A DNA stretch of 35,210 nt from Acidimicrobiales bacterium (lineage in GTDB: Bacteria; Actinomycetota; Acidimicrobiia; Acidimicrobiales; UBA8190), in NCBI GenBank assembly GCA_035531755.1, contig DATKSK010000065.1, forward strand, positions 1 through 35,210, given 5' to 3'. Of this stretch, positions 1 through 35,210 are shown piece after piece. The translations under genes and the position numbers were made by a program. The notes under the pieces were generated by a model. That model was not told the DNA's origin and made no database searches. It saw only the letters and a list, made by a program, of their open reading frames with translations. Position 1 is the first letter of the stretch; the number at the start of each line of letters is the position of its first letter.

Positions 1-121
1 CAGGGCCGCCCGCCCTTCCCGGCGCCGGCTCCGCGAGACGAATGCTCAGACGACGGGCGCCCGCATTCCCAAGCCCACCTGGAGCCCTACGGGGATCCCG
101 TGAACTTCAAGGAGGCGCAAG

Positions 122-751
122 ATGCGGAAGCACCGACTCTACGGCGTTGCCATCGCCGTGCTGCTCGGCACGAGTCTCATCGACCACCGGCCGAGCTCTC
201 CTCATCACGCCGCCGGGACCGACATCCGTCGGACCGGCTTTCGATTGGCGGCGGCGGCCCTGCCGTCGTACGCGCAGAACACGTCAACAGGCCGTGCAGC
301 CCCGGCAACGGGCGGCGAGCCGCCCCGGATCGGCATGTTGCGACCAGCCCGGGCCCACTTCATGACCATGGTGTGGACCTGGGTGGGGTACGTCAACACC
401 CACACACCACCACCACCGCCACCACCGCCACCACCGCACCCGGCAGCGCCCGGTCCTCCGGCCGCCGTCACGCCGGCGACCGCGGCGGCGCCCGCGCCCG
501 CCCGTTCCGCCACCGGCGACGTCTGGGCCGGACTGCGGCAGTGCGAGTCGGGCGGCGACTACGCCGAGAACACCGGCAACGGCTACTACGGCGCCTACCA
601 ATTCAGCCTGGCCACGTGGCATGGGCTCGGGCTGCCGGGGCTTCCGTCCCAGGCGTCCCCGGCGGTACAGGACCAGGCGGCCCAGCAGCTCCAGGCCAGG
701 AGCGGCTGGGGACAGTGGCCGAGCTGCTCGCGCCGGCTCCGTCTCACCTGA
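122..751 (+). CDS. Resuscitation-promoting factor-like muralytic protein
   Basis: A 209-residue exported protein with a C-terminal Rpf domain at about residues 132-206. Rpf enzymes are lysozyme-like and cleave peptidoglycan, waking dormant actinobacteria. Visible hallmarks are the CESGG motif holding the catalytic glutamate (E142), the TGNGYYGAYQFS stretch, and C141 and C202, which would form the family disulfide. The N-terminus has a short hydrophobic stretch (residues 7-20) that may be a signal peptide or anchor. Residues 50-130 are rich in proline and alanine with a run of ten prolines, probably a wall-spanning spacer. The ATG follows AAGGAGG by 6 nt, so the start is firm. Nothing follows the Rpf domain, so this is a minimal Rpf without LysM or G5 modules. 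Family assignment is strong; the secretion route is inferred. Confidence 0.9.
   Translation: MRKHRLYGVAIAVLLGTSLIDHRPSSPHHAAGTDIRRTGFRLAAAALPSYAQNTSTGRAAPATGGEPPRIGMLRPARAHFMTMVWTWVGYVNTHTPPPPPPPPPPHPAAPGPPAAVTPATAAAPAPARSATGDVWAGLRQCESGGDYAENTGNGYYGAYQFSLATWHGLGLPGLPSQASPAVQDQAAQQLQARSGWGQWPSCSRRLRLT
404..440 (+). repeat. CAC/CCG trinucleotide tract in rpf-like gene
   Basis: A simple-sequence tract of CAC, CCA and CCG triplets encodes the ten-proline run of the Rpf-like protein. It may vary in length between strains and alter spacer length. Confidence 0.7.
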
Positions 752-919
752 GCGGCGGCACCGCTCAGAGGCCCACCGGGGCGGCGGCACCGCTCCCCAC
801 GACGGCGGGGGTGGGCGGGCACGCACGAGCTCTTCGAGACGCACCGGCCTGCGACCCCCGGGTCCAGGCCGGTGCGTCGGTCCGACCGGGGCAAAGTGCG
901 GGCTCCGACGCCGGGCGGG

Positions 920-925
920 TATCGT
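920..925 (+). promoter_or_regulatory. -10 element TATCGT (leaderless)
   Basis: TATCGT ends 7 nt before the GTG at 933. No Shine-Dalgarno sequence precedes that GTG, so transcription probably begins at or next to the start codon. Confidence 0.5.
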
Positions 926-932
926 CGAATGC

Positions 933-1982
933 GTGACGGCTGACACTGGGAGCGGTCTCGCCACCACTCCTCGGAAAAACGAGCCGGTCGATCCGCGGCC
1001 GGACGATGGCGGCGCAGGTCCGGGCGCCGGAGCGGGCGCGTCCCGTCCGTGGCTGCAGGCGCTGCGGGGCCTCGACGCCGTGACCACCGCCCCCGTCGCC
1101 CGCCTGGGCTCGCTGTTCGAGCGGCGGGCGTTCGAGGAAGGGACGTTCGAGGTCGAGGGGCTGCGCCTGTACTACGAGCGCCACGGCGAGGGCCCCCGGG
1201 TGCTCGTCTTCCTCCACGGGCTCCTCCTCGACAGCCAGCTGAGCCGGCGCCTGGCGGCGGACCTGGCCACCCGGGGTTTCCAGGTGGTCCTGCTCGACCT
1301 GCCGGGGCACGGCAACTCGGACAAGCCCCGGCACGCGTCGGCGCACCGGATGGACTCCTACGCGCACTATGTCGTGGCCCTCCTCGACGAGCTGGGGATC
1401 GACGAAGCCGTGGTGGGCGGCGTGTCGCTCGGCGCCAACGTGAGCCTGCAGGTCGCCGTGCAGGCGCCCGAGCGCGTCCGCGGTCTGCTGGTGGAGATGC
1501 CCGTCCTGGAGTGGGCGGTCCCGGGCGCGGCCATGGTGTTCCTGCCCATGCTGCTCGGCGTCCACTACGCGGCGCCGCTGGTCCGCCTGGTGGCGGCGAT
1601 GGCGCGCCGGATGCCGAAGACGAAGGTGGCCGTGCTCGACAGCGTCCTCACGATGCTCACCCTCGAGCCCGAGGAGGCCGCCGCCGTGCTGCACGGCATG
1701 CTCGTGGGCCCGATCACCCCCACCTACGAGGAGCGACACGCCATCGCCGTGCCGGCACTCGTCATCGGGCACAAGGTGGACTTCATCCACCCGTTCACCG
1801 ACGCCGACCACCTCGCCCGCCAGCTACCGAGGGCCAGGCTCCTCGAGGCCCGTTCCATCCTCGAGCTGCGCATCTCGCCGGAGCGGTTGACCGCCGAGAT
1901 CGCCGACTTCCTCGGCGACGTGTGGAGCGAGCCGGCGAAAGCCCGGCCGTTCGGAGGAGCCGACCGGGCCCACCCCGCCTGA
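933..1982 (+). CDS. Alpha/beta-hydrolase fold protein
   Basis: A 349-residue alpha/beta hydrolase, substrate unknown. The oxyanion-side HG is at residues 95-96, the DLPGHGNSD loop at 122-130, the nucleophile elbow GVSLG at 163-167 (S165), and a GHKVD strand places a probable acid at D283. The usual C-terminal catalytic His position appears to be Ser (around S308, ARSILELR); the nearest His is H286 in IHPF, so the triad may be rewired or the protein may not be a classical esterase. Residues 1-60 are low-complexity Gly/Ala/Pro before the fold. The frame is open upstream into the rpf-like gene, but GTG 933 behind TATCGT is the best start. The gene converges on the Rrf2 gene with an 8-bp gap. Confidence 0.82.
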   Translation: MTADTGSGLATTPRKNEPVDPRPDDGGAGPGAGAGASRPWLQALRGLDAVTTAPVARLGSLFERRAFEEGTFEVEGLRLYYERHGEGPRVLVFLHGLLLDSQLSRRLAADLATRGFQVVLLDLPGHGNSDKPRHASAHRMDSYAHYVVALLDELGIDEAVVGGVSLGANVSLQVAVQAPERVRGLLVEMPVLEWAVPGAAMVFLPMLLGVHYAAPLVRLVAAMARRMPKTKVAVLDSVLTMLTLEPEEAAAVLHGMLVGPITPTYEERHAIAVPALVIGHKVDFIHPFTDADHLARQLPRARLLEARSILELRISPERLTAEIADFLGDVWSEPAKARPFGGADRAHPA

Positions 1983-1994
1983 TCGTCCGATCAG
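1979..1994. terminator. Palindrome containing both convergent stop codons
   Basis: CTGATCG and CGATCAG are perfect 7-nt inverted arms separated by 2 nt. The TGA of the hydrolase and the TGA of the Rrf2 gene lie symmetrically inside the arms. It could be a compact bidirectional transcription end; there is no U tract. Confidence 0.35.
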
Positions 1995-2446
1995 CGGCGC
2001 GGCGCCCAGGCGTCGGGGTCCTCGGTCAGCTTCGCCACCGCGCGGGGAAGCCGCCCGGCCACGACGTCGTCGAGGGTCACCCGCTCGAGCACGTTGCGCA
2101 TGCTGGCCCGCACCGCCACCCACACGTCCTGGAGGTGGACGGCCGCCCCCTCGTAACGCGCCGCCTCGGGCCGGAGCCCGCGCACCTCGGCCAGCGGGCC
2201 GTCGAGCGCCCGCATGACGTCGGCCACCGTGATCTCCTTCGCCGGGCGGGCCAGCCGGTACCCGCCCTCGGAGCCGCGCTGGCTCGAGACGATCCCGGCC
2301 CGGCGCAGGTCGATGAGGATCGCCCCCAGGAACCGGGCGGGGAGTCGCTGGGCGTCGGCCAACGCCTCCGCCGTGGTCGGCTCGCCCCGATCGGCCAGGG
2401 CCAGGAGGGCCCGCATGCCGTAGTCGACCTTGGCCGGGATATGCAC
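1991..2446 (-). CDS. Rrf2-family transcriptional regulator without cysteines
   Basis: A 151-residue winged-helix regulator of the Rrf2 family (IscR, NsrR, RirA relatives). The N-terminus has the family pattern (AKVDYGMRALLALAD), the recognition helix region is LPARFLGAILIDLRRAGIV, and the wing reads GSEGGYRLARP. Rrf2 proteins that sense iron, NO or redox state bind an Fe-S cluster through three cysteines around residues 90-110; this protein has no cysteine at all, so it must sense something else or act without a ligand. The GTG start follows a CAGAAT hexamer by 7 nt, suggesting a leaderless transcript. The gene is convergent with the hydrolase and divergent from the DUF4193 gene. Target genes cannot be read from the sequence. 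Confidence 0.88.
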   Translation of the reverse strand: MHIPAKVDYGMRALLALADRGEPTTAEALADAQRLPARFLGAILIDLRRAGIVSSQRGSEGGYRLARPAKEITVADVMRALDGPLAEVRGLRPEAARYEGAAVHLQDVWVAVRASMRNVLERVTLDDVVAGRLPRAVAKLTEDPDAWAPRR

Positions 2447-2514
2447 GGACCGGATTCTGCCCGGCCCTGCCGCCCTGCGCCCGTCGACGGGGCCCGGTGT
2501 GGGCAGAAAAGCCC

Positions 2515-2543
2515 TTGCGCCCGCCGTCCCCCGGTCCGATGCT
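2515..2543 (+). promoter_or_regulatory. Possible promoter for DUF4193 gene
   Basis: TTGCGC (2515-2520) and GATGCT (2538-2543) are separated by 17 nt, 74 nt before the DUF4193 start. The match to consensus is modest. Confidence 0.3.
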
Positions 2544-2616
2544 GACGAGTGAGACGACAGGCCCGCGCCAGGCCTTCGGGCCCGGTCCAGGCGGTCACGG
2601 AGAAGGAGGCGTGCCC

Positions 2617-3249
2617 ATGCGGGTGGCCGAGAGGCACCGTGAGCCGGCCGAGGCCCATTTCACCGAAGGTGAGCCCGACCTCGAGCCCCCCGAGGAGCTG
2701 GCCGTCGTCGAGCGCGACGAGGAGGCGATCCTCGAGGAGGACCTCGACAACGAGGACGTCCTCGAGCAGGACGTCGACGAAGACACGCTCGAGGTCACGC
2801 TGGAGGACCTCATCCACGACGGCGACGACGACGAGGACGAGGCCGTCGAGAGCCGGCCCGTGGCCGAGTCGGGCTTCGCCGCGCGGGCACCACGCGTCCG
2901 CGCCGGGGACGGGGCGGTGGCGGAGGACGCCGGGGACGGGGCGGTGGCGGAGGACGCCGGTGACGGCGACGACACCCTGGACGGCACCGACGGGGACGAC
3001 CTCGAGGCGGAGCTCGACGTCGTGCTCCTCGAGCGCCTCGCCCTCGTCGAGCACGGCGAGGATGGCGCCGAGGACGGCGACGCCAGCGACGCGGAGCGCG
3101 CCCCGGCGCGGGCGCGTGACGGCTTCGACGGGTCCACCGACGTCGCCCCCTGCGGGATCGACGAGTTCGTCTGTCCGTCGTGCTTCCTGGTGCGCAAACG
3201 TGTGCAGCTGGTGGGCGCCGGCGCCCCGGTCTGTCGCGACTGCGCCTGA
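2617..3249 (+). CDS. DUF4193-type acidic zinc-ribbon protein
   Basis: A 210-residue, very acidic protein ending in a four-cysteine zinc ribbon: DEFVCPSCFLVRKRVQL followed by VCRDCA. This tail matches the C-terminus of DUF4193, an actinobacterial family of unknown function whose members are usually only about 100 residues. Here the Asp/Glu-rich N-terminal part (residues 1-185) is about twice the usual length and includes a 9-residue duplication (GDGAVAEDA). The ATG follows AAGGAGG by 7 nt. The acidic disordered tail plus ribbon suggests a protein that contacts basic partners such as RNA polymerase or ribosomal proteins, but that is inference. The gene stands alone between an Rrf2 gene and a 306-bp gap. 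Confidence 0.8.
   Translation: MRVAERHREPAEAHFTEGEPDLEPPEELAVVERDEEAILEEDLDNEDVLEQDVDEDTLEVTLEDLIHDGDDDEDEAVESRPVAESGFAARAPRVRAGDGAVAEDAGDGAVAEDAGDGDDTLDGTDGDDLEAELDVVLLERLALVEHGEDGAEDGDASDAERAPARARDGFDGSTDVAPCGIDEFVCPSCFLVRKRVQLVGAGAPVCRDCA
2901..2965 (+). repeat. 27-bp tandem duplication inside DUF4193 gene
   Basis: The unit at 2901-2927 is repeated exactly at 2928-2954, with a partial third copy after it. It adds nine acidic residues in frame. Confidence 0.85.
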
Positions 3250-3555
3250 TCCCCGTCGCGCACGCGCCGCGCAGGATGCGTCGGCCGCGCGTCGGCGGCG
3301 CGTCCGGCACGAATCCCGAACGAGAGCGGCCGCCCCCGGCGAGCTCTGCAGAAACGGTCCTCGAAGGCCCGTGCTGCTCACCGGGGACGGCCAGGGATGC
3401 GTCCTAGGTGGGCGGCACTCCAGACGCACCCCAGGGACTCGGTCGGTTTCCCGGCGTCATCCCCACGGCCAGCATGGTCCGGACGGCGCAGGACCGGCAG
3501 GGTCCAAAGTCCCGAGACGGGCGCCGGCATGCCCCTGTCGACTACAACGTGGCGC
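3250..3555. other. Intergenic gap, no gene seen
   Basis: This 306-bp stretch lies between the DUF4193 gene and the first SDR gene. I see no supported ORF, tRNA or strong hairpin. Its last 15 bp hold the TACAAC hexamer 7 nt before ATG 3556. Confidence 0.5.
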
Positions 3556-4362
3556 ATGGACGCCACCCGCACCCGTGAGGTCACCGACGCGCCGCGACGG
3601 CGGCGCACGATCGCGGTGACAGGCTCGGGGTCCGGGATCGGCGCGGCGGTCTACGGCCGCTTCGAGCGAAGCGGTGCCCGGGTGATCGGGGTGGACCTGC
3701 GCGACGCCGAGGTCATCGCCGACCTCTCGCATCCGGAGGGACGGGCGCAGGCGGTGGAGGGCGTGACCGAACGCTGCGGCGCGCGCCTCGACGGGGTCGT
3801 CGTGTGCGCCGGGCTGGGACCGCAGGTCGACCCCACCGAACTGATCGCCGCGGTGAATTTCTTCGGCGCCGTCGGCGTGCTCGACGGGCTCCTCCCCGCC
3901 CTCGCCGAGGGGGAAGCCCCGGCGGCCGTGGCCATGGCGTCGAACTCGGCCGGGCTCACGCCGCCCGCCCCCGAGCTCCTCGGTCGTCTGCTCGAGGGCG
4001 ACGAGGACGGGGCGCTGGCCGCGGCCGCGGCGCTCGACGGGCCGACCGTCTACGGGACGAGCAAGCTCGCCCTCACGCGTGCGGTACGTCGCCGGGCCCA
4101 GGCCTGGGCGGAGGCCGGGGTGCGGCTCAACGCCGTGGCCCCCGGGCCGGTCGACACACCCCTCCTCGCCGGCGGCCTGGCAGACCCCGTGCTCGGCCCC
4201 CTGATCGAGGCCCTGCCCGTCCCGATGGGCCGGCGGGGCACCCCGGCCGAGATCGCCGCCGCCGTGGGCTTTCTCCTCGACCCCGCCAACGGGTTCATCC
4301 ACGGCTCGGTGCTCTTCGTCGACGGCGGGAGCGACGCGCTGCTGCGCCCCGACGCGCTCTGA
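3556..4362 (+). CDS. SDR, 3-alpha-hydroxysteroid dehydrogenase-like
   Basis: A 268-residue short-chain dehydrogenase. It carries the NAD(P)-binding TGSGSGIG (residues 22-29) and the catalytic YGTSK (Y166, K170). The stretch VIGVDLRDAEVIADLS at 43-58 and VVVCAGLGPQ at 81-90 are, from memory, nearly identical to 3-alpha-hydroxysteroid dehydrogenase/carbonyl reductase of Comamonas testosteroni; CAG replaces the usual NNAG as in that enzyme. The likely reaction is NAD(P)-dependent oxidation or reduction of a 3-alpha-hydroxysteroid or other carbonyl. ATG 3556 follows TACAAC by 7 nt; an in-frame ATG at 3529 would add nine residues. The gene converges on arfB. Family is certain, steroid substrate is likely but unproven. 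Confidence 0.85.
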   Translation: MDATRTREVTDAPRRRRTIAVTGSGSGIGAAVYGRFERSGARVIGVDLRDAEVIADLSHPEGRAQAVEGVTERCGARLDGVVVCAGLGPQVDPTELIAAVNFFGAVGVLDGLLPALAEGEAPAAVAMASNSAGLTPPAPELLGRLLEGDEDGALAAAAALDGPTVYGTSKLALTRAVRRRAQAWAEAGVRLNAVAPGPVDTPLLAGGLADPVLGPLIEALPVPMGRRGTPAEIAAAVGFLLDPANGFIHGSVLFVDGGSDALLRPDAL

Positions 4363-4382
4363 CGGGCGCCTGACGTCGTCGT

Positions 4383-4409
4383 TCAGCCGTCGTCCGTCAG
4401 CCGTCGTCC
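4383..4409. repeat. 13-bp direct repeat in convergent gap
   Basis: TCAGCCGTCGTCC occurs at 4383-4395 and 4397-4409. The second copy includes the arfB stop codon. No function is apparent. Confidence 0.6.
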
Positions 4410-4891
4410 TCCCCCGGCCGGGCCCGGTCGCGCTTGCGGGCCGAGCGCCGCCGCTTGTCGGCGAGGCGTCGCGCCCGGGCCGCCGCCGACGGCGCGGTGG
4501 GTACCCGTCGTCGCTCCACCCGCAACGCGTCGACCAGGCGCTGCGCCAGGCGTTCGAGGGCCAGCTCGCGATTGCGGGCCTGGGAGCGCTCGTCCCCGGC
4601 GGCGGCCCGGACCGTCGGCCCCAGGCGCTCGAGCAGCCGGGCCCGCTGGCGGGGCCCGAGTGACCTCGAGGCGGCGACGTCGAACGTCACCTCGGCGCGC
4701 GTGCTGGCCTTGTTGGCGTGCTGTCCCCCGGGCCCGCCGCTCGTCGAGAATCGCCATATGAGCTCGTCGAGGGGGATGGCGAGGCTCCGCGTGACCCGCA
4801 GGGACGCGCCAGACGCCGTCCCGTCGAGCGCCGCACCGTGGGGTGCCGTCCCGTCGGCGCGGTCTGCGCCATCGGCGCGGTCGGCGGTCAC
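4397..4891 (-). CDS. arfB: Ribosome-rescue peptidyl-tRNA hydrolase ArfB
   Basis: A 164-residue protein of the ArfB/YaeJ/ICT1 family, which releases nascent chains from ribosomes stalled on truncated mRNA. The RF-type catalytic loop STSGGPGGQHANK contains the essential GGQ, followed by the basic strand STRAEVTFDV. The C-terminal 30 residues are rich in Arg and Lys (KRRRSARKRDRARP), the tail that enters the empty mRNA channel. Residues 1-30 are a low-complexity Ala/Asp/Gly extension including a repeated RADGAD, which may mean the true start is further in. The annotated start is a GTG. It lies 28 bp downstream of the FAH-family gene on the same strand, so the two are probably cotranscribed. Confidence 0.88.
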   Translation of the reverse strand: MTADRADGADRADGTAPHGAALDGTASGASLRVTRSLAIPLDELIWRFSTSGGPGGQHANKASTRAEVTFDVAASRSLGPRQRARLLERLGPTVRAAAGDERSQARNRELALERLAQRLVDALRVERRRVPTAPSAAARARRLADKRRRSARKRDRARPGEDDG

Positions 4892-4919
4892 GGCCCTGCC
4901 GGGGTTCGAAAGGCGACGC

Positions 4920-5792
4920 TCAGGGCGCCGGCTGGGCGATGACGGGGTTCTCGAGCGTGCCGACGCCGTCGACGGTGATACGGACCGTGTCGCCGGGCAC
5001 GAGCCACTTCGGCGGGTCGAAGCCCATGCCGACGCCCGCGGGGGTGCCCGTCGAGAGGATATCGCCGGGTTCGAGCGTGAACACCGAGGAGAGGTACTCG
5101 ACCTGCTCCCAGCACGAGAAGATCATGTCGCCGGTGGACGAGTCCTGCCGCAGCTCGTCGTTGACCCACGTCCGGAGGCGCAGGCCCTGCGGGTCGCCGA
5201 CCTCGTCCGTGGTGACGATCCACGGGCCGGTCGGACCGTGGGTGTCGAACGATTTCCCCAGCGTCCACGTCGGGGTGCGCCACTGCCAGTCGCGCACGGT
5301 CACGTCGTTCAGGACGGTGAACCCGGCGATCACGTCGGCGGCTGCGTCCCTGGAGACACGATGGCAGCGGCGGCCCACGACCATGGCGAGTTCGCCCTCG
5401 TAGTCGACCTGGGGAGAGACGGTCGGGATCTCGATCGGCTCGTCGGGCCCGATCACGCACGTGCGCTGCTTGTTGAACCAGACCTGGTACTGCGGGGTCT
5501 GCGCCCCCGTCTCGGCCACGTGCGCCGCGTAGTTCAGGCCGATGCCGAGCACCTTGGCCGGCCGGGGGACCGGGGGGCGCAGCCGCACCGCGCCCATCCC
5601 GAGCCGGCGCGCCCGTGACCGGAGCGCGTCGTCGGCGCGCTCCATCGCCCCGGGCCCGGCGACGAGCAGCTCGCTCATGTCCCCGGGGAGGGCCACGGCC
5701 GGGTCGGTGAGGTCGACCACCTCGTCGCCCACCACCACGCCCGTCCGGACGACGGACGGGGAGCTCGGTTCGACGAAGCTCGCCAGGCGCAT
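4920..5792 (-). CDS. Fumarylacetoacetate hydrolase-family protein
   Basis: A 290-residue FAH-fold enzyme. Members hydrolyse or decarboxylate acylpyruvates and related beta-diketo acids in aromatic and steroid ring degradation. The catalytic domain begins near PAKVLGIGLNYAAH. Mg ligands are visible in VDYEGELAMVVG (two Glu) and in the downstream VLNDVTVRD (Asp); the closing STGTPAGVGMGF is typical. ATG 5792 is 6 nt after TACGGT, which fixes the start; the frame is open further upstream but without a better signal. It is followed by arfB and is divergent from an SDR gene. Neighbouring dehydrogenases and a crotonase fit a catabolic role, but the exact substrate is unknown. Confidence 0.88.
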   Translation of the reverse strand: MRLASFVEPSSPSVVRTGVVVGDEVVDLTDPAVALPGDMSELLVAGPGAMERADDALRSRARRLGMGAVRLRPPVPRPAKVLGIGLNYAAHVAETGAQTPQYQVWFNKQRTCVIGPDEPIEIPTVSPQVDYEGELAMVVGRRCHRVSRDAAADVIAGFTVLNDVTVRDWQWRTPTWTLGKSFDTHGPTGPWIVTTDEVGDPQGLRLRTWVNDELRQDSSTGDMIFSCWEQVEYLSSVFTLEPGDILSTGTPAGVGMGFDPPKWLVPGDTVRITVDGVGTLENPVIAQPAP

Positions 5793-5798
5793 GGCGCC

Positions 5799-5804
5799 AC
5801 CGTA
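5799..5804 (-). promoter_or_regulatory. -10 element TACGGT (leaderless) for FAH gene
   Basis: On the minus strand TACGGT ends 6 nt before ATG 5792. This suggests a leaderless transcript for the FAH-arfB pair. Confidence 0.5.
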
Positions 5805-5869
5805 GCGACAACCCTGGTAAGAGAACAGGGGTTCCCCACGGGCCGACCCGGCCGGACGGAGGAGATGCG

Positions 5870-6607
5870 ATGCCAGCAAGCCTCGGGGGCAAGGTGGCCC
5901 TCGTGACCGGTTCTTCGAGCGGCATCGGGGCGGCGACGGCCCGGGCGTTCGCGGCCGAGGGCGCCGCCGTGGTGGTCAATTCCTCGACGTCGGTCGACGC
6001 GGGACGGGCGCTGGCGGCCGAGCTCCCCGGCGCCACCTACGTCCAGGCCGACGTGGCCGACCTGGAGCAGGCCCGCGCCCTCGTCGACCGGGTCGTCGCC
6101 GACCACGGCCGCCTGGACGTCCTCGTCAACAACGCCGGCACGACCCAGGTCATCGCGCACCCCGACCTCGACGCCGCCACGCCCGAGGTGTGGCGGCGGA
6201 TCTTCGACGTCAACGTGATCGGCACATGGCAGGTCACCGTGGCCGCCGTCCCCCACCTGCGCGCCACGGGCGACGGCACCGTCGTCAACGTGTCGTCGGT
6301 GGCCGGGCACACCACCCGGGGAAGCTCGATCCCCTACGCCACCTCGAAGGCGGCCGTCAGCCACATGACCGAGCTGCTCGCCAACGTCCTCGGGCCCGAC
6401 ATCCGGGTCAACGCCGTGGCGCCGGGCCTCGTCGACACACCCTGGACCGCCGACTGGGACCTGGTGCGCGAGTTCGTCCGGGCCCACGCCCCCCTGCAGC
6501 GGTCGGCCACGCCCGAGGACGTCGCCCACGTCATCCTGGGGCTCGTCACCGCCCGCTACGTCACCGGCGAGATCGTCATGGTGGACGGCGGGCTGCACCT
6601 GCGCTGA
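5870..6607 (+). CDS. Short-chain dehydrogenase/reductase
   Basis: A 245-residue classical SDR. Visible elements are the Rossmann TGSSSGIG (13-20), the VNNAG strand (86-90), the catalytic S143 in VSSVAG, and the active site Y156 and K160 in YATSK. The PGLVDTP segment after beta-6 is also typical. Substrate cannot be read; annotation as a 3-oxoacyl-ACP reductase-like or hydroxy-acid dehydrogenase would be a guess. It has a good ribosome site (GGAGGAG about 5 nt before ATG 5870), unlike most neighbours. It diverges from the FAH gene across 77 bp and precedes two F420-type oxidoreductase genes on the same strand after a 134-bp gap. Confidence 0.9.
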   Translation: MPASLGGKVALVTGSSSGIGAATARAFAAEGAAVVVNSSTSVDAGRALAAELPGATYVQADVADLEQARALVDRVVADHGRLDVLVNNAGTTQVIAHPDLDAATPEVWRRIFDVNVIGTWQVTVAAVPHLRATGDGTVVNVSSVAGHTTRGSSIPYATSKAAVSHMTELLANVLGPDIRVNAVAPGLVDTPWTADWDLVREFVRAHAPLQRSATPEDVAHVILGLVTARYVTGEIVMVDGGLHLR

Positions 6608-6741
6608 GCCTGGCCGCGCGGACTGCACCCGCACCGGGGCCGGCCCTGGCCGTCGCCGGCGCCCGCGGCCCGTCGAGCGGGCCGATGCCGGCGGCGCCGG
6701 CCCGGGTGGCCGGGCGACGGTGGCCTTGCCATGATGGCCCC

Positions 6742-7206
6742 GTGCCCTCCTACCGGCAGCCCACGTCCGCCGACAAGGCCTTCAACGGCCTCGTGGCCGC
6801 GGCCACCCGGCTCGGCCTGAGCATCTGGGGCTCACGTGTGCTGCGCGTCCGGGGCCGCACCTCGGGCCAGTGGCGCAGCACACCGGTGAACCTGCTCACC
6901 CTCGACGGACGGCGCTACCTGGTGGCACCGCGCGGCGAGACGCAGTGGGTGCGCAACCTGCGCACGGCGCGCTCGGGCGAGCTGGTGGTGGGCCGGCGCG
7001 TCGAGGCCTTCAACGCCGAGGAGCTCCCCGGGGTGGACGACGAGAAGGTCGCCGTCCTGTGCGCCTATCTCCGGCGCTGGAAATTCGAGGTGGGCAGGTT
7101 CTTCGACGGCGTATCGGCCGACTCGCCCGACGACGAGCTGCGGCGGATCGCTCCCGAGCACCCCGTCTTCCGGGTCGACTCCCCGGCCGCGCACACGGCC
7201 GGTTGA
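6742..7206 (+). CDS. DDN-like F420-dependent nitroreductase-family protein
   Basis: A 154-residue split beta-barrel protein of the deazaflavin-dependent nitroreductase (DDN, FDOR-A) family. Typical segments are LRVRGRTSGQWRSTPVNLL, then RRYLVAPRGETQWVRNLRTA, which in DDN contact F420 and form the core. Such enzymes use reduced F420 to reduce quinones, nitroaromatics or other activated substrates. GTG 6742 follows CATGAT by 6 nt, consistent with a leaderless start. It is followed 8 bp later by a luciferase-like F420 enzyme gene, so the pair is likely an operon. Physiological substrate is unknown. Confidence 0.85.
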   Translation: MPSYRQPTSADKAFNGLVAAATRLGLSIWGSRVLRVRGRTSGQWRSTPVNLLTLDGRRYLVAPRGETQWVRNLRTARSGELVVGRRVEAFNAEELPGVDDEKVAVLCAYLRRWKFEVGRFFDGVSADSPDDELRRIAPEHPVFRVDSPAAHTAG

Positions 7207-7214
7207 GAGCCTCC

Positions 7215-8090
7215 GTGGACTTCGACATCTGGTTGCCCACCGCCAACCCGTTCGCCACCCCCGAGCTCCTGGCGGCGGTGGCGGCCGAGTCCGAGGCACG
7301 CGGTGTGGGCTGCATCTGGGTGGGCGAGCACGTCGTCACGTTCGAGCAGTACGAGTCGAGCTATCCGTACGCCGACGACGGGCGGGTGCCGCTGCCACCG
7401 GGCACGGGGCTGCTCGAGCCCTTCACCACCCTGGCGTTCCTGGCCGGCCTGACCACGACCGTGCGTCTCGGGACGGCCATGTGCCTGCTCCCGCAGCGCA
7501 ACCCGGTGTACACGGCCAAGGAGGTGGCGACCGTGGACTGGCTGTCGGGGGGCCGCGTGGACCTCGGGGTGGGCGTGGGCTGGCTGCGCGAGGAGTTCGA
7601 CGCGGTGGCCGCGCCGTGGGCGGCGCGCGGCGCCCGTTGCGACGAATACCTCGACGTCCTGCGCGCGCTGTGGTGCGACGACCCGTCGTCGTTCTCCGGG
7701 GAGTACTACACGCTCCCCCCGTCCAACCTCCATCCGAAGCCGCTCCAGGATCCCCACCCACCCATCCATATCGGGGGCGAGAGCGAGGCCGCGCTGCGCC
7801 GGACGGCGCGCGCCGCGCAAGGGTGGCACACCTTCAACCGCGCGCCGGGCGACCTGCCACCCGCCCTGGCGCGACTCGATGCCCACCTCGACGAGCAGGG
7901 TCGGCGTCGCGCCGAGGTGCGCGTCACGGTGTGCCCGTACTTCAAGCCGCTCGACCCCGCCATCACCGAGCAGTACGCGCAGGCCGGTGCCGACGCCGTG
8001 TCGGCACTGCTCTTCGCGATGTCGGCCGACGACGTCCCGGTGGCCTTCGACGCGCTCGACCCCTGCCTCGAACGGGCCCGGGCCTGCTGA
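7215..8090 (+). CDS. LLM-class F420-dependent oxidoreductase
   Basis: A 291-residue luciferase-like (TIM-barrel) oxidoreductase, probably F420-dependent. Family features include WVGEHVV near residue 35, LGTAMCLLPQRNPVYTAKEVATVDWLSGGRVDLGVGVGW in the first half (strand, cofactor pocket and the helix after it), and HPPIHIGGES near the middle. The preferred start is GTG 7215. A TTG at 7203 overlapping the upstream TGA is possible and would add four residues. It follows the DDN-like gene almost directly, so both probably use F420H2 in one pathway. The substrate is unknown; neighbours point to lipid, steroid or xenobiotic oxidation. Confidence 0.88.
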   Translation: MDFDIWLPTANPFATPELLAAVAAESEARGVGCIWVGEHVVTFEQYESSYPYADDGRVPLPPGTGLLEPFTTLAFLAGLTTTVRLGTAMCLLPQRNPVYTAKEVATVDWLSGGRVDLGVGVGWLREEFDAVAAPWAARGARCDEYLDVLRALWCDDPSSFSGEYYTLPPSNLHPKPLQDPHPPIHIGGESEAALRRTARAAQGWHTFNRAPGDLPPALARLDAHLDEQGRRRAEVRVTVCPYFKPLDPAITEQYAQAGADAVSALLFAMSADDVPVAFDALDPCLERARAC

Positions 8091-8169
8091 GACAGGACCG
8101 CCCCCCCGTCGGCGGGCCCGCCCGGCACGCGGCGCGGGCGCCCGGCCCCGGGGCGTCGCCACGCGGCGG

Positions 8170-9819
8170 CTACGGGGGCCCCGACCGGTCGGACCGGCTC
8201 GGCAGGAACGCCAGCACCAGGGCGGCGGCCACGGTGACCACCACCGCCCCGACCACCATGGCGAGGTCCATGCCGTTCACGAAGGCCCGCCGGGCGAGCC
8301 CTGCCAGCGCGGCGCCCTGGGCCCCGCCGACCCGCTGCGCCACGGCCAGCGCACCGCCGAGCGAACTGTCGATGAGGCGCAGGGCCGGGGCCGGCACCGC
8401 CTGGTGCGCCAGGACGGGGTCGAGCCGCCCCTGGTAGCGAGAAGCGAGGAGGCTCCCGAGCACCCCGACCCCGAGTGCGCCGCCCAGCTGGAGGGCGGTG
8501 CCGTTGGTGGCCGAGCCCATACCGGTCTTCTCGCGGGGCACCGAGCCCATGACCGACTCCGTGGAAGGGGCGAACGCCAGCCCCGTGCCGATCCCGAGCA
8601 GGAGCAGGGCCGGCAGCGCCGCGCCGTAGCTGCCGGCCGTCGTGGTCCGCGACAGCAGGCCCATGCCGACGGCGATCGTCGCCATGCCCGACGCCACGAT
8701 CGCCTTGGTACCCACCCCGCGCACCAGGAGGCTCGACAGGGGCGCCACGACCAGGATGACGAGGGCGACGGGCCCCACCCGCAGCCCGGCGGCGAAGGGG
8801 CTGTAGCCGAGGCTGAACTGCAGGTACTGCGTGAGGAGGAACAGCGCTCCCATCAGGGCGAACATGACGAACGACATCGAACCGATGGCGGCGCTGAACC
8901 GGCGGGACCGGAAGAACGACAGGTCGAGCATGGGGTGGGTCGAGCGCCGCTCCCACAACACGAAGGACGTCAGCACGACGACGGCCAGCGCCAGGGCACC
9001 GAGGACCCGCGGGGACGACCAGGTCTGGTTGGGCGCCTCGATGATCCCCCACAGCAGCAGACCCGTGCCCACCGTGGACAGCACGCCGCCGACGGGGTCG
9101 GGTCGCTTGGCGGTGGCGTCCTTCGACTCGGGCACGAGCCAGAACGCCGCCACCGCCCCCGCCAGGGCGATCGGGACGTTGATGAGGAACACCGACCCCC
9201 ACCAGAAGTGGGCGAGCAGCCAGCCGCCGGCGATCGGGCCGACGGCGATGCCGATCCCCGTCGTCCCCGACCAGATGCCGATGGCGCGGGCCCGGTCACG
9301 CTCCTGCGTGAAGACGTTGGTGAGGATCGACAGGGTCGACGGCATGATGGCGGCACCGCCGACGCCCATGAGGGCGCGCGACGCGATGAGCCAGTGGGGT
9401 GACCCGGAGAACGCCGACAGGGCGGAGCCCGTGGCGAACACCACCAAACCGGCCATGAACACCCGCTTGCGCCCGACGTGGTCACCGACGCTGCCGAGGA
9501 CGAGCATCAGGCCGGCGAAGAGCACGGCATACGAGTCGACGATCCACTGCAGGTCGCTCGACGAGGCGTGGAAGTCGCGCACGATCGACGGCAAGGCGAC
9601 GTTCAGGATGGTGTTGTCGAGGCTGACGATGAGCAGACTGGTGCACAACACCACCAGCACCCACCAGCGCCGGCCTTCCGCCCGACGCGACCGCTGCGCA
9701 GCCCGGGATCGCCCCCCCTCCCCGCGATTGCCTGCACCCTGGGCCCGCCCTGCACCCGGAGAGGGGACGGCCCGAGGACTCCCTCGCAGCCGTCGAGCGT
9801 CGGGCACGGTGGTCGCCAT
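8170..9819 (-). CDS. MFS drug-exporter, DHA2 (14-TM) family
   Basis: A 549-residue major facilitator of the 14-helix DHA2 group (QacA, EmrB, LfrA relatives), a proton-driven exporter of toxic compounds. Visible motifs are LDNTILNVALPSI in helix 1, LQWIVDSYAV in helix 2, the loop motif GDHVGRKRVF, and the antiporter motif region GIAVGPIAGGWLL in helix 5. Residues 1-50 are a basic cytoplasmic tail rich in Arg, Gly and Ala. ATG 9819 is preceded by AGGA about 6 nt upstream; further in-frame starts exist upstream without support. It is divergent from the GGDEF gene; no dedicated TetR or MarR regulator lies beside it. Confidence 0.9.
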   Translation of the reverse strand: MATTVPDARRLRGSPRAVPSPGAGRAQGAGNRGEGGRSRAAQRSRRAEGRRWWVLVVLCTSLLIVSLDNTILNVALPSIVRDFHASSSDLQWIVDSYAVLFAGLMLVLGSVGDHVGRKRVFMAGLVVFATGSALSAFSGSPHWLIASRALMGVGGAAIMPSTLSILTNVFTQERDRARAIGIWSGTTGIGIAVGPIAGGWLLAHFWWGSVFLINVPIALAGAVAAFWLVPESKDATAKRPDPVGGVLSTVGTGLLLWGIIEAPNQTWSSPRVLGALALAVVVLTSFVLWERRSTHPMLDLSFFRSRRFSAAIGSMSFVMFALMGALFLLTQYLQFSLGYSPFAAGLRVGPVALVILVVAPLSSLLVRGVGTKAIVASGMATIAVGMGLLSRTTTAGSYGAALPALLLLGIGTGLAFAPSTESVMGSVPREKTGMGSATNGTALQLGGALGVGVLGSLLASRYQGRLDPVLAHQAVPAPALRLIDSSLGGALAVAQRVGGAQGAALAGLARRAFVNGMDLAMVVGAVVVTVAAALVLAFLPSRSDRSGPP

Positions 9820-9908
9820 GGGCGTTCCTAACGGTCGCGGCCGGTTGCCGAAGGCCCCCGACCGTGGCTCGTGGCGGGCCTCCGCCCCCCATCTTCGATG
9901 ACCACGCA

Positions 9909-9951
9909 GCACCCCCACCAGGGCCGTTGGACCCCTGGGCATCCGGGGTGC
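9909..9951. promoter_or_regulatory. Nested inverted repeat in MFS/GGDEF divergent region
   Basis: Outer arms GCACCCC (9909-9915) and GGGGTGC (9945-9951) enclose inner arms CCAGGG (9918-9923) and CCCTGG (9933-9938). It could be an operator or a structured leader of either divergent gene. Confidence 0.4.
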
Positions 9952-9967
9952 AGGAGTCACAGAGGTG

Positions 9968-9973
9968 TAGTTT
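9968..9973 (+). promoter_or_regulatory. Possible -10 TAGTTT for GGDEF gene
   Basis: TAGTTT lies 38 nt before ATG 10012, leaving room for a short leader carrying the GGGGAG ribosome site. No good -35 is visible. Confidence 0.35.
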
Positions 9974-10011
9974 CATGGTCACCGGCGGTGGCGACGAGAC
10001 GGGGAGCTGAC

Positions 10012-10995
10012 ATGCAGGACCTGGGTGACGGACCACGCGTCGGGCCCCGACGGCTCTCCGCCGTCCGGGACGAGCGGGGCGCCCCCGCCCCGAGCCTCGA
10101 CGATGCGCCCGTCGTCCCCGCGCACCGGTTGCTCGAGGTGGCCAGCGCGCTCTCCGACGGCGCCACCCGGCTCCACGAGCGGTTGCGCCATCTCGAACCC
10201 GAAGAACGCGAGGCCGTCATCGACCTCGTCGCCGACCAGGTCACCGAGATCGTGACACTGTGGTCGGACATGGTGCGCGGCGTGGTGTCCGCCGGCGGCG
10301 GCGCCGGCAACCGTGGCACCGTCAACGATGACGACGAGCGGTCCGCGCCAGGGCGGCCCACGTTCATGGGCTCGCACCGGTCGGACCGAACGGTCGACGA
10401 CCATCCCGCCCGGATCCCCGCGTACGAGGGCGACGGCGCGCCGCAACCCGTGCGGGCACCGTCACCCTCACCCTCACCCTCACCGGCGGCGGTGCTGCGA
10501 CGCGAGTCCGCCGAGGCGCCCCGGGACTCCGAGCGGCTCACGCGCGACGAGCTCACAGGCGTCTTCAACCGCCAGGCCGGCTTCGCGGCCCTGGACCGGG
10601 AGATCGAGCGTTGCCGCCGCGGCGGGGAACGCTTCGTCCTGGGCTTCCTGAACGTCGACAGCCTCACGGCCGTCAACGACACCCGCGGCCCGCGCGCCGG
10701 CGACGAACTGCTGCGCAAGGTGACCGCCGCGCTGCGGGCGACACTGCGCTCCTACGACGTGATCAGCCGGCTCGGTGGCGACGAGTTCCTCTTCTCGCTG
10801 CCCGGCGCCGACATGGCCACGGCCGAGCTGCGCTTCAAGGAGTTCGCCGTCATCCTGGCCGAAGAGGCGCCCGGCTCTTCGGCCAGTGTCGGCTTCGCCG
10901 AGCTCCACCAGCACGACACGCTCGACGACCTCGTCGCCGGAGCGGAGACGGCCATGCTGAAGAGCCGGCGGCACCGCCGGCGCGGCCGCGGCTAG
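10012..10995 (+). CDS. Diguanylate cyclase (GGDEF) with helical N-terminal region
   Basis: A 327-residue soluble protein ending in a complete GGDEF domain (about 176-320), which makes cyclic di-GMP from two GTP. The substrate and metal sites look intact: DELTGVFNR at 179-187, NVDSLTAVND at 214-223 and GGDEF at 255-259. The inhibitory I-site RSYD (246-249) sits exactly five residues before GGDEF, so product feedback is expected. The N-terminal part has no recognised sensor; residues 35-95 look alpha-helical (HRLLEVASALSDGATRLHERL onward) and could dimerise. A PSPSPSPSP linker follows. ATG 10012 has GGGGAG upstream. Being solo and cytosolic, its activating signal is unknown. Confidence 0.9.
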   Translation: MQDLGDGPRVGPRRLSAVRDERGAPAPSLDDAPVVPAHRLLEVASALSDGATRLHERLRHLEPEEREAVIDLVADQVTEIVTLWSDMVRGVVSAGGGAGNRGTVNDDDERSAPGRPTFMGSHRSDRTVDDHPARIPAYEGDGAPQPVRAPSPSPSPSPAAVLRRESAEAPRDSERLTRDELTGVFNRQAGFAALDREIERCRRGGERFVLGFLNVDSLTAVNDTRGPRAGDELLRKVTAALRATLRSYDVISRLGGDEFLFSLPGADMATAELRFKEFAVILAEEAPGSSASVGFAELHQHDTLDDLVAGAETAMLKSRRHRRRGRG

Positions 10996-11032
10996 CGCGA
11001 CCTCCCGCGCACCGCCGCCCGCCCACGACGCC

Positions 11033-11038
11033 TCGAAT
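11033..11038 (+). promoter_or_regulatory. -10-like TCGAAT (leaderless) for crotonase gene
   Basis: TCGAAT ends 6 nt before ATG 11045; no ribosome site lies between. The match is weaker than the TAnnnT cases. Confidence 0.35.
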
Positions 11039-11044
11039 CGCGCC

Positions 11045-11845
11045 ATGACCGACGCCACCACGCCTCGATCGAACGCCGATGTGTCGGTACGGCTCGACGG
11101 TGGCACCGCCGTCGTCACCTTGCATCGGCCGCCGCACAATCTTCTCACCGAACCGGTGTTGCGCGCCCTCGCCGACGCCATCACGGCGCTGCGTGGCGTG
11201 GCCCGCTCGGCGGTGATCTGCTCCGAGGGCCGTTCGTTCTGCGCCGGTGCCGACTTCCGGTCCGGAGAGGCCCCCGATCCCACCGAAGGAGGAGCGTTCG
11301 AGACCCGGACCGCGGCGTTCTACGACCAGGCGGCGCGGATCTTCGAGTCCCCCGTGCCGCTCGTGGCGGCCGTCCAGGGAGCCGCTATCGGCGCGGGATT
11401 CGGGCTGGCGTTGGCCTGCGACATGTGCGTCGTGGGCGACCGGGGATGGTTCCAGGCGAGCTTCGTCCGGCTCGGCATCCATCCGGGCTTCGCGCTGAGC
11501 ACCACACTGCCTCGCGTCGTCGGCCCCGGGCGCGCCGCCGATCTGTTCCTCACCGGGCGTCGCGTGGACGCCCCCGAGGCGGAACGCATCGGCATCGCGC
11601 AACGCGTCGTGCCCGCCGGGGAGGAGATCGGCGCCGCGCTCGAGACGGCGACGAGCATCGCCGCAGGCGCGCCCCTGGCGGTGTCGTCGACCCGGGCCAC
11701 GTTGCGCCGGGGCCTGGCGGGCGCAGCGCGCGCCGCCATGCGCCACGAGCTCGCCGAGCAGACGGCGCTGGCCGGGACCGCCGATGCCGTCGAAGGCGTG
11801 AACGCCATGCTCCAGGGCCGCGAACCTCGGTTCGAAGGACGCTGA
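11045..11845 (+). CDS. Enoyl-CoA hydratase/isomerase-family (crotonase) protein
   Basis: A 266-residue crotonase-fold protein. The oxyanion hole is visible as SFCAGADF and VQGAAIGAGFGLALACD, so an acyl-CoA thioester substrate is likely. The two glutamates of classical hydratases (E144 and E164 of rat mitochondrial hydratase) are absent: the first position is Gly in GAGFGLAL and the second is Phe in WFQASFVRLG. Simple hydratase activity is therefore doubtful; isomerase, hydrolase or another crotonase chemistry is more likely. The gene stands alone and converges with the luciferase-like gene. The fold is certain, the reaction open. Confidence 0.88.
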   Translation: MTDATTPRSNADVSVRLDGGTAVVTLHRPPHNLLTEPVLRALADAITALRGVARSAVICSEGRSFCAGADFRSGEAPDPTEGGAFETRTAAFYDQAARIFESPVPLVAAVQGAAIGAGFGLALACDMCVVGDRGWFQASFVRLGIHPGFALSTTLPRVVGPGRAADLFLTGRRVDAPEAERIGIAQRVVPAGEEIGAALETATSIAAGAPLAVSSTRATLRRGLAGAARAAMRHELAEQTALAGTADAVEGVNAMLQGREPRFEGR

Positions 11846-11861
11846 CGCCTCGGTTCGAAGG
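11825..11861. repeat. 14-bp direct repeat at 3' end of crotonase gene
   Basis: CCTCGGTTCGAAGG occurs at 11825-11838 inside the last codons and again at 11848-11861 just after the stop. Confidence 0.7.
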
Positions 11862-11864
11862 GGC

Positions 11865-11883
11865 GCCCCTTCCCTGGAGGGGC
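11865..11883. terminator. Hairpin between convergent genes
   Basis: GCCCCT (11865-11870) pairs with AGGGGC (11878-11883), 19 bp after the crotonase stop and before the end of the convergent luciferase-like gene. No U tract follows, so function as a terminator is tentative. Confidence 0.4.
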
Positions 11884-11912
11884 CGCACGCCCCGCAGCGG
11901 CGCCCGTGCCGA

Positions 11913-12746
11913 CTACGGACCGGTGAACGAGGGCATCACCCTGGTGGCGAACTCCTCCACCCGGGCGCGCCCCTCCCCCGGCCATCCGCACACCAGATAG
12001 CGGACGCCGACGTCCTGCATGGCGACAATCGCGCCGCGCACCTCGTCCCACGGCTCGGAAAGCGAGAGCGACGACGCCCGCAGGATGGCTCCGGGGTCGC
12101 GCCCGGCGTCCTCGGCCAGGTGGTCGAGCTCGCTCGACAGGGCCCGCATCTGCTCGGGGCTGCCGTAGGTGTGCCACACGTCCGCCCGGCGCGCCGCCAA
12201 CGGCAGGGTGCGACGGCGTCCCGATCCCCCGATCCAGATCGGCGGGTGGGGTTGCTGCACCGGCACCGGGCGCATCTGGGCGTCTTCGAGGCTGAACACC
12301 TTCCCGCGGTAGGAGACCACGTCACCGCTGAACAGCCGCGTCATGATCTCGAGCTCGTCCTCGAGCCGGTCGAAACGACTCCCGGTGGGGGGGAACTCGA
12401 TGCCGAGCTGGCGGTGCTCGGCCTCGAACCACGCCGCCCCGAGGGCGAGCTCCAGCCGGCCCCGGCTGGCGTGGTCCACGGTCACCGCCTGGGCGGCGAG
12501 GACGGAGGGGTGCCGGTAGGTGACGCCCGTCACGAGCAGGCCCAGGCGGATGCGGCTGGTGGCCGTGGCCAGGGCGGCCAACGTCGTCATGCCCTCGAAG
12601 CAATTGCCGGGGCCCTCGCCGTACATCGGGACGAAGTGGTCGAAGCCCCACGCGCCGTCGAAGCCGAGTGCCTCCCCGAACTGCACCCGCTCGACGATGT
12701 CCCCGAACTCCGCCCGCTGCTGTGCCACGTCGATCCCGAATCGCAT
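11913..12746 (-). CDS. LLM-class F420-dependent oxidoreductase
   Basis: A 277-residue luciferase-like oxidoreductase, probably using F420. It begins MRFGIDVAQQ, has GAWGFDHFVPMYGE near residue 35, then IRLGLLVTGVTYRHPSVLAAQAVTVDHASRGRLELALGAAW across the cofactor-binding strands, and HPPIWIGGSGRRRTL in the second half. ATG 12746 is 6 nt after a clear TATGGT, so it has its own leaderless promoter even though it lies just downstream of the DUF6285 gene. It resembles the enzyme at 7215-8090 only at family level. Substrate unknown. Confidence 0.9.
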   Translation of the reverse strand: MRFGIDVAQQRAEFGDIVERVQFGEALGFDGAWGFDHFVPMYGEGPGNCFEGMTTLAALATATSRIRLGLLVTGVTYRHPSVLAAQAVTVDHASRGRLELALGAAWFEAEHRQLGIEFPPTGSRFDRLEDELEIMTRLFSGDVVSYRGKVFSLEDAQMRPVPVQQPHPPIWIGGSGRRRTLPLAARRADVWHTYGSPEQMRALSSELDHLAEDAGRDPGAILRASSLSLSEPWDEVRGAIVAMQDVGVRYLVCGWPGEGRARVEEFATRVMPSFTGP

Positions 12747-12752
12747 GGGTCG

Positions 12753-12758
12753 ACCATA
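12753..12758 (-). promoter_or_regulatory. -10 element TATGGT (leaderless)
   Basis: On the minus strand TATGGT ends 6 nt before ATG 12746. It lies in the 55-bp gap after the DUF6285 stop, separating the luciferase-like gene from the upstream pair. Confidence 0.55.
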
Positions 12759-12801
12759 CCGGCCGGCGGCGCCGCCGGTCCGGGCCCGCCGACGGCCGTG
12801 G

Positions 12802-13266
12802 TTACAGGGACGCGGGCCCCGGGTCGGCGTCGCCGCCCGCACCCCGCGCGTACTGCGGGTTGGCGACGGAGAGCTTGTCGGCGACCGTCGCCCGCACCAC
12901 GGCGCGCACCTCCGCCGACCGACCGTCGAGGGCGCCGGACCGGATGGCCGCGGCCAGCTCGGCCTCGCTGCGCACGCCCAGGGTGGCCAGGCGGGCGGCG
13001 TGGGCGGCAGCGTGCGTGGGGCCCAGTGCGAGCTCCCGGGCCGCCATGCCCACGACGTTGCCCGCCACCCGGACGTGGAAGCGCACCCGACCCTCCGTGG
13101 CCGGGACGACTTCGGACTCCAGGAACTCCCGCACGGCGTCGAGCAGCTCGGCCGCCGACGGCACGTCGTGCGGCGGCCATCCTCCCGATATGCGCGCCCC
13201 GTGCGCGGCGCCGGGCCGCCCACCCACGGGTGAGGGGGGATCGGGGAGCCCAGCACCGCCGGTCAC
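12802..13266 (-). CDS. DUF6285-like protein
   Basis: A 154-residue protein of unknown function that I match from memory to DUF6285. The conserved core is HDVPSAAELLDAVREFLESEVVP, RFHVRVAGNVVGMAARELALG and a C-terminal DKLSVANPQYA. Such proteins commonly sit beside an APH-type phosphotransferase and an acyl-CoA dehydrogenase. Here the phosphotransferase gene ends within this gene's GTG start (GTGA, 4-bp overlap), so they are translationally coupled, but no acyl-CoA dehydrogenase is in view. Residues 1-30 are low complexity (Gly, Pro, Ala). A role with CoA-activated substrates is inferred from neighbourhood only. Confidence 0.75.
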   Translation of the reverse strand: MTGGAGLPDPPSPVGGRPGAAHGARISGGWPPHDVPSAAELLDAVREFLESEVVPATEGRVRFHVRVAGNVVGMAARELALGPTHAAAHAARLATLGVRSEAELAAAIRSGALDGRSAEVRAVVRATVADKLSVANPQYARGAGGDADPGPASL

Positions 13267-14279
13267 GGCAGCAGCTCCAGCACGTCCCACTCCACCTCGC
13301 ACACCCGCCTGCCGATGGCGGCGAGCTCGACGGAACGGACCGCACCCGTCGTGTGGGTCAACGCCTGCACGATGCAGATGACCCCCCACCGAACGGTGCC
13401 GAGCATCTGCCACCAGCGCAGGGCGTCGGGGTCCACGCTGCCCCCACCGGCCTCCTGGTACGCCCCGACGAGCTGGTCGGTGGTGCCGAAGCCGCCCACC
13501 GGGAGCGCCGCACCGAACCGCCAGGCCTTGACGCACAGCCACCCGAGGTCCTCGAGCGGATCGCCCACGTGGGCGAGCTCCCAGTCGAGGACGGCCCGGA
13601 TCCCCTCGGGCCCGATGATGAGGTTCCCGTTGCGGAAGTCACCGTGCACCACCGACTCCGCCGATGGCGGCGGGCGCGTCTCGGCGAGCCACCGGAGCCC
13701 GAGCTCGAACGCCGGATGCGGCTGCCCCAGATGGTCGAGCAGGCCGCGCAGCTGCTCGAGCGGGTCGCCGCCGGCCAGCCCGGGCACCTCGGCCGGTGCC
13801 ATGCGATGGATCGCGGCCAGCACCCGGCCGCAGTGCTCGGCCAGGACGGGGCGGATGCCCGCCAGCCGCTCGTCACGCAGGATCCGACGCGGGATCGTCT
13901 CGCCCTCCACGAACTCCATGACCATGAACGCGGCGCCGAGCCCGTGAGATGCGGCGGAGGCGCCGAGACCGTGAGGCCCGGCCGTCTCACCCCCGGCCGT
14001 CTCACCCCCGGCCGCCACCACGCGCGGCACGGGGACACCGACGCGCGCCGCCGCCGCCAGGAGCGACGCCTCGAGGCGCAGTCCCGACCCCGGTGCACCG
14101 GGCGGGTCGCGGCGCAGGACGAGACGCTGCCCTGTGCCGTCGCGCCGGCGCGCCGTGAAACTCCACGTCTCACGCGACGCCCCCCCGGGCAACCGGGCCA
14201 GGTCCTCGACGCTGACCACCTCCCCGATGGCGCGCCCGACGACCGCCTGCAGCCCCTCGACCAGATCGGCACCGACCAT
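13263..14279 (-). CDS. APH-fold phosphotransferase family protein
   Basis: A 338-residue kinase-fold protein of the APH/ACAD10-like group. The catalytic loop reads VVHGDFRNGNLII and the metal-binding Asp lies in AVLDWELAHVGDP; the N-lobe has RLPGGASRETWSF and RLVLRRDP. It would phosphorylate a small hydroxylated metabolite; related eukaryotic ACAD10/11 kinase domains act on 4-hydroxyacyl-CoAs, so a lipid-catabolic role is plausible. A short insertion near residues 90-115 holds a GGETA duplication and a repeated HGLGA, absent from typical members as far as I know. ATG 14279 lies 6 nt after TAGTCT, a convincing leaderless start. It is coupled to the DUF6285 gene and shares a CATG with the divergent strand. 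Confidence 0.88.
   Translation of the reverse strand: MVGADLVEGLQAVVGRAIGEVVSVEDLARLPGGASRETWSFTARRRDGTGQRLVLRRDPPGAPGSGLRLEASLLAAAARVGVPVPRVVAAGGETAGGETAGPHGLGASAASHGLGAAFMVMEFVEGETIPRRILRDERLAGIRPVLAEHCGRVLAAIHRMAPAEVPGLAGGDPLEQLRGLLDHLGQPHPAFELGLRWLAETRPPPSAESVVHGDFRNGNLIIGPEGIRAVLDWELAHVGDPLEDLGWLCVKAWRFGAALPVGGFGTTDQLVGAYQEAGGGSVDPDALRWWQMLGTVRWGVICIVQALTHTTGAVRSVELAAIGRRVCEVEWDVLELLP
13980..14009. repeat. 15-bp tandem duplication in phosphotransferase gene
   Basis: GGCCGTCTCACCCCC is repeated exactly at 13980-13994 and 13995-14009, giving GGETA twice in the protein. Confidence 0.85.
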
Positions 14280-15330
14280 GCCGGGAGACTACCGACCACC
14301 CCACGACCTCGCCGGTAGGGTTCGGGGCATCGGCGTCCGCCTCGAACCCCACGACGAGTACATGCACGAGCTGGGCCCGGAGCCCAACTTCAACGAATCC
14401 ATGTACTTCAACGTCTACGACCCGGCCGCCCGTCTCGGCGGCTTCTTCCGGTTGGGGAACCGGGCCAACGAGGGGGCCGGGGAGATGACGATGTGCCTCT
14501 TCCTGCCCGACGGCCGCGTCGCCTTCATGTTCCGCCGCCCCCGCATCACCACCAACGACGCCTTCGACGCCGCCGGCATGCGCTTCGAGGTCGTCGAGCC
14601 GTTCGAGGAATTGCGCGTCGGCTACCGGGGACCCGCCGTCCTGCTGGACGACCCCCTGCAGATGGCCGACCCGCGCCGGGCGTTCGCGGACAACCCCCAT
14701 GCCGGCTGCGCCGTCGAGCTCGTCTACCGAGGGTGCTCCGCCATGGTGGGCGGGGAGCCCGACCAGCCGGTCGAGCGCCCGGGCGAGGAGTTCGCGCGCG
14801 GCCACTACGAACAGCTCGTGGCGGCACGGGGCACGGTCCACGTCGGCGACGACCGGTGGGACGTGCACGGCTACGGCCTGCGAGACCACAGCTGGGGGCC
14901 ACGGTACTGGCAGGCCCCGTGGTACTACCGCTGGCTCACCGGCAACGTCGGGGACGACTTCGGGTTCATGGGCTCGCGCATCGCCCGGCGCGACGGCCCG
15001 GGGAGGCGCGGCGGCTTCGTGTGGGACGGGCACGAGCTGCACCTCTGCCACGACTTCCGAATCCGCTCCACCTGGGAGGGAGCGCAGCGGTACCACCACG
15101 GCATCGAGGCGCAGCTCGTCACCGGCGCACGGACATGGACCGTGCGCGGTTCGGTGCAGCGCCTCATCCCGTTGCGGAACCGGCGCCGCGACCCCGAGGG
15201 CAACGAGCTCACCACCCGCATCTCGGAGGGGCTCACGACCTGGACGCTCGACGACGGGCGCGTGGGCTACGGCCTGTCTGAGTACCTGGACCAGATGGTG
15301 GACGGGGAGCCGGTCGGCCTGGACGAGTGA
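14278..15330 (+). CDS. DUF7064-like protein
   Basis: Up to 350 residues. Conserved-looking blocks are GPEPNFNESMYFNVYD near the start, GLRDHSWGPRYWQAPWYYRW in the middle and DDGRVGYGLSEYLDQ at the end. From memory this is the DUF7064/DUF7065 type, often found near steroid and lipid catabolic genes; biochemical function is unknown. The likely fold is a lipocalin-like beta-barrel pair, but that is inference. Start is uncertain: ATG 14278 is the outermost option, yet the only good -10 (TAGGGT, 14316-14321) lies inside that reading frame. If used, translation would begin at ATC 14329 (giving GVRLEPHDEYMHEL) or ATG 14362, the latter cutting into the conserved start. It diverges from the phosphotransferase gene. 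Confidence 0.78.
   Translation: MPGDYRPPHDLAGRVRGIGVRLEPHDEYMHELGPEPNFNESMYFNVYDPAARLGGFFRLGNRANEGAGEMTMCLFLPDGRVAFMFRRPRITTNDAFDAAGMRFEVVEPFEELRVGYRGPAVLLDDPLQMADPRRAFADNPHAGCAVELVYRGCSAMVGGEPDQPVERPGEEFARGHYEQLVAARGTVHVGDDRWDVHGYGLRDHSWGPRYWQAPWYYRWLTGNVGDDFGFMGSRIARRDGPGRRGGFVWDGHELHLCHDFRIRSTWEGAQRYHHGIEAQLVTGARTWTVRGSVQRLIPLRNRRRDPEGNELTTRISEGLTTWTLDDGRVGYGLSEYLDQMVDGEPVGLDE
14286..14291 (-). promoter_or_regulatory. -10 element TAGTCT (leaderless) for phosphotransferase
   Basis: TAGTCT on the minus strand ends 6 nt before ATG 14279, with no ribosome site between. Confidence 0.55.
14316..14321 (+). promoter_or_regulatory. -10 element TAGGGT for DUF7064-like gene
   Basis: TAGGGT predicts a transcript starting near 14328, downstream of ATG 14278. 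An ATC codon begins 7 nt after the hexamer at 14329 and is in frame. Confidence 0.4.
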
Positions 15331-15365
15331 CGCCCGGTGCGCCCGGTGCGCCCGGTGCGCCCGGG
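15331..15365 (+). repeat. 9-bp tandem repeat upstream of fusion gene
   Basis: CGCCCGGTG is repeated three times exactly (15331-15357) with a partial fourth copy, starting directly after the stop of the DUF7064-like gene and ending at the CAAGAT -10-like hexamer (15367-15372). Confidence 0.85.
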
Positions 15366-15380
15366 GCAAGATGGCCGGGC

Positions 15381-16457
15381 ATGGACCGGGCCACGATCGA
15401 TGTGTACGACGCGCGCGGTGCGGCCTGGGCGGCCCGCCGCCGCCCTGTGCGCCGCGCCGATGCCCGGGCCTTCGCCCGCCAGGTGACCGGCGGAGCCCTG
15501 CGTGTCGACCTCGGCTGCGGGGCGGGGCGTTACACCGCTGACCTCGGCCTGCCCGTCGTCGGCCTCGACGCCGCCCGGGGCATGCTGGAGCTGTGCCGGC
15601 GGGCGGCACCCGCCGCCGCCCTGGTGCAGGCCGATCTCGAGGCGCTCCCGTTCGGTCGCGGCACGCTGCACGGGGGGTGGGCGAACATGAGCTACCTCCA
15701 CCTCCCGAGCGCCCGGCTCCCGGCGGCGCTCGCCCACCTGCACGGCGCGCTGGTGACCGACGCCCCGCTCGACCTCCAGGTCCTGGCCGGCGACTACGAG
15801 GGGGACGCGCTGCCCGACGACGACGTGGGTGGGCGGTTCTTCGCGGCGTGGACGCCCGAGCGCCTCCTCGACGTCCTCGTGGGCGCCGGCTTCGCCGTCG
15901 AGAACGTGCAGCTCGACGGCGACGTGGTGCGGGGCCGCGCCCGGCGCGCCCGCTCGCTGCCCGACACCGTCGGCCCGGGGATGGGCCTGCTCGTCGTGGG
16001 CCTCAACCCGAGCCGGTACGCCGCGGACGCCGGCGTCGGCTATGCGCGGCCGGGCAATCGGTTCTGGCCCGCGGCCCTGGCGGCCGGGGTCGTCACCCGC
16101 GACCGCGACGCGTTCCACGCGCTGCGCGTCCACGGGGTCGGGATGACCGATCTGGTCAAACGGGCCACCCCGGGCGCCTCGGTGCTGGGCGCGGTCGAGT
16201 ACCGGGCGGGCATGGCACGCGTCGAGCGGTTGGTGCGGTGGTTGGAGCCGGATGCCGTGTGTTTCGTGGGCCTGTCGGGGTGGCGGGTCGCGGTCGACCC
16301 CGGCGCCACGACAGGCCCCCAACCCGAGGGCATCGGCGGGCGTCCGGCATACGTGATGCCGTCGACCAGCGGGGCCAACGCGCACGCCCGCCTCGACGCT
16401 CTCACCGAGCACCTCCGGGCGGCCGCCGAGCGCGGCGGGCGACGACGGGCACCGTGA
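15381..16457 (+). CDS. Methyltransferase-Mug/TDG-type DNA glycosylase fusion
   Basis: A 358-residue two-domain protein. Residues 1-190 form a class I SAM methyltransferase: VDLGCGAGR (42-50) is the SAM loop, D63 in VVGLDAARGM the acidic ribose contact, and DLEALPF (85-91) motif III. Residues 202-350 form a mismatch-specific uracil/thymine-DNA glycosylase: LVVGLNPS (204-211) holds the catalytic Asn (N209), PGNRFWP follows at 224-230, and VMPSTSGANAH (325-335) resembles the MPS-type DNA-intercalating loop of TDG more than the NPSGLS of E. coli Mug. No stop or frameshift separates the parts. ATG 15381 follows CAAGAT by 8 nt. Mug enzymes remove U or T mispaired with G; what the methyltransferase adds, and to what, is unknown. 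Confidence 0.88.
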   Translation: MDRATIDVYDARGAAWAARRRPVRRADARAFARQVTGGALRVDLGCGAGRYTADLGLPVVGLDAARGMLELCRRAAPAAALVQADLEALPFGRGTLHGGWANMSYLHLPSARLPAALAHLHGALVTDAPLDLQVLAGDYEGDALPDDDVGGRFFAAWTPERLLDVLVGAGFAVENVQLDGDVVRGRARRARSLPDTVGPGMGLLVVGLNPSRYAADAGVGYARPGNRFWPAALAAGVVTRDRDAFHALRVHGVGMTDLVKRATPGASVLGAVEYRAGMARVERLVRWLEPDAVCFVGLSGWRVAVDPGATTGPQPEGIGGRPAYVMPSTSGANAHARLDALTEHLRAAAERGGRRRAP

Positions 16458-16644
16458 CGATCCGTGCGCGTCACCCACGCTCCGTCGGTGTGGGCTCCCC
16501 GTGCGGTTCCCGGAACCCGTCGTCGGTGCCGTTGCATTTGCCCGTCCGGCGACGGTGACCGCTGCGACACGAGCGGTACCGACGCACGCGCCACGCGCGC
16601 GAGGTTCGGCGACCACGGTCCGCCAAGTCGTTCGACCGGTCCGA

Positions 16645-16650
16645 TAGCCT
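16645..16650 (+). promoter_or_regulatory. -10 element TAGCCT (leaderless)
   Basis: TAGCCT ends 8 nt before GTG 16659. The 200 bp upstream contain no other supported feature. Confidence 0.45.
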
Positions 16651-16658
16651 CGCTTTCC

Positions 16659-17609
16659 GTGGTACCCGGCCACGACACCGACGTCAGCGCACCACCACGA
16701 GCCACTGGTGTCGACGCTGCCGCCGTGGCGCGCGCCGGCTGCGTGGCGCCGAGGGCGCCGTCGACGCGCGCCGGAACGGCACACTCCGTCACCGGCCCCG
16801 GCTCGTGTGACGACGAGGCCTCCGCATCCGTCTACGCGCAGCACTACGACCCCGCGTTCGGCCGTCGCTTCGCAGAGCGCGCCCTCGACGCCCTCGTCGT
16901 CGTCCGCGGTGCGCGGGTGCTCGACGTCGCCTGCAGCACGGGGATCTTCGCGCGGCTCGCCGCCCATGTCGTCGGCCACACCGGCAGGGTGGTGGGCATC
17001 GACCCCTCGCCCGCGGCCATCGAGGCGGCCCGGCGCATCGACATCACCAGCATCGTCGAATGGCAGACGTGGGAGGACGCCCGGCTGGCGTTCCCCGACG
17101 CGGCCTTCGACGTCGTCGCCTGCCAGCACGCGCTCCACCGGTTCGCCGACCCGGTCGCCGCGCTCGAGGACATGCGGCGCGTCCTCGCCCCCGGCGGTCG
17201 CCTCGGCATCACGACATGGGGCCCGATCGAGGAGAACCCTGCCTTCGCGGCCCAGCTCGACGCCACCATCAAGGCCGGGCTCGACCAATCGGGCGTGGTC
17301 GAGATGCTCCTCGACGCGTTCGCCTATCACCGCATCGAGGACCTCCGGGACCTGACGCGAGCGGCCGGGTTCACCGACGTGTCGGTGCGCACCGTCAGGA
17401 TGCTCACGGCGTTGCCCCGCGTGGCGCAGTGGGTGCGCGTCTACCCGTCGCTGCCACCACTGTCGCGAGCCTGGCGGGACTGCACCCAGCAGGCCCGCAT
17501 CCAGTTCCTGTCCCGGGCGACGGAGCTGCTGCGCCCGTTCGAGCACGACGGCGTGCTGCGCGTCCAGGCCTCGTCGCGCCTCGTCGTGGCCCGCGCGCCG
17601 TTCCGCTGA
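16659..17609 (+). CDS. Class I SAM-dependent methyltransferase
   Basis: A 316-residue UbiE/Methyltransf_11-type methyltransferase. The SAM loop is VLDVACSTGIFARL (87-100), with the acidic residue D115 in VVGIDPSPAA and FDVVACQHALHRF as the post-motif strand; LAPGGRLGITTW is the typical later strand. Residues 1-55 are unstructured, rich in Ala, Gly and Pro. The frame is open further upstream, but GTG 16659 behind TAGCCT is preferred. The C-terminal 100 residues (WVRVYPSLPPLSRAW onward) resemble small-molecule or polyketide/quinone methyltransferases; the acceptor is not identifiable. It follows the methyltransferase-glycosylase fusion, but their methyltransferase domains differ. Confidence 0.85.
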   Translation: MVPGHDTDVSAPPRATGVDAAAVARAGCVAPRAPSTRAGTAHSVTGPGSCDDEASASVYAQHYDPAFGRRFAERALDALVVVRGARVLDVACSTGIFARLAAHVVGHTGRVVGIDPSPAAIEAARRIDITSIVEWQTWEDARLAFPDAAFDVVACQHALHRFADPVAALEDMRRVLAPGGRLGITTWGPIEENPAFAAQLDATIKAGLDQSGVVEMLLDAFAYHRIEDLRDLTRAAGFTDVSVRTVRMLTALPRVAQWVRVYPSLPPLSRAWRDCTQQARIQFLSRATELLRPFEHDGVLRVQASSRLVVARAPFR

Positions 17610-17656
17610 GGAATCCCAGGCGCTCCGTGGTGCGACGGCACCCCGTGGGTGGGGCG

Positions 17657-17662
17657 TAGTCT
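17657..17662 (+). promoter_or_regulatory. -10 element TAGTCT (leaderless)
   Basis: TAGTCT ends 6 nt before GTG 17669. Confidence 0.5.
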
Positions 17663-17668
17663 GAGCGT

Positions 17669-18826
17669 GTGCCGGACGACACGGGTCAGACCCGAAACGG
17701 CGACGCCGGGCCCGCCCGACCCGGCGCGGCACCTGGCCTCCCGACGAGCCCGGTGCCGCCGCCGTGGGCCGCCCCTGCCTCCCTCCCCCTGACGGGGTTC
17801 CCCGAGCCGGGCGGCCCGCCCGCGGCCGCCGGACCGACCCCGCCCCCACCCCCCGGCTACGCGTCGCCGGGGGTGCCCCCCGCGCCGCTCGACCCGCCCG
17901 ATCACGACCCTGCCGCCGGCACGGGCCCGGACCCCGCCCCGCTCGAGCCGTGGGCGGAGGGGGCCGACCTCGGCGACGACTTCGGTCGCTCGCTGGTCCC
18001 GGGCCGACGGCGCAGGACCCTGGTGACCGTCGTCGCCGTGGCGCTCGTGGTGGCGCTCCTCGTGGGCGGCGGCGTGGCCTTCCTCATCACGTCGGGCCCC
18101 GGGCCCATCCCCCTCGTCTCCCCCGCGGCCCGGAGCCTGCTGCACTCCTCGCTGCGGGCGGCAGAGCGCAAGGGCAGCTTCCACTACGTGTCGCGCTTCA
18201 CGTCGCAGGGCGCCACGCAGACGACCGTCGGCGACGCCGGGAGGTCGTCGGGCCGACAGGTCATCACCATCGGCCCCCACACCTTCACGGTCCTCGTGGT
18301 CGGCTCGGCGTGCTACTTCCGAGGTGATGCCCGGGAGCTGGTCGACCAGCTCGGCCTGCCCACGGCGACGGCGACCGCCCAGGACGGCCAGTGGATCTTC
18401 CTCTCCCCCGGGGACGCCCCCTACCAGTCGGTGTACGCGGCGGTGACCGCCCACTCCGCCCTGGCCGACAACATCGCCTTCGTGCCACACCGCCCACTGG
18501 ACCCCACGACGCTGTCGGGACGCCGTGTCCTCGGGATCGCCGGGCCGATGACCAACGTCTCGGTCAACGGGCAGACCCAGAAGGCGAAGGGCTCCGCCAC
18601 CTTCTACGTCGCCGCCTCCGACCACGTGCCGGTGCGGTACTCGGAGCAGGGCAAGATCGACAACCAGCAGAGTGCCTTCACCATGACCTTCAGCAAATGG
18701 GGCGAGCCGGTCACGGTGACCGCGCCCCAAGGAGCCGTCAGCTTCGCGTCCTTGGGAAGTACCGGACCGGGGCCCTCGGTCACGAGCCCGCAGGGGCCGC
18801 CCACCCTCGTCTCCTACCCGGCGTGA
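17669..18826 (+). CDS. Proline-rich single-pass membrane protein
   Basis: A 385-residue protein of unknown function. Residues 1-110 are Pro/Gly/Ala-rich and acidic, presumably cytoplasmic. RRRR just before a single membrane helix (about 116-141, TLVTVVAVALVVALLVGGGVAFL) sets N-in, C-out topology. The outer domain (about 145-385) begins ARSLLHSSLRAAERKGSFHYVSRF and alternates short strands, a pattern like LppX/LprG/LolA-type lipid-binding folds of actinobacterial lipoproteins; that resemblance is weak and inferential. It has only one cysteine. GTG 17669 lies 6 nt after TAGTCT. It converges with the DrrB-like permease gene. The gene looks real from its coding bias and promoter. Confidence 0.75.
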   Translation: MPDDTGQTRNGDAGPARPGAAPGLPTSPVPPPWAAPASLPLTGFPEPGGPPAAAGPTPPPPPGYASPGVPPAPLDPPDHDPAAGTGPDPAPLEPWAEGADLGDDFGRSLVPGRRRRTLVTVVAVALVVALLVGGGVAFLITSGPGPIPLVSPAARSLLHSSLRAAERKGSFHYVSRFTSQGATQTTVGDAGRSSGRQVITIGPHTFTVLVVGSACYFRGDARELVDQLGLPTATATAQDGQWIFLSPGDAPYQSVYAAVTAHSALADNIAFVPHRPLDPTTLSGRRVLGIAGPMTNVSVNGQTQKAKGSATFYVAASDHVPVRYSEQGKIDNQQSAFTMTFSKWGEPVTVTAPQGAVSFASLGSTGPGPSVTSPQGPPTLVSYPA

Positions 18827-18830
18827 GCCG

Positions 18831-18848
18831 GGCGCGGCGCGCCGCGCC
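18831..18848. terminator. 18-bp perfect palindrome between convergent genes
   Basis: GGCGCGGCGCGCCGCGCC is fully self-complementary and begins 4 bp after the stop of the membrane-protein gene, 34 bp before the stop of the convergent permease gene. It is a candidate bidirectional, U-tract-free terminator. Confidence 0.45.
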
Positions 18849-18882
18849 GGGCCACCCGGGACGGCTGTAGCGCCCCGGCGGA

Positions 18883-19734
18883 TCAGCTGGTGCGGCGGTA
18901 GCGCCACACCGCCAAGGGCGCCAGCACCAGCAGAAGCCCCGCGCACCACGCCAGGGCCTCGACGACGTGGCCCGAGGTACTGCCGACGCCGGCCGCGGGG
19001 CCGACCATGAGCGCCCGCATGGCGTTGATCACCACCCCGACGGGCTGATGGTTGGCGAAGGCACGCAACCAGCCCGGAAGCTGCCTGGCGGGCACGAACG
19101 CCGGTGACGCGAAGATCAACGGGAAGAGGATCGGGAACGCCATCACCTGCGCGGTCTCGCTGTTCGACGCCATGAGCCCGACGAAGGCGAACCCCCACAG
19201 CAACGCGTAGGAGAACAAGAGGACCAGCGCCACGCTGGCGAGGAACCCGAGCGCTCCGTTCGGGAAGTCGAAGCCCACCGCGGCACCCACGCCGGTCATG
19301 AGCACGACGACGAAGACGTTGCGCACCAGGTCGGCCGTGGTCCGGCCGGCGAGAACGGCGGAGCGGGCCATGGGAAGGGCCCGGAACCGCTCGATCAGGC
19401 CCTCGTGCAGGTCCTCGGCGAGCCCGACGGCCGCACCGATCCCACCGAAGGCCACGCTCTGCACGAAGATGCCGGCCATCAGGTAGTCGATGTAGCTCAG
19501 GTGGTTCCCGGGGTTGATCGCCCCGCCGAACACGTAGCGGAACAGGAGCACGAACATGATCGGCTGCAGCGTGGAGAAGAACAGCGCCTCGGGTGTCCGG
19601 GTGTAGGAGATCAGGTTGCGCTTGGTGATGGTCAGGGTGTCGGCGATCACCCAGTGCACCCGCGACGCCGCCGTCGGCTTGGCCGCCGGCCCGGGCGGTC
19701 CACCCGTGCCCGGGCCGATCACCGTGGTCGTCAT
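18883..19734 (-). CDS. DrrB-like ABC-2 exporter permease
   Basis: A 283-residue ABC-2 type permease of the daunorubicin-resistance DrrB kind, with about six membrane helices. Typical segments are TLTITKRNLISYTRTPEALFF before helix 1, the cytoplasmic ERFRALPMARSAVLAGR (the conserved ABC-2 coupling region) and the late helix set FPLIFASPAFVP. With the upstream ATPase it would form a drug or lipid exporter. Its ATG overlaps the ATPase stop as ATGA, so the two are coupled. It is the last gene of the padR operon. Confidence 0.9.
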   Translation of the reverse strand: MTTTVIGPGTGGPPGPAAKPTAASRVHWVIADTLTITKRNLISYTRTPEALFFSTLQPIMFVLLFRYVFGGAINPGNHLSYIDYLMAGIFVQSVAFGGIGAAVGLAEDLHEGLIERFRALPMARSAVLAGRTTADLVRNVFVVVLMTGVGAAVGFDFPNGALGFLASVALVLLFSYALLWGFAFVGLMASNSETAQVMAFPILFPLIFASPAFVPARQLPGWLRAFANHQPVGVVINAMRALMVGPAAGVGSTSGHVVEALAWCAGLLLVLAPLAVWRYRRTS

Positions 19735-20804
19735 CGTCCACCTCCGTCGCCGGTCGTCCCCGCCGCGGCCCGGGCCCGGCGGCGGCGGCGGCGTGAACCG
19801 GGTTCCGTCGCGGGCGCGCCCTCGGGCCCGGCACCGTCCTCTTCGGCCCGTTGGCCGGTGAGCGCCAGGAACACGTCGTCGAGACTCGGTTCGCGCAGCC
19901 GGAACGTCGTGGGTGCGAGGGCGTGCTGGTCGAGCAGGCGCAGCACCTCCATGGCGACCCGGGGCCCGTCGTCCACCGGAAGCTCGACGATCGACCCCAC
20001 GACCGTCGGGCTCTTGGCTCCCACCGTCTGGAGGATCACCGCGGCGCGCTGAGCCGCCTCGGCGTCGGGAAGGCCGACGTCGAGCACAGTGGCACCCAGA
20101 TCGGCCTTGAGCTGTGCCGGCGTCCCCTCGGCGATGACATGGCCCCGGTCGACGACGGCGATGTGGCCGGCGAGGCGATCGGCTTCCTCCAGGTACTGCG
20201 TGGTGAGAAGCACCGAGGTGCCTTCGCCCACGAGGCCCTCGACCATCGACCACACATCCATCCGGCTCTGGGGGTCGAGGCCGGTGGTCGGCTCGTCGAG
20301 GAACAGCACCTTCGGCCGCGCCACCAGCGCGGCGGCCACGTCCAGCCGGCGTCGCATCCCCCCCGAGTAGGTCTTGAGCGGTCGGTCGCCGGCGTCGCTC
20401 AGCCCGAACTGCTCGAGGAGCTCGACCGCCCGCCGGGCCACCACGTCCCGTGCCAGGTGGTTGAGGCGCCCCACCATGGTCAGGTTCTCCCGGCCGGTGA
20501 GGTTCTCGTCCACGGCCGCGTACTGGCCCGCCAGCCCGATGAGCGGGCGCACGGTGTCGGCGTGGTGGACGACGTCGTACCCGAGGACGCGGCCCCATCC
20601 CGCGTCGGGATTGATGATCGTCGTCAGGATCCGCACCGCGGTGGTCTTGCCGGCACCGTTCGGCCCCAACAGGCCGAAGACCGTCCCCTGCTCGACGGCG
20701 AAGCTCACCCCGTCGAGGGCGACCACGGTGCCGCCGAAGGTCTTGTGCAGATCGTGGGCCTCGATGGCAGGTGTGGTCGATGTCGACGCCATGGAAACGC
20801 TCAT
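19731..20804 (-). CDS. DrrA-like ABC exporter ATPase
   Basis: A 357-residue ABC ATPase of the DrrA subfamily. Visible are the Walker A (GPNGAGKTT), the Q-loop (GQYAAVDENLTGRENL), the signature YSGGMRRRLD, the Walker B LFLDEPTTGLDP, and an H-loop replaced by Gln (LLTTQYLEEAD), which is normal for DrrA-type proteins. The C-terminal part (about 220-325) is the regulatory domain including REPSLDDVFLALTG. The last 30 residues are a basic, low-complexity tail whose codons overlap the permease start. It is coupled to padR by an ATGA overlap at 20801-20804. Substrate may be an antibiotic, lipid or other amphiphile. Confidence 0.92.
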   Translation of the reverse strand: MSVSMASTSTTPAIEAHDLHKTFGGTVVALDGVSFAVEQGTVFGLLGPNGAGKTTAVRILTTIINPDAGWGRVLGYDVVHHADTVRPLIGLAGQYAAVDENLTGRENLTMVGRLNHLARDVVARRAVELLEQFGLSDAGDRPLKTYSGGMRRRLDVAAALVARPKVLFLDEPTTGLDPQSRMDVWSMVEGLVGEGTSVLLTTQYLEEADRLAGHIAVVDRGHVIAEGTPAQLKADLGATVLDVGLPDAEAAQRAAVILQTVGAKSPTVVGSIVELPVDDGPRVAMEVLRLLDQHALAPTTFRLREPSLDDVFLALTGQRAEEDGAGPEGAPATEPGSRRRRRRARAAAGTTGDGGGR

Positions 20805-21439
20805 CTCCTGTCCGGACCGCTCGTGCCGGCCGTGGCGGCACCCCGGTCCTGCTGATGGAAGTCCTTCCACATCTCGATACCTTCGAGCGACCCCGCCTCG
20901 ATCTCGGTGACGAGCGAGCGGGTCCACGCCAGCTCGGCCTCGAGCAGGGCGGTGGTGTATTCGTACTCCACGACGAACAGACGCGGCACGCCCTGCTCCC
21001 CGATCAGGTCGCGGACGGTGCGGCGCTGGGCGAGGTCGACCTCCAGGTGCTGGCAGCGGATGGCCAGGAGGCTCGTCGCCTCGGACGGCGACAGCACCGG
21101 CAACAGGGACAATCCCGCCTCGAACCGGAGGTATTCCTTGGCCGGCGTGCTCACGAGCTCACCCAACCAGTCCACCAGCTCGTGGGAGCCGGCATCGGTG
21201 ATGCGGTAGACGGTCCGCTCCGGGCGCCGTCCCTCGCGCACGGTCTCGTGCGCCTCGATCAACCGGTGGCGCACCAGCGCCTCGACCACCGTGTACAGCG
21301 ACCCGTAGTTCAGCTTGATGCTCTCGTCCTTGTGGCGGGCGCGCATCGTGGTGGCCATCTCGTAGGGGTGCATGGGCCGCTCGGAGAGACAGCCCAGCAC
21401 GGCCAGGGCGAGCGGGTTCCCGACCTTGCGGCGTGCCAT
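20801..21439 (-). CDS. PadR-family transcriptional repressor
   Basis: A 212-residue PadR regulator. The N-terminal winged helix (1-85) includes NPLALAVLGCLSERPMHPYEM, SLYTVVEALVRHRLI and the wing RRPERTVYRITDAG. The C-terminal helical region (about 100-190, EYLRFEAGLSLLPVLS and LEAELAWTRSLV) is the dimerisation segment of long PadR proteins. Such proteins repress exporter genes and are released by the exported drug. It heads an operon with the DrrA/DrrB pair. A promoter with an inverted repeat framing its spacer lies 39-67 bp upstream, pointing to autorepression. Confidence 0.92.
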   Translation of the reverse strand: MARRKVGNPLALAVLGCLSERPMHPYEMATTMRARHKDESIKLNYGSLYTVVEALVRHRLIEAHETVREGRRPERTVYRITDAGSHELVDWLGELVSTPAKEYLRFEAGLSLLPVLSPSEATSLLAIRCQHLEVDLAQRRTVRDLIGEQGVPRLFVVEYEYTTALLEAELAWTRSLVTEIEAGSLEGIEMWKDFHQQDRGAATAGTSGPDRR

Positions 21440-21476
21440 GTCGACCGTCAGACCTCCCCGAGGGCTATCCGTAGCC

Positions 21477-21498
21477 GAGTATCCTGATACAGATACTC
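21477..21498. promoter_or_regulatory. Probable PadR operator
   Basis: GAGTATC (21477-21483) and GATACTC (21492-21498) form a perfect inverted repeat with an 8-nt spacer. One arm covers the -10 and the other lies in the promoter spacer, so a bound repressor would block RNA polymerase. The 8-nt spacing matches PadR-type sites. Confidence 0.6.
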
Positions 21499-21506
21499 GC
21501 TGTCAA
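21478..21506 (-). promoter_or_regulatory. Promoter of padR-drrAB operon
   Basis: On the minus strand the -35 is TTGACA (21501-21506), a perfect consensus, followed by a 17-nt spacer and GATACT (21478-21483) as -10. It is the best sigma-70-type promoter in the window. Confidence 0.65.
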
Positions 21507-21530
21507 GTGAAGGGTCTGGCGCGGCACCGG

Positions 21531-21590
21531 GCACAGCGGCGGCGGGCGCAGCGCACGGCAGCACAGCGGCGGCGGGCGCAGCACACGGCC
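21531..21590. repeat. 30-bp tandem duplication
   Basis: Two copies (21531-21560 and 21561-21590) differ at only a few positions. They lie between the padR promoter and the end of the dehydrogenase gene. Confidence 0.8.
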
Positions 21591-21618
21591 CGACGCCCGT
21601 GCCCGCGGGCGACCGGGA

Positions 21619-22674
21619 TCAGAGTGCGACGACCGACGCCTCCCGGGCGCTGCGCCGGGCGGCGTCGAGGACCTGCAGGGCCCGCACGGCGTCGGCGGGG
21701 TCGACCGGCGGTGCACCGCCGCCCCGCAGCGCCTGTGCCACCCCCTCGTAGAACGCGGGCCACCGCCCGGGCTCGCTCGGCACCGGCTCGCCGTCGTCGC
21801 CCCGCCGGAGCCGTCCCCACCGTAGCGGGGGCTCGACGCCGAACCCCGGGTCACCGGGGCGGCGGCCGGCCCGGAGCTGGTCCTCCTGGCCGTCGAGGTG
21901 CTCCACCACGTAAGCGGCCTCGCGCCCGAGGACCCGCAGGCGGGGCCCGGGAGCGGCCGCCACCGCGCTCGCCCACAGGTGCGAGATGGCGCCCGACGCG
22001 TGCCGCAGCGCCACGAACACGTCGTCGTCGGCACCGCCACGGCGCGACGCCACCTCCCCGGTGACGTGGGTCGCCGGGCCGAGCAGGACCAGCGCCTGGT
22101 CGACCAGGTGGATGCCGAGGTCGAGGAGCACCCCTCCCCCGTCGTCGGCCGGGAGCTCGTGGCGCCAGGCGCCGACGGAGGGGTCGGGGCGCCACCGCTC
22201 GAAGCGCGACTCGAAGCGCACCACGTCGCCGAGGACACCCGCGCCGACGAGCCGTCGCAGCGTCAGGAACTCGGCGTCCCAGCGTCGGTTGTGGAACACC
22301 GTGAGCATCACGCCGGCGGCGGCGGCACGGTCCACGAGGGTACGACCGGGCTCGGCGCGCGGCGCCAGCGGCTTCTCGACCACCACGGCGAGCCCGGCGT
22401 CGACAGCCGCCGTGGCGACGTCCACGTGCGAGCCGGTCGTCGTGGCCACCACCACGAGGTCGTGCGCGCCGGCATCCGCCCACAGCTCGTCGGTGCTCCC
22501 CACCACGGCGGCGCCGGGAAAGTCGAGTCGGGCCCGGGCGCGCCGCGACGGGTCGCCCGTGACGATGGTCGTGAGGGCGAGTCCCGGCGTGGCGGCGACG
22601 AGAGGCCCGTGGAAGACCGACCCCGCCAGCCCGTACCCGACGAGCGCCACCCGCAGGTCCGCGGGGTCGCTCAC
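21619..22674 (-). CDS. Gfo/Idh/MocA-family oxidoreductase
   Basis: A 351-residue NAD(P)-dependent dehydrogenase. The Rossmann start is LRVALVGYGLAGSVFHGPLV, the family EKPLAP motif is seen as VVVEKPLAPRA, and the C-terminal domain has GGGVLLDLGIHLVDQALVLLG, with the Asp and His of the family active site. Members oxidise or reduce sugars, inositols and sugar derivatives. It starts at a GTG (22674) with AAGGGA about 3 nt upstream; a longer frame exists but lacks support. It lies 76 bp downstream of the sugar-permease gene on the same strand, so it likely metabolises the imported sugar. Confidence 0.88.
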   Translation of the reverse strand: MSDPADLRVALVGYGLAGSVFHGPLVAATPGLALTTIVTGDPSRRARARLDFPGAAVVGSTDELWADAGAHDLVVVATTTGSHVDVATAAVDAGLAVVVEKPLAPRAEPGRTLVDRAAAAGVMLTVFHNRRWDAEFLTLRRLVGAGVLGDVVRFESRFERWRPDPSVGAWRHELPADDGGGVLLDLGIHLVDQALVLLGPATHVTGEVASRRGGADDDVFVALRHASGAISHLWASAVAAAPGPRLRVLGREAAYVVEHLDGQEDQLRAGRRPGDPGFGVEPPLRWGRLRRGDDGEPVPSEPGRWPAFYEGVAQALRGGGAPPVDPADAVRALQVLDAARRSAREASVVAL

Positions 22675-22750
22675 CGTTCCCTTGTCCGTATACCGCCGGT
22701 GGCCCTGCGACGCCGGTGCGGCGTGCACCGGACGGGCCACGCCCGAGCGG

Positions 22751-24088
22751 TCACCGGGCGGTGCGCCCCCGCCGAGCCAGGGCGTCGACCGTCACGGCAA
22801 CCAGCAGCACGAGCGCGGTGACGATGTACTGCGACGCCGCACTGAGCCCGAGCAGTCCCATCCCGTTGTAGATGGCGGCGATGACGATGCCGCCGAGCGC
22901 GGCGTGGATCGCCTTGCCCCGACCGCCGAACAGGCTCGTCCCGCCGATCACCGCGGCGGCCACCGCGAACAGCACGAGCTGGCCGCCCTGGAGGGTGGTG
23001 GACACCGAACGCAGCTGGGACGCGTAGATGAGGCCGGCGATACCGCTCGTGAACCCCGCCAAGGTGAACGCCACGGTACGGATGAGCATCAGGTTCACAC
23101 CGGCGCGACGGGCAGCCTCCGGATTGCCGCCGACGGCGTACATGTACCGGCCGAACTTGGTGCGCCCCAGGAGGAGGCTCCACATCCCGAGCACGCCGAG
23201 CACGATGAGCACCACCCACGGCATGCCGCGGATCGGAACCAGCGCGCCCCGGTTCGTATTGCAGATCGCGACCAGGACCACGCCGAAGCCGGCCACCACC
23301 ACGACCTTCAGCAGGGTGATGCTCACGGGAGGCGCCACCAGTCCGCTGCGGCGGCGCCCGCCGTCGCGCGACCACGTGAGCAAGCCGTAGCCCGCCACCA
23401 GCGCGACCAGGATGATCCACCCCGCGACCACGGTCAGGTTCCCGTTGGCGAGGTCGTTGATGACGGCGTCGTTGATGGGCAGAGTGCCGCCCTGGCCGAG
23501 GATGATGAGCATGAGGCCGAGCAGGCCCAGCTGGAAGCCGAGGGTCACCACGAACGACGGCAGCCCGAGCAGCGTGATGATCAGGCCTTGGACGGCCCCG
23601 ATGCCGGCCGTTGCGAGCACGGCGACGATCACCGCCGCCCACCACGGCCACCCCGTCTGCGCCTTGACCAGCTCGGCCGCGACGACGCCGCCGATTCCGG
23701 CAGTGAAGCCGATGGACAGGTCGATCTCGCCGAGCAGCAGGGCGAAGACCTCGGCCATGCCGAGCAACATGAACACCGCGGCCTGCACGAGCAGGTTCAC
23801 CAGGTTCCCCGCCGAGAGGAACAAGGGTTTGGCGACCTGGAAGATGACCCCGATGAGGATGAGCCCGACGATGACGGGCAGCACGCCCGTCTCCCCGCCG
23901 CGCACCCGCGACCACCAGCCCCGGAAGTACTCGCCCAACGAGTTGGCGACGAGCTCGGGGGCGAGGGGCACGGCCACCTCGCTGGCGGTGAGGTCGGTCA
24001 GGCGCTCGACCTCACCGGCCGGCGCCGACGGCTCGCGGCCGTCACGCGTCGACTCGACGCCGCGCACGGGCTCGTCGATCCTGGCCAT
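22751..24088 (-). CDS. Xylose-type sugar ABC transporter permease
   Basis: A 445-residue permease of the XylH/GguB type in the BPD_transp_2 family, with roughly ten to twelve membrane helices. After a 65-residue cytoplasmic tail come ETGVLPVIVGLILIGVIFQ and the hallmark EIDLSIGFTAGIGG; the long central loop (DGGRRRSGLV) followed by extra helices distinguishes XylH-type from RbsC-type proteins. GRYMYAVGGNPEAARRAGVN is the coupling loop to the ATPase. ATG 24088 shares one base with the ATPase stop, so the genes are coupled. With its partners it imports xylose or a related monosaccharide. Confidence 0.9.
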   Translation of the reverse strand: MARIDEPVRGVESTRDGREPSAPAGEVERLTDLTASEVAVPLAPELVANSLGEYFRGWWSRVRGGETGVLPVIVGLILIGVIFQVAKPLFLSAGNLVNLLVQAAVFMLLGMAEVFALLLGEIDLSIGFTAGIGGVVAAELVKAQTGWPWWAAVIVAVLATAGIGAVQGLIITLLGLPSFVVTLGFQLGLLGLMLIILGQGGTLPINDAVINDLANGNLTVVAGWIILVALVAGYGLLTWSRDGGRRRSGLVAPPVSITLLKVVVVAGFGVVLVAICNTNRGALVPIRGMPWVVLIVLGVLGMWSLLLGRTKFGRYMYAVGGNPEAARRAGVNLMLIRTVAFTLAGFTSGIAGLIYASQLRSVSTTLQGGQLVLFAVAAAVIGGTSLFGGRGKAIHAALGGIVIAAIYNGMGLLGLSAASQYIVTALVLLVAVTVDALARRGRTAR

Positions 24089-24957
24089 CAACCCACCCCT
24101 TGCTGATCGCCGGGGGCAGGAGCGGCCGACGGGCGCTCGTCGCCCACCGACCGGGTGGCGGCGCCGGTCGCCATGAGCTCCACCACGAGCTGGCGGTCGT
24201 ACTCGGCGACCGGGCCGCTCGACACCAGGCGCCCGAGGTGCAGGATGGCGAGGCGGTCGGCGACCTCGAAGACGTCGTTCAGGTTGTGGGAGATCACGAT
24301 CACGGCCAGGCCCTGGTCGGCGAGTCGCTTGATCAGGTCGAGCACCATCCGGGTCTGCGCCACGCCCAGGGCGGCGGTGGGCTCGTCCATGATCACGAGC
24401 TTGGAGTTCCACATGACCGCCTTCGCCACCGCCACGGACTGGCGCTGACCACCCGACAGCGAGGCCACGGGCTGGCGGATGGACCGGACGCTCGTCACCG
24501 CCAACCCCGACAGCGTCTCGGCGGCGGCCTTCTCCATGGAATCCTCGTCGAGGATGCTGCGGCGCAGCCGCTCGCGTCCCAGGAACATGTTCTGGACGAT
24601 GTCGAGGTTGTCGCACAAGGCGAGGTCCTGGTACACGGTCTCGATGCCCAGAGCGGCGGCGTCCTTGGGCGTCCGGATGTGGACGGGGCGGCCCTGCCAG
24701 ATGATCTGGCCGTGCTCGGGTGCGTGGATGCCGGCGATGCACTTGATGAGCACGGACTTGCCCGCACCGTTGTCGCCCACCAGGGCGGTCACCTGATCGG
24801 TGGGCACGACGAGGTCGACGGCGGTCAGCGCCTGGACGGGGCCGAAGTTCTTGCTGAGCCCCCGGAGCTCGAGGAGCGGTGCGCCGGCCGGCCGCTCCGC
24901 CCGCCCGCCACCGCCCACGCTCTCGGACGTGGTGCCCGCCTCCTCGACGGTGCTCAA
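24088..24957 (-). CDS. Sugar ABC transporter ATPase, single domain
   Basis: About 289 residues with one complete ABC domain: Walker A (GDNGAGKSVLIK), Q-loop (YQDLALCDNLDIVQNMFLGR), signature LSGGQRQ, Walker B (LVIMDEPTAALG) and H-loop (VIVISHN). Carbohydrate ATPases such as XylG, RbsA and MglA are usually near 500 residues with two ABC domains; this one has half that and would act as a homodimer, as FrcA does. There is no ATG near the domain; I chose TTG at about 24957, which has GAAGG upstream, but the first 20 residues are uncertain. It is downstream of the binding protein across a 184-bp gap holding a strong hairpin. Confidence 0.87.
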   Translation of the reverse strand: MSTVEEAGTTSESVGGGGRAERPAGAPLLELRGLSKNFGPVQALTAVDLVVPTDQVTALVGDNGAGKSVLIKCIAGIHAPEHGQIIWQGRPVHIRTPKDAAALGIETVYQDLALCDNLDIVQNMFLGRERLRRSILDEDSMEKAAAETLSGLAVTSVRSIRQPVASLSGGQRQSVAVAKAVMWNSKLVIMDEPTAALGVAQTRMVLDLIKRLADQGLAVIVISHNLNDVFEVADRLAILHLGRLVSSGPVAEYDRQLVVELMATGAATRSVGDERPSAAPAPGDQQGVG

Positions 24958-25006
24958 CCGACCTTCGCCCCCTTTGCGAGTGCCCGGCACTGGCCCGAGC
25001 GGCGAC

Positions 25007-25040
25007 CGGGCCGCACCTGCATTCTGGCAGGTGCGGCCCG
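25007..25040. promoter_or_regulatory. Perfect 14-bp hairpin between binding protein and ATPase genes
   Basis: Arms 25007-25020 and 25027-25040 are exact inverted complements around a 6-nt loop. In the leftward transcript it lies 102 nt after the binding-protein stop. There is no U tract, so it could stabilise the upstream mRNA or partly terminate, giving more binding protein than transporter. Confidence 0.7.
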
Positions 25041-25141
25041 GCGACGCCGGAACCTTCACGGCGATGGTGCCACCACTGCCGAGGTTCTCCGTCTTCCCGG
25101 CGTCGGCGGCGCCTGAGCGCCACCGACGCCTACTCCTTGTG

Positions 25142-26365
25142 TTACGGGGTGATCCCCACCTGCGTGCAGTCACTGGCGAAGGTGCCCGCGCACAGTGTGG
25201 ACGCCGGGATGAACTTGTCCTTGATGACGGTGGCGTTCATGTTCGCCGCGGTGACCCAGACCGGGGTCAGGAGCACCGAGGGGACGTTGACGTTCCCGGT
25301 GGTGTCCTTGACGGTGCCGTTCACCAGGCCCGAGGGGGGCGTCTTGCCGGCCCGCAGGTAGAGCGCCAGCGCCACGGCCGCCTGCGCCTCCAGGTAGATC
25401 GGCTTGTACACCGAGCCACACTGGTAGCCCGACAGCACGTTCTGCATGCCCTGGAGCGTGGCGTCCTGGCCGGTCACGGGGATCTTCTTGGCCGGGACGT
25501 TGGCCGTCTTCAGCGCCGAGATCACCGAGTTGCCGAGCCCGTCGTTGGCCGCCACCACCACGTTGATGTCCTTGTGGGCCGTGTACTGCTGCTGGAAGAG
25601 GGTGAGCGCCTGCTGGTTGTCCCAGTTCGGGACGGCCTGCTCACCGACCTTCGTGTACGTGCCGGCCGTGTACTTCGGCGAGAGCACCGAGTTGTAACCC
25701 TGGGCGAACAGCGTGGCGTTGTTGTCCGTCGGGGAGCCGTCGAGCTCGAACACGTGCGGGCTCGTGACGTTCCACGAGGAGATGCAGTCCACGGCACCTT
25801 GGCCGATCAGCTGACCGACCTTCACGTTGTCGAAGCTGACGTAGTAGTCGCGGCTGCCGCCGAGGCTGATGCGGTCGTAGTCGATGACCTTCACGCCGTG
25901 GGACTTGGCGTACGACTCGATGGCCGACCCGACCCCGGAGTCCAACCCGTCCATGAGCAGGACCGTCGCCCCGGCCGTGATATCGGCCTGGGCCTGGGTG
26001 AGCTCGGTGGAGTCGGAGCCCTGGGCGTTGTCGATCTTGTACTGGCTCGACGTCAGCCCGGCCTTCTGGAACGCCTGGGCCAGGTACGGGGCGTCGAACG
26101 ACACGTAGCGGGCCGACGAGGCGGTGTCCGGCAACAGTGCGCCGATCATGCCGTGGCCCTGGCTGGCCAGCGACCGGAGGCTCGTCATGACCGAGAAGTC
26201 ACTCGTGAACGACGTCGCCTTGATGTTCGTCGGGACGTTGCCACCCGACGTCGTCGTGGTGCCGCTCGTCGTCGAGCTACTGCACGCGGCGGCGATCATT
26301 CCCACGACGAGCACAAGGGAAACAACCCCCAGCCGCCTCACGTTGCGTTGTTTCCCCATGGTCAT
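25142..26365 (-). CDS. Xylose-type sugar ABC substrate-binding lipoprotein
   Basis: A 407-residue periplasmic-binding-protein type I lipoprotein, XylF/ChvE-like. The signal peptide is basic (KQRNVRR) then hydrophobic, ending in the lipobox AAAC with lipidated C28. A Ser/Thr/Gly linker follows. The sugar-binding fold is seen in GATVLLMDGLDSGVGSAIE, VIDYDRISLGGSRDYYVSFDN, NVVVAANDGLGNSVISAL and PVTGQDATLQG, which are typical XylF-family strands. ATG 26365 has GGGAG 8 nt upstream. It heads an operon with the ATPase, permease and probably the Gfo/Idh/MocA dehydrogenase. Confidence 0.92.
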   Translation of the reverse strand: MTMGKQRNVRRLGVVSLVLVVGMIAAACSSSTTSGTTTTSGGNVPTNIKATSFTSDFSVMTSLRSLASQGHGMIGALLPDTASSARYVSFDAPYLAQAFQKAGLTSSQYKIDNAQGSDSTELTQAQADITAGATVLLMDGLDSGVGSAIESYAKSHGVKVIDYDRISLGGSRDYYVSFDNVKVGQLIGQGAVDCISSWNVTSPHVFELDGSPTDNNATLFAQGYNSVLSPKYTAGTYTKVGEQAVPNWDNQQALTLFQQQYTAHKDINVVVAANDGLGNSVISALKTANVPAKKIPVTGQDATLQGMQNVLSGYQCGSVYKPIYLEAQAAVALALYLRAGKTPPSGLVNGTVKDTTGNVNVPSVLLTPVWVTAANMNATVIKDKFIPASTLCAGTFASDCTQVGITP

Positions 26366-26613
26366 CCCACTTTCTCCCAAGTCTGGGTCTTGAACTCAAC
26401 CGTCCGCCCAAAAGCGAAACCGGTCTGTAGCACTGAATGCGACGAGGACGCCCTCACAGCATGTGATGTGTCCGAAGCGAGGCAACAGGGTCGAAGGTCC
26501 CTGGTGATCCTTGGTTTTGCGCCACCTAGTTCCTGCCCGGGAACGCGTCGGCGCCACCGGTGTGCAGAAACCTACCCGCGATCGTCGTCACGCGCCCGCA
26601 ATATGTTCGTGCA
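26366..26613. promoter_or_regulatory. Leader and control region of sugar-importer operon
   Basis: This 248-bp gap is visibly richer in A and T than its surroundings, as expected for a regulated promoter. On the minus strand TTGCCT and CATGCT spaced by 16 nt are weak promoter candidates. An imperfect palindrome CAAG-N7-CTTG (26378-26392) just before the ribosome site could be an operator. Confidence 0.35.
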
Positions 26614-27429
26614 TCAGATCACAAGCCGGGCGCGCACCGGGAAATGGTCGGAGCCGGGGATGGCGAGCACCTCACCACCCTCCGTACCAACGGCGTTCGT
26701 GACGAGGATGTGGTCACTCTGTGCGAGTGGCCATCTCGTCCACGCCGGCCACGTCCGGCCGCGCACGGCGCGCGACCAACCCGGGAGGAGGAGCGACAGA
26801 GGGGGTCCCCACATGTTCATGTCGCCGGCGAGCACGCACGGGTCCGACGACGCCAGCTCTCGCCGTAGGGCGGCGATGTGACGGGGGGATCCCTGGCTGA
26901 GATGGGCGAGATGCGTCCCGACGACACGGAGATCACGCGCCGCGCCGGGAACGGCGATCTCCGCCACGATCGCACCCCGGCGTGCGGGGTCACCGTCGAG
27001 CTGACCGAGACGGATCGTCGAAGTGCGGCGGACGCCCAGGCGTGACAGCACCGCGATCCGCCACTCACCGTGCTCGATCGCACGCGGCGGCGCGCCGCGG
27101 TGCGCCCGCCGTTCGCCAGGGCCGGGGTGGCGACGCTCGAGCCGCAGCCCGTACGCGTTGCGCGCCCACGGGCGAGGGCCCCATCGCGTCCCCACGTCCG
27201 CGCGGGGGGCCACGATCCGTCCCCGGGCGAGCGTGAGCTCGGTGACCGCGTAACCCAGCTCGGCCGCCACCCGCTCGGCCATCGTCGCCTGGCCGTCGGA
27301 GGCCCAGGACTCCTGGAGCACCAGGACGTCGGCGTCGATCCGGCGGCAGGTGCCCACCACGTCGAAGGGTCGGCCCCAGCCGTCGACGCCTCCGTGGACG
27401 TTGTAGCTGGCGACAACAACCGGCGGCAT
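26614..27429 (-). CDS. Endonuclease/exonuclease/phosphatase-family protein
   Basis: A 271-residue EEP-fold hydrolase. Motifs appear in order: SYNVHGG (N10), VLVLQES (E40), VVGTHLAHLS, VLAGDMNMW (Asp and Asn), QSDHIL and the closing GSDHFPV, which carries the catalytic His. The fold covers AP endonucleases, DNase I-like nucleases, sphingomyelinases and inositol phosphatases; nothing here decides between them. There is no signal peptide, so it is cytoplasmic. TAGCCT lies 9 nt before ATG 27429. It ends 248 bp upstream of the sugar-binding protein gene on the same strand and diverges from the gene at 27778. Confidence 0.9.
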   Translation of the reverse strand: MPPVVVASYNVHGGVDGWGRPFDVVGTCRRIDADVLVLQESWASDGQATMAERVAAELGYAVTELTLARGRIVAPRADVGTRWGPRPWARNAYGLRLERRHPGPGERRAHRGAPPRAIEHGEWRIAVLSRLGVRRTSTIRLGQLDGDPARRGAIVAEIAVPGAARDLRVVGTHLAHLSQGSPRHIAALRRELASSDPCVLAGDMNMWGPPLSLLLPGWSRAVRGRTWPAWTRWPLAQSDHILVTNAVGTEGGEVLAIPGSDHFPVRARLVI

Positions 27430-27777
27430 CGGGGGTGGAGGCTATCGACGCTTCCCGACCGACACGGCACCTCCCGGGCACGGGGCACGCAGGCAGCAGG
27501 GAGGCCCGGCGGCGACCACCACGGTGCGCGGGACGGCGGCGGCCCGGTAGGCACGCTGCGTGAGCTGCTCAACCAACCGGAGGAGGTGCCGATATCAATT
27601 GGGATGGCGTTGTGTCCCTGTCCCCCCGGCACCGGTGGGCCGCCCCTGGCGGTCGACGGGGCCGCGGCGTACCGATCGGGGACCTCGCCCTCGCACCCTG
27701 CCGCCCGCACCCGGCACGAGGCCCACGCCCGCGCCGACACGAACGGCTCGTAGGGACCGAGAAACGGGGGACTGGGC
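27430..27777. other. Divergent intergenic region
   Basis: This 348-bp region lies between two divergent genes. It holds TAGCCT (27439-27444, minus strand), an AGGAGG at 27581-27586 and an open frame from ATG 27604 to 27753 (49 codons, high GC third positions). The AGGAGG is too far (17 nt) from that ATG to support translation, so I do not call a gene. Confidence 0.4.
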
Positions 27778-29214
27778 ATGTCGGTACTGTGGGCGCAGCG
27801 ACGCGAGGGGCCCCGAACCACCCGACGGCTGCGCGGCCTGGCGACGAGCGTGTTGGGGCGCCGGCGGCCCGCGCCGCTCCCGGCGTACCGCACGATCACG
27901 CCGTCGGCCAACGGCACCCATCATCGACCCAGCCCCGCACTCCGGTGGACCGACGCGCGCACCACGCCGGACGGGGACTTCGCGGGATCGGCGATCGCCA
28001 ACGCCTCCCTGCGGGAGACCGACGTGCCGGACCGGGGCGACTGGGACGCGGTGTCGGAGTTCGCCCTGTCGTACGACGGCTACGCGTACTGGGACGACCT
28101 CCCCGAGCTCGCCAACCGCTTCGTGCAACGCTGGACGCGCGACCGCTCGCTCCCGACGACGCTCGACGAGCTGCGTGGGTGCCTCTTCTACGAGCAGCGC
28201 CGGTGGCACCACTTCGGCGAGGACCCCGCGGGGCGCTCCGCCGACTACATGCAGGCGATCGTCGACGCCGTTCGGGCGCTCGTCCTCCCCACCACCCGTG
28301 CGCCGGCCCCCATCCCCGACCCCCGTGCCGCCATCGCGCCCGAGGCCCACGTCCGGCTCGTCAGCACGACGGACGACACCCCACCGACGCTGCGCCCGGT
28401 CGGCGCCAACCAGCCGGCGCTCCGACCGGTGCCACAGGCGGACCCGGCACTGCGCCCGGTGCCACAGGCAGAGCCGGCGCTGCGCCCGGTGCCACAGGCA
28501 GAGCCGGCGCTGGGGCCTGCGACGGTGGCGGCCAGGCGCCTCACCCCCGTCGCGGCGGCGGAGACACACGTGAAGCTCGTGTCGTCGATCGAGGCGGGAA
28601 CGCGCCGCGGCGAGCCCGCCCACGGCACGCGGGCCGCCATGCCGGCCGCCTGGGACCGGCCGCCGGTGGCTTCGGTCGACGACGGCCGGTCACGTCACCC
28701 GTCCGCATACAACTCGTCGGCACACGGGTCGCTCGGAGCCCTGCGGCCCATGCCCTCGGCCGAGCCCCTCCCCAAGCCCTCGGTCATCGTCCGGCGCACC
28801 CGGGCGGCGTCGCCCGGCGGGCCCGACGGGGGCACCGGGGCCGCGATCTCCGCCCTGCGGTCCTCGTCCCGACGGTGGCGTCCGCGCGACGCGACCCGAC
28901 CCGTGGGCACCGTCGAGCAGCCCGTCGCACCCTCGCGCGACGTCACGACCTTCCGCGGTGACGACGCCGGGTACCGGGCGTGGTTGGACGCGCACCCCGC
29001 CGGGTTCGTCCTCAACGCGGCGCGGCCGGGATCGTCTCGTCCCCCGGTGCTGCACCGCGTGACGTGTGCCTCGCTGCGCACCACGGCAGGATCTCCTCGG
29101 TCCCTGACGGCGAAGGCGCCCAAGGTGTGTGCCACCACCACCGGCACGCTCGAGGCGTGGAGCGCGGCGCAGTGTGCCGGCCCGCCCGCAGCCTGCCGGC
29201 GCTGCCTGCCCTGA
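27778..29214 (+). CDS. Unnamed two-domain protein with 10-residue repeat linker
   Basis: A 478-residue protein of unknown function. Residues 85-170 form a compact aromatic-rich helical region (WDAVSEFALSYDGYAYWDD, then FVQRWTRDRSLPTTLDELR and YEQRRWHHFG). A long Pro/Ala/Arg linker follows with three exact-phase copies of PALRPVPQA(D/E) and a partial fourth. The C-terminal 80 residues form a second domain: YRAWLDAHPAGFVLNAARP, LHRVTCASL, KVCATTTGTLEAW and a closing CRRC; the spaced cysteines suggest a metal site. I recognise this C-terminal pattern from other actinobacterial proteins of no known function. ATG 27778 has GGGGG about 8 nt upstream. No signal peptide or membrane helix. Confidence 0.75.
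   Translation: MSVLWAQRREGPRTTRRLRGLATSVLGRRRPAPLPAYRTITPSANGTHHRPSPALRWTDARTTPDGDFAGSAIANASLRETDVPDRGDWDAVSEFALSYDGYAYWDDLPELANRFVQRWTRDRSLPTTLDELRGCLFYEQRRWHHFGEDPAGRSADYMQAIVDAVRALVLPTTRAPAPIPDPRAAIAPEAHVRLVSTTDDTPPTLRPVGANQPALRPVPQADPALRPVPQAEPALRPVPQAEPALGPATVAARRLTPVAAAETHVKLVSSIEAGTRRGEPAHGTRAAMPAAWDRPPVASVDDGRSRHPSAYNSSAHGSLGALRPMPSAEPLPKPSVIVRRTRAASPGGPDGGTGAAISALRSSSRRWRPRDATRPVGTVEQPVAPSRDVTTFRGDDAGYRAWLDAHPAGFVLNAARPGSSRPPVLHRVTCASLRTTAGSPRSLTAKAPKVCATTTGTLEAWSAAQCAGPPAACRRCLP
28414..28515 (+). repeat. 30-bp coding tandem repeat
   Basis: Three 30-bp units (28414, 28444, 28474) plus a partial fourth encode PALRPVPQAD/E. The last two units are nearly identical in DNA, so the array may change length. 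Confidence 0.85.
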
Positions 29215-29233
29215 GGCGCGCCCCGAGAACCTC

Positions 29234-29251
29234 GGCCCCTGCGCCGGGGCC
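29234..29251. terminator. GC hairpin after the two-domain gene
   Basis: GGCCCC (29234-29239) and GGGGCC (29246-29251) form a 6-bp stem 20 nt after the stop at 29214 and 90 nt before the next promoter. There is no U tract. Confidence 0.4.
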
Positions 29252-29340
29252 CTCGACCATCACCGACGACCACGGCACCGCTCACCTCGTGGACGAGCTC
29301 GAGACGTTGGCCCGGTGACGGCCCGGAACGCAACCGGTCG

Positions 29341-29346
29341 TAGTGT
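29341..29346 (+). promoter_or_regulatory. -10 element TAGTGT (leaderless) for deacetylase gene
   Basis: TAGTGT ends 6 nt before GTG 29353. Confidence 0.55.
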
Positions 29347-29352
29347 GGGCCC

Positions 29353-30378
29353 GTGCTCCTGGTCGCGGCGTCCCCCGAGCTCGACCGCCACGATGTCGGG
29401 CCCTCGCACCCCGAGCAGCCCGCACGGGTGCTGGCCGCGCTGCAGGGGATCGAGGAGGCGGGGTTGCGCGACGCCGTGGTCACCCTCGGGGTGCGCCGGG
29501 CCACCGACGACGAGCTGTCACTCGTCCATCCCCTGTCGTACCTCGAGGCGCTGCGCGCCTTCTGCGACGCGGGGGGCGGCGAGCTCGACCCCGACACCCT
29601 CGCCGGCCCGGGGTCCTGGGACACCGCCCTGGTGGCGGCGGGAGCGGTCCTGGCGGCGGTCGACGCACTGGACCGGGGAGACGGCGACGTCGCCTTCGTC
29701 GCCGCCCGGCCGCCGGGACACCACGCCCTTCGTGACGAGCCGATGGGCTTCTGCCTGTTGAACAACGTGGCCGTCGCGGCCGCCACCCTGGCGGCCCGAG
29801 GCGAGCGGGTCCTCGTCGTCGACTGGGACGTGCACCACGGCAACGGGACCCAGGCGATCTTCTGGGACGACCCACGCGTGCTGTACGTCTCGACGCACCA
29901 GTGGCCGCTCTACCCCGGCACCGGCCGGGTCGTCGAGACCGGCGGCCCGGGAGCACTCGGGCTCACGGTCAACATCCCGGTGCCGCCGCGGACCACGGGC
30001 GACGTCATGTTGCGGGCGCTCGACGACGTCGTGGCCCCGGTCGTGGAGCGCTTCGCGCCGACGTGGGTGCTCGTCTCGGCGGGCTTCGACGCGCACCGCG
30101 CCGACCCCATGGCGGGCCTGCACCTGACCGCGGGCGACTTCGCCGACATCGCCCGACGGGTCAAGCGGTTCGCGCCCCGGCCGGGGCGCCTCGCCCTCGT
30201 CCTCGAAGGCGGCTACGACCTCGATGCGCTGCGCGCCTCGGTGGGCGCCACTCTGGCAGCGGTCATGGAGGCGGACTTCCGCCCCGAAGCGGCGTCCAGC
30301 GGCGGGCCGGGCGGCGACGCCGTGGACACGGCCCGGCGCGTTCATGCACCGGGCCCGGACGGCGAGGAGCCTACGTGA
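29353..30378 (+). CDS. Histone deacetylase-family (HDAC-like) amidohydrolase
   Basis: A 341-residue zinc deacylase of the HDAC/AcuC/acetylpolyamine amidohydrolase superfamily. Catalytic residues are in place by comparison with HDAC8: H123 and H124 in RPPGHHA, zinc ligands D159 and H161 in DWDVHHGNG, D246 in SAGFDAHRADP, and Y288 in LEGGYDL. It would remove acetyl or other acyl groups from protein lysines or small amines. GTG 29353 is 6 nt after TAGTGT. Its stop overlaps the GTG of a universal stress protein gene (GTGA), so the two are coupled. True substrate unknown. Confidence 0.93.
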   Translation: MLLVAASPELDRHDVGPSHPEQPARVLAALQGIEEAGLRDAVVTLGVRRATDDELSLVHPLSYLEALRAFCDAGGGELDPDTLAGPGSWDTALVAAGAVLAAVDALDRGDGDVAFVAARPPGHHALRDEPMGFCLLNNVAVAAATLAARGERVLVVDWDVHHGNGTQAIFWDDPRVLYVSTHQWPLYPGTGRVVETGGPGALGLTVNIPVPPRTTGDVMLRALDDVVAPVVERFAPTWVLVSAGFDAHRADPMAGLHLTAGDFADIARRVKRFAPRPGRLALVLEGGYDLDALRASVGATLAAVMEADFRPEAASSGGPGGDAVDTARRVHAPGPDGEEPT

Positions 30379-30836
30379 GCGTGCCCCGGCGAATCCTCGT
30401 GGGCGTCGACGGCTCGGCGTGCGCCCAGCGTGCGCTGCAGTGGACCGTGGCGTTGGCCGAGGCGCTCGGGGCGGACGTCGTGGCGGTCCATGCCCTCGGC
30501 CTACTCACCCACCTGCCGGGCCCCGCCGTCCCCTCGGCGGGACACCACGACGACGTGCAGCGCGCCTTCGAACAGTGGTGCGAGCCGCTGCGATCGTCGC
30601 CGGTTGCACACCGGTGCCTGCTGGTGGAGGGCAACCCCGTCATCGCGCTCCTCACCGCCGGCGACGAGCACGACGCCGATCTCCTCGTGGTGGGGAGCAG
30701 GGGCACGGGTGGATTCCCCGGCCTGCAGCTCGGGAGCTCGAGCCTCCAGCTCGTCCAGCACTCGTCGCGGCCCGTCGTGGTCGTCCCGGCGCGACCCGGC
30801 GACCTGCCCGCGGACGGCGACCGCCGCCCGGACTGA
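30375..30836 (+). CDS. Universal stress protein (UspA family)
   Basis: A 153-residue Usp domain protein. It begins RRILVGVDGSACAQRALQWTVALAEA, and the nucleotide-binding loop is VVGSRGTGGFPGLQLGSSSLQL, matching the G-x2-G-x9-G-S pattern of ATP-binding Usp proteins. The closing HSSRPVVVVPA is typical. Expected role is ATP- or cAMP-responsive signalling or protection under stress. The GTG start overlaps the deacetylase stop by 4 bp. Usp proteins in mycobacteria are lysine-acetylated in a regulated way, so coupling to a deacylase is suggestive but unproven. Confidence 0.92.
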   Translation: MSVPRRILVGVDGSACAQRALQWTVALAEALGADVVAVHALGLLTHLPGPAVPSAGHHDDVQRAFEQWCEPLRSSPVAHRCLLVEGNPVIALLTAGDEHDADLLVVGSRGTGGFPGLQLGSSSLQLVQHSSRPVVVVPARPGDLPADGDRRPD

Positions 30837-30887
30837 CAGGGCCGCGCCGTGGGGCAAGTACTCCGGGCAATTCAGCGACCCCCGACG

Positions 30888-30906
30888 GCCACCTCCGGAA
30901 GGTGGC
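30888..30906. terminator. Hairpin between convergent genes
   Basis: GCCACCT (30888-30894) and AGGTGGC (30900-30906) flank a 5-nt loop in the 119-bp gap between the stress-protein stop and the end of the convergent oxidoreductase gene. It is a candidate bidirectional terminator without a U tract. Confidence 0.5.
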
Positions 30907-30955
30907 GTGCACCCGTGACGGTGCTCTGCCTCCCCCGCCGCGCCGACTCGACCGA

Positions 30956-32101
30956 CTACCAGACGGGGGCCCAGGTGCGGTCGAACCAGCGGCGGATGCG
31001 GCTCGCGCCGAAGTCGCCCTTGTCGGCGGCGAGGGCAGCCGACGGTCCTTCCAGGTCCCCGACGGGGGCCTGCCCGCTCATGAAGGTGACGTCGACCTTG
31101 GCCACGAGGTCGTGCCCGAACTCCAGGTAGCACACCCCGTGGCCGTCGTACGTCGCCGGCTCGGTGCCGTCGCGCAGCCGGGCACCGATCTGCTCGGCCA
31201 CCACCGAGGCCTGCCCCTCGGCGAAGACGCCCGCCTTCGGGGTCCCCACACTCGTCACGTCCCCGACGGCGTACACGCCCGGGAAGGCCGTTTCGAGGGT
31301 GCGCGGGTCCACCGGGACCCACCCGCCGACCGCCAGGCCGGACTCCGCCACCACCGGCGGCACGCGGTGCACGGGGACGCCGAGGAAGAGGTCGTAGGGC
31401 ATCTCCTCCCCGTCGCTGAGCAGCACGCGCCTGCGGTCAGGGTCGAGCCCGCGCACCAGCCGCTCCGGGTACCAGGAGATGCCCCGCTCGGCGAAGGTGA
31501 CGAGGAGCGCCTCGGAGGCTCCCGGGGAGGGCGGGATGGGAACGCCGAAGGGCATGACGAGCGAGATCTCGGAGCCCTCCCGGATGCCGCGTCCGGTGAG
31601 GTAGTCGTGCATCAGCAGCGCCGCCTCGCTCGGCGCCGGCGGGCACTTGAACGGCGTCGACGTCACGGCCACGACCACGGCGCCGCCGTCGAAGCGCGCC
31701 AGCACGTCGCGCAGCGCGAACGCGCCCGCCACGGTGTAGAACTCATGGCCTCCCTCGACGAGGCCAGGCGTGGCCGAGGGATCGAGGTCCGCACCGAGTG
31801 CGACGACCATGATGTCGCCCTCGAAAGCGCCGGCGTCGGTCTCGACGCGCCGCGCCGACGGGTCGATCGAGCGGATGGTCGTCTGCACGAACCGCAGCCC
31901 CGGCTTGGCGAGGTCGCTGTAGGGGTGCACGACGGCCGAGGGCAGCGCCCGACCGAACATCACGTCGAGCTTGGAGAATCCGAAGACGAACCCGTCGCCT
32001 TTGTCGATCAGGACGACGTCGAGCTCGTCACCGAATTCCTCGGACAGCCTCGTCGACAGCTCGAGCCCGCCGAAACCGGCGCCCAGCACCAGGATGCGCA
32101 T
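30956..32101 (-). CDS. FAD-dependent pyridine nucleotide-disulfide oxidoreductase, SQR-like
   Basis: A 381-residue flavoprotein of the sulfide:quinone oxidoreductase/NDH-2-like group. FAD binding is marked by RILVLGAGFGGLELS at the N-terminus, and by VYAVGDVTSVGTPKAGVFAEGQA near residue 300. FKCPPAPSEAALLMHDYL is a segment shared with SQR-like proteins. Only two cysteines are visible (the one in FKCPPAP and one near the end in HGVCYLEFG), fewer than the three redox cysteines of true SQR, so sulfide oxidation is doubtful. ATG 32101 lies 7 nt after TAGAGT. It converges with the stress-protein gene; electron acceptor and donor are unknown. Confidence 0.85.
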   Translation of the reverse strand: MRILVLGAGFGGLELSTRLSEEFGDELDVVLIDKGDGFVFGFSKLDVMFGRALPSAVVHPYSDLAKPGLRFVQTTIRSIDPSARRVETDAGAFEGDIMVVALGADLDPSATPGLVEGGHEFYTVAGAFALRDVLARFDGGAVVVAVTSTPFKCPPAPSEAALLMHDYLTGRGIREGSEISLVMPFGVPIPPSPGASEALLVTFAERGISWYPERLVRGLDPDRRRVLLSDGEEMPYDLFLGVPVHRVPPVVAESGLAVGGWVPVDPRTLETAFPGVYAVGDVTSVGTPKAGVFAEGQASVVAEQIGARLRDGTEPATYDGHGVCYLEFGHDLVAKVDVTFMSGQAPVGDLEGPSAALAADKGDFGASRIRRWFDRTWAPVW

Positions 32102-32108
32102 TCGGGCG

Positions 32109-32114
32109 ACTCTA
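32109..32114 (-). promoter_or_regulatory. -10 element TAGAGT (leaderless)
   Basis: On the minus strand TAGAGT ends 7 nt before ATG 32101, in the gap after the exported HNH-like gene. Confidence 0.55.
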
Positions 32115-32163
32115 TGTGACCCGTCCATCGGCCGCCCACCGGTGCCGGTCGCCGGGCGCCTCT

Positions 32164-32880
32164 TCAGCGCGCCGGCACGAGCGCTGCCCGGGCCTTGGGG
32201 ATCGCCGTGGTCCAGTCGGTGGCCACCAGGTCCTGGGCCACGCGCAGCGGCACGGACGGACGGCCGGCAACCGCCGCGCACACCATGTCGTGCAGGTCGC
32301 GTTCGACGCGGTCCTTGCTGTTGGCGACGCCGCGCCCGGGTCGGTCGTCGGGCTCCGGCCACAGGTTGCGGGTGTCGCTCGACCCGCCGAGCTCGAGCGG
32401 GACGAGGTGGTCGAGCTCGTACGCGCCGAGCGCCCCGGTTGCGTCGTAGGCGCGCATGACGGTCGCTTTGAATGGCTCCGTGAGCGACTCCGGAGGCCGG
32501 ACCGAGCGCGTGTAGCCGCCCGGGCGGCACAGGGTCGTGACCAGGTCGGCCTGGGTCACGGTGGCGTCGACGGCGCCGGGCGTGCAGGCAGGGTCGGGGA
32601 GGACGCCCCCGTCGGACGCCGACCGGTCGCGGCACGACCCGGGACCGGGCACCGGGCCCTGCAGCCCCGAGGCCGCCACCCATCCGTGGCCGGGGGACAC
32701 GACCGGTCCGCTCGACCCGGTGGGAACCGGGCCGGGCCGGGGCGGGCCGAGGGCGGTCGTCGAGCTCTGCGCCGGGGCCGACGACGACGCCGGGGGCGGA
32801 CTCCCGCCGCACGACACCGTCGCGGTGCCGGCGCCCGCCGCCGCCAGGATCACGACCAACCCTCTCCCGCGGTGTCGCAC
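32164..32880 (-). CDS. Exported HNH-like nuclease-fold lipoprotein
   Basis: About 238 residues. The N-terminus is basic (RHRGRG) then hydrophobic (LVVILAAAGAGTATVSC), ending in a possible lipobox with C24, followed by a Ser/Pro/Gly linker. The C-terminal half has YELDHLVPLELGGSSDTRNLWPEP and later NSKDRVERDLHDMVC, the DH...N pattern of a beta-beta-alpha-metal (HNH-like) nuclease family seen as exported proteins in many bacteria. Cysteines flanking the domain may form disulfides outside the cell. I chose GTG 32880 because TACCGT lies 7 nt upstream; GTG 32889 would add three residues and overlap that element. Possible roles are nutrient DNA breakdown or interbacterial conflict. Confidence 0.8.
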   Translation of the reverse strand: MRHRGRGLVVILAAAGAGTATVSCGGSPPPASSSAPAQSSTTALGPPRPGPVPTGSSGPVVSPGHGWVAASGLQGPVPGPGSCRDRSASDGGVLPDPACTPGAVDATVTQADLVTTLCRPGGYTRSVRPPESLTEPFKATVMRAYDATGALGAYELDHLVPLELGGSSDTRNLWPEPDDRPGRGVANSKDRVERDLHDMVCAAVAGRPSVPLRVAQDLVATDWTTAIPKARAALVPAR

Positions 32881-32887
32881 GAAGGGC

Positions 32888-32893
32888 ACGGTA
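32888..32893 (-). promoter_or_regulatory. -10 element TACCGT (leaderless)
   Basis: On the minus strand TACCGT ends 7 nt before GTG 32880, favouring that start over the GTG at 32889. Confidence 0.45.
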
Positions 32894-33051
32894 GCGACCC
32901 GGTGTCACGCGCCGGGTAACGCCGCCCGGACCAGCCGCGACCGGCCCCGTGGTCCTGTCCGAGACTTCCGCACGGGCCCATCGGACGATCCTCGCCCGCA
33001 CTGATGGCGACAACCGGTGAAGGGCGCACCCGGGGGTGCTATGACGGCGCC

Positions 33052-34020
33052 ATGACCTCGAGGCGCCATGACCGCCCCCGGGCCGACGGCCTTCCCCCGC
33101 CCCGGACCCACCAGCTGGCCGAGCGTGTGTACGCGTTCATCCAGCCCGACGGCGGGTGGTGGATCAACAACACCGGGTTCGTCGTCGGCCGGGAGTCCGT
33201 GCTGTACATCGACACGTGTGCCACCGAGCGGCGCACCCGTGCCTTCGTCGAGGCTGTCGACACCGTCGCCGCCTCCCTCGCCACCCCCGGGCGGCCCCGC
33301 ACCCGCATGATCGTCAACACGCACCACCATGGCGACCACACCAACGGCAACTGCCTGCTCCCCGAGGCCACCGTCATCGGCCACGACGGCTGCCGCCAGG
33401 CCGTGCAGGCCTTCGGGATCCTGCGCCCCGACGGGATCTGGGAGCCGGTCGACTGGGGCGACCTCGAGCCCGCTCCCCCGTTCGTGACCTTCGAACACCG
33501 CCTGACCGTGCACGTCGACGACCTGCGGGTGGAGCTCCAGCACTTCGGCACCGCCGCGCACACCACGAACGACGTGGTGGCCTGGGTGCCGGACCATCGG
33601 ATCCTGTTCACCGGCGATCTCGTGTTCAACGGGGGGACGCCCTTCGTCCTCATGGGATCGGTGGCCGGGTCCCTGGTCGCGCTGGACTGTGTGACGGAGC
33701 TCGACGCCGACGTGCTCGTCCCTGGCCACGGCGAGCCTTGCGGCGTCGGGGCCGTCGACGTGGCGGGCGAGTACCTGCGCTTCCTGCAGGCCACGGCGGC
33801 CGACGCCGTGCACGCCGGGATGACGCCCCTGGAGGCCGCCCACCGCGCCGACCTCGGCCCCTTCGCCGGCCTGCAGCACCCCGAGCGCCTCGTCGGCAAC
33901 CTGCACCGCGCCATGGCCGAGTGCACCGGCGCCCGCCCCGGCGATCCCGTCGACGTCGTGGCGGCCCTCGCCGACATGGTCGCCTTCAACGGCGGGGAGC
34001 CACTCTCATGCTCGGCCTGA
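33052..34020 (+). CDS. Metallo-beta-lactamase-fold hydrolase
   Basis: A 322-residue MBL-fold enzyme. The dinuclear metal motif is NTHHHGDHTNGN (H91, H93, D95, H96), with further ligands expected in FGTAAHTTNDVV, FTGDLVFNGG and PGHGEPCG. The N-terminus holds GGWWINNTGFVVG, typical of the cyclase/alkyl sulfatase-like MBL subgroup that includes many thioester or lactone hydrolases. Substrate is unknown. ATG 33052 follows TATGAC by 6 nt. The final 90 residues include an extra helical segment (EYLRFLQATAADAVHAG). It diverges from the exported HNH-like gene and converges on the nicotinamidase gene. Confidence 0.9.
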   Translation: MTSRRHDRPRADGLPPPRTHQLAERVYAFIQPDGGWWINNTGFVVGRESVLYIDTCATERRTRAFVEAVDTVAASLATPGRPRTRMIVNTHHHGDHTNGNCLLPEATVIGHDGCRQAVQAFGILRPDGIWEPVDWGDLEPAPPFVTFEHRLTVHVDDLRVELQHFGTAAHTTNDVVAWVPDHRILFTGDLVFNGGTPFVLMGSVAGSLVALDCVTELDADVLVPGHGEPCGVGAVDVAGEYLRFLQATAADAVHAGMTPLEAAHRADLGPFAGLQHPERLVGNLHRAMAECTGARPGDPVDVVAALADMVAFNGGEPLSCSA

Positions 34021-34056
34021 GGTCGGCCGGCGCCGGGCGTGCGGTCGGCGCGGGCG

Positions 34057-34668
34057 CTACCCGACCCTGACCATCCGGACGCCGGCGGCGCCCATCTCCG
34101 CCAACGCGGCCTGCGTGGTGGTGGCGTCGACCCCGGCGCAGAGGTCGACCAGGACGGTGGTGGGGAACCCGGCCGCCACCGCGTCGAGAGCGGTGGCACG
34201 CACGCAGTAGTCGGTGGCGATCCCCGCGATCACCACCGCGGTGACGGCCCTGGCGTGCAGCCAGTTCACGAGGAGCGTCTCGCCGTCGCCGTTGAGCGTG
34301 CCGTCGAACCCCGAATAGGCCGCCGTCGTCCGTCCCTTCAGGAACTCCGCCTCGGCGTGACGGGAAAGTGCGCCGTCGATGAACGGGTGATAGTCGGCAC
34401 CCGGCGTCCCCACCACGCAGTGGTCCGGCCACGAGTTGGTGTAGTCCGGGGGCGAGCGCAGTGCCGAGGCGAAGTGGGCGCCGGGGTCGACGTGCCAGTC
34501 GCGGGTGGTGACCACCGCTTCGTAGTCGGCGGCGTGGGCGTCGAGATGTGCGGCGATGGCCCGCGCCACTGCGGCGCCGCCGGTCACCGCCAGCGAGCCG
34601 CCCTCACAGAAGTCGTTCTGGACGTCGACCACGAGGAGTGCGACCCGGGAGGATGCGTCCGACGGCAT
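34057..34668 (-). CDS. pncA: Nicotinamidase, isochorismatase-like fold
   Basis: A 203-residue cysteine hydrolase that should convert nicotinamide to nicotinate for NAD salvage. The catalytic triad is visible as D15 (LLVVDVQNDF), K111 (FLKGR) and C155 (ATDYCVRATALDA), with metal ligands D57, H59 and H65 in TRDWHVDPGAH. SWPDHCVVGTPGADYHP at 79-95 and the YSGFDG loop are PncA hallmarks; the cis-peptide region IATDYC fits too. Start ATG 34668 has no strong ribosome site. It diverges from the phosphoesterase gene. The match to PncA rather than other isochorismatases is convincing. Confidence 0.92.
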   Translation of the reverse strand: MPSDASSRVALLVVDVQNDFCEGGSLAVTGGAAVARAIAAHLDAHAADYEAVVTTRDWHVDPGAHFASALRSPPDYTNSWPDHCVVGTPGADYHPFIDGALSRHAEAEFLKGRTTAAYSGFDGTLNGDGETLLVNWLHARAVTAVVIAGIATDYCVRATALDAVAAGFPTTVLVDLCAGVDATTTQAALAEMGAAGVRMVRVG

Positions 34669-34715
34669 GGCGATCACCAGTCTTGCGGTCAACGGCACCG
34701 CCCGCCGGTCTCTGC

Positions 34716-34721
34716 CAGAAT
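34716..34721 (+). promoter_or_regulatory. -10-like CAGAAT (leaderless)
   Basis: CAGAAT ends 6 nt before GTG 34728. The same hexamer stands 7 nt before the Rrf2 gene start. Confidence 0.4.
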
Positions 34722-34727
34722 GCCGCC

Positions 34728-35210
34728 GTGGCACGGGAGCGCTACACGCGCCGGGAGGTGCTGGGGGGCGGGCTCGGGGGTGCGGCGGCCGCCCTGCTGG
34801 CGGCGTGCGGCCGGTCGACCGCCCAGCGCGCCGCGTCGATCGGCGCGGCAGGGTCCGACCTCGGCGCCGTCGAGCACGTCGTCTACCTCATGCTCGAGAA
34901 CCGGTCGTTCGACCATTACTTCGGCACCTACCCGGGGGTGCGGGGATTCGACGACCATCGCGCCGGCGACCCCGGCGTGTTCGCCCAGTCCTGGCCGGCC
35001 GATGCCGGTGGCGGGGCCGCCCACGCCGACACGTTGCTGCCGTTCCACCTCGACACCACCAGCGCCGACGCCGAGTGCACCTTCGACCTGTCGCACGACT
35101 GGGACGCCCAGCACATGTGCTGGAACGGCGGTGCCATGGACCGTTGGGTCTCCACCCACACGATGCCGGCGTTCGAGGGCCCCGGGAGCGGCGTGCTCAC
35201 CATGGGCTAC
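34728..35210 (+). CDS. Phospholipase C/acid phosphatase-type phosphoesterase (partial)
   Basis: The first 161 codons of a gene that continues past the window; the frame is open to the last base. The product starts ARERYTRREVLGGGLGGAAAA with TRRE resembling a Tat twin-arginine signal, followed by LLAAC, a lipobox with C27, so it may be a Tat-exported lipoprotein. VEHVVYLMLENRSFDHYFG is the first metal-binding block of the phosphoesterase family (PlcA-D, AcpA). Later CTFDLSHDWDAQHMCWNGGAMDRW also matches that family, with conserved His and Asp residues. It would hydrolyse phospholipids or phosphomonoesters outside the cell. GTG 34728 is preferred because it follows CAGAAT by 6 nt. Confidence 0.88.
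   Translation, partial: MARERYTRREVLGGGLGGAAAALLAACGRSTAQRAASIGAAGSDLGAVEHVVYLMLENRSFDHYFGTYPGVRGFDDHRAGDPGVFAQSWPADAGGGAAHADTLLPFHLDTTSADAECTFDLSHDWDAQHMCWNGGAMDRWVSTHTMPAFEGPGSGVLTMGY

Follow-up and report, generated by a model that had tools for sequence, protein, structure and literature searches.

The analyzed window, a stretch of 35,210 nucleotides from an Acidimicrobiales bacterium (assembly GCA_035531755.1, contig DATKSK010000065.1), encodes a protein of 358 amino acids (15381-16457, + strand) in which a complete class I SAM methyltransferase is fused to a complete family-2 (Mug/TDG) uracil-DNA glycosylase. Computational comparison with its relatives showed that the fusion is real, that the SAM pocket is conserved, and that the SAM-binding front half of the methyltransferase was lost repeatedly while its back half was retained. 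We consider it probable that the protein is a Mug-type base-excision enzyme carrying a rigidly attached methyltransferase, whose methyl transfer is accessory and dispensable and whose back half is a structural part of the glycosylase; the glycosylase activity, the methyl transfer and the packing site are what we infer here.

The translated frame is open from ATG to stop over 358 codons. A GTG upstream at 15327 could serve as an alternative start, adding 18 amino acids, but the ATG is the point at which conservation among relatives begins, with T5 and Y9 being invariant. The opposite strand of this stretch is likewise open, as is usual in such GC-rich DNA, and nothing supports a gene there. Upstream lies a DUF7065/DUF7064 protein with a weak relation to the Rv3169 family (14257-15330, +), and downstream a separate second class I methyltransferase (16464-17609, +), which is Methyltransf_11 and UbiE-like and scores under every equivalog cut-off. 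The flanks, whose genes were mostly named by eye from sequence, represent conserved chromosomal blocks (SDR, PAP2-type phosphatase, luciferase-like, transketolase and similar genes); no obvious repair genes were seen in them. The same genome also encodes a family-4 UDG and a second UDG-superfamily protein and, therefore, general uracil removal need not hinge on the fusion gene.

Residues 1-187 form the methyltransferase, assigned to class I by both Pfam and NCBIfam, with Methyltransf_25 as the Pfam match (residues 42-124, E 3e-10, above the gathering score). Its front half (residues 1-108; 15381-15704, +) comprises alphaZ and beta1 to beta4 with the SAM pocket, and its back half (residues 109-187; 15705-15941, +) comprises alphaE-beta5-alphaF-beta6-beta7. 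According to the AlphaFold2 model and structure comparison the seven-stranded fold is complete, and model residues 1-191 match the SAM-bound methyltransferase 3e23 over 182 residues (Z 25.1, rmsd 1.8). In the alignment of relatives, SAM-binding motif I (VDLGCGAGR, residues 42-50; 15504-15530, +) keeps D43, G45, G47 and G49 invariant in 27 full-length relatives, and D63, the acidic residue after beta2, is 97% conserved. T5, Y9, H107, P114, R152 and A169-G170-F171 are also invariant in the 27 aligned rows; the last three belong to a GAGF motif (residues 168-171; 15882-15893, +) that is invariant or nearly so in both the full and the shortened forms described below. Structural neighbours of this half include small-molecule enzymes as well as tRNA enzymes. 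None of the named methyltransferase equivalogs (BioC, DVU_1556, daptide and others) fits, the best reaching 29 bits against a cut-off of 155.

Residues 188-350 (15942-16430, +) constitute the glycosylase, assigned by Pfam to UDG PF03167 (residues 198-338, E 3e-9, above the gathering score) and by structure match. Its best-named relative among Pfam/NCBIfam families and solved structures is E. coli Mug, and its nearest solved relatives are E. coli Mug and human TDG; model residues 192-354 superpose on E. coli Mug 1mug over 161 residues (Z 25.0, rmsd 1.6). Motif 1 (GLNPS; 15999-16013, +) carries the catalytic Asn209, corresponding to N18 of E. coli Mug, where the motif 1 Asn activates water (PMC12001322, PMC5387724). 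This residue is present in all full (54/54), stub (47/47) and bare (3/3) forms of the family. Tyr221 aligns with Mug F30, the aromatic residue stacking on the base. The motif 2 loop (MPSTSGANAH, residues 326-335; 16356-16385, +) takes the place of PNPSGLSR in E. coli Mug; across the family it reads MP[SN][TP]SG[LA]NA, a version of the PNPSGL loop varied at two positions. Invariant in the 27 aligned rows are N209, N226, R227, F228, W229, M326, P327, S330 and G331.

One deviation concerns Asp257 (16149-16151, +), which by alignment stands in the place of E. coli Mug Lys68. Most of the fusion family has Asp here; most ordinary Mugs have Asn (20/26), in line with what was described for ordinary actinobacterial Mugs (PMC12001322). 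Since E. coli Mug becomes more active and also accepts A:U upon the K68N exchange (PMC10776899), the substrate range of the fusion family may differ. An equivalence of Asp257 with the catalytic Asp93 of the Deinococcus radiodurans MUG was considered and dropped, because the deposited Asp93Ala mutant keeps an Asp aligned with Asp257; Asp93 is thus probably a different residue.

Overall, these results bear out the original prediction of one uninterrupted 358-codon methyltransferase-glycosylase frame, with VDLGCGAG, GLNPS and MPSTSGANA located where it had put them. It had left room for a methyltransferase half lacking a full SAM pocket, but motif I is conserved, as is the acidic residue following beta2, and both point to a full one; the glycosylase proved to be complete in both its catalytic residues and its match to the 1mug fold. 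Calling the motif 2 loop "TDG-like" was right in part, as the best match in sequence and fold is the bacterial Mug.

The whole chain was modelled with AlphaFold2 from an alignment of 44 rows, giving confident predictions for both halves (mean pLDDT 95.7, pTM 0.93). In this model the last methyltransferase strand (beta7, residues 182-189) enters the Mug fold directly, without a linker. Relatives were collected by a scan of species genomes, which yielded 80, and by further searches of the window's class and phylum. Based on domain profiles, the two-domain architecture that the original prediction had proposed to look for, in which a single frame covers the front half, the back half and the glycosylase, is present in 53 distinct relatives. 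These come from independent assemblies, among them single-contig genomes and contigs of 2.96 and 4.58 Mb, although most sequences of the family derive from metagenome bins. The window genome itself is a 77-contig assembly, which might raise the suspicion of a frame fused artificially by misassembly or by sequencing errors; given the 53 in-frame relatives we regard this as practically negligible, and a sequencing error or frameshift at the junction is ruled out. Separate genes for the two domains, the other possibility raised initially, were not encountered in any close relative.

Next, we compared the histories of the two halves. Trees of the methyltransferase and Mug parts from the 53 full forms share 15 splits, where 0.34 are expected by shuffling, and every branch with a support of at least 95 is compatible between them. 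The dN/dS values of close pairs mostly lie between 0.02 and 0.3 in the front, back and Mug parts. The matching trees and low dN/dS show that the fusion arose once and was passed on as a unit, and that both halves are under purifying selection, the SAM half wherever it is present. One contig labelled Acidobacteriota (L007) carries a full form 69% identical to that of the window and is probably a misbinned acidimicrobial contig.

About 47 relatives encode the glycosylase without the SAM-binding half. They lack the front half, apart from one strand where beta4 would be, and keep the back half (beta4 to beta7, including GAGF) as an N-terminal stub. Their glycosylases score 209-286 bits against the family Mug profile, compared to at most 160 for ordinary Mugs. 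In a profile comparison, the 75-90 N-terminal residues of the stub forms matched columns 77-190 of the methyltransferase, i.e. its back half, with a probability of 98.8 (E 1e-16), whereas the controls (the Mug half and the reversed methyltransferase) gave a probability of 0.1; against free-standing methyltransferases the E-value was 9e-7. An unrelated N-terminal domain is ruled out by this controlled comparison. The AlphaFold2 model of a gammaproteobacterial stub protein (pLDDT 94, pTM 0.90) shows, ahead of Mug, a strand and a long helix followed by a second strand, another helix and two to three further strands, which is the order expected for beta4-alphaE-beta5-alphaF-beta6-beta7. No detached front-half ORF turned up in the surroundings (about 6 kb) of the stub genes, which speaks against two separate genes in close relatives. 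One stub-type gene on a 3.0 Mb contig (L158, genome G127) is split by a frameshift, reflecting either an assembly error or a broken gene. A deltaproteobacterial bin (L128, G511:C73) encodes, besides a stub-type glycosylase, the free-standing protein that comes nearest to the methyltransferase half among those that we found.

On a tree of the Mug half (118 rows, 169 columns, ordinary Mugs as outgroup), the fusion family forms one clade with a support of 100. Full and stub forms alternate within it, requiring 20 changes, at least 5 of which are forced by starred branches. Counting losses only, at least 5, 9 or 19 events are obtained at a support of 95, 90 or 80, respectively. Holding the stub and bare rows together as one clade was rejected (p-AU 6e-6), and an ancestral stub with the full form regained is disfavoured by the agreement of the methyltransferase and Mug trees. 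In terms of synteny, stub genes sit where full forms do, and this holds for two different blocks. In two stub genes (L037, on a short low-coverage contig, and L038), the first 7-15 residues are joined straight to about residue 101-105, as by an in-frame internal deletion. Two genomes of one family hold a stub (L139, G087) and a full form (L140, G095) whose front part lies on another contig (L141); these are sisters on the Mug tree with a support of 96. Taken together, the SAM-binding half was lost at least 5 times, probably 9-19 times. Lateral transfer of stub genes may lower the true count, yet several independent losses are the simplest reading even with transfer. The repeated loss of the SAM half shows that the repair step does not require methyl transfer.

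Why the back half remained can be approached through the roughly 18 family-specific positions of the glycosylase. The most striking of these, identified by alignment, is Trp287-Leu288 (16239-16244, +), which occurs in 46/54 full and 45/47 stub forms and in none of the 26 ordinary Mugs. Two lineages, one clade and one further genome, dropped the stub as well, and in both the patch is replaced by RY, EH or QY; the first of them retains nearly all other family-specific residues. The loss of the patch in both stub-less lineages led us to predict that Trp287-Leu288 is the docking site of the methyltransferase back half, a correlation across a small number of lineages (two) and for a patch that is not universal, as 8/54 full forms are without Trp287. 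The members with no clear methyltransferase remnant are L157 (G015), L066, L067 and L076; L157 starts after a SLVTDLIVGS stretch, which might be all that is left of a stub. With a mean charge of -6 for the back half and +5 for the glycosylase, the acidic stub is more likely a structural partner of the basic glycosylase than a DNA-binding arm.

These data also bear on the view that two functionally unrelated enzymes merely share a chain and that the stub, devoid of any role, is a relic in slow decay. Such a view would account for stub termini that differ in length, for stub N-termini whose evolution outpaces that of the glycosylase (in one pair dN/dS reaches 0.8, so weak constraint on part of the stub is possible) and for the existence of bare forms. 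Nevertheless, we deem it very unlikely, as GAGF and LP..LA.LH are conserved in stubs of two phyla, the model of the gammaproteobacterial stub protein is confidently folded, and the Trp-Leu patch is missing from both lineages without a stub. In addition, H121 and G168, together with L117, are conserved in full and stub forms and not in free methyltransferases (a comparison with 11 free rows only).

With respect to occurrence, the fusion family was detected in 37/148 genomes of the class and ordinary Mug in 20/148, and the two never occur together in one genome (P = 0.002), which suggests that they do the same job. Few members of the family lie outside the class Acidimicrobiia: among 396 genomes of the phylum, some again of that class, full and stub forms were found only inside it. 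Outside the phylum its presence is sporadic, with stub forms in marine Gammaproteobacteria (SUP05, Acidiferrobacteraceae, TMED61) and one full form in a Deltaproteobacteria bin (L034). The gammaproteobacterial stubs nest within an acidimicrobial stub clade with a support of 99, which points to acquisition by transfer. No further members at the family's similarity level were found in 274 SUP05-class genomes and 198 genomes of the phylum of L034, and a search of viral contigs with two peptide patterns gave no sign of viral carriage.

What, then, might the methyltransferase do? One proposal, partly anticipated by the original prediction, is that it methylates a DNA lesion, an abasic site, a freed base or a repair partner. 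The full form would then be a bifunctional repair enzyme with an undescribed base-excision step, which the stub forms dropped. The long-term co-inheritance of both halves, the conservation of motif I and His107 and the predicted rigid arrangement are compatible with this. However, the SAM half was lost at least five times with the glycosylase intact, His107 and its neighbourhood are largely common to free-standing methyltransferases, and the acidic back half offers no DNA-binding surface. Moreover, the motif IV of DNA amino-methyltransferases (N6-A/N4-C), (D/N/S)PP(Y/F/W), is absent, the end of beta4 reading WANMSYLHLP, and the gene neighbourhood gives no hint in this direction. We therefore consider action on DNA or a repair intermediate unlikely. 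A conserved pocket in a rigid fusion could also indicate a sensor of SAM or SAH that regulates the glycosylase without methyl transfer. This appears quite unlikely, since T5, Y9, H107 and R152, all outside motif I, are invariant as expected of an active enzyme and stub forms persist without SAM binding.

According to the accessory methyltransferase reading that we favour, the glycosylase would act in base excision repair, its targets being uracil and related pyrimidine lesions that face G, and the fusion protein would have replaced the ordinary Mug in part of the class. Once, in the family ancestor, a small class I SAM methyltransferase was joined in front, with beta7 running straight into the glycosylase. 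Its back half, packing on the glycosylase probably via Trp287-Leu288, would now belong to the glycosylase structure, and the SAM-binding half would add a methylation reaction whose acceptor is most likely a small molecule or resembles a nucleobase; selection would have kept this activity in some lineages, and others lost it.

A description of the methyltransferase-Mug pairing or its family was not found in the literature searched, which covered few subscription papers; within it, this is an undescribed Mug/TDG domain architecture, conserved across a bacterial class. The stub relatives and the repeated loss of the SAM half are new here. The larger interest lies in this loss with retention of the other half: full methyltransferase, half and none form a rare natural series on one enzyme, on which two questions can be tested, namely how one half of a Rossmann-type domain is repeatedly lost when the other survives as a module of the structure, and whether uracil repair was ever tied to SAM chemistry.

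Comparing the fusion protein to known systems, its methyltransferase half resembles RPA2492 (3e23), cg3271 (3h2b) and similar small class I SAM methyltransferases over the full length, as a compact methyltransferase of seven strands, whereas these are free-standing and the records used give no function for them. The Deinococcus radiodurans MUG (MUG2 class) has a related glycosylase fold (Z about 20), but the motif 1 Asn is absent from it (GTAPS). With E. coli Mug and human TDG the family shares the fold (Z 25 and 23), the motif 1 Asn, an aromatic residue at F30 (Tyr221) and the motif 2 loop; it differs from them in its N-terminal methyltransferase or stub, in Asp257 for Lys68, in the Ser of GLNPS and in the family-specific Trp287-Leu288. 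Ordinary stand-alone actinobacterial Mugs share with the family the Mug domain (scoring about 140-160 bits against the family profile), GxNP[GS] and a PNPSGLN-like loop, but they carry no N-terminal domain, mostly have Asn at position 257 and form a separate clade (SH-aLRT 100).
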